DNA of 49,398 nucleotides, taken from assembly GCA_905480575.1 (NCBI GenBank), contig CAJQQZ010000095.1:1-49398 (forward strand), in the 5' to 3' direction. This document shows, piece by piece, positions 1-49,398 of the stretch (positions are counted from its first letter, which is position 1; the number at the start of each line of letters is the position of its first letter). Under the pieces are notes generated by a model. It was not told where the DNA came from and did not search any database. It saw only the letters and a list, made by a program, of their open reading frames with translations. Both the position numbers and the translations under genes were made by a program. The DNA is from an uncultured Alphaproteobacteria bacterium (GTDB lineage Bacteria > Pseudomonadota > Alphaproteobacteria > UBA7985 > CAJQQZ01).

Positions 1-59
1 CCATGAACCTGGAACACGTTTTTGGCCAAATCTAATCCGATTATGCTAACTTCTGACAT
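1..59 (-). CDS. IS110-family transposase, N-terminal fragment cut by the window edge
   Basis: Reading the minus strand from an ATG at 59 gives 19 complete codons and part of the next, beginning MSEVSIIGLD and continuing LAKNVFQVHG. The GLDLAK segment with the following NVFQVHG is the hallmark start of the RuvC-like DEDD catalytic domain of IS110 recombinases, and the Asp in GLDLAK is the first catalytic acid. A ribosome-binding site reading AAAGGAACG lies just upstream of the ATG (about 60-70). These enzymes excise and insert their element through a circular intermediate guided by a structured RNA. The rest of the gene lies beyond the left edge, so whether it is intact is unknown. Confidence 0.85.
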   Translation of the reverse strand, partial: MSEVSIIGLDLAKNVFQVH

Positions 60-74
60 GGACGTTCCTTTTTG

Positions 75-96
75 ATAATGGTGATCACACCATTAT
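75..96. other. Hairpin in the IS110 leader
   Basis: A perfect 9-bp inverted repeat, ATAATGGTG and CACCATTAT, flanks a 4-nt ATCA loop about 16 nt upstream of the transposase start. A smaller GGGG/CCCC stem (118-131) lies nearer the element end. Subterminal hairpins are common in this family and can act in end recognition or in limiting transposase expression. Which applies here is not known. Confidence 0.6.
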
Positions 97-136
97 TGGC
101 ACAAAGATGCCGATAAAGGGGCGTCCACCCCATCGC

Positions 137-1957
137 TTACCTAGGAACGGCTCTGTCGGTTAATACTCTTGCTTTAACAAAATTGCCGCTGTTTGCTCCG
201 GCGGCTTCCAAATAGAATGTCTCACTTTCTTCATCCCAGAAGAGCTCTGTAATGCGTTGGCTAAGGACGTCGGCTCGTTCGAGATAGAGGCTATTCTGCG
301 TGAAGTCATAAAGAGAGAGGTAGGCGAGAGCCAAAAATGCGTAGTCATCCAGGTTGGCTTTTGTGGTTCCAACCGATCCTTCCAAAGAAAAGCGGCTGAG
401 TTCTTTTGCTTCTTCGTCGTAGTGGATCGCCCAAAGACTGTCTAATGCAGCCTTCGCAGCAATTATGTAAGTGTCTCGTTGTAGTAGCTTTCCCGCTTCT
501 AGCAACGCTCGGATAGCCATCGCGTTCCAGGATGTGAGGGCCTTTTTATCCAGGAACGGCGCAGTCCTTAAGGAGCGAAGATCAAATAGCCTTTGTTTGA
601 GATCTGCAAGGCGTACTTCAAACTGAATTTCATCAATTTTCAACTCCGAAAGGACATCTTCGACGTCCTCTTTAATCAGGTTGTTACCTTCTGGGAGTTC
701 ATAGTCCTCATCAACACCAAAAACCACGCGTGCAAGTTCTTGCTCCTCTTTTGTGAGGTGTTTAATATCTTCCGGCTTCCAGAGATAGAACAACCCTTCG
801 ATGCCTTCACTATCGGCATCGTAGGCGGAAAATAACAATTGGTTTTCACCTCGGAAATCCCGCAAAAGTGAATCAGCGGTTTCAATGGCTACTTCCATGA
901 ATCGGTGAATGCCCGTGAGCGCATAAGCCTCTGAGAAGACAGTGATAAGATTGGCTTGGTTGTACAGCATCTTCTCGAAGTGTGGTGTGGTCCAAGCTGG
1001 ATCGACGGTGTAGCGAAAGAAACCGCCGCCTAAATGATCGTAGAGGCCACCATTAGCCATCATCTTCAACGTCAATAACAAGAACTCTTGGTGTTCTTCG
1101 TCATCCTGACCATCTTTCAATGCGGTGATGAGGTTGGAGAGCAAGACCTCTTGGGGAAACTTGTTTGATTGTCCGAAGCCTCCAAAAGCGAAATCTGCGT
1201 TGGCCGTGAAACTGCTGCGGAATTCTTGGAATAAACCAGGTTCAATTGCCTCTAGTTGGTTCTGCGGTTCCTGAACAATCCCAACCGCTTCTTTGATCCT
1301 AGCAGCATAGGTGTTGATTTCGGTGCGCTGTAACCTCCAGCCTTCCTCAACGCGCTTCAGGGTCTCCAGGAAAGCCTCAGGCGGCTGGTAGAGGTCTAAG
1401 AAAAAAGGGGTGCCATCGGGAAGGGCGAAGACAGTCAAAGGCCACCCACCTTGCCCGAGGGTCAGCTCTGCGGCTGTCATATAGCTGTGATCCAGGGCCG
1501 GGTGCTGCTCACGGTCTATGAGGACGGGCACAAAGTGTTGGTTGATAAACTCAGCAATCTCGAGGTTCTCAAACGATTCCCGTTCCATAACGTGGCACCA
1601 ATGGCAGGACGAATACCCAATAGATATGAAGATGGGTTTGTTTTTGAGTTCGGGAGCAAGCCCTGTAAGTCCATCCCAACTACGCCAATTTACTGGATTG
1701 AGAGAGTGGTTCACCAAATAGGGCGTTTCAGCCTCAATCAGCGAATTGATGAAACGAGGATTGCCTGTATTGTCCTTATGATGTGGGGCAATCGGCTTCT
1801 CCGCTTGATAGTTGTGCCACCAAGCGTCGCCAACGACCGCTGGTTCAGCCGTTGCGTTGGTGCAAATGAACCCGAAAGAAGTTAGCAGTAGGACGAAGGT
1901 TCGAGTTTTAGTTCCCGAAAAGATCCGGTGCGTTACCTTGTGCGCCAGAGCCCGCAA
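137..1957 (-). pseudogene. Secreted DUF255 (YyaL-type) thioredoxin-domain protein, 3' end lost to the IS insertion
   Basis: The protein has an N-terminal hydrophobic signal-like stretch (FVLLLTSFGF, then NATA) followed by the DUF255 thioredoxin-like domain with a CHWC motif inside YSSCHWCHVMERESF, the GGWPLTVF block, and a long alpha/alpha-barrel region including the GGGFFRYTVD and HFEKMLYNQA motifs. Members are usually about 650-700 residues; this frame gives about 606 and stops right after DRAVPR, where the family normally continues with PSGN and a further 80-100 residues. The break coincides with the IS110 leader, so insertional truncation is the simplest reading. The start is uncertain: there is no ATG between the end of bamE and the signal peptide, and the best candidate is a TTG at 1957 inside the 3' end of bamE. 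The thioredoxin fold could still be made, but loss of function is likely. Confidence 0.8.
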
Positions 1958-2396
1958 AGCGTCCGATATTACCAAACATTTGTTCAAGGAAAGTAACCTC
2001 TCTACCAGTCGTCGGAGTTTTCCGATCATTTGGATTGATACGACGACCGTCTTTATAAGAGTAGGCTTTGGCGGCGCGGTACACGCCGGTGTTATCGAAT
2101 TTGATAGCCAGAACCGTTTGCCGAAGCGTCTTAGGGTCATAAAAGGCGACTTGGCTTGTTTTGCGGCTAATGTAATACCAGGTATTGTCATTGAATGTAG
2201 AAAGAGAGGATGGTGAGCCCAGTGCTTCTCTAACGTCTCCACGTCGACTGACCCCAACTTGCAACTTCTTGACCGCTTCTGCCTTCGGGAAATTACCATG
2301 ATTCCTGACGGTTGGTGCACAGGAAGCAGTGAAAATTAAGATGAAAAGCAAAGCTGAAAGCTTAAACAGTCGCAGGGTCATTGAGCAATAATTCAT
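1908..2396 (-). CDS. bamE: BamE/SmpA/OmlA-family outer-membrane assembly lipoprotein
   Basis: An N-terminal lipoprotein signal (LFKLSALLFILIF) ends in a TASC lipobox whose Cys would be lipidated. The mature part carries the BamE fold signature: a helix ending QVGVSRRGDVREALGSP, then WYYISRKTSQVAFYDP and a final strand ending LAIKFDNTGV. BamE is a small subunit of the BAM complex that inserts beta-barrel proteins in the outer membrane. A long C-terminal tail with GTEN-like loop residues follows, as in alphaproteobacterial homologues. The ATG at 2396 was preferred over a TTG at 2426 and an ATG at 2381 because it has an AGG about nine bases upstream. It is transcribed away from the CBP3 operon, and its 3' end overlaps the start of the DUF255 gene. 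Confidence 0.88.
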   Translation of the reverse strand: MNYCSMTLRLFKLSALLFILIFTASCAPTVRNHGNFPKAEAVKKLQVGVSRRGDVREALGSPSSLSTFNDNTWYYISRKTSQVAFYDPKTLRQTVLAIKFDNTGVYRAAKAYSYKDGRRINPNDRKTPTTGREVTFLEQMFGNIGRFAGSGAQGNAPDLFGN

Positions 2397-2503
2397 GTAA
2401 ATAGGCCTAGAAGCTTGTTGTGGCAAAAATTTGTCACCAGCTGTTTGGTCTTCAATAGACTCTTTTTACTAAGAAAAGAAGAAATTTGTGAAAAGGTACT
2501 AAG

Positions 2504-3073
2504 GTGAATTTGCTTGGATTAGTAAGCTCTTTCTTTAGATCTGGGACTCCGGTTGTCGAAAACCTCTTTACGGTTGTTTTAGAACAAACGCGCAAACCGG
2601 TTTTCTACAGAGAACTGGCGGTGCCGGATTGTTATGATGGTCGTTTCGACTTCCTGTGCCTCAACGCCCATCTGGCGGCTCGTCGGTTGCAAACGGTGCC
2701 GGGGGCAGAGGGGAAGAAACTCGCGCGCACTTTCATTGAGCGCCTTTGTATCGAGTTCGAAAGAGCGAGCCGCAACATTGGTGTCAGTGATGTATCTGTT
2801 GGAAAACATGTTCGGCGCATGTCACAAGGATATTATGGTCGCGCTGAGGCCTATGAAGCGGCGATACAGGAAGCGGACAATGAACTTTTGGCACAAGCGC
2901 TCAAACGCAATCTGTACGCAAAGAGCGAAATCGAAGTTTCAGAGTTTGTTTTGACTAAGATGTGCGCCTATATCGTAGAAGCAACCAAACATCTGGATCA
3001 GCAAAGTGACCAAGATTTGATCACAGGGCAGATCGATTTCCCCCAGCCTGCAGAAGATGTGAGTTCCTTATGA
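2504..3073 (+). CDS. Ubiquinol-cytochrome c chaperone (CBP3 family)
   Basis: This 189-residue protein matches the Ubiq_cyt_C_chap family: YRELAVPDCYDGRFDFLCLNAHLAARRL near residues 30-60, then IGVSDVSVGKHVRRMSQGYYGRAEAYEAA in the middle. Mitochondrial Cbp3 binds nascent cytochrome b and promotes assembly of the bc1 complex; alphaproteobacterial homologues are presumed to have a related role. The start is a GTG at 2504 with an AAAAGG site upstream. The stop overlaps the ATG of the next gene, so translation is probably coupled. Its place beside DUF177 and rpmF is typical for alphaproteobacteria. Confidence 0.85.
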   Translation: MNLLGLVSSFFRSGTPVVENLFTVVLEQTRKPVFYRELAVPDCYDGRFDFLCLNAHLAARRLQTVPGAEGKKLARTFIERLCIEFERASRNIGVSDVSVGKHVRRMSQGYYGRAEAYEAAIQEADNELLAQALKRNLYAKSEIEVSEFVLTKMCAYIVEATKHLDQQSDQDLITGQIDFPQPAEDVSSL

Positions 3074-3636
3074 CGTCCAAAGACACTAAACGTTTCTTTT
3101 CTTTTGAAGATGTCAAGCAAGACGAACTGGTTTTTTCTTGGGAGCCGTCTCAGGAACTGTATGATGAATTGATTGAGGAACTCAACCTTGTCATATTAAA
3201 GAACACAGTTCTAAATGGACGGTTTGTAACGAGAAAACATGGGCGATTGTTGAAGTTGCAGGGAAGTTTGAAGGCCGATGTGGTGCAATCATGTGGCATT
3301 ACCCTAGAGCCGATCAAAACAAAAATTACCGAAGAACTGGATTGCTCGTTTACTCGGGAACAAGATCTCAACCGTTGGCAACTAGAGAACGTCACCGAAG
3401 TTATCGTTTCGTTGGACGAACAAGATCCTCCAGATGTGATTGGCCCCGAAGGAGTAGATTTATTTGAAGTTTGCCGGGAGCATCTGTCACTCCTGATTCC
3501 ACCTTTTCCGCGTAAAGCAGAATTGGCCAATCAAGATGCTTTGGCTGTTTCAACCGGTCCTGATTTGGATAGCGACAAGAAACCAAATCCTTTTGCAGCC
3601 TTGGCCGGACTAAAGGAAGCAGGCAAGAAGGGCTAG
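3070..3636 (+). CDS. YceD/DUF177-family protein
   Basis: This 188-residue acidic protein carries the DUF177 core: a beta-rich segment with RHGRLLKLQGSL-like and ADVVQSCGITLEPI residues around 55-80, then an acidic stretch and VDLFEVCREHLSLLIPPFPRK around 125-150. In bacteria and plastids DUF177 proteins are linked to 23S rRNA accumulation or ribosome assembly and are commonly encoded just before rpmF, as here. It overlaps the previous gene by ATGA and is followed after 83 bp by rpmF. A C-terminal PNPFAALAGLK motif is typical of the alphaproteobacterial branch. Confidence 0.88.
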   Translation: MTSKDTKRFFSFEDVKQDELVFSWEPSQELYDELIEELNLVILKNTVLNGRFVTRKHGRLLKLQGSLKADVVQSCGITLEPIKTKITEELDCSFTREQDLNRWQLENVTEVIVSLDEQDPPDVIGPEGVDLFEVCREHLSLLIPPFPRKAELANQDALAVSTGPDLDSDKKPNPFAALAGLKEAGKKG

Positions 3637-3719
3637 GATAGCAAATAGCACTTGCAGTCAGAGCCAAACCTGTCTAAAACGCGCCCAAGTTTTCACCCAT
3701 TCCAATTGAGTACCATAAA

Positions 3720-3899
3720 ATGGCAGTTCCTAAGTCAAAAATTTCGCGTTCCAGACGCAATATGCGCCGTTCGCACGACGCTCTTACTGCGCCAAGTTAC
3801 CAGGAATGCTCAAACTGTGGCGAACACAAGCGTCCGCACCATGTTTGCGCTAGCTGTGGCGACTATGCAGGTCGTGAGGTTATCAGCGTCGAAGATTAA
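3720..3899 (+). CDS. rpmF: 50S ribosomal protein L32
   Basis: A short 59-codon gene starting [20 protein letters not shown] and ending ISVED. It has the four-cysteine zinc-ribbon pattern of L32 (Cys30, Cys33, Cys43, Cys46; CSNC and CASC). L32 sits near the peptidyl-transferase region and exit tunnel of the large subunit. The basic N-terminus and APSYQEC block are diagnostic. It lies between DUF177 and plsX, the usual arrangement. Confidence 0.97.
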
Positions 3900-3923
3900 G
3901 GTCTCGAACTGATACTAGCTTTG

Positions 3924-3948
3924 AATCCCTGGACTTGTTCCGGGGATT
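3924..3948 (+). terminator. Hairpin between rpmF and plsX (possible attenuator)
   Basis: AATCCCTGG and CCGGGGATT pair over nine positions (one G-U) around a 7-nt loop, 25 nt after the rpmF stop. No run of T follows, so it is a poor intrinsic terminator. It could stabilise the upstream mRNA or lower plsX expression relative to rpmF. Confidence 0.45.
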
Positions 3949-4035
3949 TGCCGTTTAGGCGTATGAAATTTGTTGCTCTTGGCGCAATCATGCCTAGATT
4001 AGAGTCGATTGATCTAAAGGAAGCGGGCTAAAGCT

Positions 4036-5061
4036 TTGAGTAAGAAATCTGTTATCGTAGCGCTTGACGCAATGGGGGGCGACAAAGCGCCTAAGATTGT
4101 CCTGCAAGGGGCCGAAATCGCCCGTAAACGTTACCCAGAAATGAAGTTTATCATCTTTGGTGACACGGCTAAGATTCGCCCTCATATTGACAAACGTCGG
4201 CAGCTGGCTGAAATCTCTACTTTGGTTCACACTGACGTTGTTGTTTCCGGTGAAGAAAAACCTTCCAATGCTATTCGTGGCCCGTTGAAATTGTCTTCCA
4301 TGCGTTTAGCTGTGGAAGCAGTGAAGAACGGCGATGCGGATTGTGTGGTGTCGGCAGGAAACACCGGTGCCTTGATGGCTCTGTCTAAGATTATTTTCCG
4401 CATGTTGCCTGGCATTGACCGGCCTGCGATTTCTTCTTTCTTTCCGACACTGCGTGGTGAATCCGTAATGTTGGATCTGGGGGCGAACATACAATGCGAT
4501 GCCGATAACTTGGTCCAGTTTGCGGTAATGGGCAATGTCTTTGCCCGCATTGCATTAGGTGCCAATCATCCATCCATTGGATTGTTGAACGTTGGGACGG
4601 AAGATAAAAAGGGCCATGACGAGCTTCAGGAAGCCCATGCGCGGTTGAGTGATGCTAATATACCTGGAAAGTATATCGGCTTCATAGAAGGCGATGATAT
4701 AGCCTCTGGCAAAACCGATGTTGTGGTTACTGACGGGTTTACAGGGAACATCGCTTTGAAAACGGCTGAAGGTACAGCCAACCTAACAACTGAGTTTCTA
4801 AAGCGAACATTTCGCTCTTCTATTTTTGCTCAATTAGGTTACCTTTTTGCCGCTCGGTCTATGAGAAAACTGAAGCACAGGCTGGACCCGCGCCGCTACA
4901 ATGGGGCAATTTTTCTGGGCTTAAACGGAATTACGGTTAAATCTCACGGCGGCACTGATGGATTTGGGTTCGCAAACGCCATTGGCGTAGCGCATGACAT
5001 GGTGAGGGCAGACGTCAAGGACAAAATTAAGGCCGACCTTGCTGCAGTAGAAAATTTCTAA
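4036..5061 (+). CDS. plsX: Phosphate acyltransferase PlsX
   Basis: PlsX makes acyl-phosphate from acyl-ACP and phosphate, the first step of the PlsX/PlsY route to phosphatidic acid; it is a peripheral membrane enzyme. The 341-residue length is normal. Diagnostic blocks are ALDAMGGDKAPK near the N-terminus, SAGNTGALMALSK near residue 110, RPAISSFFPTL, LDLGAN, and TDGFTGNIALKTAEG near residue 235. The start is a TTG at 4036 giving MSKKSVIVALDAMGGD, which fits the family. It follows rpmF as usual, but the next gene is a HIT protein rather than fabH, which is found 24 kb away on the other strand. Confidence 0.95.
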   Translation: MSKKSVIVALDAMGGDKAPKIVLQGAEIARKRYPEMKFIIFGDTAKIRPHIDKRRQLAEISTLVHTDVVVSGEEKPSNAIRGPLKLSSMRLAVEAVKNGDADCVVSAGNTGALMALSKIIFRMLPGIDRPAISSFFPTLRGESVMLDLGANIQCDADNLVQFAVMGNVFARIALGANHPSIGLLNVGTEDKKGHDELQEAHARLSDANIPGKYIGFIEGDDIASGKTDVVVTDGFTGNIALKTAEGTANLTTEFLKRTFRSSIFAQLGYLFAARSMRKLKHRLDPRRYNGAIFLGLNGITVKSHGGTDGFGFANAIGVAHDMVRADVKDKIKADLAAVENF

Positions 5062-5070
5062 GAATCTGAA

Positions 5071-5511
5071 ATGAGTGATCCAAACAACTGTCTTTTTTGT
5101 AAGATCGGCTCCGGAAAGATCCCTTCATACAAGGTCTATGAAGATGACGATCTGCTAGCATTCTTGGACATAGCACCAATCCGCGATGGTCACGTGCTGA
5201 TCATTCCTAAATCCCATCACGATTATTTCGATGACCTGCCCGAAGAATTGGCGGCGAAAATCATCGTTCTGGCCCAAAAAATGGCCAAGGTCCAGAAGCG
5301 GTTATACGGTGTCAAACGCGTTGGGATCATGTTCACAGGGGTTGATGTTGAGCACGCCCATTGCCATGTTGTCCCAATGGTCAAAGCCAGTGACATTACC
5401 TCTCGACAGTATATCACCAATGATGATCTCGAGTTTGCGCCTAGACCACATGCTGATGCAGAAGAGCTCTCGGTGATCAGCAAGCAAATACAGGCCGGAT
5501 TAAGCGCGTAA
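5071..5511 (+). CDS. HIT-family (histidine triad) nucleotide-binding protein
   Basis: This 146-residue protein begins with the HIT zinc/entry motif CLFCKIGSGKIPSYKVYEDD and contains DIAPIRDGHVLIIPKSHHDYF. The triad HAHCHV (pattern HxHxHxx) is near residues 95-100. HIT hydrolases act on purine nucleoside phosphoramidates or dinucleoside polyphosphates; the natural substrate here is unknown. It starts 9 bp after plsX and is probably the last gene of that operon. Its stop codon lies in the first copy of a short tandem repeat. Confidence 0.9.
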   Translation: MSDPNNCLFCKIGSGKIPSYKVYEDDDLLAFLDIAPIRDGHVLIIPKSHHDYFDDLPEELAAKIIVLAQKMAKVQKRLYGVKRVGIMFTGVDVEHAHCHVVPMVKASDITSRQYITNDDLEFAPRPHADAEELSVISKQIQAGLSA

Positions 5512-5538
5512 TCCCTTAAAAGCGCGTAAACCCTTAAT
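5503..5538. repeat. Adjacent tandem duplication of an 18-bp unit at a convergent gene junction
   Basis: AGCGCGTAATCCCTTAAA (5503-5520) is followed directly by AGCGCGTAAACCCTTAAT (5521-5538), 16 of 18 positions identical. Copy 1 supplies the TAA of the HIT gene and copy 2 contains the minus-strand stop of the SDR gene. Confidence 0.8.
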
Positions 5539-6322
5539 AGTACCTCTCCGACGGTCCTTTGTATTCTTGGATCGTGTTGCCGCCGTCAATTGTGATCAGT
5601 TGTCCCGTTAGATATGAGGCTTCTTCACTGGCTAGAAATACGACGACGTGACCAATTTCCTCTGGTGTGCCTGATCGACCAACTGGTGTGTTTGTGCCAG
5701 CATAGTTTTCCTCTTCACTAGAGGAGGGTGTTTTTATCCAACCTGGCCCCACTGAGTTGACCGTTATGTTGTGTGGTCCACCCTCGATGGCTTGCGCGCG
5801 CGTCATGCCAAAGATAGCACCTTTGGCCGCCGAGTAGATTGTCCCTTTAGGATTAGATACGATTGGACCGGTAACTGAGGACATGTGAATGATGCGGCCA
5901 TAATTACGCTCGATCATTCCGGGGAATATCCTGCGAGTGACATGAAAGACCGTCGAAAGGTTCATATCCATGCCCTTACGCCATTCATCGTCACTAATGT
6001 CCTGAACCAACTTCGACGGCTCGTCGTAGCCAACGTTAACCATCCCCGCATTGTTGAACACAATGTCGATAGGACCGAGGGCACTTTCAGCACCGCAAAT
6101 CAATGCCTCAACTTGTTCTACATCGGTAAGGTCGGCGGGAAGAGCGAAGGTCTCGCCTTCTACACTTCCCATTTCATTTAGACGTTCAAAGATACGATCC
6201 GTTGTTGAGCTAATCGCAACCTTCGCACCGGCCGCTCTCAACAGTTTCGCTGTCGCGAACCCAATGCCACCATCACTGCCACAGCCGGTAACGAGTGCAA
6301 TCTTTCCTACAACGCCTGGCAA
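5534..6322 (-). CDS. SDR-family NAD(P)-dependent oxidoreductase
   Basis: A 262-residue classical short-chain dehydrogenase. It has the cofactor motif VTGCGSDGGIG near the N-terminus (one residue longer than the usual TGxxxGIG), FNNAG around residue 90, catalytic MSSV and YSAAK, and a C-terminal YLTGQLITIDGG block. The start is a TTG at 6322, two bases after the stop of the upstream aldehyde dehydrogenase, so the two are co-transcribed and probably act in one pathway, with an alcohol oxidised to an aldehyde and then to an acid (inference). The exact substrate cannot be read from sequence. Confidence 0.85.
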   Translation of the reverse strand: MPGVVGKIALVTGCGSDGGIGFATAKLLRAAGAKVAISSTTDRIFERLNEMGSVEGETFALPADLTDVEQVEALICGAESALGPIDIVFNNAGMVNVGYDEPSKLVQDISDDEWRKGMDMNLSTVFHVTRRIFPGMIERNYGRIIHMSSVTGPIVSNPKGTIYSAAKGAIFGMTRAQAIEGGPHNITVNSVGPGWIKTPSSSEEENYAGTNTPVGRSGTPEEIGHVVVFLASEEASYLTGQLITIDGGNTIQEYKGPSERYY

Positions 6323-6324
6323 GT

Positions 6325-7761
6325 TTAAACGCCCATTTCTGTTACGAATTTGGTTCGCAAGAATGCGTCGAGGCCTTCCGTTCCTCCTTCTGAACCATAT
6401 CCTGATTCATTAACGCCGCCAAATGGGGTTTCAGGCATAGAGACAAAGGGATGATTCACGCCAACCAAGCCAACCTCAAGGGCGGCTTCGATCTTTGCTG
6501 CTTTTTCGCCATCGGACGTGAAGACATAAGAAGCCAGGCCAAAGGGCAGGGAGTTTGCCCGCTCTACTACTTCATCAAACGAGGAGAAATTCGAAATCGG
6601 TGCTAAGGGGCCAAACGGTTCTTCGGTCATTATCTTGGCGTTGTCAGGAACGTCACTCATGACGGTGGGGGCATAGAAGTACCCTTGATTGCCCATTCGT
6701 TCACCGCCTGTCACGATGTTGGCGCCGTGAGCTTTGGCATCATTGACGAAGTCATCCATGACCTCCAAACGGCGATCAGCGATCAATGGACCCATTTGAA
6801 CACCATCATCCATGCCATTGCCAACTTTCAGGGCCTCAGCACGTTCCCTGAAACCTTCAACAAATTTCTTGTATGAGCTATCTTGGACGTAGAACCTTGT
6901 TGGGGAAATACAAACCTGCCCCGCATTACGGAACTTAAATCCGGCGACAGCATCAAGAGCTTTGTCGATATCTGCGTCATCGAAAACGATGACAGGCGAA
7001 TGTCCACCTAACTCCATCGTACAACGCTTCAACGTTTCGGCCGATAGCTTTTGAAGATGTTTGCCGACTGGAATGGAACCGGTGAATGACATCTTTCTAG
7101 GTATCCATGAAGCCAACAGATGTTCTGACACATCGCTTGGGACACCAAAAACGACGTTTAACACACCTGGTGGCAACCCTGCGTCTTGGAAACAGCGTGC
7201 TATGGCCACTGCGGTACCAGGTGTTTCTTCACTGGGCTTGATAATGATCGAACATCCGGCGGCAAGAGCGCCTGCTACTTTTCGAATGACGTTGGTGCCA
7301 GGGAAGTTCCAAGCAACGAAGGCAACAGCTGGGCCTACAGGCTCCTTCACGACCATTTGCCGAGCACCTGGGATACGGGGCGGAATAAGACGGCCGTAAG
7401 CCCGTTTGCCCTCTTCGCCATACCAACGGGCAACGTCGGCGACAAAATTCAGTTCTACTTTCGATTCAGGGAAGGGCTTGCCCATTTCTAACGTCAAAGT
7501 TGCGGCAATCGAGTCAATTCTCTCAATCATCAAATCAGCGGCTTTGCTGATGACGGCTTGTCGTTGGATGGCGGAAGTCGCCTTCCAAACATTGAAACCA
7601 TCTGCACTTGCCTGGAGCGCACGGTCTAAGTCTGCCGAGCTCGCGTGAGGAACCTGGGCTATGATCTCTTCTGTTGCAGGATTAAGAACGTCTTGTGTTA
7701 CGCCATCGCTGCCTTGGCAATATTCGCCAGCAATCAACATCTCTAGTTTTTCGTTATACAT
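6325..7761 (-). CDS. NAD(P)-dependent aldehyde dehydrogenase, succinate-semialdehyde dehydrogenase type
   Basis: A 478-residue ALDH with all catalytic landmarks: WNFPGTN (oxyanion Asn), MELGGHSPVIVFDDADID (general-base Glu), NAGQVCISPTRFYV (nucleophilic Cys) and EEPFGPLAPI. The SPTRFYV context and overall length resemble GabD-like semialdehyde dehydrogenases more than betaine-aldehyde or retinal types, but that split is only suggestive. The ATG at 7761 follows an AGGGA site. It is first of a two-gene unit with the downstream SDR and is divergent from terC. Confidence 0.88.
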   Translation of the reverse strand: MYNEKLEMLIAGEYCQGSDGVTQDVLNPATEEIIAQVPHASSADLDRALQASADGFNVWKATSAIQRQAVISKAADLMIERIDSIAATLTLEMGKPFPESKVELNFVADVARWYGEEGKRAYGRLIPPRIPGARQMVVKEPVGPAVAFVAWNFPGTNVIRKVAGALAAGCSIIIKPSEETPGTAVAIARCFQDAGLPPGVLNVVFGVPSDVSEHLLASWIPRKMSFTGSIPVGKHLQKLSAETLKRCTMELGGHSPVIVFDDADIDKALDAVAGFKFRNAGQVCISPTRFYVQDSSYKKFVEGFRERAEALKVGNGMDDGVQMGPLIADRRLEVMDDFVNDAKAHGANIVTGGERMGNQGYFYAPTVMSDVPDNAKIMTEEPFGPLAPISNFSSFDEVVERANSLPFGLASYVFTSDGEKAAKIEAALEVGLVGVNHPFVSMPETPFGGVNESGYGSEGGTEGLDAFLRTKFVTEMGV

Positions 7762-7878
7762 CGTCGTTCCCTGAAATGATTCTGTCTGAACGACAACCTA
7801 TTACAGCGGACCGATAAGGCAAGGTTTCTTATTCGGGCTTTCATAAAATTTTCGAGTCCGCTATTTAGTCCTTAATGA

Positions 7879-7895
7879 CGTCATATTTGATGACG
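7879..7895. promoter_or_regulatory. Inverted repeat upstream of terC
   Basis: CGTCAT and ATGACG form a perfect 6-bp dyad around ATTTG, 24 nt before the terC start in the divergent ALDH/terC region. The left arm overlaps a TGACGTCA palindrome. It could be an operator or a small leader hairpin; no regulator is identified. Confidence 0.35.
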
Positions 7896-7918
7896 CTAAC
7901 TTTCTTAAGGTCTGATCG

Positions 7919-8707
7919 ATGGAAGCACTCTTCACACTCGAAAATTTGTTAACCTTCTTTATGTTGCTTCTGCTGCAAGCAGTGTTGGGCTTCGATAACC
8001 TGCTCTATATTTCAATTGAGTCGAAACGAGTAACGCCTGAAAAACAAGCTTTCGTAAGACGGATGGGCATTGGCGTCGCTATTGGTTTGCGTTTGGTTCT
8101 TCTCTTTGTCGTTCTACGTGCTGTGCAGTATTTTCAGGATCCTTTTTGGGAGATCCATTGGACAGGTGTTATTGAAGGGTCGTTTAACGTTCATGCTTTA
8201 ATCGTTCTGATTGGTGGTGCATTCATCATGTACACGGCCCTGAAAGAGATCATGCATATGCTGTCGGTGGAGGGAATCGAGCATACAGAAGGGAACGCTC
8301 GACGATCGGTTGGCGCGGCTCTCTTCTGGATCGTTCTAATGAATTTGATTTTCTCCTTCGACTCGATTCTATCCGCGATGGCTCTCACAGAGGTGTTTCT
8401 AGTGATGGCTGCAGCGATCATCGTCAGCGGTATTATGATGGTTGTACTGTCCGACTATGTCGCCGAATTCCTAAAGCAAAACCGTATGTATGAAGTTTTG
8501 GGCCTATTCATTCTCTTCATCGTTGGAATTCTATTGTTGTCAGAAGGTGGCCACCTCTCTCACCTGGCTCTCTTTGGCTATCCCATTGAGCCAATGGCTA
8601 AATCAACATTCTACTTCGTTATTGGCGTGATGGTTTTGGTAGATATCGTCCAATCTCGCTACCGCAAGAAGTTGATGGCGCAACGCAAAGCGGAGCTTAA
8701 GCACTGA
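7919..8707 (+). CDS. TerC-family integral membrane protein
   Basis: This 262-residue protein has about seven transmembrane segments and the TerC acidic motifs: [14 protein letters not shown] near residue 20, and [15 protein letters not shown] near residue 145. TerC/Alx proteins are linked to metal (manganese) export and tellurite resistance, with the in-membrane Asp residues likely to bind the ion. The polar loop with [13 protein letters not shown] separates the two halves. The start ATG is at 7919. It lies one base before panB, so the two are translated from one message although no shared pathway is evident. Confidence 0.88.
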
Positions 8708-8708
8708 T

Positions 8709-9530
8709 ATGTCTGTTCAAAAATCCATTCGCAGAATTACAGCACCAGAAATACAGGCGAGAAAGGGGGGTGAAGCCATTGTTTCGCTAACCTCTTATCA
8801 TGCTCATACAGCTGCTATTGCTGACAAACATGTCGATTTCCTACTAGTCGGCGATTCATTAGGGATGGTGATGCATGGCTTTGAGTCGACAGTTCCAGTA
8901 CCACTTGATTTAATGATCATGCATGGAAAAGCAGTGGTACGAGGGTCAGAACGTGCCCTTGTTGTCGTGGATATGCCGTTTGGCACCTATGAGGAGAGTC
9001 CATCCATCGCGTTTCGTAACGCCGCAAAAGTTATGAAAGAAACCGATTGCGGTGCCATCAAACTTGAAGGCGGTGCCCGCATGAAGGAAACCATCCGCTT
9101 TCTCGTCGATCGCGGTATTCCAGTGTTAGCGCATATCGGTTTGACGCCACAATCGATTAACACCTTAGGGGGCTTTAAAGCTCAGGGCCGTGAGAAGGAG
9201 CAATGGGCAGCGATCGAAGAAGATGCCAAAATCGTAGAAGAAGCGGGAGCGTTTGCTGTTGTCGTTGAAGCCGTAGCGGCTCCACTCGCTGACAGATTAA
9301 CAAAAGCTGTTTCTATCCCAACCATCGGTATTGGTGCTTCTGCCAATTGTGATGGGCAAATTTTGGTCATGGAAGACATGCTCGGACTTAGCCCTCGCGT
9401 GCCAAAGTTTGTGAAAGAATTCGGTAAAGTTGGCGCTCAGATCGACAAAGCAATCAAGTTGTATGCCTCTGAAGTACGTGAGCGTTCTTTCCCTGCTCCT
9501 GAGCAAACCTATGGTATGAAGAAAAAGTGA
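8709..9530 (+). CDS. panB: 3-methyl-2-oxobutanoate hydroxymethyltransferase
   Basis: PanB converts 3-methyl-2-oxobutanoate to ketopantoate with 5,10-methylenetetrahydrofolate, the first step of pantothenate and CoA synthesis. The 273 residues include [38 protein letters not shown] (metal-binding Asp), [46 protein letters not shown] with the catalytic-site loop, and [21 protein letters not shown]. All are standard. It follows terC with a single intervening base. panC is not in the window. Confidence 0.95.
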
Positions 9531-9590
9531 CGAGTTTTCCCCAGAGTGTGCCCTTGCAATTTTCCCTGTTTGTTATAGCTTAGTGATCAA

Positions 9591-9624
9591 GTTTTCAGAC
9601 CAACGGTCAAGATGGGCTGAAAAC
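9591..9624 (+). promoter_or_regulatory. Inverted repeat in the leader of the ABC binding-protein gene
   Basis: GTTTTCAG (9591-9598) and CTGAAAAC (9617-9624) are perfectly complementary across 18 nt, 42 nt before the binding-protein ATG. It may be an operator dyad or a structured mRNA leader; the loop is long for a terminator and no T run follows. Confidence 0.4.
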
Positions 9625-9666
9625 GATTACAAATCTTAAGTCTTACCAAAAGGGAGGTTTCCACAG

Positions 9667-10884
9667 ATGAAACTCACAACTAAAGCTCTCAGCTTTACAA
9701 TTGGCGCTGCAGCTCTTGCATTTGCAGGCATTGCTAGCGCTCAAGAAACACTCACACTCGGTTCAGCGATCTCGTTGACAGGCAAGTACGCGACAAACGG
9801 TGTTCACGCTCAAAATGGGTATGAAATCGCTAAGGACCTCATCAACAAGGGTGGTGGTGTTGATATCGGCGGTACTAAGTACATGCTCGAAATCAAATAC
9901 TACGATGATGAATCAACACCAGCTCGTGGCGCTCAGCTCGCAGAACGTTTGATCAATCAGGATGGCGTTGAATTCATGCTCGGGCCTTACTCTTCAGGTC
10001 TGACTAAAGCGATTGCACCTGTTACCGAAAAGTACGGTGTGCCTATGATTGAAGCTGAAGGCGCCTCTCGTTCATTGTTTACACAGGGCTACAAGTATCT
10101 CTTCGCTGTGCTGTCAACATCTGAGCAGTATCTTGCTTCTGCGATCGCTCTTGCTGCAGAAAAAGCTGAGTCCGAAGGTAAAGATCCTTCTACTCTAAAA
10201 GTTGCATTAGCATTTGAAAACGATCCGTTCTCATTAGACGTTCGTGCCGGGGTTATTGACGACGCTGCTAAGTATGGCATGCAGATCATCATTGATGACA
10301 AGCTTCCACGTGATTTGAGCGATATGTCGGCGACTTTGACTAAAGTTGAAGCTCTTCAGCCAGACATGCTGATTATTTCCGGCCATTCAAAAGGTGCTGC
10401 TACTGCGGCTCGTCAAATTGCTGAACTGGAGTTGGAAATTCCAATGGTTGCTATGACTCACTGCGAAGCTGCTAAAATTATCGGCAAGTTCGGTGCTTCA
10501 ACAAACAACTATTTCTGTCCAACTCAGTGGGCTGAAACTCTAACTTACTCAGACAGCCTCTTTGGTACAGCTGCTGAGTTTGATGCTTTGTTTAAGGCAA
10601 CATTTGATGGCTACAAGAACGTTCCATATCAGTCAGCACAGGCTGCTGCTGCTGTGATGGTTTGGGCAGATGCGTTATCACGGGCTGGTTCTTTGGACCA
10701 GGACGTTGTTCGTGATGCGATTGCTGCCACAGAAATGGAAACATTCTACGGTAACATCAAGTTCTCGGAAGCTGGTAACAACATTGCGAAGCCAATGGTT
10801 CTACGTCAGATCCAAAACGGTGAATATGCAGTGGTTGCTCCTTCAAAGTGGGCATCAGCTGAGCCAAATCTGACTTTCAAATAA
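9667..10884 (+). CDS. ABC transporter substrate-binding protein, branched-chain amino acid (LivK-like) type
   Basis: A 405-residue periplasmic binding protein with a clear Sec signal (KALSFTIGAAALAFAGIASA, cleavage before QETLTLG). The mature domain begins with the Peripla_BP_6 pattern LGSAISLTGKYATNGVHAQNGYEIA, then KYYDDESTPARGAQLAERLI and GVEFMLGPYSSGLTKAIAPV. The family binds branched-chain amino acids, amides, urea or other small organic compounds, so the ligand is not certain. It is the first gene of the liv-type operon, has a strong AGGGAGG ribosome-binding site, and is separated from the permease genes by a hairpin that would favour excess binding protein. Confidence 0.92.
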   Translation: MKLTTKALSFTIGAAALAFAGIASAQETLTLGSAISLTGKYATNGVHAQNGYEIAKDLINKGGGVDIGGTKYMLEIKYYDDESTPARGAQLAERLINQDGVEFMLGPYSSGLTKAIAPVTEKYGVPMIEAEGASRSLFTQGYKYLFAVLSTSEQYLASAIALAAEKAESEGKDPSTLKVALAFENDPFSLDVRAGVIDDAAKYGMQIIIDDKLPRDLSDMSATLTKVEALQPDMLIISGHSKGAATAARQIAELELEIPMVAMTHCEAAKIIGKFGASTNNYFCPTQWAETLTYSDSLFGTAAEFDALFKATFDGYKNVPYQSAQAAAAVMVWADALSRAGSLDQDVVRDAIAATEMETFYGNIKFSEAGNNIAKPMVLRQIQNGEYAVVAPSKWASAEPNLTFK

Positions 10885-10900
10885 GAAAATCAGACGATTT

Positions 10901-10938
10901 AAGGGGTAGTGACCTGCGGGTTGCTACCCCTTGTTTTT
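10901..10938 (+). terminator. Intercistronic terminator/attenuator after the binding-protein gene
   Basis: AAGGGGTAG (10901-10909) and CTACCCCTT (10924-10932) form a 9-bp stem, followed by GTTTTT. It lies 16 nt after the binding-protein stop and 34 nt before livH. Partial termination here would give more binding protein than membrane components, a common design in ABC operons. Confidence 0.75.
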
Positions 10939-10971
10939 AAAAATCAAAAAAGAATTATTGGGAGTACTTCA

Positions 10972-11883
10972 ATGTGGCAGGGTATTGAAATGCTATTTCA
11001 ACATCCGTCGGTTAATGTCAAATATATCCTAGATGGCTTGTTTTTCGGTTCGATCTTCGCTTTAGCAGCTTATGGCCTAGCGCTGGTGTGGGGGGTTATG
11101 AACCTTAAGAATTTGGCGCAGGGAGATTTGGTTATTCTCGGCGGTTATTTCACTTGGTACTTTCAAAGCGCTTTGGGTTGGAACCCAATTCTGACGCTCC
11201 CCATAGTCATGTTCATCATGTTCTTCTTTGGATGGGCAATGTATGCGCTGGTTGTAAAATGGGTGATAGATAAGGATCTATTTACATCGCTTTTAGCGAC
11301 ATTTGGCCTGGCTTTGGTCATTCAACAATTCATTAACCTCGTTTTCGGACCGGAAACTCAAACCGCTGTCTCGGAATTGGGCAAGATAAAATTCTATTTG
11401 TTCGGTGGAAGGATCGTCGTTCCTGAAATTCGCGTAGTTGGAGTGTTACTCTGCGCTGCTGTTGCTGTTGCGCTGATTGTATTCATGAAACGGAGCAGAA
11501 CAGGGCAAGCCATCAGAGCAACAGCCCAAGACGCTCGCGCTGCCAAAGTTATGGGAATCAATACAGATCGTGTCTATGCTTTAACATTCTCGATAAACTC
11601 TGCAATATGCGGTGCTGCTGGCGCTCTGGTTGCGATGATGTTCCTTGTTCAACCATTCTACGGTATTACTTATTCAATTCGTTCTTTTGTGATTGTTACC
11701 GCTGCTGGTTTGGGGAACTTACCAGGAGTTATCACGGCTGCCTTTGGACTTGGTGTGCTAGAGGGCTATGCAAACAACATTCTCGGCGCGTCCTATCAGC
11801 AATTCATCGTAGTCTTCGCGCTCGTTGTCGTTCTGGTTTGGCGAATGATTAGACTTAGAAAAGCTAGGATGGTTCTAGAATGA
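10972..11883 (+). CDS. livH: Branched-chain amino acid-type ABC permease, LivH-like
   Basis: A membrane permease of about 303 residues and eight predicted spans, with YILDGLFFGSIFALAAYGLALVWGVMNLKNLAQGDLVILGGY at the N-terminus, which is the LivH signature (NLAQGD/NFAHGE-like). The EAA-like loop is TAQDARAAKVMGINTDRVYALTF. The frame is open further upstream, but the ATG at 10972 preceded by GGGAG is the sensible start because earlier codons run through the terminator hairpin. It overlaps livM by four bases. Confidence 0.93.
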   Translation: MWQGIEMLFQHPSVNVKYILDGLFFGSIFALAAYGLALVWGVMNLKNLAQGDLVILGGYFTWYFQSALGWNPILTLPIVMFIMFFFGWAMYALVVKWVIDKDLFTSLLATFGLALVIQQFINLVFGPETQTAVSELGKIKFYLFGGRIVVPEIRVVGVLLCAAVAVALIVFMKRSRTGQAIRATAQDARAAKVMGINTDRVYALTFSINSAICGAAGALVAMMFLVQPFYGITYSIRSFVIVTAAGLGNLPGVITAAFGLGVLEGYANNILGASYQQFIVVFALVVVLVWRMIRLRKARMVLE

Positions 11884-12935
11884 GTATCTATAAAAGAGAT
11901 CTGATGATCTATGTGGGCATTTCCATCTTCTCGATCGTTTTAGCCCTAGTTTTTCCGGCATACATTACCCAAATCGCTGTCATGTTTTTGATGGTGATCC
12001 TGGCGCAAACCTGGGATCTTCAAGGTGGTCAAATGGGTTATAACTCTCTTGGAAACATTATGTTTTTCGGGATTGGTATGTATGTGTCTGCGATTATCCA
12101 GATTGCGATGCTTTATGGCTGGGGCGGAGTTGGTGAATACACATCGGCTTCCGGCAGTATTAAAGTCGAAATCATAAAGTCCAACTACCTCTACGGCATG
12201 TTTATTGGTGCTTTTGCAGCTGGAATAATTTGTGTTCTCTTTGCTTTCGTTTTTGGGCAGATTTTCTTGCTGTTCAGAGGGCCTTATTTCGCGATTGGTA
12301 CACTTGGGATGGTCCTAGCTGTTGCTGAACTTGTTTCTTCTTGGGAATGGGTCGGCGCTGGTGGGGGGCTCTCTCTACCTGTTTATCCAGCTGAAGATCC
12401 GACAGAAAGCGGCAGGCTTTATTTCTATTGTTTCTTGGCTATATCAGCCATTTGTTTCGCATTCATTTCTTGGGTGGTTAGCACGAGGTTTGGACTAGCT
12501 CTAAACGCTATCCGTGACGATGAAGCAAAGGCAGAAGCAATGGGCATCCGCACGCTGCGCTATAAAGTGTCTTCCTGGATGATATCCGCTTTCTTCTTAG
12601 GGTTAGCGGGCGCCATTTTTGGCAATATGTCTAACTTCATTGAACCCTTAGAAGTTGCATTCCCAACCATTACTTTTGGTGTGTTCATGGTTGTTATGGC
12701 GCTCCTAGGCGGAAAAGGCACCGTTTGGGGGCCGGTTGTTGGAGCCGTAATTTTCCACATCATTAAGGAAACAACCTGGACCTATATGTTGGGTTATCAA
12801 TGGGTGGCACTTGGTCTACTGATCATCGTTATCGTTATCTTCTTTAACCAGGGCATTATGGGATCTTTGGCAGAACGTTACCCCCATTGGTTTGGCATAA
12901 AAATTGAAGAAGACGCAGAGGAGGCAACATCATGA
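11880..12935 (+). CDS. livM: Branched-chain amino acid-type ABC permease, LivM-like
   Basis: A 351-residue permease with multiple membrane spans. It has the LivM motifs LAQTWDLQGGQMGYNSLGNIMFFGIGMY near residue 40 and the cytoplasmic coupling loop NAIRDDEAKAEAMGIRTLRYKVSSWMISAFFLGLAGA near 210-245. An insert of about 35 residues (GWGGVGEYTSASGSIKVEII) sits after the second span. It pairs with LivH to form the channel. The start overlaps the livH stop and the stop overlaps the livG start, each by ATGA, indicating tight translational coupling. Confidence 0.93.
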   Translation: MSIYKRDLMIYVGISIFSIVLALVFPAYITQIAVMFLMVILAQTWDLQGGQMGYNSLGNIMFFGIGMYVSAIIQIAMLYGWGGVGEYTSASGSIKVEIIKSNYLYGMFIGAFAAGIICVLFAFVFGQIFLLFRGPYFAIGTLGMVLAVAELVSSWEWVGAGGGLSLPVYPAEDPTESGRLYFYCFLAISAICFAFISWVVSTRFGLALNAIRDDEAKAEAMGIRTLRYKVSSWMISAFFLGLAGAIFGNMSNFIEPLEVAFPTITFGVFMVVMALLGGKGTVWGPVVGAVIFHIIKETTWTYMLGYQWVALGLLIIVIVIFFNQGIMGSLAERYPHWFGIKIEEDAEEATS

Positions 12936-13666
12936 TTGTACTCAAAGACGTCTCCAAGGCCTTTGGTGGTGTTCAAGCTAATAAGAAAGTGTCGCTTGAA
13001 GTCGAAGAAGGCAAGATCACTGGTTTGATTGGACCTAACGGTTCAGGCAAGACAACAGTGTTTAACTCCATTGTTGGCTACCACCCGATTGATGAAGGAT
13101 CAATTCAGTTTCGAGGTCAGGAAATTTCTGAAATGCCTGTGCAGAGTATCGCACGTTTGGGCCTACTCAGAACTTTCCAGCAAACTCGAATTTACAGCAA
13201 AATGAACTGTGTTGAGAATATGCTTATCTCAACAGACAACCGTAATGTGTCACTTTGGGATATGTTCGGCAGTCGTACTTCGGAAATCCAAGACAAAGCG
13301 GAACATTTGCTTGAGTTTGTTGGTCTCTACCGCAAACGTACTTTGAAGGCAGGGGATCTCTCTTTTGGCCAACAAAAGCTGCTTGAGTTCGCGATGGCTC
13401 TGATGAATGACCCAGACATCTTGTTGCTTGATGAGCCGACAGCAGGCATTAACCCAACACTGATCAACGGACTTATCGACCGCTTACACCGCGCCAACAC
13501 AGAATTTGGAATCACCTTGTTTGTCATTGAACACAACATGCGTGTGATCATGAACATGGCAGACCAAATTTACTGTCTATCCAATGGTCAAATGTTGGCT
13601 TCTGGCAAACCCGAAGACATTCAAAATGATAAGCGTGTTATTGATGCTTATCTGGGAGGACATTGA
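12932..13666 (+). CDS. livG: Branched-chain amino acid-type ABC ATPase, LivG-like
   Basis: A 244-residue ATPase with Walker A GPNGSGKTT, signature LSFGQQKLLEFAMAL, Walker B DILLLDEPTAG and switch His in FVIEHNM. The signature is SFGQQ instead of SGGQQ, a change seen in many LivG proteins. One of two ATPases that would drive the LivH/LivM pore. The ATG overlaps the livM stop. Confidence 0.93.
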   Translation: MIVLKDVSKAFGGVQANKKVSLEVEEGKITGLIGPNGSGKTTVFNSIVGYHPIDEGSIQFRGQEISEMPVQSIARLGLLRTFQQTRIYSKMNCVENMLISTDNRNVSLWDMFGSRTSEIQDKAEHLLEFVGLYRKRTLKAGDLSFGQQKLLEFAMALMNDPDILLLDEPTAGINPTLINGLIDRLHRANTEFGITLFVIEHNMRVIMNMADQIYCLSNGQMLASGKPEDIQNDKRVIDAYLGGH

Positions 13667-13668
13667 TC

Positions 13669-14559
13669 ATGGCGACTAAAAAGGAAGCTAAATCAAATGC
13701 AGATAAGTCCACCCGTGGTTATCACATGGGTTCAGTCGATACAGTTATTTCTGTTGATGATGTTAACAAGCAAGCCCAGGCCATCGCCCAGAATGTAACA
13801 GTCGCCGATCTTGACGCTCTGGTGGATGGTGATCCGTTTTTGAAGATTGATAATTTGATCGCTGGTTATGGCAAGATGGAAATCCTGCACGATATCAGTC
13901 TGCGTGTTGGCAAGGGGCAGTCTCTTTGTCTTATCGGTCCAAACGGTGCCGGTAAATCGACAATTTTGCACTCAATATTTGGTTTTACCCGAATTTTTTC
14001 GGGGGCAATCACCACCCATAAAGATGGCGGTAATCAGGATATCACAGCGCTTTCGTCTAATGACAAATTGAAGAACGCTGGTATTGCTTATATCCTTCAG
14101 GATAAGTCGGTCTTTCCTGGCATGACCGTGGAAGAGAACCTGTGGATGGGGGGCTTCTTGATGGACAAACCGGCCCTCGCTAAACAAGCTGCGGAACGTA
14201 TTTTTGACAAATACCCACGTTTGGCTGCACGCCGAAAGCATCTAGCGAAGGTTTTGTCTGGTGGCGAACGCCGTTTGTTAGAAATCTCACGTGCTTTGGT
14301 GATGGACCCAGATGTTCTGTTGGTTGACGAACCGTCAATTGGTTTGGAGCCTCGTTTCATTGATATGGTGTTTGAGATTCTGGACGAGCTGCAAAACGTC
14401 GATGGCAAAACCATTGTCATGGTTGAGCAGAATGCCAAAAAAGGTTTGGAATTCGCCGATATTGGTTATGTCCTTGTGTCCGGAGAGCTTGCAATTGCCG
14501 GCAAAGGCGATGACTTGCTTAAGAACGACGACGTCGGGCGTCTTTTCCTTGGCGGTTAA
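13669..14559 (+). CDS. livF: Branched-chain amino acid-type ABC ATPase, LivF-like, with N-terminal extension
   Basis: An ATPase of 296 residues with Walker A GPNGAGKST, signature LSGGERRLLEISRAL, Walker B DVLLVDEPSIGLEP and switch EQNAKKGLEF. LivF is normally about 235-250 residues. Here some 50 extra residues precede the ABC domain (a charged start MATKKEAKSNADKSTRGYH, then a helix-prone stretch), and the ABC domain begins at FLKIDNLIAGYGKMEILHD. The ATG at 13669 has a perfect GGGAGGA site at 13655-13660, so the extension is probably translated. The livG and livF genes are separated by two bases. Confidence 0.9.
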   Translation: MATKKEAKSNADKSTRGYHMGSVDTVISVDDVNKQAQAIAQNVTVADLDALVDGDPFLKIDNLIAGYGKMEILHDISLRVGKGQSLCLIGPNGAGKSTILHSIFGFTRIFSGAITTHKDGGNQDITALSSNDKLKNAGIAYILQDKSVFPGMTVEENLWMGGFLMDKPALAKQAAERIFDKYPRLAARRKHLAKVLSGGERRLLEISRALVMDPDVLLVDEPSIGLEPRFIDMVFEILDELQNVDGKTIVMVEQNAKKGLEFADIGYVLVSGELAIAGKGDDLLKNDDVGRLFLGG

Positions 14560-14561
14560 GT

Positions 14562-15137
14562 GTGACTGAACAAACGAACAAAGGCCTGAAGGATCGCTTG
14601 GATGGTGAGACTTCGGGCTTTTTTATTGCTGCTATTGCAACGGCACCGCCGACTTGGACAATTGCCTTTAACTTCGGTGCTTTCCATACTGTGTTTTACA
14701 ACCATCTCTTCACGATTTGGGCGGCATCTATCGCTATGTTCTTGGCTAGTTTAGTTCTTTCGTCGAGAAAGAACCCAGGAATTCCTTTTGGCTGGTGGTC
14801 CATACTACTGTTGATTTTGCCGTCTATTTGGATGGTTTTCGACATTCTCGCCATCGACACTTCCTCAGGTTTGGTAACTGCGGTTTCTGTTATCTTAATG
14901 GTTGCTGTGGTTTTTCTTTCTGTGCCCTTTATCGTGTACTTTTTAGTCATGGCTATTGTTCCAGGCGTTGAACAAATAAGTTCCAGGAAACTTCAACTAG
15001 GTCTAGTTGGAATAATTCTTGTCATCGGGCTTAGCGGTTTCACGGCAGGTCGGAATAATTTCTTGCTAATGACCTGCGAAGACTTCAATGTAGCTGGCGA
15101 TACAGAGCCAGCTAATTGCTGGCCAACGCAAAACTAA
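14562..15137 (+). CDS. Unknown five-span membrane protein attached to the liv operon
   Basis: A 191-residue protein I do not recognise. Hydrophobic stretches suggest about five spans, around residues 20-40, 48-66, 76-98, 102-135 and 145-163. The tail after the last span contains two cysteines (MTCEDF and ANCWP) that could form a disulfide if periplasmic. It starts with GTG at 14562, two bases after the livF stop, and its last codons are close to the DMT transporter start, so it belongs to the same transcript. A role in the transporter is only suggested by position. No conserved catalytic motif is visible. Confidence 0.75.
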   Translation: MTEQTNKGLKDRLDGETSGFFIAAIATAPPTWTIAFNFGAFHTVFYNHLFTIWAASIAMFLASLVLSSRKNPGIPFGWWSILLLILPSIWMVFDILAIDTSSGLVTAVSVILMVAVVFLSVPFIVYFLVMAIVPGVEQISSRKLQLGLVGIILVIGLSGFTAGRNNFLLMTCEDFNVAGDTEPANCWPTQN

Positions 15138-15148
15138 CCGAGTTCCAC

Positions 15149-16024
15149 ATGTCACATACATCGCCTTTTCGCGCGGCCGCTTTGGCGATCTTCGCAATGG
15201 TTTGCCTTTCTATTAACGACGCTATAATGAAGCATGTTGGGATCGATTTCCCTGTCGGTCAAAAGATGTTCGTGAGAGGGATTTTTGCGACCATCATTTT
15301 GATCGTGGCCTTCAAGGTATTCACCTCTCTGCCTGATGTTCGCCACTACCGATCACCGGCTTCAATCCTGCGTGGTGTCTTCGAAGTTTTGGCCACTTTT
15401 TGCTTTTTGTCGGCCTTGAATATTCTACCTTTTGCTGTCGCAGTTACGCTGGCTTTCTCGGCACCAACACTGACAACCGTCTTGGCCGCAACAGTACTAC
15501 GCGAGAAAGTAGGGATATGGCGATGGTCGGCAATTCTCATCGGTTTCTGCGGCGTCTATGTGATGAGCCAACCAGGAGCCGACATTGATTTCTACGGTGT
15601 CGGGATCGCTATGGCGGCCGCGGTCTTTATCGCCGGTCGTGATCTTAGCCAGCGCTTTGTCGCAGACGATTGCCCAGTTGAAGCCATCGCTCTGGCTACT
15701 GCCGTTGTTGTAACGATTGCCGGTGCCTTTTCCTGGTTTTGGGAAAGCTGGAACCCGGTTACAATGTCGATGTTAGCCTGGATGGCTTTAAATGCTATCT
15801 TCATGTGCAGTTCCTATTATTTCTATGCAAAAGCGATCTCCATCGCAGACTTGTCATTCGTCAGTCCTTTTGCTTATGTCTCGATTATTGTTTCGGCTCT
15901 GTTAGGCTATTTCTTTTGGCAAGAAGTACCGCCAGGCATTGCCTTTCTCGGTGCCGGTCTGATCATATTCTCAGGTCTTGTCATTCTCTGGCGTGAAAAG
16001 GTGGTGCAAGATCGTGACCGCTAG
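15149..16024 (+). CDS. DMT-superfamily (EamA) transporter
   Basis: A protein of about 291 residues with ten predicted spans in two EamA repeats: first half from FRAAALAIFAMVCLSINDAIMKHVG, second half from AAAVFIAGRDLSQRFVADD, with the repeated motif SALNILPFAVAVTLAFSAPTLTTVLAA. DMT carriers export or import amino acids, nucleosides or other metabolites; the substrate is unknown. The frame is open to 15116 inside the preceding gene, but the ATG at 15149 fits the family N-terminus. It overlaps the next gene by eleven bases. Confidence 0.85.
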   Translation: MSHTSPFRAAALAIFAMVCLSINDAIMKHVGIDFPVGQKMFVRGIFATIILIVAFKVFTSLPDVRHYRSPASILRGVFEVLATFCFLSALNILPFAVAVTLAFSAPTLTTVLAATVLREKVGIWRWSAILIGFCGVYVMSQPGADIDFYGVGIAMAAAVFIAGRDLSQRFVADDCPVEAIALATAVVVTIAGAFSWFWESWNPVTMSMLAWMALNAIFMCSSYYFYAKAISIADLSFVSPFAYVSIIVSALLGYFFWQEVPPGIAFLGAGLIIFSGLVILWREKVVQDRDR

Positions 16025-17282
16025 TCATGTCAATTCCTGGTATGCCGCTAGCCTTGACGGTGAACTGGCCTTTCCAACACTCAATCAAGAACTCACTGTC
16101 GACGTTTGTGTCATTGGTGCTGGTTTAGCCGGATTGACGACAGCTCGCGAACTTGCCAATGCAGGAAAATCTGTAGCCTTACTCGAAGGTAAACGCATCG
16201 CCTGGGCCGCCTCTGGCCGCAACGGTGGCTTCGTCTTACCGGGGTATGCTCTTGGACAGTCATCAATTGAACGAAAAGTCGGTAAACTCCAAGCAGACCA
16301 ACTCTACGGTCTATCGGTAGAGGGGGCAGACTACGTTCGGGACACCATCAGTTCGTTACAAAGAGACGACATAATTCAGGGCCACGGTTATCTTTCACTG
16401 CTTCGCCATAGCGATGATCGGGCGTTTCGTGAGGAAGCGGAGAAAGATCCCGACGTCGCTTTTCTGGACAGAGCAGCGGTTCAAGAACTTGCGCGTTCGG
16501 ATCGGTACAAAGCAGGTCTGTTAGAGCCAACTGGATTTCATATCCATCCTCTTCGCTATGCTCAGGCATTGGCGGGATCCGCGGCCAGCTCTGGCGCTCA
16601 GATATTCGAAAAATCATTTGTCTCACAGCTACAGAAGCCAGGTGCCAAATGGATATGTCGAACATCAAAGGGATCTGTTCACGCGGATCAGGTTGTCCTA
16701 ACCACATCGGCTTATGGTGGGCCGCATAACAGACTTGAGAGATCAGTCCTGCCAGTTGCAACCTATGTCATCACGAGTGAACACCTTGGAGAGTGTTTGG
16801 ACGACGCCATTCGGTTTGGTGGTTGCCTCTCCGATACGCGCAGAGCAGGGGATTATTATCGGATTACTGGTCAAGGCGATGACCGTCGGTTACTCTGGGG
16901 GGGGCGTATAACAACACGCCGGTCTGAGCCAATGAAGCTGGCCGAAATGCTCAAACAAGATATCTTAGACATTTACCCACAGCTTAGAGACTTCAAGGTA
17001 GATTATGCTTGGTCAGGGCTGATGGGCTACGCCACCCACAAGATGCCGCTGATTGGCGAGATGGAGCCTGGACTGTGGGTTGGGACAGCTTTTGGTGGCC
17101 ATGGTCTCAACACAACAGCGATGGCAGGTAAAGTAATTTCACGCGCCATCACCCAGGGGGACGAAGATTGGAAAATGTTCCAACCTTATGACTTTAACTG
17201 GAACGGTGGTGTTGTTGGTCAGGTGGCGACACAACTGGAATATTGGCGGTTGCAGGCATTGGATTGGTGGGAAGAACGTTGA
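16014..17282 (+). CDS. FAD-dependent amine/amino acid oxidoreductase (DAO family, PuuB/OrdL-like)
   Basis: About 422 residues with a Rossmann FAD-binding motif VCVIGAGLAGLTTARELANAG near residue 35, the second FAD motif ASGRNGGFVLPGYALG near 65, and a C-terminal MGYATHKMPLIGEMEPGLWVGTAFGGHGLNTTAMAGK block. The order matches the DAO family branch of gamma-glutamylputrescine oxidases. Such enzymes oxidise amines or N-methylated amino acids with oxygen. A GTG at 16014 overlapping the DMT stop is taken as the start. Near the creatinase gene it could oxidise sarcosine, but this is speculation. Confidence 0.83.
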   Translation: MTASHVNSWYAASLDGELAFPTLNQELTVDVCVIGAGLAGLTTARELANAGKSVALLEGKRIAWAASGRNGGFVLPGYALGQSSIERKVGKLQADQLYGLSVEGADYVRDTISSLQRDDIIQGHGYLSLLRHSDDRAFREEAEKDPDVAFLDRAAVQELARSDRYKAGLLEPTGFHIHPLRYAQALAGSAASSGAQIFEKSFVSQLQKPGAKWICRTSKGSVHADQVVLTTSAYGGPHNRLERSVLPVATYVITSEHLGECLDDAIRFGGCLSDTRRAGDYYRITGQGDDRRLLWGGRITTRRSEPMKLAEMLKQDILDIYPQLRDFKVDYAWSGLMGYATHKMPLIGEMEPGLWVGTAFGGHGLNTTAMAGKVISRAITQGDEDWKMFQPYDFNWNGGVVGQVATQLEYWRLQALDWWEER

Positions 17283-17291
17283 GACTAAGGT

Positions 17292-17645
17292 TCAACGCCA
17301 AATCCCTTTGTTTTGAGGTTGTACTTGATGCTCTTGTATTCCAAGACGTTTATCTTCTTTAAAACGCTTTCTTGATGTTTCTATTTTTTTGAGATCCTTT
17401 TTAGATCTGAGTTGAAGATAGAAAGAAAAAAGAACGGTAAAAACCACCAAAATGATAATCAAAGTTATTCTGAGAAATTGGCTGCCGACGTAACTGATTA
17501 AGAAGAGGCTCACCAAATGAACTCCGAACAACATAAATGGAGAGATAATAATCAAATAGGGATCATTATCGAATTTCCAATCTAACCATCGGATTAAACG
17601 ATTGTTGAAATAGCTGTTTTGAATAAACTCAATTGTTGATAGCAT
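17292..17645 (-). CDS. Hypothetical small membrane protein
   Basis: An AT-rich 117-codon frame opposite to its neighbours. It has two hydrophobic segments (about residues 32-52, SPFMLFGVHLVSLFLISYVG, and 58-75) followed by a basic coiled-coil-like tail (LRSKKDLKKIETSRKRFKED). No family is recognised and no good ribosome-binding site precedes the ATG at 17645. Its base composition differs from the flanking genes. It fills the only gap between the FAD oxidoreductase and the dioxygenase and may be a real orphan gene or chance. Confidence 0.45.
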   Translation of the reverse strand: MLSTIEFIQNSYFNNRLIRWLDWKFDNDPYLIIISPFMLFGVHLVSLFLISYVGSQFLRITLIIILVVFTVLFSFYLQLRSKKDLKKIETSRKRFKEDKRLGIQEHQVQPQNKGIWR

Positions 17646-17692
17646 CTAAAAGAAGATAAGAACTCAGGTAGTATCAATCAAGGATCATTAGT

Positions 17693-18565
17693 TTGAAGAT
17701 CAAAACTTTACATTCCAGATTCGGAATAGAAATCTCCGGCGTTGATCTTTCAACTCTTGATGAATCAACTGAATTTCCTGCTGTCCGTAAAGCGTTCGAC
17801 GACTATTCCTTACTACTTTTCAGGCGACAAGACCTCCAACCTGACGATCATCTGCGCTTTGGCCGCATGTTCGGGCCTATTGAAGATCGCGAAGCTGAGG
17901 ACTTGCAGGCCAGAGAAGGCTATGAAGTTCCAAAGGTCTCCAATGTCCGCGATGACGGATCGATAACGGCGGAAATGGATCTACATACTCTCCATCTCAA
18001 GTCCAATATGCTGTGGCACACGGACAGTACATTCCTACCAGTTCCGGCTTTGGCCAACATCATCACAGCGAAGATTGTTACGGCCACTGGCGGTGCCACC
18101 GAAATTGCGAGCAGCCGTGCCGCCTGGGCCGATATGCCGGAAAAGTTGAAAATACGGATCAAAAAGGCGTCGATTTGGCATCGCTATTCACACTCTCGCG
18201 CTAAGATTTCCAAAGAATTAGCGGCACTGCCCATGTTCCATAAATGGGACGATCAACATTGGAAAGCAATTTGGGCCAATCCAGCCAATGGTGAGGAGGC
18301 AGTTTACATCGCTTCTCATGCTTTCAAAGTTGATGGTTTAGATGACGACGAAGGGACAGCCCTGATCGAGGAAGTTGTCGATTTTTGCACCAAGCCTCAG
18401 TATGTTTATTCACATGACTGGCAAGTCGGCGATGTCTTGATCTGGGATGAGAGAGCAACGCTTCATAGGGCTACCCCTTGGCCCTATGACCAGCCGCGAA
18501 CCTTAAATTCCATTTGTGTTTCAGTAACCGATAGTGATGGGTTGGCAGAAATGCGCCCCGATTAG
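17693..18565 (+). CDS. TauD/TfdA-family Fe(II)/2-oxoglutarate dioxygenase
   Basis: A 290-residue dioxygenase with the facial triad: HTD in MLWHTDSTFLP (near residue 107) and the distal His in WDERATLHRATPWP near residue 263, followed by an Arg in DQPRTLNSICV that would bind 2-oxoglutarate. The N-terminal IEISGVDLSTLDE motif is typical of TfdA-like enzymes. Substrates of this family include taurine, alkyl sulfates, aryloxyacetates and betaines; which one applies is not visible. The start is a TTG at 17693 with AAGGA eight bases upstream. The gene is followed after 59 bp by a FabG-like SDR. Confidence 0.88.
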   Translation: MKIKTLHSRFGIEISGVDLSTLDESTEFPAVRKAFDDYSLLLFRRQDLQPDDHLRFGRMFGPIEDREAEDLQAREGYEVPKVSNVRDDGSITAEMDLHTLHLKSNMLWHTDSTFLPVPALANIITAKIVTATGGATEIASSRAAWADMPEKLKIRIKKASIWHRYSHSRAKISKELAALPMFHKWDDQHWKAIWANPANGEEAVYIASHAFKVDGLDDDEGTALIEEVVDFCTKPQYVYSHDWQVGDVLIWDERATLHRATPWPYDQPRTLNSICVSVTDSDGLAEMRPD

Positions 18566-18624
18566 ATTGTCAAATGCGCGATCACCCCTATATCAATCCA
18601 GAGATTTCAAGATAGGATGAAACA

Positions 18625-19368
18625 ATGTCTAGAATTGTAATGGTTACCGGCGGCAGCCGAGGAATTGGCGCAGCGGCAGCGAGGCTGGCAGCGGAGCAAG
18701 GCTACGATGTTTGCATCAACTACAATTCTAACTGTGAGGCAGCAGAAGCGGTCGCGACTGACGTAGAAAAAGCTGGCCAGCAAGCCTTGGTTGTTCAGGC
18801 GGACACCTCTAAGGAAGCTGATGTCCTCAGGCTGTTCGAGACCTGTGATAAGCAACTTGGTACTTTGGACGCATTGATCAACAACGCTGGCATCGTCGGT
18901 CATATGACGCGCATGGAGGACATGCAGGCCGATGCCATTGACGAGCTGTTCGGCATAAATGTTCGCGGCTACTTCCTTTGTGCTCGAGAGGCGGTTCGTC
19001 GAATGTCAACAAAACACAGCGGCAAAGGCGGCACGATCGTGAATACTTCCTCAGCCGCCGCATACATTGGCGGCGGCGGTGAATGGATCCATTACGCGGC
19101 ATCAAAAGGCGCCACAGACACCATGACTTTTGGATTGGCCAAAGAAGTCGCGAAAGAAGGTATCCGCGTTAACGCGGTTCAACCTGGCCTCATTGAAACC
19201 GAGATCCACGCAACAGGCATGGCAAACCGTCTCGAAGTCATGACGCCTATGGTTCCAATGGGCAGAACTGGCTCTGCTGAAGAGGTGGCAGAAGTTATTT
19301 TGTGGCTGTTGTCAGACGCCGCGAGTTACGTGACGGGTGCATTGGTACCGGTTAGTGGTGGTCGGTAG
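18625..19368 (+). CDS. SDR-family oxidoreductase, FabG-like
   Basis: A 247-residue classical SDR: TGGSRGIG cofactor motif at residues 8-15, INNAG near 87, catalytic NTSSAAAYIGGGGEWIHYAASK with Tyr and Lys, and a C-terminal YVTGALVPVSGGR. NADP preference is suggested by the basic Arg in the glycine-rich motif. It probably shares a transcript with the upstream dioxygenase, although it has its own AGGATG site. Substrate unknown. Confidence 0.87.
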   Translation: MSRIVMVTGGSRGIGAAAARLAAEQGYDVCINYNSNCEAAEAVATDVEKAGQQALVVQADTSKEADVLRLFETCDKQLGTLDALINNAGIVGHMTRMEDMQADAIDELFGINVRGYFLCAREAVRRMSTKHSGKGGTIVNTSSAAAYIGGGGEWIHYAASKGATDTMTFGLAKEVAKEGIRVNAVQPGLIETEIHATGMANRLEVMTPMVPMGRTGSAEEVAEVILWLLSDAASYVTGALVPVSGGR

Positions 19369-19464
19369 AAGTTTGCCACTGTTCATACTCTAGGAACTTG
19401 AGCGTTCCCGGCTTGAGTGGGGGTTATTTGTTGCGGTAAACGTCGGGCCTCGGAGAAACGAGAT

Positions 19465-19491
19465 CCCGGAGAAGCCTCGCGGCTTTCCGGG
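19465..19491. terminator. Strong GC-rich hairpin between convergent genes
   Basis: CCCGGAGAAGCC and GGCTTTCCGGG pair over eleven positions with one bulged G and a TCGC loop. It lies between the ends of the SDR (plus) and creatinase (minus). There is no T run on either side, so it is best read as a bidirectional 3'-end stabiliser or factor-assisted terminator. Confidence 0.5.
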
Positions 19492-19521
19492 AAAGTATGG
19501 TTTATGATTGCTTAGGATGGT

Positions 19522-20760
19522 CTACCCAGCAATCACATTATGCTCAGGACCATAAGGGAACTTGGTAATGTTCTCCGCACCCTCTTCAGTGATAACAAGA
19601 ATGTCGTGCTCACGGTATCCACCAGCACCTGGTTGGCCTTCTGGAATTGTGAGCATTGGTTCCATGGAAACAACCATGCCTGGTTCCAGGGCCGTGTCGA
19701 TGTCTTCACGCAGCTCTAGTCCCGCTTCACGGCCGTAATAGTGCGATAGAACGCCGAATGAGTGACCGTAACCGAAACTGCGGTATTGTAGCAAATCACG
19801 CTCAGCGAAGAACTCGTTGATTTCAGCACAAATGCCTGAGCAAGTAGCACCGGCTTTAATCAAGCTGATCCCGAGTTCATGAGCACCGACGTTAGCTTTC
19901 CAAATTTTCAGGGAAGCATCGTCAGGCTCGCCAAGGAACAATGTCCGTTCGAGAGCTGTGTAGTAGCCAGAAATCATTGGAAAGGTGTTAAGGGACAAGA
20001 TATCGCCCATTTCCAATTCTTTACAAGTCACTGGATTATGCGCGCCATCTGTGTTGAGACCTGATTGGAACCAAACCCAGTTATCGCGCATTTCAGAGCC
20101 AGGGAAAGACTTCGCGATTTCCATTTCCATGGCGTTACGGCCCGCCATAGCCACATCAATTTCACGTGTGCCTTCTTTGATCGCTGCATGGATTGCGAAA
20201 CCACCAACATCAGCAACACGAGCACCTTCTTTGATCAGTGCGATTTCAGCGTCAGATTTAGCCATGCGTTGAAACATTGTTGCGCCAGCTAGATCCACAA
20301 GATCTGTTGTGCCGAGGAAATCAACCAACTTATCACGTTGTTGAAGTGACAGATGATCCCCCTCAACGCCGATGCGTTTGCCTTGCGTGAGCGATAGAAC
20401 AGCGCGCCAATAGTTATCGCGCTTCCAATCTGTGTAGACAAGGTTGTCACAAGCTGATTGTCGCGCCGGTTGTCCACCATCGATGTTGGCTGAAACAGTC
20501 GTGGCATTGTCTGCGGTGACGACACAAGCATATGGACGACCAAAAGCACAATATAGAAAGCCAGAATAGTAGGCGATGTTGTGCATGGAGGTTAGGACAA
20601 CGGTATCAACCGAATGCTCCGACATGATTTTGCGCAATCCGGACAGACGTTGATCATACTCAGCTTGTGCAAAGGGTAAAGCGGGCTTCGGACCATTGTT
20701 GAAAGTGAAGAATTCAGGGCGCACTACTTGAGCAGCAGCGGAAGAAGGTGAAAAGGGCAT
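19522..20760 (-). CDS. Creatinase (creatine amidinohydrolase)
   Basis: Creatinase hydrolyses creatine to sarcosine and urea. This 412-residue protein has the creatinase N-terminal domain with MHNIAYYSGFLYCAFGRPYACVV and SANIDGGQPAR, and a pita-bread M24 domain with WVWFQSGLNTDGAHNPVT (His241, matching the catalytic His of Pseudomonas creatinase as I recall it), SGYYTALERTLFLGEP, FGYGHSFGVLSHYYGREAGLELREDIDT and GAGGYREHDILV. The close run of matches to known creatinase makes a simple prolidase assignment unlikely. It has a GGAGG site before ATG 20760. No sarcosine oxidase, creatininase or urease gene is adjacent. Confidence 0.88.
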   Translation of the reverse strand: MPFSPSSAAAQVVRPEFFTFNNGPKPALPFAQAEYDQRLSGLRKIMSEHSVDTVVLTSMHNIAYYSGFLYCAFGRPYACVVTADNATTVSANIDGGQPARQSACDNLVYTDWKRDNYWRAVLSLTQGKRIGVEGDHLSLQQRDKLVDFLGTTDLVDLAGATMFQRMAKSDAEIALIKEGARVADVGGFAIHAAIKEGTREIDVAMAGRNAMEMEIAKSFPGSEMRDNWVWFQSGLNTDGAHNPVTCKELEMGDILSLNTFPMISGYYTALERTLFLGEPDDASLKIWKANVGAHELGISLIKAGATCSGICAEINEFFAERDLLQYRSFGYGHSFGVLSHYYGREAGLELREDIDTALEPGMVVSMEPMLTIPEGQPGAGGYREHDILVITEEGAENITKFPYGPEHNVIAG

Positions 20761-20778
20761 AACAGACCTCCGAAAAAT

Positions 20779-20808
20779 TTCGGGCCTTTGGTTTCCAAAA
20801 GTCCCGAA
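20779..20808 (-). promoter_or_regulatory. Hairpin in the leader of the creatinase gene
   Basis: TTCGGG (20779-20784) and CCCGAA (20803-20808) pair, with an inner CTTTGG/CCAAAAG stem and a TTT loop (one bulge, one mismatch). It sits 19 nt upstream of the creatinase ATG, close to its ribosome-binding site, in the 250-bp divergent region with the thiolase gene. The rest of that region shows AT-rich sequence with a TTGAC at about 20951 but no clear promoter. Confidence 0.4.
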
Positions 20809-21010
20809 TATCTATCCGGGCGTACAGGACCAAAAGAGTCTGGGGTTCTTAACCCATTTACGGTGACGCCATCACCGAGAACTCATATTTTGCCTTTAAC
20901 AAAGAAAACTGAGTATGTCTATCTCTTGTTGATCCGCCATGTGGACAAATCTTGACTAATTGATTAACTGAAACAGCTTTAGAAACAGTTTCAAAAAAAG
21001 AGGATTCCCC

Positions 21011-22177
21011 ATGACTGCATCAATCGTTGGATGGTCACATCTCCCTTTTGGCAAATACGACAATCTTTCTGTTGAAGAAATGATTGTGGATGTAGCAACG
21101 TCCGCCATCGCGGATGCGGGATTGGAGCCTAAAGATATCGATCAAGTTTTCCTAGGTCATTACAACGGCGGTTTCGTTGACCAAGATTTCTCGTCCTCCT
21201 TGGTGTTCGAAGCCCATCCTGACTTCCGTTTCAAGCCAGCCACACGGGTTGAAAACGCCTGCGCAACGGGTTCAGCCGCAATTCACCAAGGTATCAACGT
21301 CATTGAGGCCAAAAAAGCCAAACGTGTCCTCGTTGTTGGTGTTGAGAAGATGTCAGAGCGCAGTGGTAAAGAGGTTGGTGATATTCTCATCCGTGCAGCA
21401 TACCTAAAAGAAGAGGGCGATATCAAAGGCGGGTTCGCCGGTGTCTTCGGCAAGATTGCTGAACTCTACTTCCAACGTCACGGCAATCAAGCCGATGCAT
21501 TGGCCCAAATTGCGGCTAAGAACCACAAGAATGGCTGTCGTAATCCCTTCGCGCAAATGCGCAAAGATCTTGGCTATGACTTCTGCCGAAATGAGTCAGA
21601 AAAGAACCCAATCGTTGCTGGTCCACTAAAACGCACTGATTGCTCACTTGTTTCCGATGGTGCAGCCGCCATTGTTTTGGCCGATGCCGATACAGCTAAG
21701 GCCTCAGAGAAAGCTGTTGCATTCAGGGCCGCCGTCCAGGTCAATGATTTCCTGCCCCTTAGTAAACGTGACATCATTGATTTCGAAGGTCCAGCAGTCG
21801 CCTGGCAACGCGCCTTCAAAGAGGCCGGAATGTCTTTAGATGATCTTGACCTCGCCGAGACACATGACTGCTTCACAGTAGCCGAATTGATCCAGTATGA
21901 AGCCATGGGACTTACGGATAAAGGGCAGGGTGCTACGGCCCTCAAAGAAGGCTGGGTCTACAGGGAGGGCAAACTGCCAATCAACGTATCCGGTGGTCTG
22001 AAAGCAAAGGGACACCCGATTGGTGCTACCGGCGTATCAATGCACGTTCTAACTGCTATGCAACTCACTGGTACTGCCGGAGACATGCAGGTCAAAGACG
22101 CGAAGGCAGCAGGCGTTTTCAATATGGGCGGCGCCGCGGTGGCCAACTTCGTATCTATTCTGGAACCTCAGCGCTAA
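21011..22177 (+). CDS. Thiolase-family acyl-CoA acetyltransferase (SCP2-like)
   Basis: A 388-residue thiolase fold. The nucleophilic Cys lies in RVENACATGSAAIHQG near residue 85-90, and the catalytic His in GGLKAKGHPIGATGVSMH near 335-340. The C-terminal Cys-containing loop of biosynthetic thiolases is replaced by FNMGGAAVANFV, typical of SCP2-type thiolases, so it may cleave or condense unusual acyl-CoAs or even lack thiolysis. It has an AGAGGA ribosome-binding site and is followed 17 bp later by an acyl-CoA synthetase, suggesting a two-gene pathway for a carboxylic acid. Confidence 0.87.
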   Translation: MTASIVGWSHLPFGKYDNLSVEEMIVDVATSAIADAGLEPKDIDQVFLGHYNGGFVDQDFSSSLVFEAHPDFRFKPATRVENACATGSAAIHQGINVIEAKKAKRVLVVGVEKMSERSGKEVGDILIRAAYLKEEGDIKGGFAGVFGKIAELYFQRHGNQADALAQIAAKNHKNGCRNPFAQMRKDLGYDFCRNESEKNPIVAGPLKRTDCSLVSDGAAAIVLADADTAKASEKAVAFRAAVQVNDFLPLSKRDIIDFEGPAVAWQRAFKEAGMSLDDLDLAETHDCFTVAELIQYEAMGLTDKGQGATALKEGWVYREGKLPINVSGGLKAKGHPIGATGVSMHVLTAMQLTGTAGDMQVKDAKAAGVFNMGGAAVANFVSILEPQR

Positions 22178-22194
22178 GGGACGAGGCACTTCCT

Positions 22195-23775
22195 ATGTCA
22201 ATTCCTGTGATGAACCTGGGCCATCTCTTGACCCAGTCTGCAAAACTGCACCCCAATCGACCCGCGTTGACTCAAGGGGGTCTTGTTTACACTTATAAAG
22301 ATCTCAACCAACGCGTCGATGCTATGGCAGCTGCACTCAAGTCTATGGGGCTTGAGAAAGGTGACCGTGTCTTAGTGCAGTCCCGCAATGTGCCACAAAT
22401 GTTTGAATCAATGTGGGCCATCTTCAAAGCCGGTCTTGGCTGGGCTCCGGTGAACTTTCGCATGGCACCTGGCGAAGTTGCTTATCAAGGCAGCGACTGC
22501 GACGCGGCTGCTTTCATCTACGAGAAACCGTTTGCCGCGCACGCTGATGCAGTTAGAGAGGCCTGCCCAAACCTGAAAGCCATTGTTTGCATTGGTGGTG
22601 CTCGAGAGAATGAACACAGCTACGACGAACTCGTAGCTCAAAAACTGGGGGGCACGTTCCAAGAAGAGGCAGTCAGTTATGACGACCTCCTCTGGTTGTT
22701 CTACACTTCAGGGACGACCGGCCGCCCTAAAGGTGGGATACTAACGCACGGTCAGATCGCCTTCGTTGTGAACAACCACTTGGCAGATCTGGTTCCTGGC
22801 ACAACGTTTGAAGATGCCTCTTTGATTATTGCTCCCTTGAGCCATGCTTCTGGCTTGCACGCCTTCACGCAGATTGCTGTTGGTGCCAACAATGTTATGG
22901 CAAATCCTGGATCTTTTGACCCCGTCGAAGCCTGGGCGCTGATAGAGAAGTATCGGGTGTCGAACATGTTCACCGTTCCAACACTTCTTAAGCGCCTAGT
23001 TGAATGCCCTGCAGTCGATGAAGTTGACCATTCTAGTTTGAAGCACATCATCTACGCCGGTGCGCCTATGTATCGTACTGACCAAGAGTATGCGTTGACT
23101 AAGATTGGGCCGGTTATTGTTCAGTATTTCGGCCAAGGAGAAGTGACTGGTAATATAACGGTCCTTCCAGCCCACATGCATACCGCAGATTATCTAGAGG
23201 CAGACGAATCAGGTGTTGGCAGCTGCGGCTTTGCGCGAACCGGGATGCAGTTAGCGATTTTGGATGATCAAGGCCAAGAGCTGAAAACTGGTGAGATCGG
23301 CAATATCTGCGTTAAAGGACCCGCCGTTTGTGGCGGCTACTACAATAGACCGGAAGCGACGGAAAAAGCTCTGCGGTTCGGTTGGTGGGATACCGGAGAC
23401 GTCGGTCGCCTTGATGAGCGCGGGCTCCTCTATATCACCGGGCGGGCTTCGGACATGTATATATCCGGCGGTTCCAACGTCTATCCGCGTGAAATTGAAG
23501 AAGCCATTCTCTCATTTGGTTCAATAACAGAAGCCGCGGTTGTTGGGGTTCCAGACCCTCAATGGGGCGAAAGTGGCATCGCTGTTATTGCTCCTATGGA
23601 TGGCGCGGAAATCGATATTGAAGCCTTGAAACAACATCTGTCAAAAGAGCTCGCCAAATACAAATGGCCAAAACGATTCCTGATTTGGGATGAAGTCCCC
23701 AAATCGGCCTATGGGAAAATGTCCAAGAAATTGCTGAAAGAAATCCTGGAAGAAAAAGGTCTCTTTCATCCGTGA
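22195..23775 (+). CDS. AMP-dependent acyl-CoA synthetase
   Basis: A 526-residue ANL-superfamily ligase. Motifs are LWLFYTSGTTGRPKGGILTH (P-loop, near residue 165-185), YFGQGEVTGNIT (A5 region), GWWDTGDVGRLDERGLLYITGRASDMYISGG (A7/A8 hinge) and the catalytic Lys in SAYGKMSKKLLKEIL near the C-terminus. It activates a carboxylic acid to acyl-CoA via acyl-AMP; chain length cannot be read. It is co-transcribed with the upstream thiolase. Confidence 0.9.
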   Translation: MSIPVMNLGHLLTQSAKLHPNRPALTQGGLVYTYKDLNQRVDAMAAALKSMGLEKGDRVLVQSRNVPQMFESMWAIFKAGLGWAPVNFRMAPGEVAYQGSDCDAAAFIYEKPFAAHADAVREACPNLKAIVCIGGARENEHSYDELVAQKLGGTFQEEAVSYDDLLWLFYTSGTTGRPKGGILTHGQIAFVVNNHLADLVPGTTFEDASLIIAPLSHASGLHAFTQIAVGANNVMANPGSFDPVEAWALIEKYRVSNMFTVPTLLKRLVECPAVDEVDHSSLKHIIYAGAPMYRTDQEYALTKIGPVIVQYFGQGEVTGNITVLPAHMHTADYLEADESGVGSCGFARTGMQLAILDDQGQELKTGEIGNICVKGPAVCGGYYNRPEATEKALRFGWWDTGDVGRLDERGLLYITGRASDMYISGGSNVYPREIEEAILSFGSITEAAVVGVPDPQWGESGIAVIAPMDGAEIDIEALKQHLSKELAKYKWPKRFLIWDEVPKSAYGKMSKKLLKEILEEKGLFHP

Positions 23776-23844
23776 TCCGCTTTGTTTCGCTTTTTACAAT
23801 AAAGCCAGTTATAGCTCTTCTCGATAACCAGTAAAGGGACTGCC

Positions 23845-24333
23845 GTGAGCCGTTTAGACAGCTTCATCCGCCGTATGCAGGCGCAAAGAGAAATCCTAAA
23901 CCAGACCGCTGCTGCAATCGCAGATTTGCCTGGACCAGTTCTTGAGATAGGACTGGGTAACGGGCGTACTTATGATCATTTAAGAGAGATCTTGCCGACA
24001 CGAGAAATCTTTGTATTTGATCGTGCAGTAAATGCTCATCCGAGCTGTATTCCCGAAGACAAATATCTGTTGTTGGGGGAAGTTGAAGAAACTCTTGGTA
24101 ACTGTGACGATCGTATTCCGGAACTCGCAACGCTTGTTCATAGTGATATCGGTCTTGGTGATCCAGAAGGAAATATCGAGATTGGCCGTTGGCTTTCGCC
24201 CCTCATAGACAAGCGTACGGCTAGCGGTGGTATCGTTGTGTGTAATCTTGAGCTAACTCTTTCGGGCTATAAGGACCTTCCATTGCCAGAAGGTATTCGA
24301 CCAGGTCGCTATTTCGTCTATCAAAAGCCATAA
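23845..24333 (+). CDS. Small class I SAM-dependent methyltransferase-like protein
   Basis: A 162-residue protein with a class I SAM-binding start, PGPVLEIGLGNGRTYDHLREILP (motif I), and the acid of motif II in IFVFDRAV. It resembles the short Methyltransf_17 group. The C-terminal half is short and has no clear substrate-recognition domain, so the target is unknown. The start is a GTG at 23845 with AAAGGGA upstream. It ends just before a strong hairpin shared with the opposing His-rich gene. Confidence 0.72.
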   Translation: MSRLDSFIRRMQAQREILNQTAAAIADLPGPVLEIGLGNGRTYDHLREILPTREIFVFDRAVNAHPSCIPEDKYLLLGEVEETLGNCDDRIPELATLVHSDIGLGDPEGNIEIGRWLSPLIDKRTASGGIVVCNLELTLSGYKDLPLPEGIRPGRYFVYQKP

Positions 24334-24340
24334 CGTAGAG

Positions 24341-24377
24341 CCAAAAAGCCCTGTTAGATTGGGCTCTAACAGGGCTT
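24341..24377 (-). terminator. Bidirectional intrinsic terminator
   Basis: AAGCCCTGTTAG (24346-24357) and CTAACAGGGCTT (24366-24377) make a perfect 12-bp stem with an 8-nt loop. On the minus strand it is followed by a T run (five T, 24343-24347 read in reverse), so it is a good terminator for the LTxxQ gene. It also lies 12 nt after the methyltransferase stop. Confidence 0.85.
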
Positions 24378-24406
24378 GAGATTGCCGATTAATCAAGAGG
24401 AAGCGT

Positions 24407-24964
24407 TTAGTCCTCTTTGTATTCGCTCCGTTCTGAATGGTCGTCGTCGTCATTGTGCCAGCGACGATGTTTACCCCAACGTTTACCTTTCATATGACGG
24501 CGAAGTTCCTTGATGGCTGCTTTCTGATCGTCAGTTAGAACAGCTTCAAACGCTTCTGTTGCTGGGCGTAGACGTTGAATGTTTTCCAATTTTATCGTCA
24601 GGACTTTTTCACGTTTTGCTAATTTCGCAGACATTGATTTGGGACGGCCTTCGGCTTTGAGGTCTGCGCACAGTGCCAAAATTGCTTCCGCATTGGATTG
24701 ACGAACAGACTTCAATGTTTCCCATTCGTCTTTTTGGTTCTCTTCTATGCCGATGTAGCGCGCAACAAGAGCATTGCGACCTTCCATTCGTTCCAAGCGA
24801 TCAGGATTGCACATGCGGCGCATTTCACCTTTACCGCCATGCTTACCACCCTGATGCCCCCAGCCATGTTTGCCCCAGTTGTGACCACTGCCTGCATGGG
24901 CGACTAAAGCGAGGGGGACAATGACCGCAACAGCGCCCAATCCATAAATCCATTTCATTTTCAT
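24407..24964 (-). CDS. His-rich LTxxQ-motif (Spy/CpxP-like) periplasmic protein
   Basis: A 185-residue protein with a signal peptide (LGAVAVIVPLALVAHA, cleavage before GSGHNW). The mature N-terminus is rich in His, Gly and Lys (HNWGKHGWGHQGGKHGG), the helical middle carries the LTDDQ motif near residue 143, and the tail has further His and an acidic run (RWHNDDDDHSE). Spy/CpxP proteins are periplasmic chaperones or adaptors, some metal-linked. The His-rich ends suggest metal binding. It is divergent from an OmpR-type response regulator and kinase, much as cpxP is from cpxRA, so it is a likely target of that system. Confidence 0.78.
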   Translation of the reverse strand: MKMKWIYGLGAVAVIVPLALVAHAGSGHNWGKHGWGHQGGKHGGKGEMRRMCNPDRLERMEGRNALVARYIGIEENQKDEWETLKSVRQSNAEAILALCADLKAEGRPKSMSAKLAKREKVLTIKLENIQRLRPATEAFEAVLTDDQKAAIKELRRHMKGKRWGKHRRWHNDDDDHSERSEYKED

Positions 24965-25124
24965 GTTCCTGAGTCCTTTCGTTGTTTGATGATTGTAAGA
25001 TAGGGCCGAAGTGTTTCGCGTGCTTTTCGGATCGCGGGTGGTTTGTTTCTGATTGTAACAAACTTCATGACAAACCCATGGCAGCTCTTTATATGATGGA
25101 AAGAAGTTCGCTACCTTTCAGCTC
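24965..25124. promoter_or_regulatory. Divergent regulatory region between the His-rich gene and the two-component system
   Basis: The octamer GATTGTAA occurs twice, at 24991 and 25051, exactly 60 bp apart. A plausible promoter for the response regulator is ATGACA at 25067-25072, a 17-bp spacer and TATATG at 25090-25095. These could be regulator sites for autoregulation; this is unproven. Confidence 0.35.
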
Positions 25125-25856
25125 ATGAACAACAAACCTTCAAACTTGCTAATTGTCGACGACGACGTTGAGATTAGGCAGCTGCTAAGCGATTATCTGT
25201 CAAAGGAAGAATTCGTTACTCACCAGGCATCTGGGGGTGTCGAAATGCGCGAAGTATTAGCGATGAACAAGATCGACCTGATCCTGTTGGATTTAATGAT
25301 GCCCGTCGAAGACGGCATTGCGATCACACGTTGGTTACGATCAAACCCAGAGACTGCTGACTTACCCATCATCATGGTCACGGCCAAAGGCGACGATATA
25401 GATCGCATCATTGGATTGGAAATCGGGGCAGATGATTACGTTTCTAAGCCTTTCAATCCTCGAGAGTTAAAAGCACGTATTGCAGCAGTTCTCAGAAGGA
25501 CGTCCCTGGCTGTTCGATCAGAAGATTCAACTGAACAACGCGTGCTCGGTTTTGAAGATTGGCGGTTGGACTTGAAAACTTGTCAGCTACGTACAGCCGA
25601 AGGGACTGAGGTTTCACTTACAGCAGGAGAGTTTGATCTCCTACATGCTTTAGCTGAGAACGCACAAAAGATCATGAGCCGCGACCGTCTGTTGAGTCTA
25701 ACGCAAGGACGACAGGCTGAGGCGTTCGATCGTTCTATCGACATTCTCGTGTCTCGGGTTCGTAGTAAATTGGGAGACGACCCGAAAGAACCTTCACTTA
25801 TCCGAACGGTGAGGGGCGCGGGCTATATCCTTTCCAGCCCCGTCAGGAGACTGTGA
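25125..25856 (+). CDS. OmpR/PhoB-family response regulator
   Basis: A 243-residue two-domain regulator. The receiver has the acidic pocket (LLIVDDDVEIRQLL), phospho-acceptor Asp in LILLDLMMPVEDG near residue 55, Thr in IIMVTAKG and Lys in YVSKPFNPREL. The DNA-binding winged helix includes LTAGEFDLLHALAENAQKIMSRDRLL and SIDILVSRVRSKLGDDPKEPSLIRTVRGAGYIL. It is followed by a histidine kinase whose ATG overlaps its stop. The nearest candidate target is the divergent His-rich gene. Confidence 0.93.
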   Translation: MNNKPSNLLIVDDDVEIRQLLSDYLSKEEFVTHQASGGVEMREVLAMNKIDLILLDLMMPVEDGIAITRWLRSNPETADLPIIMVTAKGDDIDRIIGLEIGADDYVSKPFNPRELKARIAAVLRRTSLAVRSEDSTEQRVLGFEDWRLDLKTCQLRTAEGTEVSLTAGEFDLLHALAENAQKIMSRDRLLSLTQGRQAEAFDRSIDILVSRVRSKLGDDPKEPSLIRTVRGAGYILSSPVRRL

Positions 25857-27247
25857 TGCTGAAATGGCGCCCAGGTTTAACCGCCAGATCGGTCCTCATA
25901 CTGCTTGCAACTGTATTGGTTCTACAGATCATCTGGGCTGTTGTGTTTGTGGCTGGGCGATTACATGTACAAAAGAACAACAGCATTGGCCACATACTCA
26001 GAGAAGTCAGTAAAACTGCCAGCGATATTTTTGGCCATGACGCTCATGAGGCAGAAGAAGAGGCTGCTGAACATTCCAATTATTTCATCAACTACCAATA
26101 CTTTGGCCCCGATCAGGAACCAAAGATCGGCTGGGTGAATCCGCACCTGAGTAAAAGCATGAAGCGTATGCTAGACAGGAGAAACCAGGTTTCAGGTCTT
26201 GATCAGGTTCAGGTGAACACTCGAAAGGGAGATGAACGGTTTTTCCAGCCTGGTTTTCATTTTCCACACGGACCTAGAGCACGATTATCACGCGCATTAA
26301 GCGTTGCTTCTCAACTGAATGTGCTTCTGATTCTAGATGATGGGCGTAAATTGGTTGTTGAGATCAAACCACGCAGAGGTTTTTACGGCGTCGGTGGACT
26401 GGTTTTTATGCTCATTTTTTCAGTAGCAGTCCTCACTCTTGTGGCACTTTGGGTGGTCCGCAGAGTAACTAAACCACTGATGTCTTTCGCTGAAGCAGCC
26501 ACGGCCTTGGGGGAAAACATCAATCAAAAACCGCTGGAGAAATCAGGGATTAAAGAAATCGACACAACAGTTGACGCCTTTAACTCTATGCAGACGTCCG
26601 TGAAAGAGCTGTTGGATTCCAGAACCTTGATGATTGGAGCTATGAGCCACGACGTTAGAACTCTGCTAACACGCCTGAGGTTGCGAACCGAATTCATCGA
26701 CGATGAGAAACAGCGCACTAAAGCAGAGAGCGATATCATTGAGATGGAGCAAATACTAAGTTCCAGCTTGGAATTTTCTGCCTCTAGTGATTTTGGTCTT
26801 AACAACGATAATTCAGAACTGTTAGATTTGGTGCCAATGTTGACGGTCCTTTGTGACGACTTAGCCGAAAATGGAAAGATAGTGGAAGTCGACGTACCTC
26901 TAGGGCAGACTTTTGTTGTTCAAGGCGACGCCATGTTGCTGAAACGAGTATTTGAGAACTTGCTTAACAACGCGCTTAAATTTGGGAGTAGGGCCAAACT
27001 ATCAATCGCGCACAATCACATTGTTGTAGAAGACGACGGCCCAGGTATTGCGGCCGATGAACAGGAAAAGGTCTTCCGGCCATACTATAGAGTTGAAGCG
27101 TCCAGAAATCGCGAAACGGGTGGCACTGGATTAGGGCTGGCGATTGCTCAAAATATCATTCATGGCCACGGCGGTACAATTGAACTGGGGCGGAGCCAAC
27201 TTGGCGGCTTGAAAGTCACAGTAAGCCTACCTCAGAAAGGGTCATAG
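25856..27247 (+). CDS. Membrane sensor histidine kinase with His-rich periplasmic domain
   Basis: A 463-residue kinase: first span near residues 12-34, a periplasmic domain of about 140 residues, second span near 180-202, HAMP region (VVRRVTKPLMSFAEAATAL), H-box around His265, N-box ENLLNNALKFG, and G-boxes VVEDDGPGIAADEQEKVF and GGTGLGLAI. The H-box reads SHDVRTLLTRLRL: the nearly invariant Pro five residues after His is Leu (codon CTG at 26663-26665). The periplasmic part contains clustered His and acids (GHDAHEAEEEAAEH and FHFPHGP), consistent with metal sensing. Its ATG overlaps the regulator stop by one base. The 3' end overlaps a convergent SDR gene by 16 bp. Confidence 0.88.
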   Translation: MLKWRPGLTARSVLILLATVLVLQIIWAVVFVAGRLHVQKNNSIGHILREVSKTASDIFGHDAHEAEEEAAEHSNYFINYQYFGPDQEPKIGWVNPHLSKSMKRMLDRRNQVSGLDQVQVNTRKGDERFFQPGFHFPHGPRARLSRALSVASQLNVLLILDDGRKLVVEIKPRRGFYGVGGLVFMLIFSVAVLTLVALWVVRRVTKPLMSFAEAATALGENINQKPLEKSGIKEIDTTVDAFNSMQTSVKELLDSRTLMIGAMSHDVRTLLTRLRLRTEFIDDEKQRTKAESDIIEMEQILSSSLEFSASSDFGLNNDNSELLDLVPMLTVLCDDLAENGKIVEVDVPLGQTFVVQGDAMLLKRVFENLLNNALKFGSRAKLSIAHNHIVVEDDGPGIAADEQEKVFRPYYRVEASRNRETGGTGLGLAIAQNIIHGHGGTIELGRSQLGGLKVTVSLPQKGS

Positions 27248-28005
27248 ATACCTTCTGTGTGGCCATCTACAGATATGATCTGTCCGGAAACCAACTTGGC
27301 CTCTGGCGTTGCCAGAAAGACGATCATGTTGGCGATATCCTCGGCTTTGACAAACTGCCGCATAGAGGCTTGCTTGGCGTAGGCTCCTCTGACTTTGTCT
27401 TCGCTCATGTCCCTTGATTTCGCCTCTGCTGCGATAACCCTATCCATGCGCTCACCATCGACCGCCCCCGGACAAATCGCATTTGCGCGGATGCCATGCG
27501 ACCCTAGTTCCATAGCCAGAGATTTGGTAAGACCGATGATCGCCCATTTGGCGCTGCAATAGGGGGTTCTGAGTGGATAACCGTAAAGGCCCGCTGTGGA
27601 TGACAGATTGACAATCACACCTGAGCTCTGTTGCTTGAAATGGGGGATAACTTCTTTCGAATGAAGAAAGGCCGACACTAGATTGGCGTCGATACAATCG
27701 CGCCAGGCCTGGGCTTCCATTTCCTCAATTGGCCCAGTAGGTCCAGCCGTCCCTGCGTTGTTAACCAAAACATCAACACCCCCAAGGAGATCAGCGGCGC
27801 GTTTGACAAAATCCTTAACCTGAACTTCATCTGTGACATTGGCCTCAATGGCTGTGATGGATGTTTCATTCTCGTTACAAGCGTTAACAGCCTCTTCATT
27901 TATGTCAGAGACAACAACCTTTGCGCCTTTGGCAGCAAACGCCGCTGCTGTTGATGCGCCGATGCCACTTGCACCCGCTGTGATGATTACCTTCAGCCCG
28001 TTCAT
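27232..28005 (-). CDS. SDR-family oxidoreductase
   Basis: About 257 residues with TAGASGIGAST cofactor motif, DINEEAV (acid after beta 2, favouring NAD), VNNAGTAG, LSSTAGLYGYPLRTPYCSAKWA with catalytic Ser, Tyr and Lys, and LVSGQIISVDGH near the end. The C-terminal EGIYDPF resembles 3-ketoacyl or hydroxyacyl-type SDRs. The ATG at 28005 was chosen over a GTG five codons upstream. Convergent and overlapping with the kinase gene. Substrate unknown. Confidence 0.83.
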   Translation of the reverse strand: MNGLKVIITAGASGIGASTAAAFAAKGAKVVVSDINEEAVNACNENETSITAIEANVTDEVQVKDFVKRAADLLGGVDVLVNNAGTAGPTGPIEEMEAQAWRDCIDANLVSAFLHSKEVIPHFKQQSSGVIVNLSSTAGLYGYPLRTPYCSAKWAIIGLTKSLAMELGSHGIRANAICPGAVDGERMDRVIAAEAKSRDMSEDKVRGAYAKQASMRQFVKAEDIANMIVFLATPEAKLVSGQIISVDGHTEGIYDPF

Positions 28006-28134
28006 TCTTACTGCCCACACATTAAAATCCGCCTTTTAAACCCGCTAACCAAGAAAAACGAAAGAGTCTATTGGTAATTGGATCGAGAATCACTAAATAT
28101 GCATCAATGTGTAAGTAAATAAGAGGACACCATA

Positions 28135-29046
28135 GTGGCGAGAGATCCCTATGCGGTGCTCGGCGTTGCAAAGAACGCCAGTGATCAAGAGATAAGAAAA
28201 GCCTATCGTAACCTCGCAAAGTCCTATCATCCAGACACCAACCCTGGAGACACGGCAGCAGAGAACAAGTTCAAAGAAGCGGGGAACGCTTATGAAATCT
28301 TGTCAGACAAAGAGAAGCGCGCGGCATACGACCAAGGTATGATAGATGCCGACGGCAATCAAAAGGCCCATAATCCTTTTGGTGGCGGCGGCTTTGGCGG
28401 TGGTCAAGGTGGCAATCCTTTTGGCGGCTTTGACGGCATGGGTTCGGTCTTCGAAGATCTCTTCAACGGAGGAAGAGGGCGCTCAAGACAACATCAACCA
28501 GCGAAGGGCCAGGATGTAAAAAGCAAATTGACCGTTTCATTTATTGAAGCGGCAAAAGGCGCAAAGAAAGCCATCTCTTTACCATCGGGCAGTGATGTGA
28601 ATTTATCCATTCCCGCTGGCTCAAAGCCCGGCGACACGCTCCGGCTAAAAGGCAAGGGACATCCAAGCCCGATGGGTGGGGCGACTGGAGATCTCCATGT
28701 TGAATTGGTTGTGAGAGACCATCAATTCTTCAAGTTGGAGAATGATAATCTTGTTTTGGATTTGCCAATTACTTTGAAAGAAGCCGTTCTTGGCGGGAAA
28801 GTCGATGTTCCGACGCTCGATGGCAAAATTCGCCTTTCCATTGCCCCTAATACGTCCAGCGGTAAAGTTTATCGCCTTAAAGGCAAGGGCATCAAGAAAA
28901 CAACGAAATCTACGGAAGGCGATTTGCTCATCCGTGTGTCGATCAGTCTTCCTGGTGAACCTGACGAGAAATTAGCTTCATTGATTGAATCTTGGGATGA
29001 CACAAAGGCAGTTGACCCAAGAGAGAAACTACTGGCTTCGGTCTAA
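28135..29046 (+). CDS. DnaJ-type co-chaperone without zinc finger (CbpA/class B)
   Basis: A 303-residue J-protein: J-domain at residues 3-68 with HPD at 32-34, a Gly/Phe-rich linker ([14 protein letters not shown]), then two DnaJ C-terminal beta domains ([26 protein letters not shown] and [25 protein letters not shown]). No CxxCxGxG zinc finger separates the linker from the C-domains, so it is class B. It would stimulate an Hsp70 ATPase and hand over substrates. The start is a GTG with GAGGA seven bases upstream. Confidence 0.92.
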
Positions 29047-29070
29047 AAGCAAAAACGGATTGCGGTTGTT

Positions 29071-30045
29071 CTACATACGAACGATTGCTGATCCCCAAGT
29101 GAACCCGCCACCCATTGCTTCGAGTGCAAGCAAATCACCTGACTTAATTTTGCCTGCACGTACTGATTCATCCAACGCTAGCGGGATTGAAGCAGCAGAG
29201 GTATTGGCGTGGTGATCTACGGTGGAGATAACGCGCTCATGGGGAAGTTTCAGGCGGCGCGACACAGCCGTCAAAATACGTCGATTTGCTTGATGTGGCA
29301 CAAACCAATTCACTTCATCAATGTGAAACCCGTTGGTGTCGAGTGCGGTTTGCACGGCGCGTGACATGTTCTCAACTGCGTGACGGAAAACTTCCTGGCC
29401 ATTCATTTTCACATAGCCAGTCCGTTGGTCCGTGGACACGCCACCATCGACGTAGAGATTATGACGATATCTGCCATCAGAATAGATGTGTGTAGAGAAA
29501 ATGCCCTGATCACTTTTCTCTCCAGGTGTTTCGGTCGCCTTCAGCACGACAGCACCGGCACCATCACCGAACAACACACATGTTGAGCGATCCGTGAAAT
29601 CCAGGATTTTAGAAAAGGACTCACTGCCAATCACCAGAACGTTATTGGCTTGGCCTGCCTTAACAAAGTTGTCCGCTGTAGCAAGAGCGTAAACGAAGCC
29701 TGAGCAAACGGCCTGCACATCAAAAGCGGCGCCGGAATGAATGCCAAGTTCTGCTTGGATTATCGTTGCTGTGGCTGGGAATGTTAAGTCGGGAGTTGTG
29801 GTTGCACAAACGATCAAATCAATGTCTTCCGCAGGCATCTCAGCGGCCTCAAGAGCATTCTTTGCGGCTGCAATCCCCATAGATGAGGTCGTATCGGTCG
29901 GGCCTACAAAACGTCTTGATTGGATTCCAGTACGCTCCTGAATCCATTGATCAGATGTGTCGACAATTTTTGACATATCGTCATTGGTAACTATTCGTTC
30001 TGGCAAGAACGATCCCGTACCAGCAATCTGTGAGCGCAATACCAT
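29071..30045 (-). CDS. fabH: 3-oxoacyl-ACP synthase III
   Basis: FabH condenses acetyl-CoA with malonyl-ACP to start fatty acid synthesis. The 324-residue form from ATG 30045 has the family length; the frame is open to 30123 but those codons have no FabH counterpart. Catalytic residues are Cys114 (VQAVCSGFVYA), His251 (NWFVPHQANRRI) and Asn281 (HHANTSAASIP), with DRSTCVLFGDGAGAVVL between. The gene is not next to plsX as in most alphaproteobacteria and has no ihfA behind it here. It runs convergent with the DnaJ gene. Confidence 0.95.
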   Translation of the reverse strand: MVLRSQIAGTGSFLPERIVTNDDMSKIVDTSDQWIQERTGIQSRRFVGPTDTTSSMGIAAAKNALEAAEMPAEDIDLIVCATTTPDLTFPATATIIQAELGIHSGAAFDVQAVCSGFVYALATADNFVKAGQANNVLVIGSESFSKILDFTDRSTCVLFGDGAGAVVLKATETPGEKSDQGIFSTHIYSDGRYRHNLYVDGGVSTDQRTGYVKMNGQEVFRHAVENMSRAVQTALDTNGFHIDEVNWFVPHQANRRILTAVSRRLKLPHERVISTVDHHANTSAASIPLALDESVRAGKIKSGDLLALEAMGGGFTWGSAIVRM

Positions 30046-30321
30046 TGATCTTTGGAAATCCACATTCGTCTTAAGACTATGGGCAGCTTTATTGCCGTAA
30101 AAGAGGGGCACTGTCACGGTCAAAGTTCAAAAAGCAGTCTATTTATTCCAACAAGCTAAGTTCAACCTTGTTCCAAGTCGTTCCTGGTATGATTGACCAC
30201 GTAAATCACAACAAGCCCATTCTAGGGGCGACTCGGGTAACTGTCCCCTTGGATATTTCTCCAGGACCGAGTATATCTAGCGAGAGCCAAGCAACGGTAG
30301 CATCAAGGGAAGGAGCGTGAT

Positions 30322-30894
30322 TTGAAGAAACTAAATTATAACCTTCTGTTGGCTTTATTGTTATTGATCTGCACGGTTTTCATCTTCTTTCAGATCTTCC
30401 GTTTTCAAACTGATCAATGGCAGTTTTGGGCTTTCCTTGGATCAGCCGTCATTGGTATTGCAGCGTCTCTGGCACTCATCGCCAAGCCAATGGTTGTTGC
30501 GGCGCGGGAACCGAGTACTACAACGAGCCGGGAGAATATCGTCGGTCAAGCTAAGGAAGTTGTTTCAGCCCCTGTTTTTCTTAAGGGCGACCAAAGCAGG
30601 AATATAAAAAGCCTTCCCCAATTGATTGATGGAGACCTCCTTCTGGGAGGCATTGCTGGCCACTTTGAGATGATCTACCGCGATACCAAAGGCAATCTCG
30701 GCAATCGCGATATTTTATTATACGCCCTGGTAGAACGTGATGGTGATCTTGAACTCGACACCTTTTCAAGAAACAACAGGTTCTCAAGTTGCCGCACCTA
30801 CAAAGCTTCCAACATAGAAAAACTGCGGAACGTCCGTACCGGTGAGGTGATCGAAGACAGTATTTCAGCTTATCTTAGAGGCTTGACTGTTTAA
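30322..30894 (+). CDS. Membrane-anchored protein with possible WYL-like C-terminal domain
   Basis: A 190-residue protein starting at TTG 30322 with a good AAGGGAAGGAG site. Two N-terminal spans (about residues 7-26 and 34-52) are followed by a cytoplasmic part. Its last 85 residues follow the layout of a WYL-like beta domain: IYRDTKGNLGNRDILLYALVERDGDLELDTFS, an Arg-rich RFSSCRTYKASNIEKLRNV, and TGEVIEDSIS. WYL domains bind nucleic acids or nucleotides and are found in regulators of defence and DNA damage. The match is by eye and weak. It is convergent with a HerA-like ATPase. If not WYL, it is an unknown bitopic protein. Confidence 0.6.
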   Translation: MKKLNYNLLLALLLLICTVFIFFQIFRFQTDQWQFWAFLGSAVIGIAASLALIAKPMVVAAREPSTTTSRENIVGQAKEVVSAPVFLKGDQSRNIKSLPQLIDGDLLLGGIAGHFEMIYRDTKGNLGNRDILLYALVERDGDLELDTFSRNNRFSSCRTYKASNIEKLRNVRTGEVIEDSISAYLRGLTV

Positions 30895-30902
30895 GTCAGT
30901 GC

Positions 30903-32498
30903 TTAACGCCCTTTGGTCAGGTTATCCAAGACACCTCTGACAATTGAACGTCCGATTTGACTGCCAACAGAGTTGCTTATGTTTTTGGAAATGGATTTCC
31001 GTTTTCTCCTACGTCGGCTGCCACCGCCAATTGAATTCCCAAGGGAACGACCAAGAGCGGTGCCGAGGCTACGCACGAGACTTTTGGCGAAGCTTTCTCC
31101 GAGGCCTTGACGGCTTGAGCCAGACGATGAGCGTTTATAGCTTGACCCATCCACACGGCGTGCACCAGACCGGAATTCATCTTCGCTAAGGTTTTCTTCA
31201 GCCTCAATTGAGGCCTGTTTTGCCCGTTCATTCAACAGCTCGTAGGCTGACTCACGATCGACGGCGTCATCATAGACCCCTAACAGCGGACTTTCAGTGA
31301 TCACTGCGTTGCGTTCAGCCTTCGTTGCTGGTCCCATACGAGAGCGAGGAGGGCGGATTAACGTTCTATCAACCATCGACGGAACACCCTTTTTCTCAAG
31401 CGTGGAAACCAAGGCCTCACCGACGCCCAGATCGGTTATTGCGTCGAAGGCATCAAAGTTCGGGTTTTCTCGGAAAGTGTCTGCCGCTGCTCTTACAGCA
31501 TCACGGTCGTTTTTGGTAAACGCTCGAAGGGCGTGTTGAACACGGTTCCCGAGCTGGCTCAGGACATCCTTGGGAATATCTGTCGGGTTCTGTGTGACGA
31601 AATAAACACCAACACCTTTGGAACGAATCAAACGGACAACCTGTTCAACTTTCTGCAACAGCGACTTTGGTGCTTCGTCAAAGAGCAGATGGGCTTCATC
31701 AAAGAAAAACACCAGCTTGGGGCGATCCATGTCGCCAACTTCGGGAAGCTCTTCAAACAATTCTGCCATGAGCCAGAGCAAGAAGGTCGCATAAAGTTTA
31801 GGCGATTGAATGAGTTCATTGGCAGCAAGAATGGAGATATAGCCTTTGCCATCTTCGGTCTTGCGCATGAAGTCTTCGAGCTTCAACGCAGGTTCGCCAA
31901 AGAACATGTCACCACCTTGTTGCTCTAACTGCAACAGACGTCGTTGAATGGCACCGACGGTGGCAGTGCTGATGTTTCCATATTCCAAGGAATAGGCTTT
32001 TGCTTCCTGGCCAATATGCAACAAAATTGCACGGAGGTCTTTGAAATCGAGAAGAGCTAAGCCTTCTTCGTCGGCCACAACGAAGGCGACGTTAAGTACA
32101 CCTTCTTGGGTTTCGTTTAAATCCAACAGGCGTGAGAGGAGCAGTGGGCCCATCTCAGACACTGTGGTTCGGATGGGATGGCCTTGTTTGCCGAACAGAT
32201 CCCAAAAGATAGTTGGGTAGGGACTGTAATCGTATCCGTCAAAACCGATCGTTTCGGCGCGTTCCTCTAGCTTTGGGTGCGTCTTTCCTGCCTGAGAAAG
32301 ACCAGACACATCGCCCTTCACGTCCGCGACAAAGACTGGAAAACCTGCATCGGAAAAGGCCTCAGACATAATCTGTAAGCTGACAGTCTTACCCGTTCCT
32401 GTCGCACCAGCCACCAGTCCATGGCGGTTGGCATACTTGAGGTTCAACATTTGGCGTTCTGCGCCGGTCCCTAGGAAAATGTGACTGTCTTCGGACAT
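30903..32498 (-). CDS. HerA-like ATPase of the DUF853/YjgR family
   Basis: A 531-residue AAA-type ATPase. Walker A GATGTGKT is near residues 31-38, Walker [17 protein letters not shown] near 270, and a sensor/arginine-finger region [33 protein letters not shown] follows. The tail is basic and Ser/Gly-rich ([11 protein letters not shown]). YjgR-family members are related to the HerA-FtsK group of DNA pumps but lack a known partner nuclease here. Function is not established; a nucleic-acid-linked role is likely. Confidence 0.85.
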
Positions 32499-32676
32499 GA
32501 AAGTCTCCAGTGAAAATTGTTAGAATGGCTTCCACAATAATTCAGTGATTAGCGGCAATTTTTTACTTTCCCTGAGGCGCGACCAATTCTAACCAATTCG
32601 CGCTATTTGGTAGACTTTTGGTTTTTACTCACTTAACCTGAATGAGATTCAAAAAAATGATAGGGAGACCCAATCG

Positions 32677-34020
32677 ATGGGAAAAAGAGTAGCAATTATC
32701 GGAGCCGGTCCTTCTGGAATGGCACAGATGAGAGCCTTCCAATCGGCGGCTCAGAAAGGTGCAGATATCCCTGAGATCGTCTGTTTTGAGAAACAAGACG
32801 ATTGGGGTGGCCTGTGGAATTACACGTGGCGCACGGGATTGGATCAATATGGTGAACCTGTGCATGGTTCCATGTATCGCTATCTTTGGTCAAACGGCCC
32901 TAAAGAAGGGCTGGAATTTGCCGATTACACCTTTGAAGAGCATTTTGGCAAACCAATCGCATCATACCCACCACGCGCCGTGTTGTTTGATTACATCAAA
33001 GGCCGCGTCGACAAAGCCAATGTCCGCGATTGGGTTCGTTTCAGCACTGTGGTGCGTCGTGTGACTTTTGATGACAGTTCTGAGAAATTCACCGTGGTGT
33101 CTCATGATCTAGCCAATGACGTTGAATCATCAGAGGAATTTGACAACGTCGTTGTTGCTTCTGGCCACTTTTCAACGCCCAATGTCCCTTCATTTGAGGG
33201 TTTCGACAGTTTTAATGGCCGGGTTCTTCATGCTCATGACTTCCGTGACGCTATGGAATTCAAAGGTAAAAACATCTTGATCATCGGCACCTCTTATTCT
33301 GCTGAAGACATTGGTTCTCAGTGTTGGAAGTATGGTGCCAAGTCTATCACTGTATCTCATCGTACCGCACCCATGGGGTACAAATGGCCTGACAATTGGA
33401 AAGAAGTTCCGTTGCTCACAAAGGTCGAAAAAAATACAGCCACATTCAAGGACGGCACGACTGCAGAAGTTGACGCTATACTGCTTTGTACCGGCTACAT
33501 TCATCACTTCCCATTCATGGAAGAAGCTCTGCGATTACGCACTGCCAACCGTCTGGCATCAGCTAACCTTTATAAGGGCGTGGCCTGGGTTGATAATCCA
33601 AAAGTCTTTTATCTCGGCATGCAGGACCAGTGGTACACGTTCAACATGTTTGATGCACAGGCTTGGTGGGCGAGGGACGTTATGATGGGCCGGATTTCTT
33701 GCCCAGATCAAGCAACTATGGCCAAAGACGTCGAAGACCGTATCGCCTCGGAAGACGAGATAGAAGATGATTACGGCTGCATCCGCTATCAAGGTGCGTA
33801 CACCGGCGAATTGATTGAAGAGACTGACTATCCGAGCTTCGATATCGACGGCGCCAATGAAGCCTTCTTCCAATGGAAGGGCCATAAGAAGAAGGACATC
33901 ATGACCTTCCGCAATAACGGGTACAAATCAGTAATGACCGGTACAGAAGCACCAGCACATCACACACCTTGGAAAGATGCTCTGGATGATTCCATGGAAG
34001 CTTATTTGGGCGACAAGTAA
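32677..34020 (+). CDS. tmm: Trimethylamine monooxygenase (flavin-containing monooxygenase)
   Basis: Tmm oxidises trimethylamine to its N-oxide using NADPH and O2. This 447-residue protein has the FAD motif GAGPSG (9-14), the FMO-type NFGRVLH-like segment [13 protein letters not shown], and the NADP motif GTSYSAED. Blocks such as [53 protein letters not shown] and [24 protein letters not shown] match the bacterial Tmm of marine roseobacters and SAR11 closely. A GGGAG site precedes the ATG. The usual companion TMAO demethylase gene is not adjacent. Confidence 0.9.
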
Positions 34021-34195
34021 AAGGGTTACTGAGGGGAGGCGCATTTGCAGCCTTCCCTATTCGTGCTACTTTCTTTTTGTAATATCTAACTGATCTATCA
34101 GCGACCAGCTTTGGAGCTGTCCTGTTCTAAAAAAGGGCCACCGAAGTGACCCAATTTTTAGAAACCGTGAAAAGATCTCTTGTGTTGTTTGTTGC

Positions 34196-34906
34196 CTAGC
34201 TCCTTGATGGGTAAATGCAATCTGTGTGACAGATGCAATATTTAACCGCTTGGTATGGTGAGCGGAAATAGAAGGCTTGGCCGGCGCCGGTAAGCCCGGT
34301 GTTGTTCGCAGTTTGATCGCCTGATACTCCACCTGCGTCGTCCGCGACTTGGATAGAATCACTCGCCAATGCGTCACCATTGGCCTGACCAACCGCATAT
34401 GCATTGGTTACACCAGTCCAATCCGCCAGTGAATTGTTTAGTGGATCACCGGTTGCTGGCGCACCTGAAGAGGCCCTCATCGTTGCTGCATGGCCGTGTG
34501 GGGCTAGTGCGTGTTGGTGTGTTCCCCCAACGTGTTGGTGATACGGCAATTGCTCGTTTGCCAACTGTATTCTTTCAGCGCCGGCTTTTTGTCCCCAGGT
34601 ATAGTTCTGCAGGCCAGGGCCTTGACCATAACCAATTATAGTACGCCCCCGTAAAGCCGGTATGCCAAAGGTAGTTCGGCCGTCTCCGCCGTATGTAGTG
34701 CCATACAGCGAAAACAGAGCTGAGTTCTGAGAGATTGGAAGCAGAGCACCATTCGCTTCGAGCCATCCTCTTGGGCAAAAATTGTATCCCATAGCCCTTA
34801 CTTCCCCAATATAGTTTTGGGCTTGCACAGTCTGTATGGGAGTGGTGACAAAAGCACCGGCAATAACAGTTGTTGCGAAAGTAGTTGTTAGAATTTTCTT
34901 TAACAT
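34196..34906 (-). CDS. Secreted phage-tail-collar-domain protein, copy 1
   Basis: A 236-residue protein with a signal peptide (ILTTTFATTVIAGAFVTTPI, cleavage after VQA). The mature part starts with the Tail Collar domain: GEVRAMGYNFCPRGWLEANG, ISQNSALFSLYGTTYGGDGRT and FGIPALRGR. A His-rich middle (YHQHVGGTHQHALAPHGHAA) and Asn/Ala-rich region follow, and it ends SPYQAVKYCICHTDCIYPSRS with three Cys. Collar domains occur in phage fibres and in microcystin-dependent-protein-like bacterial proteins. The signal peptide and lack of other phage genes argue for a host surface or periplasmic role. The start at ATG 34906 has AAGG upstream. First of three paralogues. Confidence 0.82.
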   Translation of the reverse strand: MLKKILTTTFATTVIAGAFVTTPIQTVQAQNYIGEVRAMGYNFCPRGWLEANGALLPISQNSALFSLYGTTYGGDGRTTFGIPALRGRTIIGYGQGPGLQNYTWGQKAGAERIQLANEQLPYHQHVGGTHQHALAPHGHAATMRASSGAPATGDPLNNSLADWTGVTNAYAVGQANGDALASDSIQVADDAGGVSGDQTANNTGLTGAGQAFYFRSPYQAVKYCICHTDCIYPSRS

Positions 34907-34926
34907 TATCTGATACCTTGTGTTCA

Positions 34927-34993
34927 GAGACCGTATGCTCATGACGTCAACTCAGGATTTCGATCCTTGAGTGCACAAATCCAAAGCGGTCTC
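34927..34993. promoter_or_regulatory. Nested inverted repeats between collar genes 1 and 2
   Basis: An outer 7-bp stem, GAGACCG (34927-34933) with CGGTCTC (34987-34993), encloses a hairpin ACTCAGGAT / ATCCTTGAGT (34950-34972) with a TTCG loop and one bulge. It lies just upstream of the copy-1 start and 31 nt after the copy-2 stop. It may be a leader structure or operator for copy 1. Confidence 0.5.
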
Positions 34994-35023
34994 GCGTTTG
35001 TTAGAATTCGCCGTGTAAATCGG

Positions 35024-35731
35024 TTATGACCGAGACGGGAAGATGCAGACTGTCGAACAGACGCAAATTTTCATGGCAACATAGGGTGAACGTGTCCAAT
35101 AGGTCTGACCAGCGCCATCAAAACCAGTCGCGTTTGATTCTTGCTGATTGCTATTCCGGGATGCTGCACTCTCGATTGTTCCTGAATCGCTTGAAATTTC
35201 GGCGCCATCAGCTGAACCTATAGCATAAACATTTACACCAGCATGAGTTGCCATCGAGTTATTCAAGGGGACTTCTGAACCTTGACTAGCAGTACTTGCA
35301 TGAAAAGCGGCAGTATGTCCGTGCCCTAAATAGCTATGGGTATGTTGCCCGCCCGCATGGGAGTGTTGGGGCATTTGCGCAACACCTAAGTTGAAACCTT
35401 CAGATCCTCTTCTTGCTCCCTGATTTATCGGAAGTAACCCTGCACCAGTTCCTGAATTAACAACTTCTCTTCCTCTGAAATCAGGCAGGCCAAATGTTGT
35501 GCGTCCATCCCCGCCATACATCGTTCCGTAAAGGGAAAACAAAGCTTGGTTTTGTGCGATTGCAACCAAACTACCTTCCGCAGGAAGCCAACCTCTAGGA
35601 CAGAAATTGAACCCCATTATCTTGACGTCGCCCAGATAAGGTTGCTCTTGAGCCGTGGCCGTAACCGGCGACAAAAGAGGTACTATAACCGATAGGACAC
35701 CGGCGCTCTGAATGAGCGTTTTTATTTTCAT
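35024..35731 (-). CDS. Secreted phage-tail-collar-domain protein, copy 2
   Basis: A 235-residue paralogue of its neighbours. After a signal peptide (TLIQSAGVLSVIVPLLSPVT) the mature part has GDVKIMGFNFCPRGWLPAEG, AQNQALFSLYGTMYGGDGRT and FGLPDFRGRE, then a His-rich MPQHSHAGGQHTHSYLGHGHTAA, and ends SPYVAMKICVCSTVCIFPSRS with a CxC and a further Cys, as in copy 1. The start ATG 35731 has GGAG upstream; the open frame continues to 35770 without need. The gap to copy 3 is 238 bp and contains a terminator, so copy 2 probably has its own promoter. Confidence 0.82.
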   Translation of the reverse strand: MKIKTLIQSAGVLSVIVPLLSPVTATAQEQPYLGDVKIMGFNFCPRGWLPAEGSLVAIAQNQALFSLYGTMYGGDGRTTFGLPDFRGREVVNSGTGAGLLPINQGARRGSEGFNLGVAQMPQHSHAGGQHTHSYLGHGHTAAFHASTASQGSEVPLNNSMATHAGVNVYAIGSADGAEISSDSGTIESAASRNSNQQESNATGFDGAGQTYWTRSPYVAMKICVCSTVCIFPSRS

Positions 35732-35912
35732 GACAATATTACTCCTTCCTCTAGATCCGTAATTAGTCATTACAAAAAGAGAGGAGCAATAATGGTCAAA
35801 TCAGGCAACTAACAAAAATAGTGGGTTGCCGAATGCTACAATCAAACCAAACGCAGCCAATTGATTTTGATTTTACTTAAAATCCGTTCCTAATTTTTAG
35901 ATTCAAGTGGTG

Positions 35913-35944
35913 AAAATGCCCTGAAGGCAAACCCTCTCAGGGCA
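35913..35944 (-). terminator. Intrinsic terminator downstream of collar gene 3
   Basis: TGCCCTGA (35917-35924) and TCAGGGCA (35937-35944) pair over eight bases. On the minus strand the stem is followed by TTTT (35913-35916). It is 25 nt after the copy-3 stop and would separate copy 3 from copy 2. The other side also has TTTT, so it could act in both directions. Confidence 0.75.
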
Positions 35945-35969
35945 TTTTCTACGATAACTTTATTTTGTT

Positions 35970-36683
35970 CTAGTTACGTGACGGGAAAACCCCTTGTATA
36001 TTGACACAATATTTCATCGTCAAATAGGGCGACCGTTTAGCGATAGCCTGACTACCACCGGAATTGCCAGTTTGATTGGCGGTCGGATTCCCTGTTGTTC
36101 CCACTGCGGAGTTAGCAACGGTAACCGTTTCACTAGAAAGCGCACTGCCATCTGCTTGACCTGCCGCATAGACAGTGTTGTTAGTTGACGACCAATTCGC
36201 AAAAGAGTTACCAGCAGGGTCTTTTTCTGTTGGTCCATTTGCGCCTGCCTTCAAAGTAGCGGTATGCGAATGAGCAGGTTCGCTGTGAGTATGAGCACCG
36301 CCCGCGTGCGCATGTTGTGGCATGTTTGCGGTCGTAATCGAGAAGCTTTCTGAGCCGCCCTTCTGGCCTATTTGATGGTGGGACAAGCCAGCGCCAGTAC
36401 CATCACTAATAGGCGATCTTCCTCTTAAGTCAGGCAATGCGAACGTCGTTCGACCGTCTCCACCATATATCGTGCCGTACAAGGAAAACAATGCCGAGTA
36501 TTGTGAAATAGGTAAAAGTTGTCCCGCTGCTTCTGCTGTGCCACGAGGGCAGAAATTGAAGCCAACAAGCATGACTTGTCCTAGGTACTCTTGTTGAGCC
36601 TGGGCGTTGTTGGTTGGTAACGTTGCGGACGATGCGATTGTTGCCGTCGCCAATGCACTTACTGTTAGTAGTTTTTTAATCAT
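35970..36683 (-). CDS. Secreted phage-tail-collar-domain protein, copy 3
   Basis: A 237-residue paralogue with a signal peptide (TVSALATATIASSATL, cleavage near AQA). The mature part reads GQVMLVGFNFCPRGTAEAAG, ISQYSALFSLYGTIYGGDGRT and FALPDLRGRS, then a His-rich MPQHAHAGGAHTHSEPAHSH, and ends with MKYCVNIQGVFPSRN. Unlike copies 1 and 2 it has a single Cys in the tail, so it cannot form the same disulfide pattern. It has a good AGGAG site and is probably the first transcribed of the three, but is separately terminated. Confidence 0.82.
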   Translation of the reverse strand: MIKKLLTVSALATATIASSATLPTNNAQAQQEYLGQVMLVGFNFCPRGTAEAAGQLLPISQYSALFSLYGTIYGGDGRTTFALPDLRGRSPISDGTGAGLSHHQIGQKGGSESFSITTANMPQHAHAGGAHTHSEPAHSHTATLKAGANGPTEKDPAGNSFANWSSTNNTVYAAGQADGSALSSETVTVANSAVGTTGNPTANQTGNSGGSQAIAKRSPYLTMKYCVNIQGVFPSRN

Positions 36684-37066
36684 AACCTATTTCTCCTAAT
36701 CCTTTATGATCAATCTTTTACTGAACGCCAGCGAACCCTGACCAATATCGGGACATGTTCGTAATTGGCGAACGTCAATATCGAAGATTGAATGAGATCC
36801 TCTCCCCATCATTCTTCGACATTTTGTCAGCGACGAAACGCGTTTGATCGGGTCGCCGCTGTTTCAAGGGACCACCATCTAGGGAGGCGAGCAACTACCA
36901 CATTGAATAGGTTGATGAATCGAAATTTCGCCCTAAAACAAGAAAAGTTTCGAGCCAAAACTGATGGAACATGACAATAGGTTTGGCATGGAGAAAATCC
37001 GACAAAACTGTAAGTTGATTTTCCTCTTAGAAATACAAGCGAAAACTAACCCTCGCTAGGACTACC
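36684..37066. other. 383-bp intergenic region upstream of collar gene 3
   Basis: No convincing gene. There are dyads: TCAATCTT (36709-36716) with AAGATTGA (36784-36791), and GTTCG/CGAAC flanking TAATTGG near 36749-36766. The sequence holds the promoter region of collar gene 3 on one side and the 3' end of the AlkD-like gene on the other. A 60-codon open frame at 36792-36974 has no family features and is rejected. Confidence 0.55.
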
Positions 37067-38191
37067 TTACCTTTCCTCTAAGATAAAGGTAACCATGCAG
37101 AAGTCTTCGCCATTTATTCGAACTGACAAGGCTTGTTCGCCGGGGTAGTAAACCCTGGTTGTAATTGGTTTGATCGAATGGGCGCGTGACAGTTGAGTGC
37201 TTTCCTGAGAACTAAGGGAAAACTTCGTCCATTTGAAAACTTTACCTGCCAGCCGCCCGTTAGCCTTTTTGAAATGAACGACATAGTCGATAATTAGATC
37301 TTGCGGCTCACCATCGTCTGAAGTTAGCGACAATTCAAACGACAAGTTATCGCCCAACAGTACTGTTGGGGTAGCAACATTCAATTCGACGTTTTTGAGT
37401 TTTGGTGCGGAGATCCCAAAGGCACTTAAAGCCCGAGCGTGACCTGCTTTGATCAGTGTGCGGCAGGCATGACGGACAAGCTTAGATCTATTCCTATCTG
37501 CGTCCTTCATCCATTCAACAGCCAGATCCGCAACTAGATCAGGATGATCCTTCGCTATGTCGTTCAGATTATTCGCAACCGACCGACGGACGTATTCTTC
37601 TGGATCATCTCTTAAAGCCGTTAACAATGGAAGAATGGGTGAGGGGTCTTCGACAAAGGCTGGCAAACGCATTCCCCAGGGAAGTTTCGGTCGCGTGCCT
37701 TCCGACACCAAACGACGAACATGTTCGTTGTCATCTGAGGCCCACGTTTGGACTACTTCCATCGCTCGTTCTGGATCAGATTTGAGAAAATAGCGGATGC
37801 CAAATTCTGAAGAAGAACGCTTCGTCATCTCTTTGAGCACCAGAAGAGAGTTCTCAAAATCATCCAGACCTTGCTGGCCGATCAATTCAGCCATGGGCAT
37901 GACACCCCACCCACAAATGCCATCCTCATTACTGCCTTCGTTAGCAAAACCGCTTTCGTCAGGATGAAGCATGGCTAGGAGGATTTGATTTCGAGCTCCG
38001 AATTCCATCGGTAGAATCTCATGAAGCTTGTCAGCAATCATCTGGGACCGTTCTTTCAATTCCAGGTCCGGCAATCTTGCAATCAGTTCTTCTTCGAATG
38101 ACTTTCGTTCAAATCCCGTGAGATTTTTAGTCAAGTGGAATCCAAATGTTCGAATGAGTTCTGATGAAAAGAGGTTTTTGAACGGTTCCAA
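37067..38191 (-). CDS. AlkD-like DNA alkylation repair protein with C-terminal beta domain
   Basis: A 374-residue protein of the HEAT-like DNA alkylation repair group. The helical repeat region includes YFLKSDPERAMEVVQTWASDDNEHVRRLVSEGTRPKLPWGMRLPAF and DPEEYVRRSVANNLNDIAKDHPDLV, the conserved core of this branch. After about residue 265 an all-beta domain follows (LSFELSLTSDDGEPQDLIIDYVVHF, RVYYPGEQALSVRING). AlkD proteins are glycosylases that remove alkylated bases, but the activity of this branch is less certain. It follows the aldehyde dehydrogenase by 5 bp on the same strand. Confidence 0.83.
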   Translation of the reverse strand: MEPFKNLFSSELIRTFGFHLTKNLTGFERKSFEEELIARLPDLELKERSQMIADKLHEILPMEFGARNQILLAMLHPDESGFANEGSNEDGICGWGVMPMAELIGQQGLDDFENSLLVLKEMTKRSSSEFGIRYFLKSDPERAMEVVQTWASDDNEHVRRLVSEGTRPKLPWGMRLPAFVEDPSPILPLLTALRDDPEEYVRRSVANNLNDIAKDHPDLVADLAVEWMKDADRNRSKLVRHACRTLIKAGHARALSAFGISAPKLKNVELNVATPTVLLGDNLSFELSLTSDDGEPQDLIIDYVVHFKKANGRLAGKVFKWTKFSLSSQESTQLSRAHSIKPITTRVYYPGEQALSVRINGEDFCMVTFILEER

Positions 38192-38196
38192 ACGAA

Positions 38197-39684
38197 CTAC
38201 CTGATAATAAAGGGGTTAGCGACGCTTTGATCCGTTTCGATCCACACCGTTTTTGTTTGCAGGAATTCGTAAATTGAATCTTGGCCGCTTTCTCTGCCGA
38301 TGCCGCTCCGCTTATAGCCACCAAATGGTGCTGTATAAGAAACCGCACGGTAAGTGTTCACCCATACTGTGCCTGCTTCGATGCCATCCGCCATTTTGAT
38401 TGCGCGCCCAATATCGGAAGTCCAAACACCAGAAGCTAGGCCATAAACGGTGTCATTAGCAATCGCCAGGGCTTCTTCATCACTATCGAATGGAATGATA
38501 GACAAGACCGGACCAAAGACTTCTTTTTGAGCGATATTCATAGAGTTATCAACGCCGCTAAAGATGGTCGGTTGAACGAACCAACCATCAGCAAACTCAT
38601 TCTCTGTTGGGACACCACCACCCATCAAGCACTTGGCACCGTCCTGCTTACCTATCTCGATCATTTTCAAGACATGATCACGTTGTGGGATCGTGGTGAT
38701 AGGGCCAACTTGCGTATCCATCAGTGAGGGATCACCCATTTTGGCCGCTTTGGCGACCTCAATGATTCTCTCCGTCACTTCATCAACAGCGCTTCGCTCC
38801 ACCAACAAACGTGACCCAGCTATACAGGTTTGGCCAGTCGCAGCAAAAATGCCAGACACTGCACCCATGGTGGCCGCGTCCAAATTGGCGTCAGCGAAAA
38901 TGATATTTGGTGACTTCCCGCCGAGCTCTAGGCTTACAGGCGTTAGGTTCGCCGCACCAGCCTCATAGATCTTTTGACCCGTAAAATCTCCGCCAGTGAA
39001 AGCGACTTTGGCGACGTCTGGATGAGAAGCTAATGCTGCTCCTGCTTCCGGCCCAAGGCCCGTCACAGTATTTACAACACCTGGTGGGATACCTGCTTTT
39101 TCGACAAGATCGATGAATTCTAGTGTGGAAACAGACGCGTGTTCAGATGGCTTGATGACGGCTGTACATCCCGCGGCTAGTGCCGCAGCCAGTTTCCAAG
39201 TCAAGAGAAGGAGCGGAGAATTCCATGCTGTAATCATGGCGACAACCCCGATGGGCTCGTGTTTGGTATAGGTGAAGCGACTAGGCTTATCCATCGGCAG
39301 AACACTGCCTTCAATCTTGTCAGCTAAGCCTCCGAAGTATCGGTACCATTCGCTCAAGTAATTAGTTTGGGCGGTCATCTCAGCAATGAGTTTCCCGTTG
39401 TCTTGGGTTTCTATTGCTCCTAGTGCTGCTGCTCGTTCCTTCGTGAGATCGGCCAATCTTACCAAACACTTACCACGCTCAGTCGCTGTCATTCCTCGCC
39501 ACGGGCCAGACTTGAACGCAGCTTTCGCCACTGCAACGGCCTCATTCACATCAGAGGAATCGCATCGAGGAATCTGCGCCCAGGGTTTACCTGTGTAAGG
39601 ATTATACGAGTCTAACCATTGACCTGATTTAGCGTGGACACGCTCTCCGTTAACGAGATTTTGATACTTAGGGAGTTCTGACAT
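38197..39684 (-). CDS. NAD(P)-dependent aldehyde dehydrogenase
   Basis: A 495-residue ALDH with AAFKSGPWRGMTATERGKCLVRL near the N-terminus, ITAWNSPLLLLTWK (oxyanion Asn), SLELGGKSPNIIFADANLDA (Glu), TGQTCIAGSRLLVE (Cys) and KEVFGPVLSIIPFD. Wording differs from the GabD-like copy at 6.3 kb, so this is a separate subfamily. The ATG at 39684 has an AAAGG site; the frame is open to 39792 but those codons overlap the cupin gene. It is 17 bp after the cupin and 5 bp before the AlkD-like gene. Confidence 0.9.
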   Translation of the reverse strand: MSELPKYQNLVNGERVHAKSGQWLDSYNPYTGKPWAQIPRCDSSDVNEAVAVAKAAFKSGPWRGMTATERGKCLVRLADLTKERAAALGAIETQDNGKLIAEMTAQTNYLSEWYRYFGGLADKIEGSVLPMDKPSRFTYTKHEPIGVVAMITAWNSPLLLLTWKLAAALAAGCTAVIKPSEHASVSTLEFIDLVEKAGIPPGVVNTVTGLGPEAGAALASHPDVAKVAFTGGDFTGQKIYEAGAANLTPVSLELGGKSPNIIFADANLDAATMGAVSGIFAATGQTCIAGSRLLVERSAVDEVTERIIEVAKAAKMGDPSLMDTQVGPITTIPQRDHVLKMIEIGKQDGAKCLMGGGVPTENEFADGWFVQPTIFSGVDNSMNIAQKEVFGPVLSIIPFDSDEEALAIANDTVYGLASGVWTSDIGRAIKMADGIEAGTVWVNTYRAVSYTAPFGGYKRSGIGRESGQDSIYEFLQTKTVWIETDQSVANPFIIR

Positions 39685-39701
39685 AGCGGTGAGCCTTTCT
39701 T

Positions 39702-40064
39702 CTAAACAGACTTCTCTTGAGCAGGAATATAGACAGCAAGCAAGGCGCCATCTTTGGAATGGGAATTGTGGACAGTGCCGTCTCTCAACCAAACGAGATC
39801 GCCCTTTTTGTAAACGGTGCCGTCGTGATCGCTTAACTCACCTTCTAAAACCAAGAATTCCTCATCTCCGTTGTGTTCATGCGGCGTTGTAGTTGTTCCA
39901 GGAGCCATACGATAGACATGGAAACCAACGCCTAGTGGTTTGTCATCGCTGAGCTGTAGAATGGTTTCTCCTTGTGAAGGAGTGCCGTCTTCAAGCGTCC
40001 AATGGCGGTATTCCGCCACATAGATGTTTGCTACACGTCTGTTTTCTTGCGCAATCGGCTTCAT
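39702..40064 (-). CDS. Cupin-domain protein
   Basis: A 120-residue single cupin. The first cupin motif is in PGTTTTPHEHNGDEEFLVLEGELSDHDG (residues 55-82) with HxH and Glu for metal binding, and the second is VWLRDGTVHNSHSKDGALLAVYIP with the fourth His. It has a GGGAGG ribosome-binding site before ATG 40064. Small cupins can be isomerases, dioxygenases or ligand-binding proteins. Being first of a cupin-ALDH-AlkD unit suggests a role with the aldehyde dehydrogenase substrate, which is unknown. Confidence 0.87.
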   Translation of the reverse strand: MKPIAQENRRVANIYVAEYRHWTLEDGTPSQGETILQLSDDKPLGVGFHVYRMAPGTTTTPHEHNGDEEFLVLEGELSDHDGTVYKKGDLVWLRDGTVHNSHSKDGALLAVYIPAQEKSV

Positions 40065-40185
40065 GCTCTGCCTCCCAAATTATTTTGTTCCGTTGCCATA
40101 CTGAAAAAAGACATGATCAATGTCAAAACTTCATTCAACGAAGGACTAAAACCCTTATCACCTAGCGGCGGTATTCTATCCACAC

Positions 40186-40213
40186 AAAAGACTCCTTGAA
40201 AATCTAGTCTTTT
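40186..40213. promoter_or_regulatory. Inverted repeat in the cupin / NmrA divergent region
   Basis: AAAAGACT (40186-40193) and AGTCTTTT (40206-40213) are perfect inverted copies separated by 12 nt. The site lies about midway between the two divergent starts and could be an operator or a bidirectional terminator-like hairpin. Confidence 0.5.
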
Positions 40214-40262
40214 GCCGTTTGACCCGCTAAATATAGTCCGGAATTTGGAGAATTGATTTTTA

Positions 40263-41135
40263 ATGATCGTTGTAACTGCAGGCACAGGCACTGTTGGTTC
40301 GGCTATGGCCAATCAACTACACAGCTCTGGAGTGCCTTTTAAACTGGTAAGCCGAGACCGATTGGCGGCCCAAAGAAAGCTCGGGGATCATATTCCTTGC
40401 GCTACCGGCAGTTTGGATCAGGTTGCTTCTCTCAAAGCTGCTTTTATGGGCGCAAGGTCAGTGTTCATGAACGTGCCGGTTTCTCCCAAAATGCTGGATT
40501 GGCAAAACAACATTATCACGGCTGCTAAATCGGCTGGCGTTGAACAAATCATCAAATTGTCTGGCAGCGATATGACGCTCGATCCGGCTTCTGGTTCAGC
40601 AGCTGGTAAAATGCATGGACAGGCCGAACAAGCGTTAGCAGAATCTGGCATTAGCTACACGATCCTGCGCCCCACTTACTTCATGCAAAACATGCTGGGT
40701 GCAATGGCTGCTGGCATTCGAAAGAAAGACTACTATTCATCGCCGCTGTCGGGAGATGTGCCGATTTCTATGGTAGATGCGCGAGATGTTGCAGAAGTCG
40801 CCTACATCTGTTTTGTACATCGCAATCATGACAACGCCGTCTATTCTCTCGCAGGCGATCCTGTTACAATGAATGATGTTGTTCACTACATTTCCTATTT
40901 TTCCGGTCGTGAAGTTAAATATCGTAAAACCAATCCATTTTCGGATGCATTCAGAAGCAAGCCCAAAGGTGATTCAGCTTGGAAGGCTAAGCATGACAGA
41001 CTCATGTTGAAACTTTTGACTAAGGGGTACGGTGTTTTAGATTCAGATGTAATCGGACGTTTGACCGGCTATCAGCCGCGAAATCTCGAGCTGTTTACCT
41101 ACGATCATATTCAGCATTTTATGCCTGAAGACTGA
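40263..41135 (+). CDS. NmrA-like NAD(P)-binding protein
   Basis: A 290-residue atypical SDR. The N-terminus MIVVTAGTGTVGSAMANQL has the GxGxxG dinucleotide motif, followed by VFMNVPVSPKMLDWQNNIITAAKSAGVEQIIKLSGS and SYTILRPTYFMQNML, typical of NmrA/HSCARG-like proteins that act as NADP redox sensors or as reductases. No catalytic YxxxK is evident. It has an overlap-free 11-bp gap to marC and is divergent from the cupin gene. Confidence 0.85.
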   Translation: MIVVTAGTGTVGSAMANQLHSSGVPFKLVSRDRLAAQRKLGDHIPCATGSLDQVASLKAAFMGARSVFMNVPVSPKMLDWQNNIITAAKSAGVEQIIKLSGSDMTLDPASGSAAGKMHGQAEQALAESGISYTILRPTYFMQNMLGAMAAGIRKKDYYSSPLSGDVPISMVDARDVAEVAYICFVHRNHDNAVYSLAGDPVTMNDVVHYISYFSGREVKYRKTNPFSDAFRSKPKGDSAWKAKHDRLMLKLLTKGYGVLDSDVIGRLTGYQPRNLELFTYDHIQHFMPED

Positions 41136-41146
41136 CTAGAACTCTG

Positions 41147-41770
41147 ATGCTCGAAATTTTCATTCCAGCCTTTGTGGCAATGTTTGTCACGATGGATCCA
41201 ATCGGTAACGTGCCGATTTTCATCTCATTAACCAGAGAACTCAGTCGCGGCGAGAAACTAAAAACAGCTTTTCGAGCGATTGTAATCGCGGGTGGTTTGC
41301 TGGTTTTGTTTGGTTTCTTTGGCAACTGGCTCCTAGGGAACCTAGGCATTACCATGTCTGCGTTCAAAATAGCAGGTGGAATTCTCCTCTTTATTATCGC
41401 TCTGGAAATGCTGTTTTCAAAACGCACGGAGCGCAAAGCCAATTCAGCCGAAGAAGCCCAACAGCAAAAATCAGGCGATGATTTAGCGGTCTTTCCACTT
41501 GCCATCCCGCTCATCGCTGGTCCCGGATCTATCACGACAGCCATGATTTGGATTGGAAGTGCTAGTGATCCAACAGGCCAGATAATCGCGTTGGTGGCTG
41601 TGGCAGCGGTTCTGGTTGCTTTCGCCATTCTATTTAGCTTGTCTGTGTTCTCAGAACGATTTATCAGCGCTACCGTTGCTAACGTGATAACGCGGTTGCT
41701 GGGAATGTTGTTGGCGGCGCTCGCGACACAATCGATTATTGATGGAATCCAGAAAGTCATTCTGTCATAA
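41147..41770 (+). CDS. MarC-family integral membrane protein
   Basis: A 207-residue protein with about six spans and the MarC signatures FVAMFVTMDPIGNVPIFISLT and AFKIAGGILLFIIALEM, plus PLAIPLIAGPGSITT. The family has no confirmed transport substrate; earlier links to multiple antibiotic resistance were withdrawn for E. coli MarC. Follows the NmrA-like gene closely and precedes moxR by 36 bp. Confidence 0.88.
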   Translation: MLEIFIPAFVAMFVTMDPIGNVPIFISLTRELSRGEKLKTAFRAIVIAGGLLVLFGFFGNWLLGNLGITMSAFKIAGGILLFIIALEMLFSKRTERKANSAEEAQQQKSGDDLAVFPLAIPLIAGPGSITTAMIWIGSASDPTGQIIALVAVAAVLVAFAILFSLSVFSERFISATVANVITRLLGMLLAALATQSIIDGIQKVILS

Positions 41771-41806
41771 GCCTAAAAAGAAACTATCTCACCATGGAGT
41801 TTGTTC

Positions 41807-42649
41807 GTGAAGTTTGTCGGTACTGATAAGTATGTCTCCACAGAAGACCTGAAACTTGCGGTGAATGCCGCGATTACCTTAGAGAAGCCGCTTCTCATAA
41901 AGGGGGAGCCAGGCACTGGCAAAACCATGCTCGCTGAGGAAGTTGCTGCCTCCATGGGGATGAAGCTTCTACAGTGGCATGTCAAATCGACAACCAAAGC
42001 TCAACAAGGGCTTTACGAGTATGACGCCGTATCGCGTTTGCGGGACTCCCAGCTCGGTGACGAAAAAGTCCATGATATTTCAAACTACATCGTCAAAGGT
42101 AAGCTTTGGGATGCGTTTGAAGCAGGCGAACGTGTCGTTCTTCTTATCGATGAGATCGACAAGGCCGATATCGAATTTCCAAACGATCTCCTCCAAGAAC
42201 TCGATAAGATGGAATTCTTTGTCTACGAATTGAACAAGACAATTACCGCCAAACAACGCCCTGTTGTCATCATCACTTCGAACAATGAAAAAGAACTGCC
42301 GGATGCTTTCCTGCGTCGCTGTTTCTTCCACTATATCTCATTCCCTGATAAAGACACGATGAATGCCATCATTGATGTGCATTTCACAGGTTTGAAAAAG
42401 GATTTGCTGAAATCGGCTTTGGACGTTTTCTTTGGCCTGCGTGAACTGCCTGGTCTTAAAAAGAAGCCAACAACGTCCGAGTTGCTCGACTGGATTAAAC
42501 TGCTAGTTGCTGAAGACATCGATCCTGCCTTGCTCAGAGAGGCCGACACACGCAAAACAATCCCGCCGCTAGCGGGCGCTCTATTGAAGAACGAACAAGA
42601 CGTTCAGTTGTTTGAGCGACTGGCCTTTATGGCGCGGCGAGAACGTTAG
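41807..42649 (+). CDS. MoxR-family AAA+ ATPase
   Basis: About 280 residues. Walker A GEPGTGKT near residue 32, Walker B VVLLIDEIDKAD, sensor-1 ITSNNEKELPDAFLRRC (with Arg finger), and a C-terminal lid region. MoxR ATPases act as chaperones with VWA-domain proteins to assemble or activate metal enzymes or envelope complexes. The GTG at 41807 with GGAG seven bases upstream is preferred over a TTG two codons earlier. Its VWA partner is ten bases downstream. Confidence 0.9.
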   Translation: MKFVGTDKYVSTEDLKLAVNAAITLEKPLLIKGEPGTGKTMLAEEVAASMGMKLLQWHVKSTTKAQQGLYEYDAVSRLRDSQLGDEKVHDISNYIVKGKLWDAFEAGERVVLLIDEIDKADIEFPNDLLQELDKMEFFVYELNKTITAKQRPVVIITSNNEKELPDAFLRRCFFHYISFPDKDTMNAIIDVHFTGLKKDLLKSALDVFFGLRELPGLKKKPTTSELLDWIKLLVAEDIDPALLREADTRKTIPPLAGALLKNEQDVQLFERLAFMARRER

Positions 42650-42658
42650 GCCACAACA

Positions 42659-43831
42659 ATGCTCATTGATTTCTTCTACAAAATTCGTGCCTACCAGGTA
42701 CCGGTAACTATTCGAGAGTTCCTGGACCTTTTGCGTGCGATGAAGGCAGAAGTCATCTACGGTTCAATCGAAGACTTCTACTCACTTGCTCGTATCACAC
42801 TGATCAAGGAGGAGAAACACTTCGACAAATTTGACCGCGCTTTTGCGGACTACTTCAAAGGCATCGAAAGTCTAGACGAGATCATGGGGGAAGTTCCCGA
42901 TGAATGGTTGAAGAAACTGGCCGAAAAAAATCTCTCCGACGAAGAAAAGGCTATGATCGAAAGTCTGGGTGGTTTTGAGAAGTTGATGGAAACTCTCAAG
43001 GAACGATTGGAAGAACAGAAAAAACGCCATCAGGGCGGCAGCAAGTGGATCGGAACCGCAGGCACGTCACCCTTTGGAGCTTATGGCTATAACCCCGAGG
43101 GCGTGCGTATTGGCCAGCATGAAAGTCGTCATCGCCGCGCCGTCAAAGTTTGGGACAAGCGAGAATTCAAAAACTTCGATGATGAAGTAGAGATCGGCAC
43201 TCGGAATATGAAGGTCGCACTACGCCGACTGCGCAAGTTCGCAAGAACCGGACTGGCCGAGGAACTTGATCTCGACGATACGATTAAATCCACAGCAGCG
43301 AATGCTGGTTATCTAGACATAAAAATGCGCCCTGAGAAACACAACCGGGTCAAAGTCATCATGTTCTTTGACGTTGGCGGATCGATGGATGATCATATCC
43401 GTGTGGTTGAGGAATTGTTTTCCGCTGCACGAAGCGAGTTCAAGCACCTTGAGTACTACTATTTCCATAACTGTTTGTATGAGTCTGTGTGGAAAGATAA
43501 CCGTCGCCGATTTGGTGAACGTATTCCGACCTATGAACTCCTCCAAACTTTTCCGTCAGATTACAAACTGATCTTCGTTGGTGATGCAACGATGAGCCCA
43601 TATGAGATCACTTATCCAGGTGGTTCAGTGGAGCATTGGAACGAGGAAGCAGGGGCGGTATGGTTGCAACGGGCCCTTGAGACCTACAGCAAAGCAATTT
43701 GGTTGAACCCGCAGCCAGAGCGGATGTGGCATTATCACCAGTCTATCGAGATCGTGAATCAAGTGATGGAAAAGCGCATGTTCCCCCTCACTTTGGAGGG
43801 GATTACACGAGGCATACAGGCGCTTTCCTGA
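42659..43831 (+). CDS. CoxE-like VWA-domain protein
   Basis: A 390-residue protein of the CoxE-like group. The N-terminal half is helical and highly charged (residues 1-130, with EKLMETLKERLEEQKKRH). The VWA domain carries the metal-ion site MFFDVGGSMDDH near residue 240, where the usual DxSxS reads DVGGS. It pairs with the preceding MoxR ATPase. CoxE takes part in CO dehydrogenase maturation, but no cox genes are here, so the client is unknown. A second moxR-type signature DATMSPYEIT is near residue 312. Confidence 0.87.
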   Translation: MLIDFFYKIRAYQVPVTIREFLDLLRAMKAEVIYGSIEDFYSLARITLIKEEKHFDKFDRAFADYFKGIESLDEIMGEVPDEWLKKLAEKNLSDEEKAMIESLGGFEKLMETLKERLEEQKKRHQGGSKWIGTAGTSPFGAYGYNPEGVRIGQHESRHRRAVKVWDKREFKNFDDEVEIGTRNMKVALRRLRKFARTGLAEELDLDDTIKSTAANAGYLDIKMRPEKHNRVKVIMFFDVGGSMDDHIRVVEELFSAARSEFKHLEYYYFHNCLYESVWKDNRRRFGERIPTYELLQTFPSDYKLIFVGDATMSPYEITYPGGSVEHWNEEAGAVWLQRALETYSKAIWLNPQPERMWHYHQSIEIVNQVMEKRMFPLTLEGITRGIQALS

Positions 43832-43921
43832 CGCCGTTAGATTCTTTGTCGAGTCAGCTTTGACGCCCCGTAAAAAAACTGCCACAAATCTCGCATTATT
43901 TAATTCAAAGCTATTTTATCA

Positions 43922-44134
43922 ATGCGTTGGCGTACTGTTGTTGGCTCCATAGCCATTCTTCTCTGGATGTTTATCTATTGTCTGCTTGCCTGGTGGTTGG
44001 GCAGTAAGTTGCCAAACAATATGGCAATCATGTCGATTTACGCGCTCGTGACCGGCATCGCCTGGATATTTCCCGCATTGAAAATTTATAAGTGGACAAG
44101 AAAAGATGCAGGGTCTGAACTGCGCAATCCGTAA
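43922..44134 (+). CDS. DUF2842-family small membrane protein
   Basis: A 70-residue protein with two spans (about residues 8-28 and 35-55) and the pattern of alphaproteobacterial DUF2842: a basic start, LLAWWLGSKLPNN, and GIAWIFPALKIYKWTR at the end. Function unknown. Its last 29 bases overlap the start of the aminopeptidase gene, so they are co-transcribed. Confidence 0.82.
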   Translation: MRWRTVVGSIAILLWMFIYCLLAWWLGSKLPNNMAIMSIYALVTGIAWIFPALKIYKWTRKDAGSELRNP

Positions 44135-45149
44135 TTTTACTCTAGGAGCCACGGTATTATTCTTGGCGGGCTGCGAGCAAGCGGCCTACTTGCATCAAGC
44201 GGCCGAAGGTCAGCTGGATATTTTGATCAGCCAACAGTCGGTTGACGATGTCCTTGCCGATCGTAAACTAAAGGAAGAGCCGAGACAAAGACTGGAACTT
44301 AGCAAGGAAGTATTGGCCTTCGCGGAAGAACGTTTGGCTCTGCCAGTGGAAGGTCGTTACGAAAATTTTGTTGATCTTAAGCGTCCAGCCGTCGTCTGGA
44401 ACGTTTTTGCGTCCGAAGAATTAGCGCTCAAGCCCAAGACTTGGTGTTATCCCATCGTTGGCTGCGTCGCTTACCGCGGTTTCTTTGATGAAGGCACCGC
44501 GGCAGCCAACATGCGTCAGCTTAAAGCAGAAGGGTATGACACTTTCTATGGTGGTGTATCGGCCTATTCGACCCTTGGTTATTTCCGCGATCCAATCCTC
44601 AGTACGTTTCTGAACATGGACGAGGGGTCATATGTTGCTTTGTTCTTCCACGAATTGGCACATTCGGTTGTTTACGTTGAAAATGATTCTGCTTTCAACG
44701 AAAGCTTCGCGACCGCGGTCGAGAGAGAGGGGCTCCGTCTTTGGGACCAAGCTCATGGCGGATCAAAACTTCTAGCCAAGTCACGGCAGCGCCAAAAGGT
44801 ACACCGCAAGTTTGTCGCTTTTGTTCAAAAGTATCAGAAAAAGCTCAAACGTCTTTATGCATCCAACATCAGTGATGATCAGAAACGAACGAAGAAAGCA
44901 GCAATCTTCAAAGCCATGCGCCAAGATTACAAACGCAACAAATCTCGTTTTAAACCGCTCTCATACGATCACTGGTTCTCTGATCTCAACAACGCGAGGA
45001 TTGCGTCGATTGGAACCTACAACGATCTCGTACCAGCTTTCACAAAGATGATACGCGCAAGAGACGGCGATATGCAGGCTTTCTACGAGGATGTGAAGGC
45101 GTTGGCGAAATTGTCTAAAGAAGAGCGGTTGAAGAAACTGCAAAACTAA
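44106..45149 (+). CDS. Putative lipoprotein aminopeptidase (zinc metallopeptidase, PF10023-like)
   Basis: A 347-residue protein with a lipobox LAGC (Cys23) and a HELAH zinc motif at 182-186, with a likely third ligand Glu199 in FNESFATAVEREG. The family is annotated as putative aminopeptidase; catalysis is not well established. The signal places it in the periplasm, anchored to a membrane. The ATG at 44106 overlaps the DUF2842 gene, and the first residues MQGLNCAIRNF are a short basic n-region. The following 97 bp hold two small hairpins and then the selD gene. Confidence 0.85.
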   Translation: MQGLNCAIRNFTLGATVLFLAGCEQAAYLHQAAEGQLDILISQQSVDDVLADRKLKEEPRQRLELSKEVLAFAEERLALPVEGRYENFVDLKRPAVVWNVFASEELALKPKTWCYPIVGCVAYRGFFDEGTAAANMRQLKAEGYDTFYGGVSAYSTLGYFRDPILSTFLNMDEGSYVALFFHELAHSVVYVENDSAFNESFATAVEREGLRLWDQAHGGSKLLAKSRQRQKVHRKFVAFVQKYQKKLKRLYASNISDDQKRTKKAAIFKAMRQDYKRNKSRFKPLSYDHWFSDLNNARIASIGTYNDLVPAFTKMIRARDGDMQAFYEDVKALAKLSKEERLKKLQN

Positions 45150-45164
45150 CAGCTCTCACCAAAT

Positions 45165-45214
45165 CACAATTGCGATTGTGGCTTTTGACCTCATTTTCAT
45201 CTGTGGAAACAGAT
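45165..45214 (+). promoter_or_regulatory. Two hairpins in the aminopeptidase / selD gap
   Basis: CACAAT/ATTGTG with a TGCG loop (45165-45180) followed by CTTTT is a weak terminator. A second perfect 6-bp stem ATCTGT/ACAGAT with a GGAA tetraloop (45199-45214) lies 32 nt before the selD GTG. The second might be a leader element of the selenium operon. Confidence 0.4.
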
Positions 45215-45246
45215 CGTAAATTGGCCGTCGAAACAAAGGTGAGACA

Positions 45247-47490
45247 GTGAATACAAACAAAGCTCCTGCATACAAGCATTTGGTGTTATTAGGTGGTGGA
45301 CACAGTCATGTGTCGGTTATCAAATCCTTTGGTATGAAGCCGGTACCTGGTGTGGCGGTGACTGTGGTTTGCCGCGATGTTCACACACCCTATTCTGGGA
45401 TGCTGCCGGGATTGATTGCTGGACACTATGGCTTCGATGAAGCCCATATTGATCTCGACAAACTCTGCGCCTTCTCGCAAATCAACTTCATCCATGATGA
45501 AGTCGTGGGTTTGGATCCGATCACCCAAAAACTGAAGTTTCGTGGAAGACCAGACCTCGCTTATGACGTGCTGTCGATAAACACAGGTTCTTCACCAGAT
45601 GTAAACTCAGTTCCGGGCGCTAAAGAGTTCGCAGTCCCTGTAAAGCCAATCAACAGCTTTCTTGATCATTGGAACAAGCTGGAATCCCGACTAGAGAATA
45701 CTGACAAGTCTGTTACCGTCGCTGTAGTAGGGGCAGGAGCTGGGGGAATTGAACTTCTGTTGTCGGTTCAAAACCGGATCAATGATAGTTTGATCGCTGA
45801 CGGCAAAAACCCGTCGCTTGTTAATTACAAGCTGCTAGTATCTGGAGACGAACTACTACCAACCCATAATGCAGGTGTGCGGAAATGTTTTAAGCAAAAG
45901 CTCACAGAGCGCGGTGTCCAGACCGATTACATGTCCCGCGTGGGTGAGGTGAAATCGAATGGGCTAGTTTTGGAGAACGGTAGTTTCATCGAAGCAGATG
46001 AAATCTTATGGGTGACATCTGCTGCGGCACCCGCCTGGCCCAAGCTATCTGGTTTGGATGTTGATGATCGCGGCTTCATCAAAGTGAATGACAAGCTTCA
46101 GACTCTTTCATTTCCCAATATTTTTGCCGCCGGGGATGTTGCTGCTGTTGTCAACCATCCGAGAGAAAAGGCCGGTGTCTTTGCTGTTCGTCAAGGGCCG
46201 CCTTTGATGGCTAACCTGAGAGGTTTCCTATTAGGAGATGAGCTTAAAGACTTTAAGCCTCAAAAAACGTTTCTTGGCCTTATATCAACTGGCGACAAGT
46301 ATGCTGTTGCCTCCTGGGGACCTTTGGCGTTTTCGGGTGCTTGGGTTTGGCGATGGAAAGACAAAATCGATCGCAAGTTCATGAATTTGTACTCTGTTCT
46401 GGAACCAATGCGGATACCCGCGGTTGAAATAGCGCCTACAGTTCTAGGGAGCCATAAAACTCCAGATCCAATGCGATGTAATGGCTGTGCGGCAAAAGTT
46501 GGTAGTGGGGTACTAACCAAGGTGATGCGTCAGTTAAGAGATAGCCACCCAGCGCTTTTTCCAGCACTCTCAGGCGATGATGCGGCAGTACTCAATGTTC
46601 CAAAGGAAAAGTCCCTCATTCAATCCGTGGACTTCTTCCGCTCATTCATTGGTGATCCATTTACGTTTGGCAAGATTGCAGCCAATCACTGTTTGAATGA
46701 TCTCTATGCAATGGGCGTGCAACCTCACTCGGCATTGGCAATAGTAGCACTCGAACCAGCTTCAAATGAAAGACAGGAAGACGAACTGAAAGCTGCTTTA
46801 TCGGGCGCTTTGGAAGTTTTTACTCCGCTAGGTGTTCTACTTGCTGGTGGCCATACAGCCGAGTTCTCTGAACCTGGATTGGGTTTTACCGTTAATGGGT
46901 TTGCAAATGAATCCCAAATCATTCCGAAGCAAGGGTTGAAATCCGGTGATGACTTGGTACTGACCAAAGCCTTGGGTACAGGGATTTTGTTGGCAGGACA
47001 GATGCGTCTAGCGACCAAAGGGCGTTGGATTGAAGAAGCGCTCCAATCGATGATGCTTTCCAACCACACCGCTTCCGAAGTGTTTTTCGAACATGAAGCA
47101 GAAAGCTGTACAGACATCACTGGTTTCGGTTTACTTGGCCATTTACTCGAGATGATTGGAGAAAACGATGATATCGCTGTTGAGATCAATATGAACGCAC
47201 TTCGCGAACTCTCAGGTGTGAAGCACTTACTCGCTCAGGGTATTGCAAGCAGTTTGGCCGCATCTAACAACGAAGCGTTAAACAGCGTTGATGTTTCGAA
47301 GATCGTAAGCCCCGAAATGATACCTCTTTTGACCGACCCACAAACGGCGGGTGGATTGCTCGGTGCTGTGAAAGCCGAGAAAACCTTGAGACTCATTTCA
47401 GCGCTTCAAAACAAAGGCTATGACAAGGCTCATTGTGTCGGTAGAGTGGTTGAGCGCAATCCAGGCGATCAGGCAATTAAGCTCATTTAG
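45247..47490 (+). CDS. selD: Fusion of NADH-dehydrogenase-like flavoprotein and selenide, water dikinase
   Basis: A 747-residue two-domain protein. Residues 1-about 390 are a pyridine nucleotide-disulfide/NDH-type flavoprotein: HLVLLGGGHSHVSVIKSF, VAVVGAGAGGIELLLSV and FPNIFAAGDVAAV. From about 410 it is SelD: GCAAKV with catalytic Cys414 and Lys417, SGDDAAVL, KIAANHCLNDLYAMGVQPHSALA, LLAGGHTAE, TDITGFGLLGHLLEM and DPQTAGGLL. SelD makes selenophosphate from selenide and ATP. The fused N-domain may reduce a selenium precursor (inference). The start is a GTG with AAGGTGAG upstream. It is followed 6 bp later by mnmH. Confidence 0.93.
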   Translation: MNTNKAPAYKHLVLLGGGHSHVSVIKSFGMKPVPGVAVTVVCRDVHTPYSGMLPGLIAGHYGFDEAHIDLDKLCAFSQINFIHDEVVGLDPITQKLKFRGRPDLAYDVLSINTGSSPDVNSVPGAKEFAVPVKPINSFLDHWNKLESRLENTDKSVTVAVVGAGAGGIELLLSVQNRINDSLIADGKNPSLVNYKLLVSGDELLPTHNAGVRKCFKQKLTERGVQTDYMSRVGEVKSNGLVLENGSFIEADEILWVTSAAAPAWPKLSGLDVDDRGFIKVNDKLQTLSFPNIFAAGDVAAVVNHPREKAGVFAVRQGPPLMANLRGFLLGDELKDFKPQKTFLGLISTGDKYAVASWGPLAFSGAWVWRWKDKIDRKFMNLYSVLEPMRIPAVEIAPTVLGSHKTPDPMRCNGCAAKVGSGVLTKVMRQLRDSHPALFPALSGDDAAVLNVPKEKSLIQSVDFFRSFIGDPFTFGKIAANHCLNDLYAMGVQPHSALAIVALEPASNERQEDELKAALSGALEVFTPLGVLLAGGHTAEFSEPGLGFTVNGFANESQIIPKQGLKSGDDLVLTKALGTGILLAGQMRLATKGRWIEEALQSMMLSNHTASEVFFEHEAESCTDITGFGLLGHLLEMIGENDDIAVEINMNALRELSGVKHLLAQGIASSLAASNNEALNSVDVSKIVSPEMIPLLTDPQTAGGLLGAVKAEKTLRLISALQNKGYDKAHCVGRVVERNPGDQAIKLI

Positions 47491-47496
47491 GCACTC

Positions 47497-48555
47497 ATGG
47501 CAGCACCCATTCAGCGAACAGCGACGCCCTTCGACAGATCCTATTCTGAAATCATTGATGTGCGCTCGCCAGCGGAATTCGCATTGGATCATGTTCCAGG
47601 AGCGATCAATCTACCGTCGCTTTCCAATGAGGAGCGCGCCAAAGTTGGTACGATCTATAAGCAGGTTAATCCTTTTGATGCTCGTAAAATTGGTGCGGCA
47701 CTGGTTTTCGCCAACCTGTCACAGCATTTAGAAAATCACTTTCTAAATAAGGAAAAGGATTACGAGCCCTTAGTTTATTGCTGGCGTGGTGGGCAACGCT
47801 CTGGCTCGGTAGCGACGGTGTTGTCCATGATTGGATGGCGAGCAACACTTCTTGATGGTGGATATAAAACCTATCGCAAGACAGTCATTGAGGGGCTTGA
47901 GACTTTGCCGGCGAAGTTCACTTTCCGAATTGTGGGTGGCAAGACTGGCTCAGCAAAAACAGATGTTCTTAAAGTACTAGAGCGTCAAGGTGAGCAAGTG
48001 TTAGACCTTGAGGGTCTAGCCTGCCATAGAGGTTCACTTTTAGGCGCAATGCCCGGTGTTGATCAACCCAGTCAAAAACTGTTTGAAAGTATGATTTGCA
48101 GCAAGCTAAGAAGTTTTGACGAAAGCAAAGTTGTTTGGATTGAATCTGAAAGTTCAAAGATTGGAAAAGTGTTTGTTCCGCCAGCCTTGATCGATGCAAT
48201 GCTGAAAAGCAAATACTACGATCTTCGACCAAATGTAGATTGGAGAGTTGATTACCTGGCCGAAAGCTATGCCCATCTCAATGTCCCTGACTCTCAACTC
48301 CCTGATCTGTTGTTGCGCTTGATTGGACGCCATAGCCGAGAAACCGTAAATTCTTGGCTGGACCTATTCGAGAAAGGACAGTGGGCAGAAGTAGTTCGTT
48401 TGCTTTTGATTGAGCACTACGACCCGTCCTACACAACGTCCACCAAAAAGAAATTCGGAGACAGGACGATACCTGTAAAGGTTCCTGAAGGTACTATCTA
48501 TTCTGCAAACTCTGCTGTCGATCTTCTCCTGCATTACGAACAAGAGAGTGCCTAG
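47497..48555 (+). CDS. mnmH: tRNA 2-selenouridine synthase
   Basis: MnmH (SelU) swaps sulfur for selenium on wobble uridine of some tRNAs using selenophosphate, via a geranylated intermediate. The 352 residues include a rhodanese domain starting IIDVRSPAEFALDHVPGAINLPSLSNEERAKVGTIYK, with the catalytic Cys in PLVYCWRGGQRSGS, and a P-loop domain near 147-155 reading GGKTGSAKT, with Ala153 where Walker A usually has Gly. SelD is just upstream, forming the selenophosphate supply unit. The absence of selA, selB and selC nearby suggests selenium is used here for tRNA modification, though those could be elsewhere. Confidence 0.92.
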   Translation: MAAPIQRTATPFDRSYSEIIDVRSPAEFALDHVPGAINLPSLSNEERAKVGTIYKQVNPFDARKIGAALVFANLSQHLENHFLNKEKDYEPLVYCWRGGQRSGSVATVLSMIGWRATLLDGGYKTYRKTVIEGLETLPAKFTFRIVGGKTGSAKTDVLKVLERQGEQVLDLEGLACHRGSLLGAMPGVDQPSQKLFESMICSKLRSFDESKVVWIESESSKIGKVFVPPALIDAMLKSKYYDLRPNVDWRVDYLAESYAHLNVPDSQLPDLLLRLIGRHSRETVNSWLDLFEKGQWAEVVRLLLIEHYDPSYTTSTKKKFGDRTIPVKVPEGTIYSANSAVDLLLHYEQESA

Positions 48556-48557
48556 TC

Positions 48558-49235
48558 ATGTCTCAACCAATACAAAATCAATATAACACCGTGCTTTTCG
48601 ACGTTGATGGAACGCTCGTCGATTCTGCCCCTGACATGTGCCGAGCATTGAACTTAGCACTTTCTGACGTCGGAAGACCCCATGTAGAAGTTACCGACAT
48701 TCACAACATGATCGGTGGACTTGGAAAAGGGAAGATTTCTGACCAGGTTCTAGAGCTAACTGGTGGTAGGAAGTCTGATGAAGAGGAAATCTCCATTATG
48801 ACAGGGTTTCGAGAATACTATTTTTCTGATCTCTTAGTCTTAACTAAACCCTATCCATTTATCCCAGAGCTTTTAAAAGATCTCCATTCTCGTGAAGTGA
48901 AGATGGCAGCTTGTACCAACAAGAACGAGGCCAGTGCACGCGAAATGATCGAAGCACTCGGATGGTCTCGCTATTTCCCGGTCGTCCTGGGTGGCGATAG
49001 TCTTCCGACTAGAAAACCCCGACCTGAGATGCTTTTGAAAGCCGCTGAACTATTGGGCGCGAGTATCAGCACAACATTGATGGTTGGAGACACCATCAGC
49101 GATACTTTAGCGGCCAATAGGGCAAACATGGACTGTGCCTTCGTCAGCTACGGTTATTCCGTAATGAGCCAAGATGAATTGGACTATCTTCATCACGTTG
49201 ACGAAGTGCCGGAACTCCAAACTTTACTGAAATAA
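48558..49235 (+). CDS. HAD-family phosphatase (phosphoglycolate phosphatase-like)
   Basis: A 225-residue HAD hydrolase: motif I LFDVDGTLVDSAPDM at residues 14-28, a helical cap, motif II in AACTNKNEASA, the Lys in TRKPRPEMLLKAAELLGA, and motif III-IV VGDTISDTLAANRANM. The order matches Gph-like phosphatases. It starts two bases after mnmH and is the last gene of the selenium operon. Its substrate in this context is unknown; phosphoglycolate remains possible. Confidence 0.9.
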   Translation: MSQPIQNQYNTVLFDVDGTLVDSAPDMCRALNLALSDVGRPHVEVTDIHNMIGGLGKGKISDQVLELTGGRKSDEEEISIMTGFREYYFSDLLVLTKPYPFIPELLKDLHSREVKMAACTNKNEASAREMIEALGWSRYFPVVLGGDSLPTRKPRPEMLLKAAELLGASISTTLMVGDTISDTLAANRANMDCAFVSYGYSVMSQDELDYLHHVDEVPELQTLLK

Positions 49236-49273
49236 AAAAAGCCCCGTGAAATCACGAGCCTCAGACTGTTGAC

Positions 49274-49305
49274 AAACCCCGTCATTTTTGGCGGGGTTTT
49301 TCTTT
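49274..49305 (+). terminator. Intrinsic terminator of the selenium operon
   Basis: AAACCCCGTC (49274-49283) pairs with GGCGGGGTTT (49290-49299) over ten positions (one G-U) around a 6-nt ATTTTT loop, followed by TTCTTTT. It is 38 nt after the last gene. The remaining 93 bases of the window hold nothing I can identify. Confidence 0.9.
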
Positions 49306-49398
49306 TGGGCTTATTTCGGTAGTTTTTGCGATGGTTTCGTTTGAATTTTAATGGGTTCTTTGGTGCCCTATGCCTCTGCGGGCCTCTTTGTCATCGCC

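Follow-up and report, generated by a model that had tools for sequence, protein, structure and literature searches.

The exported LTXXQ (Spy/CpxP-family) protein and the divergent response regulator-sensor kinase operon described here probably form a local, self-controlled Cpx-like envelope-stress module, in which the LTXXQ protein would serve both as a chaperone and as a feedback brake on the kinase. It resembles the Cpx system of Escherichia coli but has a different regulator lineage and DNA site. The window, i.e., the whole stretch of 49,398 nucleotides that was analysed, corresponds to the entire contig C95 of a 4.03 Mb genome in 189 contigs, and the locus comprises the following features:

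24346-24377, minus strand: 13-bp stem-loop, probable bidirectional terminator, between the convergent methyltransferase and LTXXQ genes
24407-24964, minus strand: exported LTXXQ (Spy/CpxP-family) protein, 185 aa, with Cys52 and Cys99; PF07813, E 6.7e-11, 43.2 bits
24410-24496, minus strand: C-terminal His/Asp-rich tail of the LTXXQ protein (residues 157-185), read from the translation
24830-24898, minus strand: N-terminal Gly/His-rich stretch of the LTXXQ protein (residues 23-45), at and just after the presumed signal-peptide cleavage site
24997-25002, minus strand: TATCTT, probable LTXXQ -10 hexamer (distance to the box, 42 bp)
25045-25059, plus strand: predicted response-regulator box GTTTC-TGATT-GTAAC (GTTTCTGATTGTAAC), a direct repeat GTTTC-N5-GTAAC
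25092-25097, plus strand: TATGAT, probable -10 hexamer for the regulator-kinase operon (distance to the box, 32 bp)
25125-25856, plus strand: OmpR-family response regulator, 243 aa, Response_reg and Trans_reg_C domains
25856-27247, plus strand: EnvZ/CpxA-type sensor kinase, 463 aa, with periplasmic domain, HAMP, HisKA and HATPase
26036-26080, plus strand: HDAHEAEEEAAEHSN, acid/His cluster of the periplasmic domain of the kinase, permutation p 0.0044
26648-26665, plus strand: kinase H-box HDVRTL, with Leu (codon 26663-26665) replacing the usual Pro

All three genes were borne out as real, and the LTXXQ protein scores well above the curated PF07813 cut-off of 24.3 bits. The kinase probably starts at the ATG at 25856, which overlaps the stop codon of the regulator, and not at the GTG at 25853. 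The stem-loop folds at -23.9 kcal/mol (z -3.87); the terminator scan returned no entry at its position, and an Rfam search of 23800-28200 gave no match. A second LTXXQ protein is encoded elsewhere in the same genome (G000:C164:4267-4557, L002), where its gene is divergent from one that, by eye, resembles a Crp/Fnr-type regulator.

The cpxP-cpxRA-like divergent arrangement, already recognized in the initial annotation, recurs outside the window: it is present in 20 other genomes and in a sister species, G001 (CAJQQJ01), a MAG from an uncultured alphaproteobacterium. Gene order in the sister species is identical to that of the window, with identities of 76% for the LTXXQ protein, 81% for the regulator and 63% for the kinase. 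In a class-wide search of 385 genomes, two LTXXQ profiles gave matches in 26 and 76 genomes, respectively; 21 of the 22 modules lie within this sample, and the count is a lower bound, because the inspection covered 60 regions around LTXXQ matches. L163 is counted among the 22 although its kinase falls beyond the limits of the retrieved region. The divergent LTXXQ/regulator-kinase module is common to many alphaproteobacteria; a literature search, thin on subscription papers, retrieved no description of it in this class.

The intergenic region had been singled out for two GATTGTAA octamers 60 bp apart. Both are indeed found, at 24991-24998 and 25051-25058. A third copy occurs at 41278, and since three copies in the window, against 1.64 expected, are reached in 25 of 100 shuffles, the octamer itself is not significant. 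The first copy, which shares bases with the probable LTXXQ -10, reads GAGTTTAA in the sister species, so it is not conserved. Neither conserved nor rare, the octamer was rejected as the regulator site. The second copy sits within a conserved direct repeat, the predicted box, which is kept in the sister species as GTTTCTGAGTGTAAC.

When pairs of GTWWC half-sites with start-to-start distances of 6-20 were searched in the intergenic regions of 16 modules, 14 of them had a pair at distance 10, where order-1 Markov shuffles predict 0.064. Seven regions had distance 18, which accompanies boxes paired 28 bp from each other; 15, 19 and 20 were each seen once, and the remaining distances never. The GTWWC-N5-GTWWC box was also present in all six further modules, bringing the total to 20 of 22, with L065 and L080 lacking a strict box. 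It was absent near the start of LTXXQ genes without a regulator-kinase pair (0/19 tested, 39 fetched) and upstream of regulator paralogues in the window's genome (0/8). The weight of the box comes from its conservation, because the pattern alone is expected to occur 0.88 times by chance in the window.

The position of the box relative to the putative promoters is also recurrent. On the operon side, 12 of 16 modules have a hexamer agreeing with TATAAT in at least four of six bases at 30-34 bp from the box, as compared with 0-3 of 16 in the other five-base offset windows readable in all of them; in the sister species no good operon -10 was found at 30-34 bp. The LTXXQ direction is weaker, with a -10 match of at least 4/6 at 40-44 bp in 6 of 15 modules; TATCTT itself is conserved in the sister species. 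A single box serves both -10 distances in the window, 32 and 42 bp. The earlier proposal that the regulator has a site in the intergenic region is therefore supported computationally, through the conserved repeat and its spacing from the operon -10, which make the box a likely candidate.

The same pattern occurs 85 times in the window's genome, versus 300 times for a reversed-pattern control. Forty regions around matches were chosen by hand and opened; in nine of them an intergenic site other than that of the window was present, and none of the nine has a -10 of at least 5/6 at the module spacings. This limited, hand-picked inspection gave no support to a wide regulon and revealed no convincing second target; thus, the regulon looks local, although weak distal targets are possible since the pattern is loose. 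Sixteen of the 85 matches are copies of one repeat that breaks the assembly, GTATCAAGCAGTTTC; most lie some 100 bases from the end of a contig (e.g., C1:103-117, C18:101-115, C35:102-116).

The regulator retains the receiver Asp, Thr and Lys, as read from its translation. Its best score was obtained with the OmpR equivalog model (254.7 bits), below the cut-off of 331; the CpxR model gave 170.3 bits against a cut-off of 341. A first tree united the module regulators (support 76/84), and a larger one, with more relatives, again placed them together (98/96), apart from both OmpR and CpxR; this group includes also regulator-kinase pairs that lack an LTXXQ neighbor, so that the module label does not define one clade. 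The regulators of the window and of the sister species are sister to those of the f2 order-mates (98/98). Taken together, the sequence comparisons group the regulator with OmpR rather than with CpxR, which makes the module a likely Cpx-like analogue and not a Cpx orthologue. In the f3 order-mates the place opposite the same regulator-kinase pair is taken by another small exported protein, which carries an ATRYGEI motif (L195, 3487-3918, minus strand; L200, 3843-4190, minus strand; L202, 5329-5760, plus strand), whose L195 and L200 copies have no Pfam match. Three f3 loci (L005-L007) carry a GTTTCAGTTTGTTTC box at the regulator.

The kinase is closest to the EnvZ equivalog model (185.2 bits), below its cut-off of 415, and scores 174 bits with the CpxA model (cut-off 486); its core resembles CpxA, the best PDB match. 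The N, G1, F and G2 boxes can be read in the translation. The H-box string is HDVRTLLT, with Leu after Thr where proline is usual. This proline is missing in 15 of the 21 readable module kinases, whereas it is present in 21 of 24 distinct non-module H-box strings, and of the three strings without it, two come from the regulator-kinase lineage to which the modules belong. In VicK, P222A abolished phosphatase activity and P222G did not (PMC3582566). The kinase of the sister species (L064, 881-2272, minus strand) carries HN rather than HD at its phospho-histidine, which may reflect a kinase-impaired state or an error in the MAG.

The module shares with Escherichia coli CpxP/CpxR-CpxA the LTXXQ gene divergent from the regulator-kinase operon and the pairing of half-sites at spacing 10. 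The Cpx box is given as GTAAA-N5-GTAAA (PMC2912261); the module half-sites are instead GTAAC, GTTTC or GTTAC, and GTAAA-N5-GTAAA is not matched. Further differences from E. coli are the Cys pair of the LTXXQ protein, the prevalent loss of the H-box Pro, the lack of a visible wider regulon and the grouping of the regulator with OmpR. The module would thus work like Cpx but falls outside CpxR, CpxA and the Cpx box in the respective membership tests.

Related arrangements have been described in other bacteria. In Sinorhizobium meliloti, loss of tolC is reported to raise the expression of SMb21562-21560 by factors of 69, 27 and 14 (PMC2912261). A collinear LTXXQ/regulator/kinase locus on pSymB, which fits the description of SMb21562-SMb21561-SMb21560 and is probably the same, resembles the module in joining an LTXXQ protein to a regulator and kinase in an alphaproteobacterium; it is related but distinct, since the LTXXQ protein of this locus lacks Cys, the box there is GTAAAGAAATGTAAA, a perfect GTAAA-N5-GTAAA, and its regulator falls outside the module group. 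In Pseudomonas aeruginosa the LTXXQ gene cpxP likewise adjoins the gene of an OmpR-family regulator, CpxR, which activates it (PMC5063474, PMC10648845); there, however, the genes are co-oriented, with cpxP between cpxR and cpxS, the half-sites are GTAAA and the system drives efflux pumps.

The gene set, its recurrence, the repeat and the operon -10 spacing are all computed observations, as is the failure to find another convincing site in the genome; DNA binding and activation by the regulator, a restraining effect of the LTXXQ protein on the kinase, and the nature of the signal are inferred. Upon envelope stress, the kinase would phosphorylate the regulator; this would bind the single GTTTC-N5-GTAAC repeat that the two divergent promoters share, midway between the genes, and turn both promoters on. 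The exported LTXXQ protein may then act, by analogy with CpxP, as a periplasmic chaperone and as a feedback brake on the kinase. General envelope damage is the most likely signal, and cations may tune it by way of the acid/His tracts.

Periplasmic LTXXQ-like helical proteins bearing His residues are tied to signalling in ZraP-ZraSR and CnrX, and these are precedents for reading the module as a dedicated Zn, Cu or Ni sensor, in which the His-rich LTXXQ protein would buffer the metal and the kinase would bind it directly; the module differs from them in its OmpR-type regulator, and its own link to a metal is hypothetical. Such a function was suggested as a possibility in the initial annotation, on account of clustered His and acidic residues in both proteins. 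Of that observation, the D/E/H cluster of the kinase stands, while His alone is not clustered either in the kinase sensor (p 0.65) or in the mature LTXXQ protein, with 8 His in 161 residues and a densest 20-residue stretch of 4 (permutation p 0.21). The sister species retains the His cluster HGWGH at the N-terminus of the LTXXQ protein, and strongly expanded His/Asp repeats mark both partners in the f2 order-mates (L197-L199): GGHEF or MHDGDE repeats in the LTXXQ protein (L197, 3867-4955, minus strand), and long acid/His tracts (DHDDEDRSDDRED, WENAWEN) with WENA repeats in the kinase sensor. However, the kinase cluster of the sister species reads SDPDETVEEAEEQSN, with no His; no His column is conserved among the sensors of 16 modules; with the heavy-metal two-component models TIGR01386 and TIGR01387, the kinase and the regulator score far below the curated cut-offs (107.6 vs 292.55 and 136.7 vs 279.2 bits, respectively); and no metal genes adjoin the module in the window, the flanks of 12 modules having been inspected by eye only. 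Structural comparison points weakly to NccX (Z 6.1) and CnrX (Z 5.9), values within noise for helical bundles: the models, built from two-row alignments, have mean pLDDT of 63.7 for the LTXXQ protein and 59.4 for the kinase sensor, with low confidence at LTXXQ residues 23-45 and 157-185, and for these low-confidence models VIA-align gave only noise-level Z and Foldseek no match at E <= 0.001, CpxP and Spy being absent among the structure matches listed. A specific metal site is thus not supported, and a dedicated metal sensor appears unlikely. Far less probable is a periplasmic redox or disulfide sensor, in which the Cys pair of the LTXXQ protein would report oxidative folding: the pair is found in 21 of 22 module proteins (L163 lacks it) and is absent from E. 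coli CpxP, but in 14 of 16 modules the sensor domain is devoid of Cys, and the pair may be merely structural, because 12 of 41 non-module LTXXQ rows carry it.

Two other readings concern the relationship between the LTXXQ protein and the kinase. The protein could be only an output, a periplasmic chaperone produced by an OmpR/EnvZ-like system without feedback on the kinase, as would agree with the grouping of the regulator with OmpR and with the f3 loci, where the different exported protein implies that the neighbor is replaceable. Against this, the densest D/E/H 20-mers of the LTXXQ protein and of the kinase sensor covary (rho 0.71, n=24; 0.67 in a thinned set, n=15; partial given GC, 0.65 and 0.55), while those of the LTXXQ protein and of the kinase cytoplasmic part do not (-0.05 and 0.21), which suggests contact; with the regulator the values are 0.36 and 0.28, weak and not significant. 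The 24 rows are 21 of the 22 modules (L163 is left out, its kinase lying beyond the retrieved region) and three f2 loci, and the correlation is inflated by related rows, uses approximate sensor-domain limits and has no other periplasmic proteins as control. On balance, the output-only role seems rather unlikely. The joint expansion of the LTXXQ and sensor tracts, together with the prevalent loss of the H-box Pro, is the ground for placing the off-switch outside the kinase: divalent cations would bridge the LTXXQ protein to the kinase and so keep the latter locked until stress or chelation set it free. We consider this reading improbable; if true, it would describe an adaptor-driven, cation-gated two-component system that replaces the phosphatase activity of the kinase.

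With the Cpx-like module as the preferred interpretation, alphaproteobacteria gain a compact, widespread and testable Cpx counterpart with a defined DNA box, set apart from the sole Cpx-like rhizobial locus found in print here. Moreover, if the loss of the H-box Pro and the covarying tracts mean what is suggested, the module would offer a test of how a two-component system may be shut off without kinase phosphatase activity.
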